Of a stretch of 38,402 nucleotides of DNA, positions 1 to 38,402 are shown piece by piece (position 1 is the first letter of the stretch; the number at the start of each line of letters is the position of its first letter). The notes under the pieces are model-generated. The model did not search any database. It worked only from the letters and a program-made list of their open reading frames with translations, and was not told the DNA's origin. The position numbers were made by a program, and so were the translations under genes. The stretch lies in contig JAIXTO010000222.1 of assembly GCA_027483885.1 (NCBI GenBank), forward strand, positions 1 to 38,402, read 5' to 3'. The DNA is from Rhizobiaceae bacterium (GTDB lineage: Bacteria; Pseudomonadota; Alphaproteobacteria; Rhizobiales; Rhizobiaceae).

Positions 1-852
1 CATCGGGTTGCCGCCGAGATCGTTGGTGAAGCAGTTCGTGCCGGCGTCGCGGTCGAGCGTCCACAGGACGCGGGTCGCGGTGAGGATCGGGAAGGAGGCA
101 ACGATCAGGACGTTGGTGCAGAGCGAGGTCCAGGTGAAGATCGGCATCTTCATCATGGTCATGCCCGGCGCACGCATCTTGACGATGGTGGCGATGAGGT
201 TGATGCCGGAAAGCGTCGTGCCGACACCGGCCACCTGAAGGCCCCAGATGTAATAGTCCACGCCGACGCCCGGCGAATAATCGGCACCCGACAGCGGCGG
301 ATAGGCCAGCCATCCGGTACGGGCGAACTCACCGACGAACAGCGACAGCATGATGATGACCGCGCCCGCCGTCGTCATCCAGAACGAAAAATTGTTGAGG
401 AAGGGGAAGGACACGTCGCGAGCGCCGATCTGCAACGGCACGACGAAGTTCATGACACCCGTCACGATCGGCATGGCGAAGAAGAAGATCATGATCACGC
501 CATGGGCGGTGAAGATCTGGTCGTAATGGCTCGGCGGCAGATAACCTTCATTGGCACCGAAGGCCATGGCCTGCTGCGTGCGCATCATCAAGGCGTCGGC
601 AAAGCCGCGCAGCAGCATGACCAGCGAGAGGATGACATACATGATGCCGATCTTCTTGTGGTCGACGCTGGTGAACCATTCGTTCCAGAGATAACCCCAG
701 AGACGGAAATAGGTGAGGGCACCGACCACGGCGATACCGCCGAGAACCACGGCGATGAAGGTGACGAGGAGGATCGGCTCATGGGTGAAAGCCAGCGAAT
801 CCCATGACAACCGACCGAAAATGAATTCCAACAGGTTACTGTTCGTGAACAT
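1..852 (-). CDS. cyoB: Cytochrome o ubiquinol oxidase subunit I, 5' part only
   Basis: Catalytic subunit of the haem-copper bo3-type quinol oxidase, which oxidises ubiquinol, reduces O2 to water and pumps protons across the inner membrane. Only the first 284 codons are in the window; the frame is open to the left edge. The ATG lies 30 bp after the cyoA stop, preceded by GGAAA. Visible family hallmarks are SVDHKKIG (about residues 62-69), [11 protein letters not shown], whose His117 corresponds to the low-spin haem ligand H106 of E. coli CyoB, and the block [11 protein letters not shown], whose Asp146 corresponds to the D-channel entrance Asp135. Several transmembrane helices are evident. The CuB and high-spin haem ligands lie in the missing C-terminal half. 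cyoC and cyoD would be expected just off the left edge. Identification is secure. Confidence 0.96.
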
Positions 853-882
853 GGCAGTTTCCGATACGTCTCAAGCCGGCGA

Positions 883-2064
883 TTACGGCTTCGTGTTTGT
901 GTTCAGCTGGTCGGGAGCAACGCCCTGGCCGTCATGGCCTTCGTGGCCGGACATGCCGGGCATGTTCGACATGCTGTCGTTACCCTTTCCCGGCTGCGGG
1001 GCTGAACCCGGTGCGTTTTCCCCTTCGGTGCCCTCATGGCTCTTTGCGCCATGGCCGGTGGCCGGATAGGTCGCGCCGGGGCCTTCTTCATTGGCCCAGC
1101 GGGTATCGTATTGCAGGCGTTCGCGGTTTTCGGCGCTGTCCTTGCCGGCACCGCCCATCATGTCGATGTGCATCATCTCGTCCTGGCACATCTGGCCGGG
1201 ACGGACACAAAGGTTGAGGATGGCCTCATAAAGACCGTTCTCCACCTGACCGTAATAGGTGACCGGTACGCGGGCACTCGGACGCTCCAGCTTCAGGTAG
1301 GCATCGCGGTTGAGCGGGGATCCCTGGCTCTTCACCTGCGAGACCCACTGGTCAAAGCCCTCGTTGCTCACGCCATGGAACTTGAAGCGCATGCCCGAAA
1401 AACCGTCGCCGCTATAGTTGGCGGAGAAGCCGTCATAGACGCCTTCCTTGTTCATCACCGCGTGCAGCTTGGTCTGCATGCCGGGCATGGCATAGATCTG
1501 GCCGGCAAGGGCAGGGATGTAGAAGGAGTTCATCACGGTCGAGCCGGTGATCTTGAACTCGATCGGCCTGTCGATCGGCGCGGCGATCTCGTTGACGGTG
1601 GCAATGCCCTGTTCCGGGTAGAGGAACAGCCATTTCCAGTCGAGCGCCACCACTTCGATGGTGATGGGCTTCGTCTCGGGCGTGACCGGCCGTTGCGCGT
1701 CGATGCGGTCGAGCGGACGGTAGGGGTCCAGCTTGTGGGTGCTGATCCAGGTGACGGCACCGAGCGCGACGATGATCGCAAGCGGTGCGGCCCAGATGAT
1801 CACTTCCAGACGGGTGGAGTGATGCCATTCGGGGTCATACTGGGCGCTGGTGTTCGAGCGCCTGTAATGCCAGGCAAAATACAGCGTCAGGCAGATCACC
1901 GGAATGATGATCAGCAACATCAGCACCACCGAAATGATGATGAGGTCACGCTGTTGCATGGCGATGTCGCCGGACGGCGACATGACGACGAGATCGCAAC
2001 CCGAGAGCGCGAGGGGAAGAGCGAGGGCACTAAGCCGGCGAATGAGCTTCATCAATCGTGGCAT
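883..2064 (-). CDS. cyoA: Cytochrome o ubiquinol oxidase subunit II (lipoprotein)
   Basis: Subunit II of the bo3 quinol oxidase, 393 aa, longer than the roughly 315 aa of E. coli CyoA. The N-terminus has a lipoprotein signal (LALSGC, lipidated Cys at about residue 23). Two membrane helices follow (about residues 41-66 and 87-106), then a periplasmic cupredoxin domain. The classical CuA ligand set of cytochrome c oxidases is not recognisable, as expected for a quinol oxidase. The domain ends in a Cys/Met/His-rich stretch containing CVRPGQMCQDEMMHIDMM. A low-complexity tail of about 65 residues, rich in Gly, His and Met (MSNMPGMSGHEGHDG), accounts for the extra length. E. coli CyoA has a shorter His/Met-rich tail, so the feature is not unique. 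A second in-frame ATG lies 12 nt downstream (MKLIRRLS) and would leave a more usual signal peptide. The gene precedes cyoB in the same operon. Confidence 0.95.
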   Translation of the reverse strand: MPRLMKLIRRLSALALPLALSGCDLVVMSPSGDIAMQQRDLIIISVVLMLLIIIPVICLTLYFAWHYRRSNTSAQYDPEWHHSTRLEVIIWAAPLAIIVALGAVTWISTHKLDPYRPLDRIDAQRPVTPETKPITIEVVALDWKWLFLYPEQGIATVNEIAAPIDRPIEFKITGSTVMNSFYIPALAGQIYAMPGMQTKLHAVMNKEGVYDGFSANYSGDGFSGMRFKFHGVSNEGFDQWVSQVKSQGSPLNRDAYLKLERPSARVPVTYYGQVENGLYEAILNLCVRPGQMCQDEMMHIDMMGGAGKDSAENRERLQYDTRWANEEGPGATYPATGHGAKSHEGTEGENAPGSAPQPGKGNDSMSNMPGMSGHEGHDGQGVAPDQLNTNTKP

Positions 2065-2399
2065 CTTTCACTTCGAAATTTGCGTTTTGTCACTCTGCGA
2101 CTAAAGCATCAGAGCAAGGCTCCCTATGAGGTCTTTCGTCGCAGTGCAAAACATTTTCATGCACCGCAACAAGAAACCGGGGAATTGCCCCGTCGATGAT
2201 ACCGTGCCGTGTGAGAAAAGCGCTACACGACCTCGGCATTGGCCAGGTACGGTAAACAATCTGCAACAATATACGGCAACTGGGCCGTTTGGAGCAAATT
2301 CTTTGCCATCGGAACGGTACCGGGCTTGATAACAGGCAAATATGCATCATCCTATCTTTTGGGGAGGCGACCATTCGCCGCAAAGGAGGAGACCGCATC
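2065..2399. promoter_or_regulatory. Divergent control region between cyoA and the MFS gene
   Basis: This 335-bp gap holds no credible gene and must contain the promoters for the cyo operon (minus) and the MFS transporter (plus). I see an interrupted palindrome GTGCA-N11-TGCAC at 2144-2164, a possible operator. TTGAT-AACA-GGCAA at 2326-2339 matches 8 of 10 positions of the FNR/FixK consensus TTGATNNNNATCAA. Neither is strong enough to call a site. The Shine-Dalgarno AAAGGAGGA at about 2382-2390 fixes the MFS start at 2400. Confidence 0.5.
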
Positions 2400-3746
2400 A
2401 TGAGCATTACAAGTAACCCCACATCATCAGAGTTCGAGCGCGACGCCCGTCGCATGCACGATGGCAAGCCGTTGTCTCCCGGCAGCATCGCCATTGGCGT
2501 GGTCATTGGCCGCATGTCTGAATTCTTCGATTTCTTTGTGTACGGCATTGCCTCGGTTCTGGTTTTCCCGCGGCTCGTCTTTAGCTTCGCCGGCGATCCG
2601 GTTACGGCAACGCTGATGTCGTTTGCCGTGTTCTCGCTGGCTTTCCTGGCGCGTCCGGTCGGGTCGCTGTTCTTCATGTGGATCGACCGAACCTATGGGC
2701 GCGGCTCCAAGCTCACCATGGCGCTGTTTCTGCTCGGCGGCTCGACGGCAGCGCTTGCCTTTCTGCCGAGCTACCAATCCATCGGGGTCTGGTCGGTGGC
2801 GCTTCTGGCGCTGTTTCGCCTCGGTCAGGGATTTGCGCTGGGCGGCGCCTGGGACGGCATGGCCTCGCTTCTGGCGCTGAATGCCCCGAAGCAACATCGC
2901 GGCTGGTATGCGATGATCCCGCAGCTCGGTGCGCCGATCGGTTTTGCGCTGGCAAGCGCGCTTTTCGGTTATTTTGCCGTCAGCCTGTCGGATCAGGATT
3001 TCCTCACCTGGGGCTGGCGTTACCCATTCTTCGTGGCCTTTGCCATCAACGTGGTGGCCCTTTTTGCCCGCCTGCGCATCGTCGCCAGCCGCGAATTCGG
3101 CGAGTTGTTCGAAACGCTGGAACTGCAGCCGCGTCCGGTTCTCGAAACCATCCGGGTGCATGGTCGCGATATCCTGCTCGGCGCTTTCGTGCCGCTTGCC
3201 AGCTTTGCGATGTTCCATCTGGTGACGATCTTCCCGCTGAGCTGGGTCACGCTTTACGGCGGTCAGTCGGCCGGTTCGTTCCTGTTCGTGCAGATCTTTG
3301 GCGCCATCGTCGGCATCTGTGCCATCGTTATATCGGGCCTTGCCGCGGATCGCATCGGCCGGCGCAAGCAGTTGATGATCGGGGCTGCCATCATTGCCGT
3401 GTTCAGCTTCTCGGCGCCGTTCCTTCTCGATGCAGGCGGCAAAGGGCAGGATGCCTTCATTATCATCGGTTTCGGCATTCTCGGTCTTTCGTTCGGCCAG
3501 GCATCGGGTGCCGTGTCCTCGCGCTTTGCCCTGCAGTATCGTTACACCGGCTCGGCGCTGACGTCGGATCTGTCCTGGCTGGTGGGGGCAGGTTTCGCAC
3601 CTCTGGTGGCGCTGGGTCTCGCCAGCAATTTCGGCATCATCTTCATCGGCGGCTACCTGATTTCCGGTGCAATCTGTACGCTTGCGGCCCTCAGCCTCAG
3701 CCGGATTCTTGATTCCTCCGAGCATCAGGCGCCGGCAAACCGCTGA
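2400..3746 (+). CDS. MFS transporter, metabolite:H+ symporter (MHS) type
   Basis: Inner-membrane secondary transporter of 448 aa, with about 12 hydrophobic segments. The opening RMSEFFDFFVYGIASVLVFP and the loop ARPVGSLFFMWIDRTYGRG between helices 2 and 3 match the metabolite:H+ symporter group (proline/betaine, citrate and dicarboxylate relatives). A second MFS loop motif, ADRIGRRKQ, sits in the C-terminal half. The start at 2400 is chosen because AAGGAGGA lies 8-9 nt upstream; an in-frame extension to 2289 lacks such a site. The gene diverges from cyoA and is closed by a strong terminator. The substrate cannot be read from the sequence. Confidence 0.9.
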   Translation: MSITSNPTSSEFERDARRMHDGKPLSPGSIAIGVVIGRMSEFFDFFVYGIASVLVFPRLVFSFAGDPVTATLMSFAVFSLAFLARPVGSLFFMWIDRTYGRGSKLTMALFLLGGSTAALAFLPSYQSIGVWSVALLALFRLGQGFALGGAWDGMASLLALNAPKQHRGWYAMIPQLGAPIGFALASALFGYFAVSLSDQDFLTWGWRYPFFVAFAINVVALFARLRIVASREFGELFETLELQPRPVLETIRVHGRDILLGAFVPLASFAMFHLVTIFPLSWVTLYGGQSAGSFLFVQIFGAIVGICAIVISGLAADRIGRRKQLMIGAAIIAVFSFSAPFLLDAGGKGQDAFIIIGFGILGLSFGQASGAVSSRFALQYRYTGSALTSDLSWLVGAGFAPLVALGLASNFGIIFIGGYLISGAICTLAALSLSRILDSSEHQAPANR

Positions 3747-3795
3747 CCCGAACCTTTCGGCCGCCGCTCCTCTCCGGGAAGGTGGCCCATCACGA

Positions 3796-3838
3796 AAAAC
3801 CCCGGTCCGCTTGAAAAGGCAGCCGGGGTTTTGTTTTG
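3796..3838 (+). terminator. Intrinsic terminator after the MFS gene
   Basis: AAAACCCCGG (3796-3805) pairs perfectly with CCGGGGTTTT (3823-3832), followed by GTTTTG. It separates the MFS gene from the hydratase gene. Confidence 0.85.
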
Positions 3839-3904
3839 TCGGCGCGGCGGTTGCTGCCGGCTTGAAGACATGCAAGGCATGCACATCATTGGGGGATCAA
3901 CGAC

Positions 3905-4657
3905 ATGACAGACATCAACGACGCCACCGGAACGACAGACCTCGCCACCCTTCTCGCGAATGCCATGCGTGATGGCCAGACAATCGGCACCGAAGGCCTT
4001 GCCGCCCCGGATGTGGCCGGCGCCTATACCATTCAGGCCGACATCCTGAACCGGCTGGGGGTGGCCGTGCCCGAGGGCTACAAGTTTTCGCTGCGCGATG
4101 GCGGGCTCTATGGCGCGCCGCTGATCTTTGTCCGCACGGACCCGAGTGCGCCCTTCTGCACCGGCATCAAGGTGGAAATCGAACTGGCGCTGACGCTTTC
4201 CAGCGACCTGCCGCCGCGCACAGAACCCTACACGAGGCAGGATGTGGTGGACGCCATCGATAGCGTTGCCATCGGCGTCGAACTGGTGCGCAGCCGTTAT
4301 ACGCAAGGCCCCGGCAGCTCTCTGCCGCTTCTGTTGTCGGACATGATGAGCAATGCCGGTTATATCGTCGGCCCGGCGCTTGATCGCTCCCTGCTTGCCG
4401 AAGGGGCAGACCTTGGCACGCTTCGGCTCACCAATGGCGACACGGTTCTATTCGAGGACGCGGTGAGGCATCCCGATGGTGATCCGCTGGCGGCCGTCAT
4501 TGCTGCCGCCAATGGCGGGTTGCCGATGGGGGGATCCCTGAAGAAGGGCCATGTGGTCACCACCGGCACGCTCTGCGGTGCGCCGCTGATCCCGGCAGCC
4601 TCCGCCTTTACCGCAAGCCTTGGCGGCCAGGAACTGACGGTGCAGCTGACTGCCTGA
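3905..4657 (+). CDS. 2-keto-4-pentenoate hydratase-like protein (MhpD/FAH superfamily)
   Basis: A 250-aa protein of the fumarylacetoacetate hydrolase-like fold in its 2-keto-4-pentenoate hydratase (MhpD) branch. Members add water to 2-hydroxy-2,4-dienoates in meta-cleavage pathways, or decarboxylate related oxo-acids. It has the expected metal-site acidic pattern, VEIELALTL (about residues 80-88) and GVELVRSRY (about 123-131). A Lys in EGYKFSL takes the place of the family's KIGLT-type motif. GSLKKGHVVTTGTLCGA near the C-terminus is the usual gap-and-turn region. The start is supported by GGGGGA nine nt upstream. It stands as a single transcription unit between two terminators, with no ring-cleavage genes nearby, so the substrate is unknown. 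Confidence 0.82.
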   Translation: MTDINDATGTTDLATLLANAMRDGQTIGTEGLAAPDVAGAYTIQADILNRLGVAVPEGYKFSLRDGGLYGAPLIFVRTDPSAPFCTGIKVEIELALTLSSDLPPRTEPYTRQDVVDAIDSVAIGVELVRSRYTQGPGSSLPLLLSDMMSNAGYIVGPALDRSLLAEGADLGTLRLTNGDTVLFEDAVRHPDGDPLAAVIAAANGGLPMGGSLKKGHVVTTGTLCGAPLIPAASAFTASLGGQELTVQLTA

Positions 4658-4671
4658 TGGAAATGGAGACG

Positions 4672-4713
4672 GCAGAAGGCGCCTGCATGCCTGCGGGCGC
4701 CTTCTGCTTTTTT
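4672..4713 (+). terminator. Intrinsic terminator after the hydratase gene
   Basis: A perfect 12-bp stem, GCAGAAGGCGCC (4672-4683) with GGCGCCTTCTGC (4696-4707), has a 12-nt loop and is followed by T6 (4708-4713). A textbook Rho-independent terminator lying 30 bp before the end of the convergent ParA-like gene. Confidence 0.95.
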
Positions 4714-4742
4714 GGGCGGTGGATCTGGCGGAAGAGGATTTC

Positions 4743-5486
4743 TCAGGCGGCCTTGCGCTTGCTGGCAGGCTCGACCTTCGTCGCTTTCGCGACTTTCGGC
4801 TTGGCAGTCTTCGGTTTTGCGACCTTAATCGGCACGAGGCTCATGATTTCCTCGGCAAACTGGCGGGCATTTTCACGCGCCTTGTCGAGGTTGCTGACGC
4901 GCTCCGGTTCCATCGTGTGCAGCGTGCCGCCGGTCACGAACATGTCGCGATAGGCCGCGCGCTCGATGAGGGCGGTTTCGAGCACATGCACCTGCTTTTC
5001 GGCGAGAAGCGCCTTCACAGCCGTCAGCGCACGGGTGGTGATGATGGAATTGATGCGTGTCAGCACCACGGAATGGGGAATGCGGATCTCGCACTGGATC
5101 GCCAGTTCCTGAAGGATGGTGAGAACCTGCGCACCGCCCACGGCATCCATGGCGCAACCCTGGACCGGGATCATGACCCGGTCCGACAGCCCGATCGCCT
5201 TGGCCAGCAGCGGTGAAATGCCACCGGCGACATCGATGATGACATAGTCCATCGTCTTCGACAGCGCCTTTACGTCGCGCTCGATCGTGTCTTCGGTGAT
5301 ATCGGAGACGACGGTGAACTTGGCCGGCGTGTCCGCAAGGCCGTTCCAGCGCGTAATCCACTGCTGCGGATCGGTATCGAGAATGGCAACGCGGTGCCCG
5401 CGTTCGGCAAGTTCTGCGGCAAGAATGAGAGCGACCGTGGTCTTTCCGGCGCCTCCCTTGGTATTTGCAAATGTGATCGTAGCCAT
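4743..5486 (-). CDS. Orphan ParA/MinD-type ATPase, VirC1-like, with basic tail
   Basis: A 247-aa deviant-Walker ATPase. KGGAGKTT at residues 10-17 carries the two lysines of the ParA/MinD class, LDTDPQQW (about 38-45) is the A' motif, and YVIIDVAGG is Walker B. The C-terminal half resembles the VirC1 branch: ERAAYRDMF and GGTLHTM recall HERDAFAAM and RGMLHLT of Agrobacterium VirC1. VirC1 assists T-DNA transfer by binding near the border and recruiting DNA to the pole, but this copy has no virC2 or border beside it. The last 30 residues are an Ala/Lys/Pro-rich tail (AKPKTAKPKVAKATK) that could bind DNA. The start at 5486 is chosen because the ATPase fold begins at once and GAGG lies 7 nt upstream; a longer frame to 5582 adds unrelated residues. 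No parB, repABC or centromere-like repeats are seen. Its cargo is unknown. Confidence 0.88.
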   Translation of the reverse strand: MATITFANTKGGAGKTTVALILAAELAERGHRVAILDTDPQQWITRWNGLADTPAKFTVVSDITEDTIERDVKALSKTMDYVIIDVAGGISPLLAKAIGLSDRVMIPVQGCAMDAVGGAQVLTILQELAIQCEIRIPHSVVLTRINSIITTRALTAVKALLAEKQVHVLETALIERAAYRDMFVTGGTLHTMEPERVSNLDKARENARQFAEEIMSLVPIKVAKPKTAKPKVAKATKVEPASKRKAA

Positions 5487-5808
5487 GGCTAACCTCAAAG
5501 TGAAAAGGGGACTGATCCTCCTGCGGGGGCGCGCTCTTCTGGCTTTTTCTAATGATGGGCGTTCGCAGAGATGATGTGTCACTTTCCTGGATGAAACTTG
5601 CGTGACGCTGTCCAGCGCTGCTCGAAACCCCGCATTTGCGGGCTTTTTCGAGATTTTTTACGGTGTTTTCCATGCGATCTCCGTGGCTTGCACGGCATGG
5701 CTGTTGTTCTCCGCAACGGCCAAACGTGAGGCTGTGTGGAAGAGGGCGGGAAACCTTTCGGGCGTCCGCGAGTTGACCAGCCAATCCCTCCCGCAGAAGG
5801 CGTCATCC
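5487..5808. promoter_or_regulatory. Divergent region between the ParA-like gene and treZ
   Basis: 322 bp without a credible gene. It should hold both promoters. A small hairpin CCCGC-ATTT-GCGGG (5629-5642) followed by CTTTTT points toward treZ and could act as a weak terminator or attenuator. AGAAGG at about 5795-5800 is the treZ ribosome-binding site. Confidence 0.4.
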
Positions 5809-7570
<1,762 letters not shown>

Positions 7571-7578
<8 letters not shown>

Positions 7579-9442
7579 CAAGACCTCTGTTGCAAAGTCC
7601 GAGACAAGGCCGTCGCCGCTCGATACGCTGGCGCGCCAGCATGGCATCGAGTTCACGCGGCCCGATCCCGATGGCAGCGCGGTTGCGATCTCGACCGACA
7701 CCAAGCGCAAGATCCTGTCCGCTCTCAACGTGACGGTGGAGGGAGTGACGCTCGCATCGCTGCCGCCCGTCTGCTTCCTGCCGGACGTGCTGTCGCGCGA
7801 TCGCGTCTGGGGCCTGACATTGCAGCTCTACGAGTTGCGGTCGAAGCGCAACTGGGGCATCGGCGATTTTGCCGATCTGCGCGCCATCTGCGGCCTTGCC
7901 GGGCGGCTCGGTGCCGATTTCATCGGGCTCAACCCGCTTCACGCGCCCTTCATGGCAGAGCCCGCCCGCTGCAGCCCTTATGAACCCTCCAGCCGCCAAT
8001 GGCTGAACCCGCTCTATATCGCGGTGGATCAGGTGCCCGGCTTTGAGCCGCGCCGCGACCTCGACAAGGCGGTACAGAAACTGCGGCAGTCGAAACTTGT
8101 CGATTATCCCGAGGTGGCAGCGGTCAAGCTGCGTGAACTGCGGCTTCTGTGGCAGGCATGGCGGCAGGCCAATAGCGTGACCGGCTCCTATATGGCCTCG
8201 GCGTTTGATAGCTTTCGTGAAAAATCCGGTGAGAGCCTGCGCCTGCATGCCCTGTTCGAGGTGATCTCGGCAGATATGGTGTCGCGCGGCCTGTCTGCGG
8301 GCTGGCGCGCGTGGCCGCAGGAGATGCAGGCGCCGGACAGCCCGGCCGTGACGAGCTTTGCCCAGTCGCGGCTGGACGAAGTGGAGTTTCACATGTGGCT
8401 GCAATGGGTCGCCCATGTGCAGCTGTCCGATGTGGTGGGCGCTGGCGAACAGGCAGGCCTGCGCATCGGGCTTTATCTCGATCTGGCGGTTGGCGAGGCA
8501 CTGGATGGTTCGGCCACCTGGAGCGAACCAGACATCTACGTCTCTTCGGCAAGCATTGGCGGCCCGCCGGATCCGTGGGCGGTTGAGGGACAGGACTGGC
8601 GGCTTGCCGCCTTCCTGCCGTCAAGGATTGCTTCGGGCGATCCGTCCCCCTACCGGCGCATGCTGGATGCGGCGATGCGTTATGCCGGTGCCGTCAGGAT
8701 CGACCATGCCGCAGCGCTGGCGCGGCTGTTTCTCGTGCCCTTCGATGGCACGCCCGCCGAGGGGGCCTATGTCGCTTATCCGAAAGACGATCTGCTGCAG
8801 GTGCTGGCTGATGCCTCACATGATCATCATTGCTTGCTGATCGGCGAGGATCTCGGCCACCTTCCAGAAGGGCTGCGCGAGGATCTGACCCGCTCCGCGC
8901 TTCTCTCCTACCGCATCTTTCCCTATGAGCGGAATGAGCAGGGTTTTGTCGCCGCCGAAGATTATCCGGCCCTGTCGCTTGCCTGCGTCTCCACCCATGA
9001 CCATCAGACGCTGGGCGGCTGGTGGTCGGGCGCCGATATCAAGGCGCGCGCCGACCACGGCCTTGTGCCGCAGAAAACGGCAAAGCTCGATCTCAAGGCC
9101 CGCGTGACTGAAAAAGCCGATCTCGTGCGCGCGCTGGAAGCCGAGGGGCTTGCCGCTCCAGAGGCCGACAACGGCAAGCTGAAAGATGCGGATCTGGAAC
9201 TGCTGGTGTTGTCGCTGCACCGGTTTCTGGCCCGCACGCCGGCCATGCTTCTCGCGGTGCGGCTGGCGGATTTAACCCGGGAAAAGCAGCCGACCAACAT
9301 TCCCGGCACCAGCGAGAGCCACCCCAACTGGCGCCCAAAACTGTCGGTCGCGGTGGAGGATCTCGAGGATGTCGATCTTCTCCTGTCGGTCACCGCGGCG
9401 CTGCGCGAAGAGCGGCCGAAGACGAAGACTGGAGGCCGCTAG
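7571..9442 (+). CDS. malQ: 4-alpha-glucanotransferase (amylomaltase)
   Basis: GH77 enzyme that transfers glucan segments between malto-oligosaccharides, keeping chains long enough for phosphorylase or TreY. 623 aa from the ATG at 7571, which overlaps the treZ stop and so is probably translationally coupled; a longer frame from 7514 lies wholly inside treZ. Signature motifs run in order: RSKRNWGIGDFADL (about 90-103), GLNPLHA, CSPYEPSSRQWLNPLYI (134-150), VRIDHA with nucleophile Asp378, IGEDLGHLP with acid/base Glu426, and STHDHQTLGGWW with Asp477. The ending PGTSESHPNWRPKLSV is typical of the family. It ends 6 bp before the convergent cysG stop, with no terminator visible between them. Confidence 0.96.
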
Positions 9443-9448
9443 CACCTG

Positions 9449-10954
9449 TCAGATGGCTTGCTGAACCGGCACTTCGGTGTCGGACGGTGCAAGCGTGGCA
9501 AAGGCCTTCGCCTTGATAAAGGCATCGCCGATACCGATCAGGACGGGGTTCTCGTAGCCGATCTCGGCCATGGCGGAGGGCATGTCGATAAGCTTGCCCA
9601 CCCAGCGCCGTTCCTCTTCGCGCGCAATGGCGCTGACGATGACGGCAGGCGTTTCCTTCGCCATGCCGTTCTCGCACAGTTTTGCGGTAATCGCGGATGC
9701 CGTGCGCCCGCCCATATAAAAGACGGTAGTAACCGTGGGGTCGGCAAGTTTTGACCAGTCGAGATCGGAGGGCAGTTCGCCCTTGCGCGAGTGGCCGGTG
9801 ACGAAGCGCACCGATTGGGCGTGGTCGCGATGGGTCAGCGAAACACCGAGCCGGGCGGCCATGGCCGTGGCGGAGGTGACGCCGGGAACGATTTCGACGG
9901 GAATGCCTTCCTTTTCGAGGCTCTCGATCTCCTCGCCGGCGCGACCGAAAATCATCGGGTCGCCGGATTTGAGCCGCACCACGCGCTTGCCGCTCTTCGC
10001 AAGGGCAATCATCGTCGCGTTGATATCTTCCTGCTTGCAGCTTTCCCGACCGCCGCGCTTGCCGACCAGCATGCGTTTTGCCTCACGCCGCGCCAGTTCC
10101 AGCACGTCGCCAGACACCAGGTCGTCGAAGAGAATAACGTCGGCCGCCTGCAGCGCGCGCACGGCCTTCAGCGTCAGCAGTTCCGCATCGCCGGGGCCGG
10201 CGCCCACCAGCGTCACGCGGCCAACCGGCTGTTCACCGGTTCCATGGGCAATACGCCCGGCATCGGCCACCAGCGTGGCAGCGGTTGTTTCGCTCGGTGC
10301 CTCCCGAAACACCCGGTCGACAAACCCTTCCCAGAAGCTGCGCCGTTCGGTACCGGGCTTCAGCTTTTCGTTGATCGCCTCGCGAATGTTCTGGGCGATC
10401 TCCGCCCAGGCTTTCAGCGCCGGCGGCAGAAGCGTTTCGATGCGACGGCGGATGGCCTGCGCCAGAATGGGGGCGGCGCCATCGGTGGAAATGGCAATCA
10501 CCACCGGCGAGCGGTTGACGATGGAGCCGAACTGGAACTGACAGAAGGCGGGCTTGTCGATAACGTTGACGGGCACGCCGGCGGCCTTGGCGGCACAATA
10601 AAACGCCTTCGCTTCCTCGTCCGTCTCGCAATCACCGAGCGCCATCGCCGCATTTTCGAAGATATTGATGTGCCAGGGATGGTCGTGAAGCACCATGCGC
10701 GGCACATCGCGCGTCGCCTGCTCGGCAATCATGCCTGAAAATGTATCGGAAAGGTCATGCTGCGGACAGAAAACATGCACTGTGGCGCCACAGGCGACCA
10801 GCAGTTCGGCCTTCCAGGCCGCGCCATCGGAGCCGCCTGCCAGCACCACGCGCTTGTCGGCAAGGTTGAAGAACACCGGCAGCTTCGCCAACGGCTCCAT
10901 GCGGGCCGGCGTCGAGCGGCGACTGTCGTTCTTCAGCGGCTGCAGGGCTTGCAT
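9449..10954 (-). CDS. cysG: Siroheme synthase (trifunctional CysG)
   Basis: A 501-aa fusion making siroheme, the cofactor of assimilatory sulfite and nitrite reductases. The N-terminal half (about 20-210) is the NAD-dependent precorrin-2 dehydrogenase/ferrochelatase. Its nucleotide-binding loop reads VVLAGGSDGAAWKAELL, and VNVIDKPAFCQFQFGSIVNR matches the DAPKAASF region of E. coli CysG. The C-terminal half (about 230-485) is the SAM-dependent uroporphyrinogen-III methyltransferase, with VTLVGAGPGDAELLTLKA and VVRLKSGDPMIFGRAGEE. I chose the ATG at 10954 because GGGAG lies 7 nt upstream; ATGs at 10981 and 10900 are alternatives. It is not followed by cysI, DUF2849 or nirBD; malQ converges on it. 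Confidence 0.94.
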   Translation of the reverse strand: MQALQPLKNDSRRSTPARMEPLAKLPVFFNLADKRVVLAGGSDGAAWKAELLVACGATVHVFCPQHDLSDTFSGMIAEQATRDVPRMVLHDHPWHINIFENAAMALGDCETDEEAKAFYCAAKAAGVPVNVIDKPAFCQFQFGSIVNRSPVVIAISTDGAAPILAQAIRRRIETLLPPALKAWAEIAQNIREAINEKLKPGTERRSFWEGFVDRVFREAPSETTAATLVADAGRIAHGTGEQPVGRVTLVGAGPGDAELLTLKAVRALQAADVILFDDLVSGDVLELARREAKRMLVGKRGGRESCKQEDINATMIALAKSGKRVVRLKSGDPMIFGRAGEEIESLEKEGIPVEIVPGVTSATAMAARLGVSLTHRDHAQSVRFVTGHSRKGELPSDLDWSKLADPTVTTVFYMGGRTASAITAKLCENGMAKETPAVIVSAIAREEERRWVGKLIDMPSAMAEIGYENPVLIGIGDAFIKAKAFATLAPSDTEVPVQQAI

Positions 10955-11180
10955 CACCGTACTCCCGGTATCGTGGTTCATCCTGCCAATATTCTGCGGC
11001 AGATATCTGATCAATTATGCATGTTTCGTGCCACTTACACGGGTTCTCGCGCAAGGAATAATCCTTCAAAAAACCGGGCGGGCGTGGAAAATGCCGATTG
11101 TTCTTCGCGCTGTCAGGGCTTCGGCCTTCAATTTGGCGTTGGAGCGCCAGAATTTCCTCGACAGGGGCAGGCGTTCGCAG

Positions 11181-11199
11181 TAATCGCTTAAACGATTAA
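11181..11199. promoter_or_regulatory. Likely operator of the LacI-family regulator
   Basis: TTAAACGATTAA (11188-11199) matches its own reverse complement at 10 of 12 positions and has the central CG typical of LacI/PurR-family operators. It overlaps a second inverted repeat, TAATCG-CTTAAA-CGATTA (11181-11198). It ends 17 bp before the regulator start, so binding would block its own transcription and that of the purine genes downstream. Confidence 0.6.
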
Positions 11200-11216
11200 T
11201 CATTGGCAGTTTCCCG

Positions 11217-12266
11217 ATGCGCAGCGAAAAACCGAAATTGGCCATGATCGCCGAAACGCTGAGCGTTTCCGTCGCCACCGTGTCCAACGCTCTCTCCGGC
11301 AAGGGGCGGGTATCACCGGAACTAGCAGACCGCATCCGTGAGACGGCGCGGGATCTCTCCTATGTGCCGAGCATGGCGGGCAGGGCGCTGCGCACCGGCA
11401 GAAGCGGTGTTCTCGGGCTTGTCCTGCCCGATATCGCCAATCCGCTGTTTCCGCAGATTGCCCAGGCCATCGAACAGGCTGCTTCCACCGCCGGCTACGG
11501 GGTGCTGATCGGCGATTCGCGCGGCCATACCGGCGTGCAGACCGAAGCAATCGACCGGCTGATCGACCGCGGGGTCGATGGCATGGTGGTGATCCCGCGC
11601 CGTGGCACGCGCATTTCCGATATCGGCTGCCCCGTCGCCGTCATCGATACGCCCTCGACCCCCGGCAATACCGTCTCATCCGATCATTGGGATGGCGGGC
11701 GCCAGATGGGCGCGCATCTGCGCGGGCTTGGTCATCGCAAGGTGCTGATCCTTGCCGGGAGCCCCCAGTCCACGGTGCAGAACGATCGGGTCGGCGGGTT
11801 AAAGAGCGGCCTTGGACCGGATGCCAAGGTTGAAGTGGTCTGGCTCGAAAAGCTGGCGCCGCCTGATGTGCCGGGCCGTCCGCTCGGTCTTGCCGCCTGC
11901 GTTCGCCAGGGGTTCACCGCTTTTGCGGCGCTGTCGGATCTGACGGCCGTTCGCGCGCTGACCGAATTGCAGGGTGCCGGCATTGCCGTGCCGGACCAGG
12001 CAAGCGTTGCCGGGTTTGACGATCTCATCTGGTCCTCGGTGGTGACGCCATCGCTGACCACGCTGCGCATGGACATGGCCGAGATCGCGCGGCTTGCCGT
12101 CGCAGCGCTCACAGCCGTCATAGAAGGACTGCCGCGCGGACGCGTGGCGGCCTCCGGCACGGTCACGGCCGAACGGCCCAGCGTGCCGATGATGCTGGTG
12201 GTTCGCCAATCGACCGGCCCCTGCCGCAGCCTGTTGCCCGACATGGCGGAAGGGGCGGGGCAATGA
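11217..12266 (+). CDS. LacI-family regulator of purine salvage (inferred)
   Basis: A 349-aa LacI/GalR-type repressor. The N-terminal helix-turn-helix reads KLAMIAETLSVSVATVSNAL (residues 7-26), followed by the hinge region SGKGRVSPELADRIRETA and SYVPSMAGRALRTGRSG. The rest is a periplasmic-binding-protein-like effector domain with GLVLPDIANPLFPQIAQAIE and the late motif VAGFDDLIWSSVVTPSLTTL. It lies directly upstream of a nucleoside hydrolase and an adenine deaminase on the same strand, so a purine nucleoside or base is a reasonable effector; that is inference from context. A palindrome just upstream suggests autoregulation. The Shine-Dalgarno is weak. Confidence 0.9.
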   Translation: MRSEKPKLAMIAETLSVSVATVSNALSGKGRVSPELADRIRETARDLSYVPSMAGRALRTGRSGVLGLVLPDIANPLFPQIAQAIEQAASTAGYGVLIGDSRGHTGVQTEAIDRLIDRGVDGMVVIPRRGTRISDIGCPVAVIDTPSTPGNTVSSDHWDGGRQMGAHLRGLGHRKVLILAGSPQSTVQNDRVGGLKSGLGPDAKVEVVWLEKLAPPDVPGRPLGLAACVRQGFTAFAALSDLTAVRALTELQGAGIAVPDQASVAGFDDLIWSSVVTPSLTTLRMDMAEIARLAVAALTAVIEGLPRGRVAASGTVTAERPSVPMMLVVRQSTGPCRSLLPDMAEGAGQ

Positions 12267-12603
12267 CGATGGTCGTTTCGTTCAGGGCGGGCCCGCCCAC
12301 CCATCGCAACATTCGTAATCTTGGCCTTGCAAAGCTGTGCGCCAGCCCCATTTCCGCCTTGCTTCAGGCGTTTGGTGAACGGGATGGACAGACGCTGATA
12401 ACAGGCGTTCGCCCGGAAGCCCCAGACATGAAATTAGAGATGACCGGCCATGTTCCGATAGCGGCGGAGCAGGTCCGTCAGCCGCGCGTGATGTGCCTGG
12501 TCTCAGGTCCTTTCCAGGCCATTGCGCGCGGCGAATTTTCAAAGCCAATCCTTTCCAGCCACATCTGCGCCTCTTCCGGCCGCGCCCTTTTCAGGAGGGC
12601 GTG
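12267..12603 (+). other. 337-bp spacer inside the purine salvage unit
   Basis: No recognisable gene. An open frame (12263-12604, 113 codons) fills the gap exactly, overlapping the regulator stop as ATGA and the hydrolase start as TGATG, but its translation resembles no family I know and lacks a good ribosome-binding site. A perfect 14-bp GC palindrome (GGGCGGGCCCGCCC, 12285-12298) lies near the start. No second copy of the upstream TTAAACGATTAA operator is seen. AGGAGG near the end serves the nucleoside hydrolase. Confidence 0.4.
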
Positions 12604-13539
12604 ATGGGCGTCTGGGTCGATACCGACATGGGTTTTGACGATATCGCCGCCATTCTGGTGGCAAACCATGGCCGTGAACCGGTCGATGGAGTGTCGCTGG
12701 TTTTCGGCAATGCCGGACTGCAACAGGTCGAGCGCAATGCCTGCGGCGCAAGCATGGCCTTTGGCTGGTCCTTTCCACTCTTTCGGGGGCGTTCTGCTCC
12801 CGTGCTCGGCCGTCTTGAGACGGCAGAAAGCATCCTCGGCGATCACGGAATGCCAAGTGCGGGCAAGCGCCTGCCCGAGGTTTCTGTGGTCCTGCACGCC
12901 GAGGATGCTTTTTCAGCGCTGTGCGGCTGGCTTCAGCGCAAGCATGTGGATGGGCTGCCGCGCCGTATCCTGGCGCTCGGACCGCTCACCAATCTGGCAG
13001 CGCTTGCCCTTGCGCGCCCCGATCTGGCTGCCGAAATCGATGATATCGTCTGGATGGGCGGCGGCGTCACCACGGGCAACCACACGGCGTCGGCCGAATT
13101 CAATGCCTTTGCCGATCCCGAAGCGCTCGCCATCGTGCTCTCGCATGGCCTGCCGCTGCGCATGGTCGATCTCGATCTCTGCCGCAAGGTTCTGGCGTCG
13201 CCTGCCGATGTCGTGCCGGTGCGCGCGGCGGGCGGGCGCAACGCCACGCTGATCGCCGATCTTCTCGCCGGCTTTATCGACATCGCCATCCAGCGCGGCC
13301 GTCCCGCCATGTCGCTCTACGATGCTGTTGCCGCCGTTGCCTTCATCCGCGACGATCTCGTCACCTGGCGCCGCGCAAGGCTCGACATCGAGCTTTCCGG
13401 TACCCATACACGCGGCCGCACGGTGGTTGAAATCCGCGACGGCCGTGCTCCGTTCAACGCCGATTATGCCGTCGACATCGATGTGGACGCCGCGCGAAAA
13501 CTCATACTCGACATTCTTAAAAGTGAAGCATCCCGATGA
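12604..13539 (+). CDS. Nucleoside hydrolase (inosine-uridine preferring family)
   Basis: A 311-aa IUNH-type N-ribohydrolase that splits nucleosides into base and ribose. The N-terminal motif VDTDMGFDD (Asp6, Asp8, Asp12, Asp13) is the calcium/ribose site, usually DTDPGxDD. The substitution of Met for Pro and Phe at the next variable site is mild. ILALGPLTNLAAL, WMGGGVTTGNHTASAEFN (the ribose-binding Asn/Glu/Asn block) and FADPEALAIVLSHGLPL all fit. SLYDAVAAV carries the last metal Asp, with Tyr where many members have His. The start at 12604 has AGGAGG 6 nt upstream. Its stop overlaps the adenine deaminase start (ATGA), so the two are co-translated. Confidence 0.93.
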   Translation: MGVWVDTDMGFDDIAAILVANHGREPVDGVSLVFGNAGLQQVERNACGASMAFGWSFPLFRGRSAPVLGRLETAESILGDHGMPSAGKRLPEVSVVLHAEDAFSALCGWLQRKHVDGLPRRILALGPLTNLAALALARPDLAAEIDDIVWMGGGVTTGNHTASAEFNAFADPEALAIVLSHGLPLRMVDLDLCRKVLASPADVVPVRAAGGRNATLIADLLAGFIDIAIQRGRPAMSLYDAVAAVAFIRDDLVTWRRARLDIELSGTHTRGRTVVEIRDGRAPFNADYAVDIDVDAARKLILDILKSEASR

Positions 13540-15317
13540 CCCGTCCCTTCGAACTCTTCGATCTCAACCTGCCGGAACTGCGCCGCCGCGCCGTGCAGGC
13601 CGCGCGTGGAGAAGGGCCTTTTGACGTCTTGGTCAAGGGCGGAACGCTGGTGGATGTGGTGACTGGCGAACTTCGCGCCGCAGATATCGGCATTGTCGGC
13701 CCGATGATTGCAAGCGTCCATGCGCCGGGCAGCCGCACCGATGCCGCAACCCTCATCAATGCCGCCGGCGCCTTCCTGTCGCCGGGTCTCATCGATACGC
13801 ACATGCACATCGAAAGCTCGATGGTGACGCCCGCCGGTTATGCGCAGGCCGTGGTGCCGCGCGGCGTAACAACCGTGGTCTGGGATCCGCATGAATTCGG
13901 CAATGTGCTAGGCCTTGCCGGGGTTAACTGGGCAGCCGACGCGGTGATCGACCTGCCGCTGCGGGTCATCCTGCTCGCTCCGTCCTCTGTTCCCTCGGCG
14001 CCGGGTCTTGAGCTTGCAGGGGCCTATTTCGGGCCGGATGTGCTGCAGACCCTGCTGGCGCGGCCGGATATCGCCGGCATTGCCGAAATGATGAACATGC
14101 GCGGCATCATCGAAGGCGACGCGCGGATGGAGGGCATCATTCAGGCGGGGCTGGAGACCGGCAAGCTGATCTGCGGCCATGCCCGCAGCCTTTCCGGCCC
14201 CGATCTGCAGGCCTTCATCACCGCCGGCGTCACCTCGGATCATGAGCTGGTGTCCGGCGCCGATCTCCTCGAAAAGCTGCGCGCCGGCCTCACCATCGAG
14301 CTTCGCGGCAGCCATGATCACCTGCTGCCGGAATTCGTCGAGGCGCTGAACGCGCTCGGCCACCTGCCGCAAACCGTGACGCTCTGCACCGACGATGTGT
14401 TTCCCGACGATCTCCACTCAGCCGGCGGTATGGATGATGTGGTGCGCCGTCTGGTCCGCTACGGCATGAAGCCACAATGGGCGCTGCAGGCGGCTACCAT
14501 CAACGGCGCGCGCCGGCTTGGCCGGCCGGATCTCGGGTTGATCGCGCCCGGACGTCGCGCCGATCTGGTGCTGTTCGAGGATCTGGACAGTTTCGAGGCC
14601 CGCCGCGTGCTGGTCTCCGGACGCGAGGTTGCCGCCGGTGGCGCGCTGTTGTCGCCGCCCTCTGCCACCGAAACGGTGACGCTTGGCGATACGATGAAGT
14701 TGTCAGCCCTCACGGCCGATGATTTCCGGGTTCCGGCCACGGGCTCCTCCGCCCGCATCGCCACCATCGATCGGCCCCGCTTCACGCAATGGGGCGAAGC
14801 GACCGCCGAGATTGCCGATGGCCATGTGGTGCCGCCGGAGGATACGACGCTGATTGCCGTCATCCATCGTCATGGGCTTTCACCTGCCACACCGCGCATC
14901 GGTTTCCTCACCGGCTGGGGCACCTGGCGCGGCGCTTTTGCCACCACCGTCTCGCATGACAGCCACAATCTGACGGTGTTCGGCAAGGACCCGGCAGACA
15001 TGGCAGCGGCTGCCAATGCGGTGATTGCCGCAGGCGGCGGGCTTGCCGTTGCCGCTGACGGCGTGGTGAAGGCGGTGCTGCCGCTGCCGCTTGCGGGCCT
15101 TGTGGCCGATGGCAGCATTGCCGAGCTGGCATTGGGCTTTGCCGCCCTCAAGGCGGAGATGGATCGCATCGTTGGCTGGCAGCCGCCTTATCTGGTGTTC
15201 AAGGCCTGTTTTGGCGCAACGCTTGCCTGCAATGCCGGCCCCCACCAGACCGATCTCGGCATCGCCGATGTCACAACCGGAACACTTCTGGAAAGCCCCA
15301 TCCTCGAAACGGCCTGA
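13536..15317 (+). CDS. ade: Adenine deaminase
   Basis: A 593-aa amidohydrolase-superfamily enzyme converting adenine to hypoxanthine and ammonia, close in length to E. coli Ade (588 aa). The binuclear metal motif is IDTHMHIESSMVTP (about 85-98); VWDPHEFGNVLG (about 115-126) and MNMRGIIEGD are further family hallmarks. GHARSLSGPDLQAF, TSDHELVSG, RGSHDHLLPEFVEAL and CTDDVFPDDL follow in order, and the C-terminal domain contains FLTGWGTWRGAFATTVSHDS. Coupling to the nucleoside hydrolase makes a short path from (deoxy)adenosine to hypoxanthine, with the regulator upstream. Confidence 0.96.
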   Translation: MTRPFELFDLNLPELRRRAVQAARGEGPFDVLVKGGTLVDVVTGELRAADIGIVGPMIASVHAPGSRTDAATLINAAGAFLSPGLIDTHMHIESSMVTPAGYAQAVVPRGVTTVVWDPHEFGNVLGLAGVNWAADAVIDLPLRVILLAPSSVPSAPGLELAGAYFGPDVLQTLLARPDIAGIAEMMNMRGIIEGDARMEGIIQAGLETGKLICGHARSLSGPDLQAFITAGVTSDHELVSGADLLEKLRAGLTIELRGSHDHLLPEFVEALNALGHLPQTVTLCTDDVFPDDLHSAGGMDDVVRRLVRYGMKPQWALQAATINGARRLGRPDLGLIAPGRRADLVLFEDLDSFEARRVLVSGREVAAGGALLSPPSATETVTLGDTMKLSALTADDFRVPATGSSARIATIDRPRFTQWGEATAEIADGHVVPPEDTTLIAVIHRHGLSPATPRIGFLTGWGTWRGAFATTVSHDSHNLTVFGKDPADMAAAANAVIAAGGGLAVAADGVVKAVLPLPLAGLVADGSIAELALGFAALKAEMDRIVGWQPPYLVFKACFGATLACNAGPHQTDLGIADVTTGTLLESPILETA

Positions 15318-15356
15318 CCTCATCTGACCGTTTTGGTGCGCGCAAATGGCTCGCAG

Positions 15357-15370
15357 TTGATTTTGCTCAA
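15357..15370 (+). promoter_or_regulatory. FixK/FNR box (anaerobox)
   Basis: TTGAT-TTTG-CTCAA matches the FNR/FixK consensus TTGATNNNNATCAA at 9 of 10 positions, with a perfect TTGA-N6-TCAA core. It is the best such site I found in the intergenic regions. It lies about 105 bp upstream of the small four-cysteine gene and within 1.4 kb of a fixK gene. At the usual class II spacing (centre at -41.5), transcription would start near 15405. Confidence 0.6.
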
Positions 15371-15474
15371 TGCGCGCGGGCCTTCTGCGCGCCAGGTTTT
15401 CCCATTGCAGTCAGCCTGCCGGTGGCAGCGCATCTGCAGGCGCAGGAAGGGGTTGCCCCTCGAAGGGAAAGTTC

Positions 15475-15840
15475 ATGGTTTCCGGTTACCGGGTTGCCGA
15501 TATCACGACATCACAAGTGGACCGCGCCTTTGCGCTGGTGCATGCCGCCGATGCGCACGCCGAGCTTTCCACCTGGCGCCGCACCTGCGAGGACGTGATT
15601 GCCGCACAGCGGGAGGGCCGGGCTTTCGATCGCCTGATGGTGTGCGAAAATGCCAATGGATACCTGAAGGGCCTTTGCCTTGTGCATCGCCGTGACACGC
15701 CGGACGAGCACCTGCTCGACGTGCCTCTTTATGTGGTGATGGCGGTCGTGGATGAGGAGGGCGTTCGCCAGACCCTCTCGGAACACCTGCAGAAACTGGC
15801 CATTGAGACCGGCTGCCAGTTGATGCCGATCCCGGAATGA
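15475..15840 (+). CDS. Small four-cysteine protein, possibly a FixT-like antikinase
   Basis: A 121-aa soluble protein that I do not recognise with certainty. The ATG at 15475 is preceded by AAGGGA nine nt upstream; a frame starting at 15370 would begin inside the FixK box and is unlikely. The layout (a helix around AFALVHAADAH, a strand GYLKGLCLVHR, and a final helix with TGCQL) faintly recalls a shortened GNAT fold. It has four cysteines (C38, C57, C68, C114). A near-perfect FixK box upstream, and convergent placement against the fxkR-like gene of an hFixL/FxkR/FixK set, suggest a FixK target. FixT, a small FixK-induced inhibitor of FixL in Sinorhizobium and Caulobacter, would fit size, context and cysteine content. 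This is inference; a plain hypothetical protein is the safe label. Confidence 0.7.
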   Translation: MVSGYRVADITTSQVDRAFALVHAADAHAELSTWRRTCEDVIAAQREGRAFDRLMVCENANGYLKGLCLVHRRDTPDEHLLDVPLYVVMAVVDEEGVRQTLSEHLQKLAIETGCQLMPIPE

Positions 15841-15855
15841 GCGCTTGCGCGGCCT

Positions 15856-16587
15856 TCAGGACGTGCTGGTCTCTGCCGTGAAAATGTAACCGACGCCGCG
15901 CACCGACCGGATCAGCACCGGATGTGTCGGGTTGGTCTCGATCTTCTTGCGCAGGCGCGCGATCTGCGCATCGATGGCACGGTCGAAGGCTTCCATCTGG
16001 CGCCCCCGCGTCTGGTCCATCAGCATGTCGCGGGTCAACACCCGGCCGGCATTGCGGATCATCACCGTCAGCATGTCGAATTCGCCGGTGGTGAGATCCA
16101 CTTCCTCGTCGTTGGGGTTGAGCAGCCGGCGCCGGCTGATTTCCAGGCGCCAGCCGTCAAAGGCAAACACCTGTCCTATCTCGACCTGCGGCGCTTCCAC
16201 CGGCCGGCGACGGCGCAGGATGCTGCGCACCCGCGCCAGCACTTCACGCAGGTGAAAGGGTTTTGGAATATAGTCGTCGGCACCCACTTCCAAGCCGATG
16301 ATGCGGTCCACCACATCGTCGCGCCCGGTCAGCATGACGATCGGCACGTCTGACGTTGCGCGCACTTCGCGGGCCAGCGCCAGGCCATCTTCGCTGTTGG
16401 GGAGCACCAGATCGAGCAGGATGAGGTCGATTGTGTAATCGGCAAGCGCCTTGCGCATCGAAGCGCCGTCAGAAGCGCCGGTGACGAGAAAGCCTTCATC
16501 CTCGAAATAACGGGTCACCATCTGGCGGATACGCGGATCGTCATCGACGATGAGGATCCGCTCGGCCCGCCGCTCGAGTTTCGTCAT
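15856..16587 (-). CDS. fxkR: OmpR/PhoB-type response regulator, FxkR-like
   Basis: A 243-aa two-component regulator. The receiver domain (about 10-125) has the acidic pair VDDDPR, phosphoacceptor Asp59 in LILLDLVLP, the Thr of VMLTGRDD, and the Lys of DYIPKPFH. The C-terminal winged helix (about 140-238) has VDLTTGEFDMLTVMIRNAGRVLTRDMLM and ends with LIRSVRGVGYIF, typical of OmpR/PhoB proteins. It diverges from fixK, with hfixL next. In Rhizobium etli an OmpR-type regulator, FxkR, receives the signal from hybrid FixL and activates fixK at a conserved K-box; no FixJ (LuxR-type) is seen here. The gene symbol rests on this context. The Shine-Dalgarno is weak. Confidence 0.88.
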   Translation of the reverse strand: MTKLERRAERILIVDDDPRIRQMVTRYFEDEGFLVTGASDGASMRKALADYTIDLILLDLVLPNSEDGLALAREVRATSDVPIVMLTGRDDVVDRIIGLEVGADDYIPKPFHLREVLARVRSILRRRRPVEAPQVEIGQVFAFDGWRLEISRRRLLNPNDEEVDLTTGEFDMLTVMIRNAGRVLTRDMLMDQTRGRQMEAFDRAIDAQIARLRKKIETNPTHPVLIRSVRGVGYIFTAETSTS

Positions 16588-16610
16588 GCTTTACCCGACT
16601 GCTTTATGCG

Positions 16611-16648
16611 CTGTTACAGACTGTTACACATTTCAACCCACCGTAACA
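16611..16648 (+). promoter_or_regulatory. fixK upstream repeats, candidate FxkR site (K-box)
   Basis: CTGTTACA occurs twice, at 16611-16618 and 16621-16628, exactly 10 bp apart, as expected for a dimer of an OmpR-type regulator on one face of the helix. A third, inverted copy of TGTTAC lies at 16643-16648. A possible -10 box CATAGT at 16680-16685 would place the repeats at the -60 to -80 region of the fixK promoter, suitable for activation. They also lie just upstream of the divergent regulator gene. Confidence 0.6.
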
Positions 16649-16712
16649 TGCCCGGCATCCTTCTGTCACCGCTCCCCGCCATAGTTTGGCCATCAGGACA
16701 GAGGGACGCACA

Positions 16713-17465
16713 ATGCTTTCGACGGGCTCAAACGCACATTCCAATTTCGCCGCCGTAGCGATGATGAAACCGCAGCTGGAGACGCTTGACGAACTGTTTG
16801 CCGCGGTGCCGCGTGAGACGCTGGACGTCGGCGCCGGCCTGTTCTGGGAAGGGGACCGTGCCCAGCACATCTTCGAGGTGTCTGAAGGTGTCCTGAGGAT
16901 TTTCAAGATCATAGGCGATGGGCGTCGTGTCATCACCGGCTTTCTTTATGCCGGAGACATGGTGGGGCTGACACTGCGCGATGTCTATCTCTACAGCGCC
17001 GAAGCGGTCACGCCGGTCAAGGTTCGTCGTCTCACCAAGAAGGCTTTTCAGGATGCCGTCGAGCATTCGCCAGAACTTCGCCCGCGGCTTTTTGCCTTGA
17101 TGTGCGACGAAATGGCAGCCGCCCAGGACCAGATGGTGCTTCTGTCACGCAAGAGCGCCGAGGAACGCGTCTGCAGCTTCCTGATGTTGACGGCCCGTCG
17201 CATGCAGGGCAACCGGCAGCTCGGCCGCACGGTACAGTTGCCGATGAGCCGGCAGGACATGGCCGACTACCTCGGCCTTACCATCGAAACTGTCTCACGC
17301 ACGATTACCAAGTTGATTGCGCGTGGTGTGATTGCCCCCAACGGCCGCCACGCGTTCGATATCGCCAAGCCCGGAAAACTGCTTGCGCTGTGCGGCGATG
17401 GCGATAGTTATGAGGAAATCGGCGAGCGTGGCGCAAAGACCAGGCAGGCCGTCTGGCCGCATTGA
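16713..17465 (+). CDS. fixK: FixK-type CRP/FNR-family regulator
   Basis: A 250-aa transcription factor with a cNMP-like beta-barrel (about 38-125, LFWEGDRAQHIFEVSEGVLR), a dimer helix and a C-terminal HTH (about 178-205). The recognition helix LTIETVSRTITKL contains the E-x-x-S-R pattern (Glu192, Ser195, Arg196) that reads TTGAT half-sites. The N-terminal cysteine cluster of FNR/FnrN is absent, so it should not sense O2 itself but be controlled through its expression, as in FixK proteins. Start at 16713 has GAGGGA upstream; a TTG at 16686 is unlikely. It lies 40 bp before hfixL and probably shares its transcript. Expected targets in the family include high-affinity oxidase genes, not present here. 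Confidence 0.9.
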   Translation: MLSTGSNAHSNFAAVAMMKPQLETLDELFAAVPRETLDVGAGLFWEGDRAQHIFEVSEGVLRIFKIIGDGRRVITGFLYAGDMVGLTLRDVYLYSAEAVTPVKVRRLTKKAFQDAVEHSPELRPRLFALMCDEMAAAQDQMVLLSRKSAEERVCSFLMLTARRMQGNRQLGRTVQLPMSRQDMADYLGLTIETVSRTITKLIARGVIAPNGRHAFDIAKPGKLLALCGDGDSYEEIGERGAKTRQAVWPH

Positions 17466-17505
17466 ACGTGGCCCCGTGCAATCGCTTTGACTGTTAGGGT
17501 TTTCT

Positions 17506-19416
17506 ATGGGTGAGAAGGTCAATGCCGGGCAGACATTCGATGTATCGAGCCTGTTGTCGCTTCTTGGTCCGATCAATGTCATCGCGCATGATGCCGAAGG
17601 GCTGATCTCTCATTGGAGTGCCGGCAGTTCCGGCCTGTTCGGCTGGAGCGCCGAGGAGGTGGAGGGGCTCGACATACTGGCGCTGTTGCAGCCTTCACCC
17701 CCGATTGTGCTGGCCGATATTGTCGCCGTCATCCGCGCCGAGGGCGCCTTCAAGGGCAATCTGGAATATCGCCATAAGGACGGCCATACGATTTCGGTTC
17801 TCAGCCGCTGGGTGATGGCGGATGTGGCCGATGGCAAAGGCCCGCTGGTCGTCCAGATCAACGAGGATTTTCGCGCCGCCGCCACTATCCAGGAAAACCT
17901 CGCGGTGCGCGAGGCGCATTTCCGGTCGATCCTGCAGACCGTGCCGGAAGCCATGGTCGTGATTGACGAGGCCGGCATCATCACCTCGTTTTCCTCCACG
18001 GCGGAAGACCTGTTCGGTTATGACGCAGAGGAAGTGGAGGGACGCAATGTGTCGACCCTCATGCCATCGCCCGACAGGGATGGCCATGATGGTTACATTC
18101 GCCACTACATGACCACCGGCCAGCGCCGCATCATCGGCATCGGGCGCGTGGTCAAAGGGCTGCGCAAGGATGGTTCGACATTTCCGATGGAGCTTGCCGT
18201 TGGCGAGGCGGTATCCAATGGCAAACGCATCTTTACCGGCTTCATCCGCGATCTCACCAGCCGCCACCGCATCGAGGAAGAACTGCGCCAGGCGCAGAAG
18301 ATGGAAGCCATCGGCCAGCTGACCGGCGGGCTTGCGCATGACTTCAACAATCTCCTGACGATCATCAGCGGCAATCTGGAAATGCTGGAGATGAAGCTGC
18401 AGGATCCGAAGGCCCTGACGCTTCTCAAAGAAGCGCAAGGGGCAACCGATGACGGCGCCAAGCTGACGGGCCAGTTGCTGGCCTTCGGTCGGCGCCAGCC
18501 GCTCAACCCCCGCATGACCGATCTGGGGCAGATGGTCTCCAGCTTTTCAGAGCTGATCCGCCGCACCATCGGCGACCGCATCGAGTTGCGCACGACCATT
18601 CGCGGGGGTGGCAACGAGGCGCTTGTCGATGGCCCGCAGTTGCAGAACGCGCTCTTGAACCTGACGCTCAACGCACGCGACGCCATGCCGAAGGGCGGCC
18701 AGCTGACCATTGAGGTCAGCCGTGTCCATCTCGACATGGATTATGCGCAGATGTACCCGCAGGTGCGCGCCGGCTATTACATTCTGGTTGCCGTCACCGA
18801 TACGGGAACCGGCATGACGGATGAGGTCAAGCAGCGTGCTTTCGAGCCGTTCTTTACCACCAAATCGACCGGAGCCGGAACCGGGCTCGGCCTCAGCATG
18901 GTCTATGGTTTCGTGCGCCAGTCCGGCGGCCATATCCAGATTTACAGCGAGCAGGGGCAGGGCACCAGCGTCAGGCTTTTCCTGCCCGGCGTCATCGATG
19001 CATCGGTTCTGCAGGCGGGCGAGGGCCATCTGCCCGCCATGCCGGATATACCCGGCGGCACGGAAACCATTCTTGTGGTGGAGGATGATCCGCGCGTGCG
19101 CAGGGTTGCCGTCGCGCGACTGGAAAACACAGGCTACACGGTGCATCAGGCCGGAAACGGCATCGAGGCGCTGGCCGTTCTTGACGCACATCCGGAAGTG
19201 GCGCTGCTGTTTACCGATATCGCCATGCCCGGCATGTCGGGCGATCAGCTGGCAAAAGTGGTGCGCGAGCGGCGCCCGGATATCCGCATCCTCTTCACCT
19301 CGGGTTATGCGGAACCGGACATTGCCGGCAAGCAGCTGGCGGCCGATGGCAGCTGGCTGAAAAAGCCCTATACGGCGCGCGACCTTGCGGTGCAGTTGCG
19401 CCTTCTGCTGGATTGA
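17506..19416 (+). CDS. Hybrid FixL oxygen-sensor histidine kinase
   Basis: A 636-aa hybrid kinase without obvious membrane segments. A first PAS domain (about 16-125) lacks haem residues. The second PAS (about 138-255) is FixL-like: [18 protein letters not shown] and [12 protein letters not shown] give His194 as the proximal haem ligand (H200 of Bradyrhizobium FixL) and Arg214 at the place of the O2-contacting R220. The counterpart of R206 is His200. DHp domain: GGLAHDFNN, phospho-His278. HATPase: [21 protein letters not shown] and [15 protein letters not shown]-terminal receiver (520-634) carries [14 protein letters not shown], Asp571 in [11 protein letters not shown] and Lys619/620. FixL in the R. 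etli hFixL-FxkR pathway has this hybrid form. The gene follows fixK by 40 bp. Confidence 0.9.
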
Positions 19417-19459
19417 TTTCAAACGCTATCGGCAACCGTTATCGCCCGAAAGGCTGGTT

Positions 19460-19484
19460 CCCCCACCGTTGAACGACGTGGGGG
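19460..19484. terminator. Hairpin between convergent hfixL and the EAL gene
   Basis: CCCCCAC (19460-19466) pairs with GTGGGGG (19478-19484) around an 11-nt loop in an 82-bp convergent gap. There is no T-run on either side, so a role as a two-way termination or mRNA-end structure is likely but not certain. Confidence 0.45.
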
Positions 19485-19498
19485 TGCTGATGCGGCTT

Positions 19499-21520
19499 TC
19501 AGCTTGCCCGCGCAACGGGCCGGGCGGTTTGCGGCGAAAGGCGTGACAGCTGGGCCGCAATGTCCGACGGTGCCATGGAGCGGCCATAGAGATAACCCTG
19601 GCCGCAATCGCATCCCATCATCTTCAGCGTGATTTCCTGTTCCACCGTCTCGATGCCTTCGGCAATCGTGGTCACGCCGATGTCCTTGCTCAGCAAGATC
19701 AAGGCGCGCGTGATGGCGGCATCCCGCTGCTTGGTGATGAGATCGCGCACAAACCCCTTGTCGATCTTCAGCGTGGTGATCGGGTAGCGTTGCAGCGTGC
19801 CGAGAGAGGCATAGCCGGTGCCAAAATCGTCAAACGCAATGCCGACGCCCAGTTCACGCAACTCGCTGATCACCTTGAACGACTGGTCGCCATCCTGAAG
19901 CGTGGCCGTCTCGGTAATCTCAAGCTCGAGGATGGCGGGAGCGACGTCATAGCGCTTGAGCAGTTCCGCCACTTCGGTGGCAAGGTTCGCGCAGCGGATC
20001 TGGGACGGGAAGAGATTGACGCTCATCTTGACCAGAGGCAGGCCGCTTGCGGCCCATTCGGCCAGCTGCCGGAGTGCTTCGTTCAGCACCCACCAGCCGA
20101 CATCGACGCTCAAGGCGCTCTGCTCCAGCATCGGCAGGAATTCGGCGGGCGGCAGCAGGCCGCGCTCGGGATGTTGCCAGCGGATCAGGGCTTCCATGCC
20201 GCAAAGGCTGCCATCGCGTAGGTTGACCTGGGGCTGGTATTGCAGAACGAATTCGCGCTTGGTCAGCGCCCGCAACAGGTCGCGCTGCACAGCGCGCCGG
20301 TTCTGCGCGACGGCCTGCAGGGAGGCATCGAAAGGCACCGCTTTGTGTATGTCGGAGCGCTTGGCGTGCAGAAGGGCGAAATCGGCCTGGGCCACAAGCT
20401 CTTCCGGGTCGGCTTGATCTGTCGCAATGGCATAACCGACGCTGCCAATAACGCGCAGCCGGTGACCATTGATCATGAACGGGGTTTCCAGCGCATCCAG
20501 CAACTGCCTGGCCAGTGAATGGACCGTGTCGCCGGTTGCGTGCTGAGGCAGAACGATGGCAAAGCGGCTTGCGCTAATTCGGGCCAGCGCCGTATCAAAG
20601 CCAAGCGGCAGGCTGGTGCGGATGACAATGCTCTGTACGAGCGTATCGTGGATCTGTGGCCCGAGATGGTCGTTGATGTCGCGCAGCCCCTCGATGTCGA
20701 GCATGAGCACCGCGGCGACATTCCCGTTTTCGCACTGCTCGCGCAGCAGTTCTTCAAAGCCATGGCTGTTACAGAGCCCGGTCAAGGTGTCGTGATTGGC
20801 CAGACGCAGCAGACGCGCCTGGCGGCTGTGTCGTTCGGATATATCGGCAACGGCCGCACCCAGATGCCGGCCCTCGTTGGTGTCCCACGCGGTCAGCACG
20901 ACTTCGAGGGGGAATTCGTGCCCATCGCGATGGCAGGCCCGGATTTCGAAGGCCTTGCCGCTCAACTCGTCGGGGCTGAGGTTCATCATGCCCGAGAGAA
21001 TGTGCTGGCATTCGTCCCGCAGGCGTTCCGGGATCAGCAGCATGGACGACAGGCCCATCAGTTCATCGCGACTGTAACCAAACAGCCGCAGGGCTGCGTC
21101 GTTGATGAAATCGACCACTCCGGTGGCGTTGATTGAGAAAAGCGGATGGTGTGTGGCATTGGCAAAGCCTGCGGCATTCGAGATCGCGGCCTCGGCCAGA
21201 TCAATGTCGGCGTGCGTTTCCCGCTGCCCGTTCATCACCTTCAGCATCGTTTCCTCTGTCTCGGAACGGGGTGGGTGTTTGTCGATCGGGCCGAAGGATG
21301 ACGGCAGTGATGCCTGCAGGCGGACCTCCGGAGCAGACGATGTCGCAGCCGTGGAAGCCTTCGGCCGCTCTTGTCCCATCGATGTTCCGGCCACAACCGC
21401 CGACGCAGCACATGGGCGAGCGCCCTGCACGGCGATCGTCGCACTGGGTCCCTCGCACGGCGCGAGACCATGTCGCGGCGAGAGGGCGGAGGTGTCCACA
21501 TCAAGGTTAAGTTGCATCAT
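19499..21520 (-). CDS. PAS-GGDEF(degenerate)-EAL protein, probable c-di-GMP phosphodiesterase
   Basis: 673 aa: a low-complexity N-terminus (1-90), a PAS domain (about 115-232), a GGDEF-like domain (about 235-395) and an EAL domain (about 405-655). The GGDEF core is replaced by RISASRF (314-320), so cyclase activity is not expected. The EAL domain keeps its catalytic set: Glu443 in MEALIRW, ELEITE, Asp564/Asp565 in DDFGTGYAS, Lys585 in LKIDKGFV and Glu621 in EGIE. It should hydrolyse c-di-GMP under control of the PAS sensor. The start is uncertain: the first ATG has GGAG close by, but an ATG at 21247 has a better AGAGGA five nt upstream and lies just before the PAS domain. An AT-rich stretch at 21545-21632 is the likely promoter. 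No transmembrane helices are seen. Confidence 0.9.
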   Translation of the reverse strand: MMQLNLDVDTSALSPRHGLAPCEGPSATIAVQGARPCAASAVVAGTSMGQERPKASTAATSSAPEVRLQASLPSSFGPIDKHPPRSETEETMLKVMNGQRETHADIDLAEAAISNAAGFANATHHPLFSINATGVVDFINDAALRLFGYSRDELMGLSSMLLIPERLRDECQHILSGMMNLSPDELSGKAFEIRACHRDGHEFPLEVVLTAWDTNEGRHLGAAVADISERHSRQARLLRLANHDTLTGLCNSHGFEELLREQCENGNVAAVLMLDIEGLRDINDHLGPQIHDTLVQSIVIRTSLPLGFDTALARISASRFAIVLPQHATGDTVHSLARQLLDALETPFMINGHRLRVIGSVGYAIATDQADPEELVAQADFALLHAKRSDIHKAVPFDASLQAVAQNRRAVQRDLLRALTKREFVLQYQPQVNLRDGSLCGMEALIRWQHPERGLLPPAEFLPMLEQSALSVDVGWWVLNEALRQLAEWAASGLPLVKMSVNLFPSQIRCANLATEVAELLKRYDVAPAILELEITETATLQDGDQSFKVISELRELGVGIAFDDFGTGYASLGTLQRYPITTLKIDKGFVRDLITKQRDAAITRALILLSKDIGVTTIAEGIETVEQEITLKMMGCDCGQGYLYGRSMAPSDIAAQLSRLSPQTARPVARAS

Positions 21521-21632
21521 GGCTCCGGGGGAACGACCATGGGTGGGTCAAACGTATTGTGCTAATACTTAATGATTTATAAACGAGGTATAATCAAGCA
21601 TAGTTATCGTATTTCCGACTATATTCTACACT

Positions 21633-23399
21633 TTAAAGAGATTGCAATGCCGAAAGGTGTACAAGTGTCGGATTTATCGCCAAAAACACCTCCGAGCGTC
21701 CAATATAGACAATACCCGTCTGGCGGAATGTGTCCATGAGCTGGGTCAACTCCTGTTGTGCGGGCACATCAAGAAGCTCCAGTGCGTCATCCAGTACGAT
21801 CCATTTCGGCGCCATCAGCCGGGCATTGGCCAGCCTCAGCCGCGCCTGGTCTTCTTCGTCCAGCACGCGCTCCCAGCGATCACGCACGTCAAGCCTGTCG
21901 GCCAGCCGCTCCAGGCCGACCTCCGAAAGAGCCGCCACCATTTGTTCATCGGAATAGTCGGTGGCTTTTTTCGGATAGGTCATGGCTTCGCGCAACGTCG
22001 CGTCGGGAAAATAGGCTTTCTGCGACAGGAACAGGATGTCGTCGAGCGGCGGCATCCGGATTTCGCCTTCCCCCCATTGCCAAAGGCCGGCCATCGCGAG
22101 GAAGAGAAGGTGGCGGTTGGCCTTCGGATCACCGTTGATCATCACCCGCGAGCCCGGTTCGATGACGGTTTCACCGGCAAGCTGCAGTCCGCGTTCGGTA
22201 GCGGAAGCGGTCGGTCCGGCCTGCAGTATCACATCTTTCAGAATGATCTGGCCAGTAGAGGAGGGCTGTATGATCGGCTGGCGCTGGCTTTCTGCCGTGT
22301 CCACCTTGTTCAGCGCTCGGCGAACCACCGAGACGCGGTAAAGGGCTGCCTTCCAATCGGCGATGGGCCTGAAATTGTCGACATACCAGCGCAGGGCCGT
22401 GTTCACCTGGTTGAAGGCGCCCACCGCCATCATCAGCCCGCCGAAGGAAATGCTGCCGTTGAAATAGACCGGTGCTGCAATGAGGATCGGTGCGATTGTC
22501 GTCAACCAGCCGAAACCGGAGGAGACCCAGGTCAGGTTGGTATAGGCAAGCGCAAGCTTGCGGATGACCGCCAGAACCGCCCCGATCGACAGCTGGATGC
22601 GCTGGCGCTCGCTGTCTTCGCCATTGGTCAGTGTGATCGCCATCAGGTTTTCATTGGTGTGCATCAGCGTGAAGCGCATTTCCGCTTCCTTGGAATAACG
22701 CTCCGTATTGAGGCGGGGCAGGTGGCGCCCCACCACATTGCTGATCAGCGAGGCGGTTGCCGCATAAAGCAGTGCAGCCCACACCATGTAGCCGGGAATG
22801 GCGATCTGGCGCCCGTCGATGGTGAAACTGAAATCGGCGGAAATCACCCAGAGTACGCCAATGAAGCTGACGAGAAGGATGGTCGAATTGACAAGCCCTA
22901 TGCCAAGCGAGGTCGTCAGTTCTGCAAGGTTTCGTGCGTCCTCATGCAGGCGCTGGTCCGGGTTGATGCCGATCTTGCCGTAACTGGCAAGTTTGAGCGC
23001 GCGCCGCGGCTTCATCCACTGATCAACGAGATCGCGCGAAAGACCCTCGCGCATGTAAAGCGCGGTCATCTGGTTCAGGAATGCCTGCACGACATTGAGC
23101 ACCAGAAGCGATCCGGCAATGATGAAAAACACTTTCAGCTGCTCGAAGAAAGCGGGCAGGTCGCGCTGCTCGAGCGCGTTGTAAAAAGGCGTGTTCCAGT
23201 GGTTCAGCCGGTACTGCCCATAGACCGTGGTCAGGATGACGGCCAGAAGCCCGACGGTCAGCAGCAGAACCCTCACGCGCACGCCAGAGGTCCAGAAGGC
23301 ACTCATCATCATGCGCAACTGCGCGTCGAAGCGAAAGCCGGCATTGCCGATCTCGAAATCGGATGGGTCTTTACCGTTTTGATCCGTCTGTGCTGCCAT
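21633..23399 (-). CDS. SbmA/YddA-type ABC transporter with degenerate ATPase domain
   Basis: A 588-aa fusion of a membrane domain (about 40-360, with NHWNTPFYNALEQRD typical of the SbmA/BacA/YddA group) and an ABC-like domain (about 380-588). The ATPase domain has lost its working parts. The Walker A position reads GDPKANRHLL (423-432) with no GK(S/T). The signature is VLDEED (512-517) instead of LSGGE, Walker B ends in LDD instead of LDE, and the H-loop reads YIGRSE. Only a Q-loop-like LSQKAYFPD survives. SbmA/BacA proteins lack an ATPase domain and run on the proton gradient, so this protein may also work without ATP hydrolysis, with the domain as a scaffold. The start at 23399 is chosen because GGAAAG precedes it; the longer frame to 23618 is not protein-like. 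Confidence 0.88.
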   Translation of the reverse strand: MAAQTDQNGKDPSDFEIGNAGFRFDAQLRMMMSAFWTSGVRVRVLLLTVGLLAVILTTVYGQYRLNHWNTPFYNALEQRDLPAFFEQLKVFFIIAGSLLVLNVVQAFLNQMTALYMREGLSRDLVDQWMKPRRALKLASYGKIGINPDQRLHEDARNLAELTTSLGIGLVNSTILLVSFIGVLWVISADFSFTIDGRQIAIPGYMVWAALLYAATASLISNVVGRHLPRLNTERYSKEAEMRFTLMHTNENLMAITLTNGEDSERQRIQLSIGAVLAVIRKLALAYTNLTWVSSGFGWLTTIAPILIAAPVYFNGSISFGGLMMAVGAFNQVNTALRWYVDNFRPIADWKAALYRVSVVRRALNKVDTAESQRQPIIQPSSTGQIILKDVILQAGPTASATERGLQLAGETVIEPGSRVMINGDPKANRHLLFLAMAGLWQWGEGEIRMPPLDDILFLSQKAYFPDATLREAMTYPKKATDYSDEQMVAALSEVGLERLADRLDVRDRWERVLDEEDQARLRLANARLMAPKWIVLDDALELLDVPAQQELTQLMDTFRQTGIVYIGRSEVFLAINPTLVHLSALQSL

Positions 23400-23798
23400 G
23401 GTGCTTTCCGCATGTGATCTTGCACGATCGGCCGCCGTGCTCCGCAGGTCGCGGCATCGGACGGGCCTTGGAACAGAGCTATACTGTAAATCGCGCCGCT
23501 TGCTATCTGCCCCCGGGAACCCGGGCGATAATTTCCGCAGCCAATGCCCAGCATCTCGCCCGTCAGCACCCTGCGCCTCCTCCGTTGCCCGAGCCTGATG
23601 CCGCAGGAATTGGCGCACCTGAGACGCCCGCTCGCTGGCCGCTCCTCAAAATTATTACAAACTTAAAATTTCTGTCTTGCCACGGGCGACCTCCGGTGCA
23701 ATTCTTTCCCTCACAAGAGGCGGAAACAGCCTCAAAAGGACGACCATGCCGGAGAGGAAACCGACATCGGACGTTAGAAGACGAAGGGAACAAGAGCC
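23400..23798. promoter_or_regulatory. Divergent region between ABC transporter and CoA ligase
   Basis: 399 bp without a convincing gene in any frame. It must hold the promoters of both flanking genes. An AT-rich patch at 23648-23672 stands out from the GC-rich surroundings and is a likely promoter core. A GC-rich near-palindrome, CCCGGGAACCCGGG, lies around 23514-23527. AAGGGA at about 23784-23789 serves the ligase. Confidence 0.4.
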
Positions 23799-25427
23799 AT
23801 GCTGGGACCCACTGGCCATGTGGATACGTTTGCCCGCGACAATCTTCCGCCGCTGGATCAGTGGCCGGAATTGCTGCTCGAGGGCTTCGATTACCCGGAA
23901 TACCTGAACGCTGCGGTGGAGCTGACCGACCGCATGGTGGAAAAAGGTTTTGGCGATCACACTGCCCTCATCGGCAACGGTCGCCGGCGCACCTACAAGG
24001 AACTGTCGGACTGGACGAACCGCATCGCGCGGGCGCTGACCGAAGATTATGGCCTGAAGCCCGGCAACCGCGTGCTGATCCGCTCGGCCAACAATCCGGC
24101 CATGGTCGCCTGCTGGCTTGCCGCCACCAAGGCCGGCGCCGTTGTCGTCAACACCATGCCAATGCTGCGGGCAGGCGAACTGGCAAAAACCATCGACAAG
24201 GCGGAAATCTCGATGGCGCTGTGCGATACGCGCCTGATGGATGAACTGGTGGCGGTTGCCAAGGAAAGCCGGTTCCTCACCCAGGTCATCGGTTTTGACG
24301 GCACGGCCAATCACGATGCTGAACTGGACCGGGCAGCTCTCAACAAGCCGGTGCGTTATGAGGCGGTGAAGACCGGGCGCGACGACGTGGCGCTTTTAGG
24401 CTTCACCTCCGGCTCGACGGGCATTGCCAAGGCGACGATGCATTTCCACCGCGACCTTTTGATCATCGCCGATGCCTATGCGAAAGAAGTGCTTGCCGTC
24501 ACGCCTGACGATGTCTTTGTCGGCTCGCCGCCGCTTGCCTTCACCTTCGGACTGGGCGGGCTTGCCATATTCCCGCTGCGCTTCGGTGCCGCCGCCACGC
24601 TTCTCGAACATGCCACTCCGCCAAAAATGATGGAGATCATCGAGACCTATCGCGCCACCATCTGCTTTACCGCGCCGACCGCCTACCGCGCCATGCTGGC
24701 CGCGATGGGTGAGGGCGCTGTGGACCTGTCTTCGCTGCGCATCGCAGTCTCTGCCGGCGAAACACTGCCGGGGCCGGTGTTTGACGAGTGGACGCAAAAG
24801 ACCGGTATCTCCATTCTCGATGGCATCGGCGCCACCGAAATGTTGCACATCTTCATTTCCAACCGGCTGGGCGAGGCAAAACCCACCTGCACCGGCAAGC
24901 CGCTGACAGGCTACCGGGCCAAGGTTGTCGATGAGCAGATGAACGAAGTGCCGCTCGGCACGATTGGCCGCCTTGCCGTGCAGGGTCCGATCGGCTGCCG
25001 GTACATGGCCGACGACCGGCAGAAAGAATATGTGCGCGACGGCTGGAACCTGACCGGCGACAGCTTTTTCGAGGACGAGGACGGTTATTTCCATTTCGCC
25101 GCCCGCTCCGACGACATGATCGTATCCGCCGGCTACAATATTGCAGGGCCTGAAGTGGAGGCCGCGTTGTTGAAGCATGAGGCGGTGCTGGAATGCGCCG
25201 TGATCGGCGTGGCTGATGAGGCGCGTGGCCATATCGTCGAGGCCCATGTGGTGCTCACCGATCACGGACAGGCCTGCGATGCGCTGGCCAAGCTGTTGCA
25301 GGAGCATGTGAAAGCGATCATCGCGCCCTACAAATATCCGCGCTCCATCGTCTTCACGCAGGCGCTGCCGAAAACCGAATCTGGCAAGATCCAGCGTTTC
25401 CGGTTGAAATCCGGGCATGCCGCGTGA
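23799..25427 (+). CDS. Aromatic acid-CoA ligase (2-aminobenzoate/benzoate-CoA ligase type)
   Basis: A 542-aa acyl-adenylate-forming enzyme of the ANL superfamily. It activates a carboxylic acid with ATP, then transfers it to CoA. The P-loop-like motif reads LLGFTSGSTGIAKATMHFHRD (about 199-219). GIGATEMLHIFISN is the A5 motif as seen in benzoate/2-aminobenzoate-CoA ligases. WNLTGDSFFEDEDGYFHFAARSDD holds the ribose-binding Asp, YNIAGPEVEAALL the hinge region, and PKTESGKIQRF near the end the catalytic Lys. The N-terminal segment LPPLDQWPELL also recalls 2-aminobenzoate-CoA ligases. It sits upstream of a complete branched-chain-type ABC importer on the same strand, suggesting an imported aromatic acid is the substrate. 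Anthranilate versus benzoate cannot be settled by eye. Confidence 0.88.
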   Translation: MLGPTGHVDTFARDNLPPLDQWPELLLEGFDYPEYLNAAVELTDRMVEKGFGDHTALIGNGRRRTYKELSDWTNRIARALTEDYGLKPGNRVLIRSANNPAMVACWLAATKAGAVVVNTMPMLRAGELAKTIDKAEISMALCDTRLMDELVAVAKESRFLTQVIGFDGTANHDAELDRAALNKPVRYEAVKTGRDDVALLGFTSGSTGIAKATMHFHRDLLIIADAYAKEVLAVTPDDVFVGSPPLAFTFGLGGLAIFPLRFGAAATLLEHATPPKMMEIIETYRATICFTAPTAYRAMLAAMGEGAVDLSSLRIAVSAGETLPGPVFDEWTQKTGISILDGIGATEMLHIFISNRLGEAKPTCTGKPLTGYRAKVVDEQMNEVPLGTIGRLAVQGPIGCRYMADDRQKEYVRDGWNLTGDSFFEDEDGYFHFAARSDDMIVSAGYNIAGPEVEAALLKHEAVLECAVIGVADEARGHIVEAHVVLTDHGQACDALAKLLQEHVKAIIAPYKYPRSIVFTQALPKTESGKIQRFRLKSGHAA

Positions 25428-25450
25428 TGGTGCGCAGGGTTTTGCCACTG

Positions 25451-25470
25451 CATCCTGTGGATGTTTTCTT
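25451..25470 (+). terminator. Weak hairpin after the ligase gene
   Basis: CATCC-TGT-GGATG (25451-25463) followed by TTTTCTTT. A short stem with a U-rich tail that could partly end ligase transcription before the importer operon. A second small repeat, CTTTC-N6-GAAAG, follows at once and might be an operator. Confidence 0.4.
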
Positions 25471-25594
25471 TCGACTGTGAAAGTTTGTGCTGGGGGGGTT
25501 ATGGTCCCAGCCGGAATACGGTGATCACACGGGAAAACCGGGGCGCCGAAGACAAGAATAAGTGGGACATCAGACAAAAACGGGAGTGCATGAC

Positions 25595-26731
25595 ATGAAG
25601 ACTTTCCTCAAGGCCGCCACCCTTGCGCTTTCGCTTGGCGCCTCCACCCTTGCCATGGCCGAACCGGTCAAGATCGGCCTCATCACCACGCTCTCTGGCG
25701 GCGGTGCGGGCCTTGGCGTCGATACGCGCGATGGCTTTATGCTCGCCATCAAGCAGTCCGGCAACAAGGACGTGACTGTCATCACCGAGGACGACGCGCA
25801 GAAGCCGGAACTGGCTGTGCAGATCGCCGACAAGATGATCCAGAGTGATGAGGTGGATATCCTGACCGGCATCGTCTGGTCGAACCTTTTGATGGCGGTC
25901 GTGCCGGGGGCCGTGGCCCAGGGCAAGATCTACGTCTCCACCAATGCCGCACCGGCAGCACTTGCCGGCGAAAAATGCGATCCGCTCTATTTCAACGCGG
26001 CCTACCAGAACGACAACCTTCATGAAGCCATGGGCGAATATGCCAACAAGGGCTACAAGAAGATGTTCATCATGGCGCCCAACTATCCCGCCGGCAAGGA
26101 CTCGCTGACCGGCTTCAAGCGCTACTTCAAGGGTGCGGTGGCAAACGAGGTCTATACCCAGGTCGGCCAGACGGATTATGCCGCCGAAATCGCCCAGATC
26201 CGTGCGTCTGGCGCCGATGGCGTCTTCGCCTTCCTGCCAGGCGGCATGGGCATCGCCTTCATGAAGCAGTATGCGCAGTCGGGCGTCAAAATCCCGGTCA
26301 TGGGTCCGGGATTCTCGTTTAGCCAGGACGTTCTGCCGGCCATCGGCGATGCAGCCCTCGGTGCCAAGGCGTCTGGCCAGTGGGCGAAGGATCTGGATAA
26401 CGCGGCCAACAAGAAGTTCGTGCCGGCCTTTGAAAAGGAATATGGCCGCCTGCCGTCGATCTATGCGGTGCAAGCTTATGATGCGGCCCAGCTGATCCTG
26501 TCTGCCGCGTCCAAGGCGAGCGTCAAGGATACGGCCGCCTTTACCGCCGAACTGAAGAAGGCCGACATCCAGTCGCCGCGCGGCAAGTTCAAGTTCAACA
26601 CCAACCGTCACCCGATCCAGGATATCTACGTGACGGAAGTGGTGAAGGACGGTGGCGTGCTGACCAACAAGATCATCGAAAAGATCTTCACCGATCATGG
26701 CGATGCCTACGCCCAGGCCTGCAAGAAGTAA
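25595..26731 (+). CDS. ABC transporter substrate-binding protein (branched-chain/aromatic acid type)
   Basis: A 378-aa periplasmic binding protein of the LivJ/K-like class I fold. A Sec signal peptide (MKTFLKAATLALSLGASTLA, cleavage expected after AMA at about residue 22) precedes PVKIGLITTLSGGGAGLG, the typical first strand and ligand loop. AGKDSLTGFKRYFKG, DYAAEIAQIRASGADGVF and PSIYAVQAYDAAQLI are further family blocks. GGGAG lies upstream of the ATG at 25595; a GTG at 25562 is an unlikely start. It heads a five-gene importer and follows an aromatic acid-CoA ligase, so an aromatic carboxylate is a plausible ligand. Confidence 0.93.
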   Translation: MKTFLKAATLALSLGASTLAMAEPVKIGLITTLSGGGAGLGVDTRDGFMLAIKQSGNKDVTVITEDDAQKPELAVQIADKMIQSDEVDILTGIVWSNLLMAVVPGAVAQGKIYVSTNAAPAALAGEKCDPLYFNAAYQNDNLHEAMGEYANKGYKKMFIMAPNYPAGKDSLTGFKRYFKGAVANEVYTQVGQTDYAAEIAQIRASGADGVFAFLPGGMGIAFMKQYAQSGVKIPVMGPGFSFSQDVLPAIGDAALGAKASGQWAKDLDNAANKKFVPAFEKEYGRLPSIYAVQAYDAAQLILSAASKASVKDTAAFTAELKKADIQSPRGKFKFNTNRHPIQDIYVTEVVKDGGVLTNKIIEKIFTDHGDAYAQACKK

Positions 26732-26740
26732 GGGCTGTTC

Positions 26741-27661
26741 GTGACCTTTGCGCTTGCAATCGAGCAGCTGCTGAACGGTGTTCAGCTCGGCGTCATGCTC
26801 TTTCTCATGGCCGCCGGGCTGACACTGATCTTCGGCGTCATGGGCCTGATCAATCTGGCCCATGGCTCGCTCTACATGGTGGGCGCCTTTGCCTGCGCAA
26901 CCGTGGCCGCCTTCACCGGTTCGTTCTGGCTTGGCCTTGTGGCAAGCCTTGCAGCATCTGCGGCGGCCGGCGCCCTCATCGAAATTACGGTGATCCGCAG
27001 GCTCTATGCCCGCGATCACCTTGATCAGGTGCTGGCGACGTTTGCACTCATTCTCATTTTTTCGGAGGGCATGCGCTGGCTGTTCGGCTCGTTCCCGCTC
27101 TATCTCGATATCCCGCCGCTGCTTGAGGGCGCCGTCGCGCTGCCGGGCGGGGCACAATATCCGCTCTACCGGTTGGCCATCATCCTCGCCGGCGCGCTTG
27201 TTGCCCTTGGCCTCTATGGGCTGATTTCCCGCACACGGCTCGGCATGCGCATCCGCGCTGGCGAAAGCGACCGTGAGATGATTGCCGCCCTCGGCGTCGA
27301 TATCCGCACACTCTACACGCTCGTCTTTGCTCTCGGCGCGGCTCTTGCGGGTTTTGCCGGCGGCATGGTCGGTGCGCTGCAGTCGGTGCAGGTCGGCATG
27401 GGCGAGCCGGTGCTGATCCTTGCCTTCGTCGTCATCGTCATCGGCGGCATCGGCTCGATCAAGGGGGCTCTCATCGGCGCGCTTCTGGTCGGCGTCGTCG
27501 ATACGATGGGCCGGCTGCTTCTGCCGCAGGTGTTGTCGCTGATGGTTCCCCCGGCGCAGGCGGGCCTCATCGGCGGGGCGCTTGCCTCCATGCTCATCTA
27601 TATCCTGATGGCGGTCATCCTTGCGGTCAAACCGCGCGGCCTGTTTCCGGCGCAGGCATGA
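26741..27661 (+). CDS. Branched-chain-type ABC permease (LivH-like)
   Basis: A 306-aa inner-membrane permease of the LivH family with about eight hydrophobic helices. It starts with GTG at 26741, preceded by AAGGG, nine bp after the binding-protein stop. Typical blocks are GLTLIFGVMGLINLAHGSLYMVGAF near the N-terminus, RTRLGMRIRAGESDREMIAALGVD in the cytoplasmic loop, and GGIGSIKGALIGALLVG. It forms the transport channel together with the LivM-like gene downstream. Confidence 0.94.
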   Translation: MTFALAIEQLLNGVQLGVMLFLMAAGLTLIFGVMGLINLAHGSLYMVGAFACATVAAFTGSFWLGLVASLAASAAAGALIEITVIRRLYARDHLDQVLATFALILIFSEGMRWLFGSFPLYLDIPPLLEGAVALPGGAQYPLYRLAIILAGALVALGLYGLISRTRLGMRIRAGESDREMIAALGVDIRTLYTLVFALGAALAGFAGGMVGALQSVQVGMGEPVLILAFVVIVIGGIGSIKGALIGALLVGVVDTMGRLLLPQVLSLMVPPAQAGLIGGALASMLIYILMAVILAVKPRGLFPAQA

Positions 27662-27672
27662 GGAGTTTTCTG

Positions 27673-28644
27673 ATGACCCGCGAAAACATCCTCAATCTCG
27701 TGCTGGCTTTGGCGCTTCTCGCGGTGCCGTTCATCGCGCAGGCCGCCGGCCAGCCCTTCACCATCACGCTTGCCACACGTATCGCCATCCTTGCGCTTGC
27801 TGCAACCGGGCTCAACATTGCGCTTGGCCTTGGTGGTCTCGTTTCCTTTGGCCATGCGGCCTTCTTCGGCGTCGGCGGTTATGTGGCGGGCATCCTGTCG
27901 TCGCACGCCTTTTCCGGCGATCCGATGCTGTTCGGTCTGTCCGGCTCCAAGCAGATGCTCGTCGTCTGGCTGGTCGCCATGATGACGGCCGGCGTCCTTG
28001 GCCTTGCCATCGGTGCGATCAGCCTGCGCACGTCAGGCGTCTACTTCATCATGATCACGCTCGCCTTTGCGCAGATGGTCTATTATTTCGCCATCTCCTG
28101 GCCGGCCTATGGCGGTGAGGACGGGTTGTCGATCGTCGTCAGAAACCAGTTTCCCGGCGTCAACACCATGCGGCCGATGAACTTCTTTCTGATCTGCTAC
28201 GGTGTGCTGCTGGTCGGCATCCTCCTCTCGGCGCTGATCCGCTCGTCGCGCTTCGGCGCGGCGCTTCAGGCGGTCCGCCAGAACGATGTGCGGGTGGCCT
28301 CCATCGGCATTTCGCCGATGCCGATCCGGCTCACCGCCTTCGTCCTCTCCGCCATGCTGACGGCAGTGGCCGGTGCGCTTTATGCCGATCTCAACCGGTT
28401 CGTCAGCCCGTCGATGCTTTCCTGGCACATGTCGGGCGAACTCATCGTGCTGATCATTCTCGGTGGCACCGGGCGGTTGATGGGGCCGGTCGCCGGCGCT
28501 GCCCTCTACGTCATCTTCGAATACCTGCTGGGGGGCCTGACCGAGCGCTGGCAGTTCTTCCTCGGCCTCATCCTGCTGGCAACCGTGCTCTTTGCGCGCG
28601 GCGGGCTGATCGGTCTCGTTGCGGGAAAGGTGCGTCATGGCTGA
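27673..28644 (+). CDS. Branched-chain-type ABC permease (LivM-like)
   Basis: A 323-aa second permease of the importer. The family blocks ALAATGLNIALGLGGLVSFGHAAFFGVGGY, RTSGVYFIMITLAFAQMVYYFA and RLMGPVAGAALYVIFEYLL are present. I prefer the ATG at 27673 because AGGAG lies 7 nt upstream. An ATG at 27658 overlaps the LivH-like stop as ATGA and would add five residues. Its own stop overlaps the next gene by 8 nt. Confidence 0.93.
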   Translation: MTRENILNLVLALALLAVPFIAQAAGQPFTITLATRIAILALAATGLNIALGLGGLVSFGHAAFFGVGGYVAGILSSHAFSGDPMLFGLSGSKQMLVVWLVAMMTAGVLGLAIGAISLRTSGVYFIMITLAFAQMVYYFAISWPAYGGEDGLSIVVRNQFPGVNTMRPMNFFLICYGVLLVGILLSALIRSSRFGAALQAVRQNDVRVASIGISPMPIRLTAFVLSAMLTAVAGALYADLNRFVSPSMLSWHMSGELIVLIILGGTGRLMGPVAGAALYVIFEYLLGGLTERWQFFLGLILLATVLFARGGLIGLVAGKVRHG

Positions 28645-29386
28645 TCCGGTCCTTTCCATCCAGAACCTCCACAAGAGCTTTGGCGCGCTGAAGGCGACTG
28701 ATGGTGTCAGCATCGATCTTCACCCCGGCGAAATCCATGCGCTGATCGGCCCGAACGGGGCGGGCAAATCGACCCTGATCCACCAGATCTGCGGCACGGT
28801 GAAGCCCGATTCCGGAACGATCACGCTGGCAGGCCGCGAGATTGGCCGTCTGCCGGTGGCCGAACGCGCCCGGCTGGGGCTTGGCCGCACGTTTCAGATT
28901 TCGTCGCTCGCCGGTGAATTTTCCGCCCTGCGCAATGTCATGCTGGCGGTTCAGGCCGGGCAGGGCTCGAGCTTTGCCTTCTTCAAGCCGGTGATGCGCG
29001 ATCGCTCGCTCACCGATGTCGCCATGGACCGGCTGCAGCGGGTAGGGCTTGCGGCGCGTGCCCATGTGCCGGCATCCGAACTGTCCCATGGCGAAAAACG
29101 CCAGCTGGAAATCGCCATTGCGCTGGCGCTCGATGTGAAGGCCTTCCTGCTCGACGAGCCGATGGCCGGCATGGGGCCGGAAGGCTCCAAGGTGCTGACC
29201 GGCTTTCTCGACAGCCTGCGCCAGGAGGCGCCGATCATGCTGGTGGAGCATGACATGGATGCCGTCTTTGCGCTGGCCGACCGGATTTCGGTGCTGGTCT
29301 ACGGTCGGGTGATCGCGACCGGCACGGTAAACGAGATCCGCAACGATCCGGCCGTGCGTCAGGCCTATCTCGGAGACCACGCCTGA
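28637..29386 (+). CDS. Branched-chain-type ABC ATP-binding protein (LivG-like)
   Basis: A 249-aa ATPase. Walker A is GPNGAGKSTL (about 37-46), the signature is ELSHGEKRQLEIAIALA, Walker B is FLLDEPMAGMG and the H-loop is LVEHDMD. The AGMGP after Walker B is typical of LivG rather than LivF. The ATG at 28637 overlaps the upstream stop (ATGGCTGA) and has AAAGG upstream. The final A of its stop codon is the first base of the next start (TGATG). Confidence 0.94.
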   Translation: MADPVLSIQNLHKSFGALKATDGVSIDLHPGEIHALIGPNGAGKSTLIHQICGTVKPDSGTITLAGREIGRLPVAERARLGLGRTFQISSLAGEFSALRNVMLAVQAGQGSSFAFFKPVMRDRSLTDVAMDRLQRVGLAARAHVPASELSHGEKRQLEIAIALALDVKAFLLDEPMAGMGPEGSKVLTGFLDSLRQEAPIMLVEHDMDAVFALADRISVLVYGRVIATGTVNEIRNDPAVRQAYLGDHA

Positions 29387-30069
29387 TGCTGCTCGACGTC
29401 AAGGATATAGCCACCTTCTACGGCGCAAGCCAGGCTCTGTTCTGCGTGAACCTTCACATCGCCGAAGGCGAGGTCGTGGCCCTGATGGGGCGTAACGGCA
29501 TGGGCAAATCGACCACCATCAAATCGATCTGCAACCTGATGCCGCCGAAATCCGGCGAGGTGCTGTTTGATGGCGCAGCGACCGGGCGCCTGCCGCCGCA
29601 CAAGGTTGCACGCCTCGGCATCGGGCTTGTGCCGGAAGGCCGCCGCTGCTTTCCGAACCTCACGGTCTACGAGAACCTGGTCGCCGCTGCCCGGCCGGGC
29701 CGCTGGACGCTGGAGCGGGTCAACGATCTTTTCCCCCGCCTTGCCGAACGGCGCGACCAGATGGCGCGCTCGCTGTCGGGCGGTGAGCAGCAGATGCTGG
29801 CGGTCGGTCGCGCGCTGATGACCAATCCGCGCCTCTTGATCCTCGACGAAGCGACCGAAGGCCTGGCGCCCGTCATCCGCCAGGACATCTGGCGGGCGAT
29901 CCGCACCCTGAAGGGCGACGGACTGTCGATCCTGGTGGTCGACAAGACGCTGTCGGAACTTTTGCCGGTGGCCGATCGCTGCGTCGTGCTGGAAAACGGC
30001 AAGACGGTGTGGGCCGGGCCGCCGGACGGGCTGACGCCGGATCTGCAGGATCGTTATCTCGGTGTGTAG
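29386..30069 (+). CDS. Branched-chain-type ABC ATP-binding protein (LivF-like)
   Basis: A 227-aa ATPase that completes the importer. Walker A is GRNGMGKSTTI (about 34-44), GIGLVPEGRRCFPNLTVYENL is the LivF hallmark, SLSGGEQQMLAVGRAL is the signature, and LLILDEATEGLAPVI carries Walker B. It ends 53 bp from the convergent aminotransferase gene with a strong hairpin in between. Confidence 0.94.
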   Translation: MLLDVKDIATFYGASQALFCVNLHIAEGEVVALMGRNGMGKSTTIKSICNLMPPKSGEVLFDGAATGRLPPHKVARLGIGLVPEGRRCFPNLTVYENLVAAARPGRWTLERVNDLFPRLAERRDQMARSLSGGEQQMLAVGRALMTNPRLLILDEATEGLAPVIRQDIWRAIRTLKGDGLSILVVDKTLSELLPVADRCVVLENGKTVWAGPPDGLTPDLQDRYLGV

Positions 30070-30072
30070 AAA

Positions 30073-30108
30073 TGCGGCTCTGGCGTCGGGGCGCAAGAGC
30101 CGCACTTT
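30073..30108. terminator. Bidirectional terminator hairpin
   Basis: TGCGGCTCT (30073-30081) pairs with AGAGCCGCA (30096-30104); the loop can pair further (GGCG with CGC). CTTT follows on the plus strand, and AAA at 30070-30072 gives a short T-run on the minus strand. It lies between the convergent livF-like and aminotransferase genes. Confidence 0.7.
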
Positions 30109-30122
30109 CATGAGAAAGGACG

Positions 30123-31337
30123 TCAGGCGCCCAGTGGGGTGGAGGTCGTTTTCTGGTCTGCCGGCAGTGCCGCGAGCCGCCCGGCAAGGACCGCCATGCG
30201 CTTCACGGCCTCTTCCAGTACCTCATCCGGCACCGTCAGCGAAATCCGGATAAAACCAGCCGCCTGATGGCCGAAGGAGGAGCCGGGCATGACGGCGACC
30301 TTTTGGCTCTGCAGCAGTTCCAGCGCATAATCGGCGCCGGATAGCCCCGTTGCCGTCACATCCACCACCACGAACATGCCGCCTTCCGGCATCATCGGCT
30401 TCAAGAGATTGCTGCCGGAGAGCGTATCGCGGACGATTCCGGCGCGGCGCTCGTAGTTGGCGCGCATGATGCCGGCCGTCTCAAAGGGCTTGGACAGTGC
30501 CAGCGCCGTCATGTCGGAAATGAACGGCTGGACGCCAAACAGCATGGTTTCCGACACCGGCAGCAACCTTTCGCAAAATTCCTCCGGGCCTGCCGCCCAG
30601 CCGCTGCGAAAACCGGGTGCTGCATGCGACTTGGAAATGGAGGACACGACGATGGTACGCTCGGCAAGCTCGGCCATGTCGAAGGGCGAGGCAAAATCCT
30701 CGCCGAAGATCAGCTGTTCATAGACCTCGTCGCAGACGATCCAGAGATCATGTTTGCGGCAGATCTTTCCGATGGCGGCAATTTCCGCCTCGGTCAGCAC
30801 GGCACCGGTCGGGTTGTGCGGCGTGTTCAACAGCAGCACACGCGCTTCCGGCGTGATCGCCCGCTCCAGATCTTCCGCCTGCATGTGGAAGCGGTTTTCC
30901 GGGCGAAGCGGCACGGGGATGAAATGCGCACCCGTCGAGGCGATCACGCCTTCATAGGTGGCATACAGCGGATCGCCGACCAGCACGCCGTCGCCGGCTT
31001 CCACCAGCCCGGTCATCACGGCATAAAGCGCGGTCTGCGTGCCGGGAAAACAGAGAAAGTTCTTTTCCGTCACACCCGGCCGACGCTTTTGATATTTTTC
31101 CACCAGCGCCTTCAGGACCGGCGGTTCGCCGCGGCCGTTGGAATAGCGGGTGCGGCCGGCATGCATGGCGCGTGCGCATTCGGCCAGAAGTTCCGGGTCC
31201 GGCGGCAGGTCCGGCTCGCCGATGGTGAGTTCAATGATCGGCTCGCCGGCAGCCTTCATGCGGCGCGCCTGCAGGTGAAGGGCCCAGCGGCCGGAACCGA
31301 GATCGGCCAGGCGGTCGGTGATGGAAGCGTAGCGCAC
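30123..31337 (-). CDS. Class I aminotransferase, AruH-like (arginine:pyruvate type)
   Basis: A 404-aa PLP enzyme of fold type I. NTPHNPTGAVL (Asn175), CDEVYEQLIFGE (Asp203, binds the pyridine N), SSISKSHAAPGFRSGW (Lys236, Schiff base) and the late RISL carboxylate Arg are in place. Long stretches resemble Pseudomonas AruH, the arginine:pyruvate transaminase: TQTALYAVMTGLVEAGD, PVPLRPENRFHMQAEDL and GGMFVVVDVTATGLSG. With a DDAH-fold hydrolase and a polar amino acid importer nearby, an arginine-like substrate is plausible, but related aspartate-type aminotransferases cannot be excluded. It is the last gene of the minus-strand unit, 15 bp after the regulator gene. Confidence 0.88.
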   Translation of the reverse strand: MRYASITDRLADLGSGRWALHLQARRMKAAGEPIIELTIGEPDLPPDPELLAECARAMHAGRTRYSNGRGEPPVLKALVEKYQKRRPGVTEKNFLCFPGTQTALYAVMTGLVEAGDGVLVGDPLYATYEGVIASTGAHFIPVPLRPENRFHMQAEDLERAITPEARVLLLNTPHNPTGAVLTEAEIAAIGKICRKHDLWIVCDEVYEQLIFGEDFASPFDMAELAERTIVVSSISKSHAAPGFRSGWAAGPEEFCERLLPVSETMLFGVQPFISDMTALALSKPFETAGIMRANYERRAGIVRDTLSGSNLLKPMMPEGGMFVVVDVTATGLSGADYALELLQSQKVAVMPGSSFGHQAAGFIRISLTVPDEVLEEAVKRMAVLAGRLAALPADQKTTSTPLGA

Positions 31338-31352
31338 GGAAAAATCTCCAGT

Positions 31353-31997
31353 TCAGGTGCGGATGGGAGCGACGAGATCGCCGGGGTTGAGGCCCAGCAG
31401 CCGCTCGACCGAGAGGATGGCGGTATCGGCGAGTTCATGATCGTGAAACATGTCGGACACCAGCGTTCCCTCCAGCCACAACCCGTCGATCAGGCCGTTC
31501 AATGCAATGGCATGGTGGCGGCATGTATCGGCAGCCAGCGGCTTTCCCTGTTCCGCGAAAAAGGCCTGCAGCAGATCCTGCAGCACCGACAGGAAGGCGA
31601 TGTAGTTTTCGCGGTGAATGGCGGCAAAGGCCGGCTCCACGCGGATATGGCCGATGAAGGCCGCCCAGAGCGACAGCATGCGCGGATCGGTGACCGGTGG
31701 CGTGAGGTTGCCGGCGACGAAGAGGATCAGGCGTTCGCGCGCAGTGCCCTCGCTGTCGGCGGCCGCAAAGGCCGGCGCGCTCATCATGCGCATCACCTCG
31801 CGATAGGCTTCCTGCATCATCAGGTCCTTGCTCGCGAAGTAATGCCGGATGAGACCGCCGGTCACGCCGGCGCGGGTGGCGATCTGGCGCACGGTGGCGC
31901 CCTGAATGCCAAGCTCGGCAATACAATCGAGCGTCGCGGTGATCAGGTCCTCGCGTCGCTCGGCCTCGGGGGCCCTATGGAAGGTGCGCCGGTTCAC
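31353..31997 (-). CDS. TetR/BetI-type transcriptional regulator
   Basis: A TetR-family repressor of 214 aa (225 if started at the ATG at 32030). The N-terminal HTH reads LGIQGATVRQIATRAGVTGG followed by LIRHYFASKDLM. The C-terminal ligand domain resembles BetI, with LSLWAAFIGHIRVEPAF and ALNGLIDGLWLEG. I prefer the GTG at 31997, which overlaps the upstream hydrolase stop by four bases (GTGA) with AGGTGG upstream; the ATG at 32030 has GAGGG 8 nt away and remains possible. Lying between an aminotransferase and a DDAH-like gene, it probably controls this unit, and perhaps the divergent importer, in response to the amino acid. Confidence 0.88.
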   Translation of the reverse strand: MNRRTFHRAPEAERREDLITATLDCIAELGIQGATVRQIATRAGVTGGLIRHYFASKDLMMQEAYREVMRMMSAPAFAAADSEGTARERLILFVAGNLTPPVTDPRMLSLWAAFIGHIRVEPAFAAIHRENYIAFLSVLQDLLQAFFAEQGKPLAADTCRHHAIALNGLIDGLWLEGTLVSDMFHDHELADTAILSVERLLGLNPGDLVAPIRT

Positions 31998-32872
31998 GCC
32001 ACCTGCCGCAGGATCGGGCGGGTGAGGCATGTCGGGCCGCCCTCGCAGGCGATGCAGAGCGCATCCGCCTCGAAGGTGGTCACGGTGCAGCCATGGGCTT
32101 CCATGGCAGCCTTGGTGGCGGGAAAACCTTCCACCATGATCACCTGACCGGGGCTCGTCGGCAACACGTTGAGGTTAAGGCCATTGCTTGCGGCAAAATC
32201 GGCTTCCGGCGCATGGATGAGCGTAAAGCCACGCTCCTTCAGCATCAGATAGAAGGCAGCCGGCATCAGCGGCGCATGGACGAGCGCCATGGTTTCGGTG
32301 AGCGGGCTGATCACCGACATCAGGTGCAGGCAGGCTTCTTCGCCCTGCCAGAGCGGCAGATCGTACCCGAGAACGGTGACGCCGATCGTGCCGAGAATGG
32401 CCGACAACTGCTCTATGCCGGACTGGTTGCTGCGCACGCCGCGACCGACGGCCAGCGTCTTGTCATCCACCCATACGCAATCGCCGCCTTCCACCGTGCC
32501 CGGCGCCTCGATGGTGCCGAGGATCGGGACACCGGCCTCGCGATAAGCCTTGGCATGCAGCGCCGGTTCGTCGGCGCGCAGCGGTTTGCCCATGCGCAGG
32601 ATCACGGCGCCCTTGTCTGTCATCAGCGAGGGATCATGCGTGAACATGGAATCGGCAAGTCCATCGCCCTCATCTTCCAGCCAGAGGATTTCGGCGCCGG
32701 AGGCGGCCACCAGAGCGGCAAACTCACCATGCTGGACAATCGCCTTTTCCGCATCGAAAGTCGGGCCGTAGTGCCATTGTGCGGCATCTGCGGCGAGAAG
32801 GCTTGCGCCGGGGCGGCGCATCAGCACGCGCGATAGCCGTGTTGCCATGGCCTGGCAGCCGTATCCATTCAT
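31994..32872 (-). CDS. Dimethylarginine dimethylaminohydrolase / arginine deiminase-fold hydrolase
   Basis: A 292-aa guanidine-modifying enzyme of the amidinotransferase (pentein) superfamily. The catalytic pattern is present: FTHDPSLMTD (Asp80), GTVEGGDCVWVD (Glu128, substrate loop), CLHLMSVISPL (His183) and CEGGPTCLTRPI (nucleophile Cys282). DDAH makes citrulline and dimethylamine from methylated arginine; arginine deiminase makes citrulline and ammonia. The length and motifs favour DDAH or a related small hydrolase over full-length ArcA (about 410 aa). GAGG lies 7 nt before the ATG at 32872; MATRLS at 32848 is an alternative. It is first in the minus-strand unit with a clear promoter. Confidence 0.85.
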   Translation of the reverse strand: MNGYGCQAMATRLSRVLMRRPGASLLAADAAQWHYGPTFDAEKAIVQHGEFAALVAASGAEILWLEDEGDGLADSMFTHDPSLMTDKGAVILRMGKPLRADEPALHAKAYREAGVPILGTIEAPGTVEGGDCVWVDDKTLAVGRGVRSNQSGIEQLSAILGTIGVTVLGYDLPLWQGEEACLHLMSVISPLTETMALVHAPLMPAAFYLMLKERGFTLIHAPEADFAASNGLNLNVLPTSPGQVIMVEGFPATKAAMEAHGCTVTTFEADALCIACEGGPTCLTRPILRQVA

Positions 32873-32917
32873 GGGAAACCTCTATGGTGTTGGTGATCAA
32901 AACAGGGGGTTGCCCTT

Positions 32918-32946
32918 ATTATACGCTTGAGTAATTTTTAGACAAG
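32918..32946 (-). promoter_or_regulatory. Sigma-70-type promoter of the DDAH-regulator-aminotransferase unit
   Basis: Read on the minus strand: CTTGTC (32946-32941), a 17-nt spacer, then a perfect TATAAT (32923-32918). Transcription would start near 32910, giving a leader of about 38 nt. The AT-rich spacer contains a loose inverted repeat (ATTA...TAAT) that may be the regulator's operator. Confidence 0.65.
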
Positions 32947-33057
32947 TGCAAAACTCCGGATCGAAACAACGGCGCCAGCACCGTCACACAATAAAAACTG
33001 CTGGGGGAATAGTCGGTTAAGGTGATCGGGCGATGAACGTCCGGCAGTGAAGGTAAC

Positions 33058-33831
33058 ATGGCGGAAACGGCGCAAGCCATTGAAGTGCGGGATCTTTTCA
33101 AGCGTTTTGGCCCGCTTGAGGTTCTGAAGGGTGTATCGCTGAGTGCAAAGCAGGGGGATGTGATCGCCCTGATTGGCGGCAGCGGATCGGGAAAATCCAC
33201 ATTCCTGCGTTGCATCAACCTGCTGGAGCTGCCCACGGCAGGCCAGGTTTCCATCCATGGCGAAACCATCGAGATGAAGAAGGATGGCCGTGGCGGATTG
33301 ATGCCCGCCAATCGCCGCCAGGTGCAGCGCATCCGCACGAAACTCGGCATGGTGTTCCAGAGCTTCAACCTCTGGCAGCACATGACGGTTCTACAAAATG
33401 TCATCGAAGTGCCCGTGCATGTGCTCGGCCAATCCCGCGATGAGGCAATTGCCACGGCCGAAACACTTCTGCGCCGCGTTGGCCTTTACGAGAAGCGCGA
33501 TGCCTATCCGGCATTCCTGTCGGGCGGCCAGCAGCAGCGTGCCGCCATTGCCCGCGCGCTTGCCATCCAGCCGCTGGTCATGCTTTTCGACGAGCCGACC
33601 TCGGCGCTCGATCCGGAACTGGTCGGCGAGGTCCTGACCGTCATTGGCGATCTGGCGCGCGAAAAGCGCACGATGATCATCGTCACCCACGAAATGGCCT
33701 TTGCCCGCCAGGTGGCCAACCACGTGGTGTTTCTGCATGGCGGCCATATCGAGGAACAGGGCTCGCCGGAGGCCATCTTCGAGAACCCGCAATCGGAGCG
33801 GCTGAAGAAGTTCATCAGTTCCATCCACTAG
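33058..33831 (+). CDS. Polar amino acid ABC transporter, ATP-binding protein (HisP/OccP-like)
   Basis: A 257-aa ATPase of the polar amino acid uptake family. Walker A is GGSGSGKSTFL (about 39-49), FQSFNLWQHMTVLQNV is the Q-loop region, LSGGQQQRAAIARAL is the signature, LFDEPTSALDPELV is Walker B and VTHEMAFARQV is the H-loop. The short insert ETIEMKKDGRGGLMPA before the Q-loop is seen in HisP/OccP-type proteins, which serve basic amino acids and opines. GAAGGTAAC precedes the ATG. It opens a four-gene plus-strand operon diverging from the DDAH-like gene. Confidence 0.94.
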   Translation: MAETAQAIEVRDLFKRFGPLEVLKGVSLSAKQGDVIALIGGSGSGKSTFLRCINLLELPTAGQVSIHGETIEMKKDGRGGLMPANRRQVQRIRTKLGMVFQSFNLWQHMTVLQNVIEVPVHVLGQSRDEAIATAETLLRRVGLYEKRDAYPAFLSGGQQQRAAIARALAIQPLVMLFDEPTSALDPELVGEVLTVIGDLAREKRTMIIVTHEMAFARQVANHVVFLHGGHIEEQGSPEAIFENPQSERLKKFISSIH

Positions 33832-33872
33832 AATAACGAAAAACAGACAGACATTACCGAAAGGGGAAAATC

Positions 33873-34655
33873 ATGAAGAACCTTCTCAAGTCCGCCGCAG
33901 TGGCGCTGGCCGTCAGCGTTGCCGCATTCGGCTCGGCTTCTGCCCAGGAACTCAAGATCGGCGTGGCCGCGGAACCCTATCCGCCCTTTTCCTCGCCGGA
34001 CGCGAGCGGCAAGTGGGTTGGCTGGGAAATCGAATTCATCGATGCACTGTGCGCTGAAGCCAAGGAAAAGTGCGTTGTGATCCCGGTTGCCTGGGATGGC
34101 ATCATTCCGGCACTGACCTCCAAGAAGATCGACGCCATCATCGGCTCCATGTCGATCACGCCCGAGCGCGAAAAGACGATTGCCTTCTCGGACAAGTATT
34201 ACAACACGCCGGCCGCCGTCATCGGCCCGAAGGGCGAGAAGTTCGATGCCACGCCGGAAGGCCTGAAGGGCAAGATCCTCGGCGTTCAGGTGTCCACCGT
34301 CTCGGCAGACTATGCCAAGAAGTATTTTGGCCCTGTTGTAACCGAGATCAAGGAATACCAGACGCAGGATGAGGCAAACCAGGATCTGGCCGCCGGCCGT
34401 ATCGATGCCACGCAGGCTGACTTGATCACGCTGCAGGCGTTTCTTGACAGCGAGCAGGGCAAAGCCTGCTGCGAAACCAAGGGCAATGTGAAGGACGATC
34501 CGGAAATTCTGGGCGCCGGCATCGGCATCGGTCTTCGCAAGGAAGATACGGCGCTGAAGGACAAGTTCAACGCCGCCATCAAGGCGATCCGTTCGAACGG
34601 CACCTACGACACCATTTCCAAGAAGTATTTCGCCTTCGACATCTACGGCAAGTAA
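33873..34655 (+). CDS. Polar amino acid ABC transporter, substrate-binding protein
   Basis: A 260-aa periplasmic binding protein of the lysine/arginine/ornithine type. A signal peptide (cleavage after ASA at about residue 24) is followed by LKIGVAAEPYPPFSSPDASG, the usual ligand-side start. GWEIEFIDALC, VAWDGIIPALTSKKIDAIIGSM and TPEREKTIAFSDKYYNTP contain residues that bind the alpha-amino and carboxyl groups. GIGIGLRKED follows near the end. AAAGGGGAAAA precedes the ATG. The neighbourhood (DDAH-like hydrolase, AruH-like aminotransferase) suggests arginine or a derivative as ligand. Confidence 0.93.
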   Translation: MKNLLKSAAVALAVSVAAFGSASAQELKIGVAAEPYPPFSSPDASGKWVGWEIEFIDALCAEAKEKCVVIPVAWDGIIPALTSKKIDAIIGSMSITPEREKTIAFSDKYYNTPAAVIGPKGEKFDATPEGLKGKILGVQVSTVSADYAKKYFGPVVTEIKEYQTQDEANQDLAAGRIDATQADLITLQAFLDSEQGKACCETKGNVKDDPEILGAGIGIGLRKEDTALKDKFNAAIKAIRSNGTYDTISKKYFAFDIYGK

Positions 34656-34672
34656 GCCGCCAGAGACCTGAC

Positions 34673-34708
34673 CGCCCGGCCAGTCGCTTTAACGCGTCGG
34701 GCCGGGCG
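34673..34708 (+). other. Intercistronic hairpin after the binding-protein gene
   Basis: CGCCCGGCC (34673-34681) pairs perfectly with GGCCGGGCG (34700-34708), with no T-run after it. Such stems between a binding-protein gene and its permeases usually protect the upstream mRNA and lower downstream expression. Confidence 0.6.
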
Positions 34709-34737
34709 TGTCTGTCCGGCCTTGAAAGCGCCTCTTC

Positions 34738-35460
34738 ATGGACGCCACTCTCAAACTTCTTTCGCTCTGGTCTCCGGGCTGGGGCGGCGTGCTCCTGACC
34801 GGTCTTCTCCATTCGCTGCAGGTGGCGTTCGGCGGCTATCTGCTCGGCCTTGTCATCGGCACCGGTGGCGCTGCCGGCAAGCTGTGGGGTGGGCCGATCC
34901 TGCGCGATCTTCTGGAGGTTTATACGACCGTCGTGCGCGGCGTGCCGGAACTCGTGCTCATTCTCATCCTCTATTACGCCGGCACCGATGCGGTGAACCA
35001 GCTGACGGCGCTTGTGGGCTTGCCGTCCATCGATATCAGCGGGCTTGCCGCCGGTATTTTTGTCATTGGCGTGGTGCAGGGCGCCTATTCGACCGAGGTC
35101 CTGCGTGGCGCGATCCTGTCCGTGCCGGCCGGCCAGCTCGAAGCAGCCCGCGCCTATGGCATGTCGCCGCTGCTGTCGCTCAGGCGCATCACGCTTCCGG
35201 CCATGCTGCCCTATGCGCTGCCGGGGCTCTCCAACCTCTGGATGATCGCCACCAAGGATACCGCGTTGCTCGCCGTCGTCGGGTTTGCGGAACTGACGCT
35301 GGTCACGCGTCAGGCCGCGGGCACCACCAAGGCCTATATGACCTTCTTCCTCGCCGCCGGCGCGCTCTATCTGGCCGTGACGCTGATCTCCAACCTGCTG
35401 ATCGCGCTTCTTGAAAAACGCGCCCGCCGTGGCCTGACCCGTCAGGGAGACGCGTCATGA
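34738..35460 (+). CDS. Polar amino acid ABC transporter permease (HisQ-like)
   Basis: A 240-aa inner-membrane permease with about five helices. TTVVRGVPELVLILILYY is the HisM/HisQ family N-terminal block. The EAA loop LEAARAYGMSPLLSLRRITLP (about 136-156) contacts the ATPase. The stop overlaps the next permease by four bases (ATGA). The Shine-Dalgarno is weak, in keeping with lower expression after the upstream hairpin. Confidence 0.93.
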   Translation: MDATLKLLSLWSPGWGGVLLTGLLHSLQVAFGGYLLGLVIGTGGAAGKLWGGPILRDLLEVYTTVVRGVPELVLILILYYAGTDAVNQLTALVGLPSIDISGLAAGIFVIGVVQGAYSTEVLRGAILSVPAGQLEAARAYGMSPLLSLRRITLPAMLPYALPGLSNLWMIATKDTALLAVVGFAELTLVTRQAAGTTKAYMTFFLAAGALYLAVTLISNLLIALLEKRARRGLTRQGDAS

Positions 35461-36269
35461 GCGACACCCCGAACGCCGGCACCTATGTGGCGCCAAAAGC
35501 CCGCAGCCTGTTTGAGCCGCATCGCCTGTTTCTGATGGCGGTGGCTGCCGCGCTGCTGTTTTGTATTGCCTGGTTCATGCGCTGGGATTGGCTGCCGCGG
35601 TACCAGGAACGGCTGATCTACGGCATCGGCCAGACGCTTCTCATGCTGTTTTCGACGGCGATCATCGGTTTCTTGTTTGCCGTGCCGCTCGGTCTCGTGC
35701 AGGTCACGGGACCAAAGCCGCTGGCCTGGGCGGCGCGCGGCTTCTGTACGCTCATCCGCGGCACGCCGCTTCTGCTGCAGCTCTGGCTTCTCTATTACGG
35801 GCTCGGTTCGCTGTTTGCGCAGTATCCGGAAATCCGCTCGTCCTTCCTCTGGCCCTATTTGCGTCAAGCCTGGCCTTATGGTTTTGCCGCGCTGATGATC
35901 TCCTTTGCCGCCTATGAGGGCGAGGTAATGCGCGGTGCCTTTGCCGGCGTTCCCCGCGGCGAGCTGGAGGCGGCCCGCGCCTATGGCATGGGGCGCTTCA
36001 CGCTGTTTCGCCGCATCTGGCTTCCCCGCGCCATCCACCGCGCGCTGCCGACGCTGACCGGCGAGACGGTGCTGCAGCTGAAATCGACGCCTCTCGTGGC
36101 AACCGTGACCGTGGTCGATGTCTACGCCATCATCTCGCGCGTGCGCCAGGAAACGTTTTTGACCTATGAGCCGCTGCTGCTGCTGGCGCTGATCTATCTC
36201 TGCCTTACCGGCATGCTGGTCTATGCCTTCAAGCTTCTGGAAAACCGCATCCCGACGCGTGGCGTTTGA
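35457..36269 (+). CDS. Polar amino acid ABC transporter permease (HisM-like)
   Basis: A 270-aa partner permease. FCTLIRGTPLLLQLWLLYYG is the family block and LEAARAYGMGRFTLFRRIWLP (about 167-187) the EAA loop. The N-terminus is some 40 residues longer than in the HisQ-like protein. It is the last gene of the importer operon and ends five bp from the convergent MFS gene. Confidence 0.93.
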   Translation: MSDTPNAGTYVAPKARSLFEPHRLFLMAVAAALLFCIAWFMRWDWLPRYQERLIYGIGQTLLMLFSTAIIGFLFAVPLGLVQVTGPKPLAWAARGFCTLIRGTPLLLQLWLLYYGLGSLFAQYPEIRSSFLWPYLRQAWPYGFAALMISFAAYEGEVMRGAFAGVPRGELEAARAYGMGRFTLFRRIWLPRAIHRALPTLTGETVLQLKSTPLVATVTVVDVYAIISRVRQETFLTYEPLLLLALIYLCLTGMLVYAFKLLENRIPTRGV

Positions 36270-36273
36270 TATG

Positions 36274-37482
36274 TTAGGTTGTGGCGTTCCGGCGGTGAAG
36301 TCGCAGCATGGCCAAGGCCCCCAGAAACGGGCCGGGCGCTAGGAAAAGAAACGTCCAGCGCCAGCTGCCGAGCCATGCGGCCAGCTGCGGCATCAGCCAG
36401 ATGCTGATGCCGGTCAGCGCAAAGCCCATACCCATCTGGAGTGATAGCGCCGTGCCGACGAGATGTCGGTCGGTGAGTTCCGTGGCGGCGGCTGAAAACT
36501 GCGCGGAATCGCCGATGACGGACATGCCCCAGATGATCACCACCAGCATCAGCAACCAAGTCGGCCCCTCGAAGACGAAGCCGATGGCAATGGCTCCCGT
36601 GCCTGACACCAGCATCATGCCGGCCGTCGTCACCGCCCGGCCAAACCGGTCTGCCAGCACGCCACCGGCGATACAGCCGATGATACCGGCGGCAAGCGCT
36701 GCAAAGGTCGCGAGCGACCCCGCGCCTGCCGCAAATCCCGCAGGCGCTGCGGTCAGATAGGCGAGCAGCCAGGCCCAGAGCGCATAAAGCTCCCACATGT
36801 GGCCGAGATAGCCGGCATTCACCAGCATCAGATCACGATTTTTGAACACGTGGCCGATCTGTCGCGGATCAAATACCGTGCGTGCAAAGGGATAAGGTCC
36901 CTCGCGCACGATGAGAAGAAAAAGGGCGGCGCCGATGAGCCCGCAAAAAGAGGCAAGCTCCACGACAATGCGCCAGTCGAGCGATGCCGTCAGCCCGCGA
37001 AACAGGTGCGGCAGCGAGGAGCCCGCCGTCAGCGCCCCGATGACAAAGCCGAGCGCCAGCCCCCGGCTTTTTTGAAACCAGGTGGCGGCAAGCTTCATGG
37101 CGGGCGGATAGACGCCGGCGAGCGCAAGTCCGGTGGCGAACCGGCAGAACACGGCGCCGGCAAGCCCGGGCTCCATGAGCAGCGCCGCATTGGCGAGTGC
37201 CGCAAGCGCTGCGGAGACGGCGGCAAGCCGGTGCATGGCCACGATATCTGGCAGGTTGATGAGGCTGGCGATCAGCGCGCCGGTGACGAAGCCCAGCTGC
37301 ACGCCATTGGTCAGCCATGCCGCAGCCCCGGACCCAAGCGACAACGCCCGCGTCATCTCGGGTCCAACGGCCGTTGCCGAAAACCACGCCGACAGCGACA
37401 GCACCACGGCAAGGCAGAGCCAGCCGAGCATTGCTTTTCCGGGGGCGCCGCTTTCGCTGTCTGGCACTTGCGCTCTTGCCAT
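36274..37482 (-). CDS. MFS transporter, substrate unknown
   Basis: A 402-aa major facilitator protein with about 12 hydrophobic segments. MFS loop motifs are VLADRFGRAVTTAG in the second half and an N-terminal-half block GLALAGVYPPAMKLAATWF. The start at 37482 lies one base after the monooxygenase stop (TGACATG), so the two genes form one unit. The frame stays open to 37638, but that part lies inside the monooxygenase gene. The pairing suggests uptake of a substrate, or export of a product, of the flavin enzyme. Confidence 0.9.
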   Translation of the reverse strand: MARAQVPDSESGAPGKAMLGWLCLAVVLSLSAWFSATAVGPEMTRALSLGSGAAAWLTNGVQLGFVTGALIASLINLPDIVAMHRLAAVSAALAALANAALLMEPGLAGAVFCRFATGLALAGVYPPAMKLAATWFQKSRGLALGFVIGALTAGSSLPHLFRGLTASLDWRIVVELASFCGLIGAALFLLIVREGPYPFARTVFDPRQIGHVFKNRDLMLVNAGYLGHMWELYALWAWLLAYLTAAPAGFAAGAGSLATFAALAAGIIGCIAGGVLADRFGRAVTTAGMMLVSGTGAIAIGFVFEGPTWLLMLVVIIWGMSVIGDSAQFSAAATELTDRHLVGTALSLQMGMGFALTGISIWLMPQLAAWLGSWRWTFLFLAPGPFLGALAMLRLHRRNATT

Positions 37483-37483
37483 G

Positions 37484-38341
37484 TCAGGCGCTCTTCCTGC
37501 TGTGGCTGGCCGCCACGTGCCGGTCCGGCAGACGCGGCGTGCCAAAAAGCTTTTGCCGCATCGGACCTTCCGCATAGGCGGTCTTGTAGACGCCGCGCTC
37601 CTGCAGGATCGGCACGACGAGATCGATGATATCGTCAAAACATTCGGGAACGACGGTGCGCGACAGGTTGAACCCGTCGATGCCAGCGTTCTCGCTCCAG
37701 TCGATCAACTGCGCGGCAATGTCTTCGGCGGCGCCCACCATCGGTGCCTGCCGGCTGCCCAGTACCATCTGTTCCAGCAGCTTGCGGCGCGTCCATTGCG
37801 GACCGGCCGAGCGGGTCATCGCGTCCACATTGGAGGTGATGGCATTGCTTTTGCCGGTTTCGATCGGCTCGTCCGGATCGTATTTCGAAAAATCGATGCC
37901 CATCGAGGCGGCCGCATGCACAAGGGCGGCCTCCGAACTGACATAACCCCGGTATTCCTCGAATTTCTCGCGCGCCTCGGCATCCGTGCGGCCGGTAACG
38001 ATGGTTGCACCCATGAACACCCTGATATCATCCGCCTGGCGACCAGCCTCGACCGCCTTTGCGCGGATATCGTCGACGATGGCCTTTACGCCGTCGATCT
38101 TCTGGCCGTTGACGAAGACGCATTCGGCATGGGTTGCGGCAAATTTTCGTCCGCGCGGAGAGGAACCCGCCTGGTACAGCACCGGCGTGCGTTGCGGCGA
38201 GGGCTCGCAAAGATGCATGGCCTCCAGCCGGTATTGTTTGCCCTGGTGGCGGATCCTGTGAACCTTTGCCGGATCGGCATAAAGGCCCGCTGCGCGATCA
38301 AAGACCACCGCATCATCCTCCCAGCTTTCCTCCCACAGGCG
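37484..38341 (-). CDS. NtaA/SnaA/DszA-type flavin monooxygenase, 5'-truncated
   Basis: The C-terminal 286 codons or so of a luciferase-like FMNH2-dependent monooxygenase; family members are about 440-460 aa. The frame opens with RLWEESWEDDAVVFDRAAG and continues PVLYQAGSSPRGRKFAATHAE, both hallmarks of the NtaA/DszA branch. GIDGFNLSRTVVPECFDDII follows near the end. Upstream of 38341 an in-frame TAG replaces the Tyr codon expected before RLWEES. Beyond it the same frame still reads residues reminiscent of the family (ADxxMEIM) but with a second stop, so the break is probably sequence error at the contig end. An internal GTG at 38308 is not a genuine start. The substrate is unknown; relatives act on chelators, sulfones and antibiotics. 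Confidence 0.85.
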   Translation of the reverse strand, partial: RLWEESWEDDAVVFDRAAGLYADPAKVHRIRHQGKQYRLEAMHLCEPSPQRTPVLYQAGSSPRGRKFAATHAECVFVNGQKIDGVKAIVDDIRAKAVEAGRQADDIRVFMGATIVTGRTDAEAREKFEEYRGYVSSEAALVHAAASMGIDFSKYDPDEPIETGKSNAITSNVDAMTRSAGPQWTRRKLLEQMVLGSRQAPMVGAAEDIAAQLIDWSENAGIDGFNLSRTVVPECFDDIIDLVVPILQERGVYKTAYAEGPMRQKLFGTPRLPDRHVAASHSRKSA

Positions 38342-38402
38342 CTACATGATCTCCATATCTACGTCGGCGCGATCATCGCGATCGTCCTACGACATCTAGC
38401 CA

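Follow-up and report, generated by a model that had tools for sequence, protein, structure and literature searches.

Within the window, by which we mean the whole stretch of 38,402 nucleotides that was analysed, an exact anaerobox precedes a small gene that is grouped with fxkR, fixK and hfixL (Table 1). The original prediction had placed a small gene behind a FixK box, a divergent OmpR-type regulator, fixK and hfixL within 4 kb, and each of these was confirmed. The four-gene locus very probably represents a complete hFixL-FxkR-FixK low-oxygen cascade, as judged from its sequence, in a Rhizobiaceae genome without recognisable nifH. What the sequences establish are the identities of the genes, the operators and their conservation, and the co-occurrence of the small gene and FxkR in the sampled genomes. 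Of the surroundings described earlier, the purine genes nearby comprise a nucleoside hydrolase and a gene resembling adenine deaminase (its Pfam C-terminal domain scores over the cut-off, NCBIfam ade below it), and the cyoA of the same window is a cyoA-like subunit II gene at 886-2064.

Table 1 Genes and operators of the locus, in window coordinates
Feature	Position	Strand	Basis
Anaerobox (FixK/FnrN-type) TTGATTTTGCTCAA	15357..15370	+	In front of small gene; sole exact match in window
Small gene, 121 aa from ATG, GNAT fold (predicted)	15475..15840	+	AF2 model, PDB matches, family alignment
fxkR, OmpR/PhoB-class response regulator	15856..16587	-	Pfam, tree, identity to FxkR9
K-box GTTACAGACTGTTACA, predicted FxkR operator	16613..16628	+	Exact consensus match; 84 nt before fixK ATG, 25 nt before fxkR ATG
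fixK, Crp/Fnr regulator	16713..17465	+	Pfam cNMP_binding + HTH_Crp_2; 57% identity to Rlv FixK9b
hfixL, hybrid haem-PAS histidine kinase, C-terminal receiver	17506..19416	+	Pfam, His194/Arg214, alignment with FixL and hFixLs; starts 40 nt after fixK

Identity of the three cascade proteins

By Pfam, the kinase consists of two PAS regions, HisKA, HATPase and a C-terminal receiver. Its haem PAS, predicted to be intact, does contain both His194 and Arg214, in agreement with the alignment to FixL and hFixLs, and shares 63% identity with the haem PAS of S. meliloti FixL; over the whole protein, identity is 57% to hFixL9 of R. leguminosarum 3841 and 37% to S. meliloti FixL. A FixL of the FixL-FixJ type, with an HELNQPL-type histidine box (the box of S. 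meliloti FixL) and no receiver, was considered for this kinase and rejected, since the box reads HDFNNLL and a C-terminal receiver is present. The same haem-PAS motif was seen in none of the five other kinase loci scanned. FixK has cysteines at positions 131, 154 and 227 only and thus no N-terminal Fe-S cluster, which bears out the earlier statement that it lacks Fe-S cysteines and implies that it should not sense oxygen itself. The FnrN-like protein of the same genome, unlike FixK, has three N-terminal cysteines and one central one.

The regulator combines a receiver with Trans_reg_C (Pfam), the receiver Asp and Lys both being in place, and shares 64% identity with FxkR9 of strain 3841, the role of which is reported to have been demonstrated by deletion (PMC7888657). 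Grouping with a different OmpR subfamily had been named in advance as a possible refutation. Of the 104 regulators collected, 49 were placed in a tree; the 27 rows to which score and gene context had beforehand given the label cassette or FxkR fall into a single clade (98/90) holding both the window protein and FxkR9, although the cassette rows were partly picked by score and the clade test is therefore not blind. On this placement with FxkR9 we rejected the candidate assignment to another OmpR subfamily, and it is what identifies the locus as an hFixL-FxkR-FixK cascade. That the regulator should instead be a common member of the OmpR family with no kinship to FxkR, and the boxes there by chance, is highly improbable: 97 NCBIfam families match it and all of the 25 best listed are other OmpR-family regulators, each below its cut-off, but the tree contradicts this reading, as do the unique exact K-box within the 125-nt intergenic region and the conserved gene order. 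The hFixL to FxkR to FixK order of action proposed originally is thus supported by the clade, by the protein identities and by an exact, well-placed K-box.

Operators, studied relatives and genomic setting

The FxkR operator consensus, the K-box, is given as GTTACA-N4-GTTACA in the available text of two reports (PMC4999443, PMC7888657). The exact copy between fxkR and fixK, overlooked in the original prediction, is the only one in the 5.5 Mb assembly, and none of 100 shuffles of the window contained one. Among cassettes that carry the small gene, 16 of 19 have a K-box with at most one mismatch, and so do 6 of the 7 examined cassettes that lack it. Taken alone, the exact word is not specific; it also occurs in 37 of 199 genomes, and a backwards control pattern matches many as well. 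The anaerobox TTGA-N6-TCAA occurs exactly once in the 38 kb of the window, where shuffles give a mean of 0.31 and at least one box in 26 of 100 cases. Across the 21 loci compared, 15 have an exact anaerobox ahead of the small gene, with 1.4 expected from the box density in these same loci; the box is present in all nine that belong to or group with Sinorhizobium/Ensifer and in 6 of the remaining 12, the window included. The small gene is apparently switched on by the same cascade.

The side-by-side arrangement had been presented as if it were new, a notion that we rejected: strain 3841 (R. leguminosarum/johnstonii) already has a chromosomal fxkRc-fixKc-hfixLc cluster (cluster 3, RL1881-RL1879), in which the same three genes are clustered and fixK-hfixL apparently form an operon, whereas its intergenic region is, in the available part of the published description, without the K-box that the window has in exact form, and without an anaerobox (PMC7888657). 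The suggested synteny comparison across relatives likewise returned the same gene order in the plasmid records examined (10 of the 31 with a small-gene match). The cascade itself and its compact layout are already known, and the small gene is the apparently new element. On pRL9 of strain 3841, where fixK is reported to be under K-box control (PMC7888657), the genes are split over two clusters (fixK9a-hfixL9 and fixK9b-fxkR9), one of them next to fixNOQP, in contrast to the single cluster of the window; a search of the 22 kb of pRL9 compared gave no small-gene homologue. The S. meliloti cassette (USDA1157, pSymA of 1021) matches the window in its four genes and their order, has anaerobox and K-box as well, and differs in its longer small protein (153 aa). 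In USDA1157 fxkR is unsplit, but in S. meliloti 2011 the fxkR matches fall into two pieces, and in 1021 just the C-terminal part of fxkR is found in one frame; the strain with the studied FxkR is SM11, according to the source text available.

A true FixJ looks absent from the genome, as one search with S. meliloti FixJ gave top matches of 42% and 40% identity, and the second adjoins a kinase with an HEVNQPL box in which no haem-PAS motif could be recognised. The absence of FixJ claimed earlier may extend genome-wide for a true FixJ, but a FixJ-like regulator, at 42% identity, is present. The fixNOQP genes, rightly said not to be in view, sit elsewhere in the genome: ccoO, ccoP and fixG are over the cut-off, and ccoN fragments lie on three contigs, all below it. 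The genome also contains hemN and an fnrN-like gene, with anaeroboxes between these two and 57 nt before fixG, and no nifH over the cut-off was found in it. On this gene content, the role of the cascade here is probably microaerobic respiration and not nitrogen fixation, and the window shows the cascade in a genome without recognisable nifH.

The small gene and its candidate roles

By analogy with studied systems, oxygen would leave the haem of hFixL, the kinase would fire, and FxkR would be phosphorylated, either by the kinase itself or by way of the receiver that the kinase carries. FxkR would then bind the K-box and turn on the fixK-hfixL operon, while the same K-box, lying just before fxkR, may damp fxkR. 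FixK would in turn activate genes with an anaerobox, namely the small gene at this locus and fixG (cbb3 oxidase assembly) and hemN/fnrN elsewhere in the genome.

Among 199 Rhizobiaceae genomes, FxkR was detected in 13 (cut-off 1e-105, chosen after the score gap was known) and the small gene in nine, every one of which belongs to the 13; this co-occurrence has hypergeometric probabilities of 6e-13 by genome and 1.4e-8 by genus, relatedness being incompletely removed. The small gene was seen in none of the 186 sampled genomes without detected FxkR, but scoring covered a limited number of candidates per genome and absences may be misses. The gene stands tail-to-tail with fxkR in 19 of the 21 loci compared, although most of these were found via small-gene or cassette similarity and the adjacency is therefore not unbiased. 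The 21 loci exclude L012 (same species as L013), L025, L036 and L142 (the window again), as well as L033-L035 and L037-L041 (shorter copies of loci that are already in the count). An FxkR search of genome contigs, covering the best 80 of 593 matches, gave seven loci in the cassette set (L042-L048), and among these, found through FxkR alone, the small gene is present in two. One of the seven, L044, has no adjacent fixK.

The AF2 model of the window protein has a pLDDT of 86.8, and of the 50 best PDB matches listed, 46 are named as acetyltransferases; on this structural modelling, the family is predicted to have the GNAT fold, which it shares with SSAT1 and other GNAT acetyltransferases. At sequence level, Pfam and NCBIfam returned no family for the window protein at E 0.001, and the profile signal for GNAT is weak (best E 0.016; four of 21 members at best E 0.025). 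Active GNAT acetyltransferases carry the motif Q/R-x-x-G-x-G/A in their acetyl-CoA loop. Whereas SSAT1 and other GNATs have Arg or Gln at its first position, all 21 family members have Asp there and lack the active-enzyme motif, which speaks for a role other than catalysis.

A precedent for a small protein that is switched on by the cascade it belongs to is FixT of S. meliloti and Caulobacter, which is induced by the FixL pathway and is reported to inhibit FixL (PMC7078487). FixT is described as a single-domain receiver protein (PMC7078487), in contrast to the GNAT fold predicted for the window protein, which has no similarity to FixT. We had considered the small gene itself as a FixT and rejected this, given the fold and a BLASTP E of 5.2 against the S. 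meliloti ORF between fixK1 and fixJ, which we take to be FixT1. One could nevertheless speculate that the small pseudo-GNAT does FixT's job on an unrelated fold, as a FixK-induced feedback regulator that would adjust the signal by binding to hFixL or FxkR. We regard this as rather less likely than not: the confinement to FxkR genomes, the tail-to-tail position, the anaerobox, the invariant Asp and the FixT precedent all speak for it, but the small gene was not found in 4 of the 13 FxkR genomes, two congeners carry it outside the cassette, the loci found through FxkR alone mostly go without it, the window copy is shortened, and the protein does not resemble the presumed FixT1. The more specific proposal, an undescribed fourth cascade component in the form of a catalytically dead GNAT-fold protein that would be induced by FixK via the anaerobox and would brake hFixL/FxkR, as an independent invention of FixT's role, we consider somewhat doubtful. 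The available text of the cited literature describes no brake on hFixL-FxkR-FixK, and the small protein, which is present in S. meliloti, is a concrete candidate for one; if true, pseudo-acetyltransferases would be used in two-component signalling. Our literature searches (FxkR, anaerobox, GNAT, antikinase, S. meliloti gene tags) returned nothing on the small gene, though a prediction may lie within supplementary tables; SMa1141 is called a putative Fnr/Crp gene in the source text available, and also figures in a list of missing regions.

It is quite conceivable, if short of probable, that the small pseudo-GNAT is instead an output of the cascade, adjusting low-oxygen metabolism or proteins (for instance in acetate, ethanol or polyamine handling), its co-occurrence with FxkR then arising via the FixK-dependent promoter. 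Its neighbours in several records, namely acetate kinase, phosphoketolase, an acetate-CoA ligase/GNAT fusion and universal stress genes, are consistent with such a role, as are the two congeners, which keep the small gene apart from the cassette with an anaerobox of its own; acetate kinase is close by in both of them, and AdhP in one. An output gene should, however, not be tied to FxkR as closely as the 0 of 186 genomes without detected FxkR suggest (misses being possible), given that other FixK/FnrN regulons are reported to be common in alphaproteobacteria (PMC4999443).

The window protein is shorter than its 20 aligned relatives (143-178 aa), the last ~26 residues, a conserved C-terminal part, being missing. 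This loss would fit a transferred and partly decayed cassette, in which the cascade genes are intact and the shortened small gene is non-functional, and the window FxkR groups with the copy of Rhizobiales AFS080716 and not with those of the congeners. We regard this as unlikely, as FxkR, FixK, hFixL and the two operators are all intact and the small protein is predicted to fold even in its shortened form, at the pLDDT given above. Grouping away from the cassettes of two congeners, the window cassette may nonetheless have arrived by transfer, and its wiring may differ from that of the studied strains. In the AFS080716 copy, where the small gene was not found, an adenine-deaminase-like gene adjoins fxkR.

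The cascade proteins and the FxkR operator

Judged by its protein sequences, the hFixL-FxkR-FixK cascade in the window is genuine. The original prediction had described an FxkR-like OmpR-type regulator, a hybrid FixL with an intact haem PAS and a FixK devoid of Fe-S cysteines, and had proposed aligning the first two with FxkR and hFixL; all three descriptions held. The regulator shares 64% identity with FxkR9 of R. leguminosarum 3841 and 65% with a S. meliloti FxkR, and in a tree of 49 of the 104 response regulators collected, a single clade (98/90) holds all 27 cassette or FxkR rows (labelled by score and gene context), the window protein and FxkR9 included, the remaining 22 rows being other OmpR-family relatives. 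The kinase is 57% identical to hFixL9 of strain 3841 and 37% to S. meliloti FixL (63% between the haem PAS domains); it keeps both the haem ligand His194 and Arg214, and its histidine box, HDFNNLL, is followed by a receiver with its Asp. The window FixK is without the N-terminal cysteines present in the FnrN-like protein of the same genome. Locus L030 (C122 of the window genome) carries a FixJ-like regulator beside a HEVNQPL kinase with no recognisable haem-PAS motif.

Features of the window cassette and its neighbours
Feature	Position	Strand	Remark
Purine-salvage group	11217-15317		adjoins cassette; LacI-type regulator, nucleoside hydrolase, adenine-deaminase-like gene
Anaerobox	15357-15370		in front of small gene
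Small gene	15475-15840	+	convergent with fxkR, 15 nt gap
fxkR (OmpR-type regulator)	15856-16587	-	
K-box	16613-16628		between fxkR and fixK
fixK	16713-17465	+	
hfixL	17506-19416	+	
PAS-GGDEF-EAL protein gene	19499-21520		tail-to-tail with hfixL

Because fixK and hfixL lie 40 nt apart, they read as one putative operon. The accessible text of two papers (PMC4999443, PMC7888657) already describes the cascade and its compact layout, so the novelty implied in finding all pieces side by side finds no support; it also gives the FxkR operator (K-box) as GTTACA-N4-GTTACA. Since this exact word occurs somewhere in 37 of 199 Rhizobiaceae genomes, and a backwards control word is frequent too, it is by itself too common for proof, and position is what counts. 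The window K-box is the sole exact copy in the 5.5 Mb assembly. With at most one mismatch, the box is present in 16 of the 19 fxkR-fixK intergenic regions of small-gene cassettes (8 exact; of the remaining three regions, one has a box with 3 mismatches) and in 6 of 7 examined cassettes without it (2 exact). The K-box settles the predicted link between FxkR and fixK.

The job of the cascade is likely to be microaerobic respiration and haem synthesis. The window genome has ccoO, ccoP, fixG and hemN over their cut-offs, together with ccoN fragments on three contigs and an fnrN-like gene, both below cut-off, and no nifH over the family cut-off (best match E 1e-5). Anaeroboxes lie 57 nt upstream of fixG and between hemN and fnrN. 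In strain 3841, the accessible text of PMC7888657 places fixNOQP and fnrN under hFixL-FxkR-FixK at 1% O2.

Association of the small gene with the cascade

No mention of the small gene was found in the accessible text of the papers searched. Among 199 Rhizobiaceae genomes it was found in 9, all within the 13 with FxkR (hypergeometric 6e-13), leaving four FxkR genomes in which it was not found; by genus, its 6 genera all fall inside the 8 FxkR genera of 109 (1.4e-8), relatedness being not fully removed from either figure. All 9 genomes encode an hFixL-like protein (57-100% identity). Of 21 loci compared, 19 have the small gene tail-to-tail with fxkR. An exact anaerobox lies no more than about 235 nt upstream of the gene in 15 of them, where local box density would predict 1.4. 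In one reading that fits, the promoter of the small gene would depend on the cassette's FixK and its protein would be an output; we hold this tentatively.

Two congeners of the window organism carry cassettes (L159, L160) with no small gene; both have the gene elsewhere, behind an anaerobox of its own and close to acetate kinase, and in one of them an AdhP gene lies next to it. Because it is unlinked there and still co-occurs with the cassette, these congeners, counted as one event, argue for a tie beyond neighbourhood. Relatives at 27-35% identity turned up in 31 records of plasmids from Sinorhizobium, Ensifer, Agrobacterium and Rhizobium; in all 10 records fetched they adjoin fxkR.

Fold and possible role of the small protein

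The small protein matched no Pfam or NCBIfam family at E 0.001. With a profile of the 21 small proteins, GNAT structures rank first, weakly (SSAT1, E 0.016), and Acetyltransf_1 matches 4 of the 21 (best E 0.025). AlphaFold2 models, each built from three sequences, reached pLDDT 86.8 (good) for the window protein and 76.2 (moderate) for that of L042, a small-gene locus from the FxkR-only search. Among the 50 best PDB matches listed, the window model gave 46 with acetyltransferase names, SSAT and GNA1 included, and four whose titles are silent on function; all 50 listed for L042 have such names. In the acetyl-CoA loop 20 of 21 proteins retain the middle Gly, and Asp occupies the Arg/Gln position in all 21, for which reason we read the small protein as a putative non-catalytic GNAT. 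The window protein ends about 26 residues early relative to its relatives, and this copy may be impaired. The second reading that fits, a feedback component of the cascade, would have a precedent in FixT (accessible text of PMC7078487), but the two folds are unrelated. We hold this reading as tentatively as the output reading, and as only slightly less probable.

History of the cassette and related loci

The window FxkR pairs with that of the Rhizobiales isolate AFS080716 (L043; 73% identity, 100/99), and does not group with the different FxkR lineage of the two congeners. This suggests that the window cassette is a replacement or transfer, and the cassette has probably been passed from one lineage to another; 135 plasmid records contain FxkR-like proteins at E 1e-60 or better. 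L043 yielded no small gene. An adenine-deaminase-like gene also adjoins fxkR there, a neighbour common to L043 and the window cassette.

The fxkR of S. meliloti 2011 matches in two pieces, pSymA of strain 1021 has only the C-terminal part in one frame (L013:8369-8911), and in USDA1157 the gene is intact. Laboratory strains of S. meliloti may differ in their hFixL signalling. Of hfixL, the Ensifer sp. PDNC004 cassette yielded no more than a C-terminal piece (L017:9251-9799), with the small gene, both boxes, fxkR and fixK still in place.
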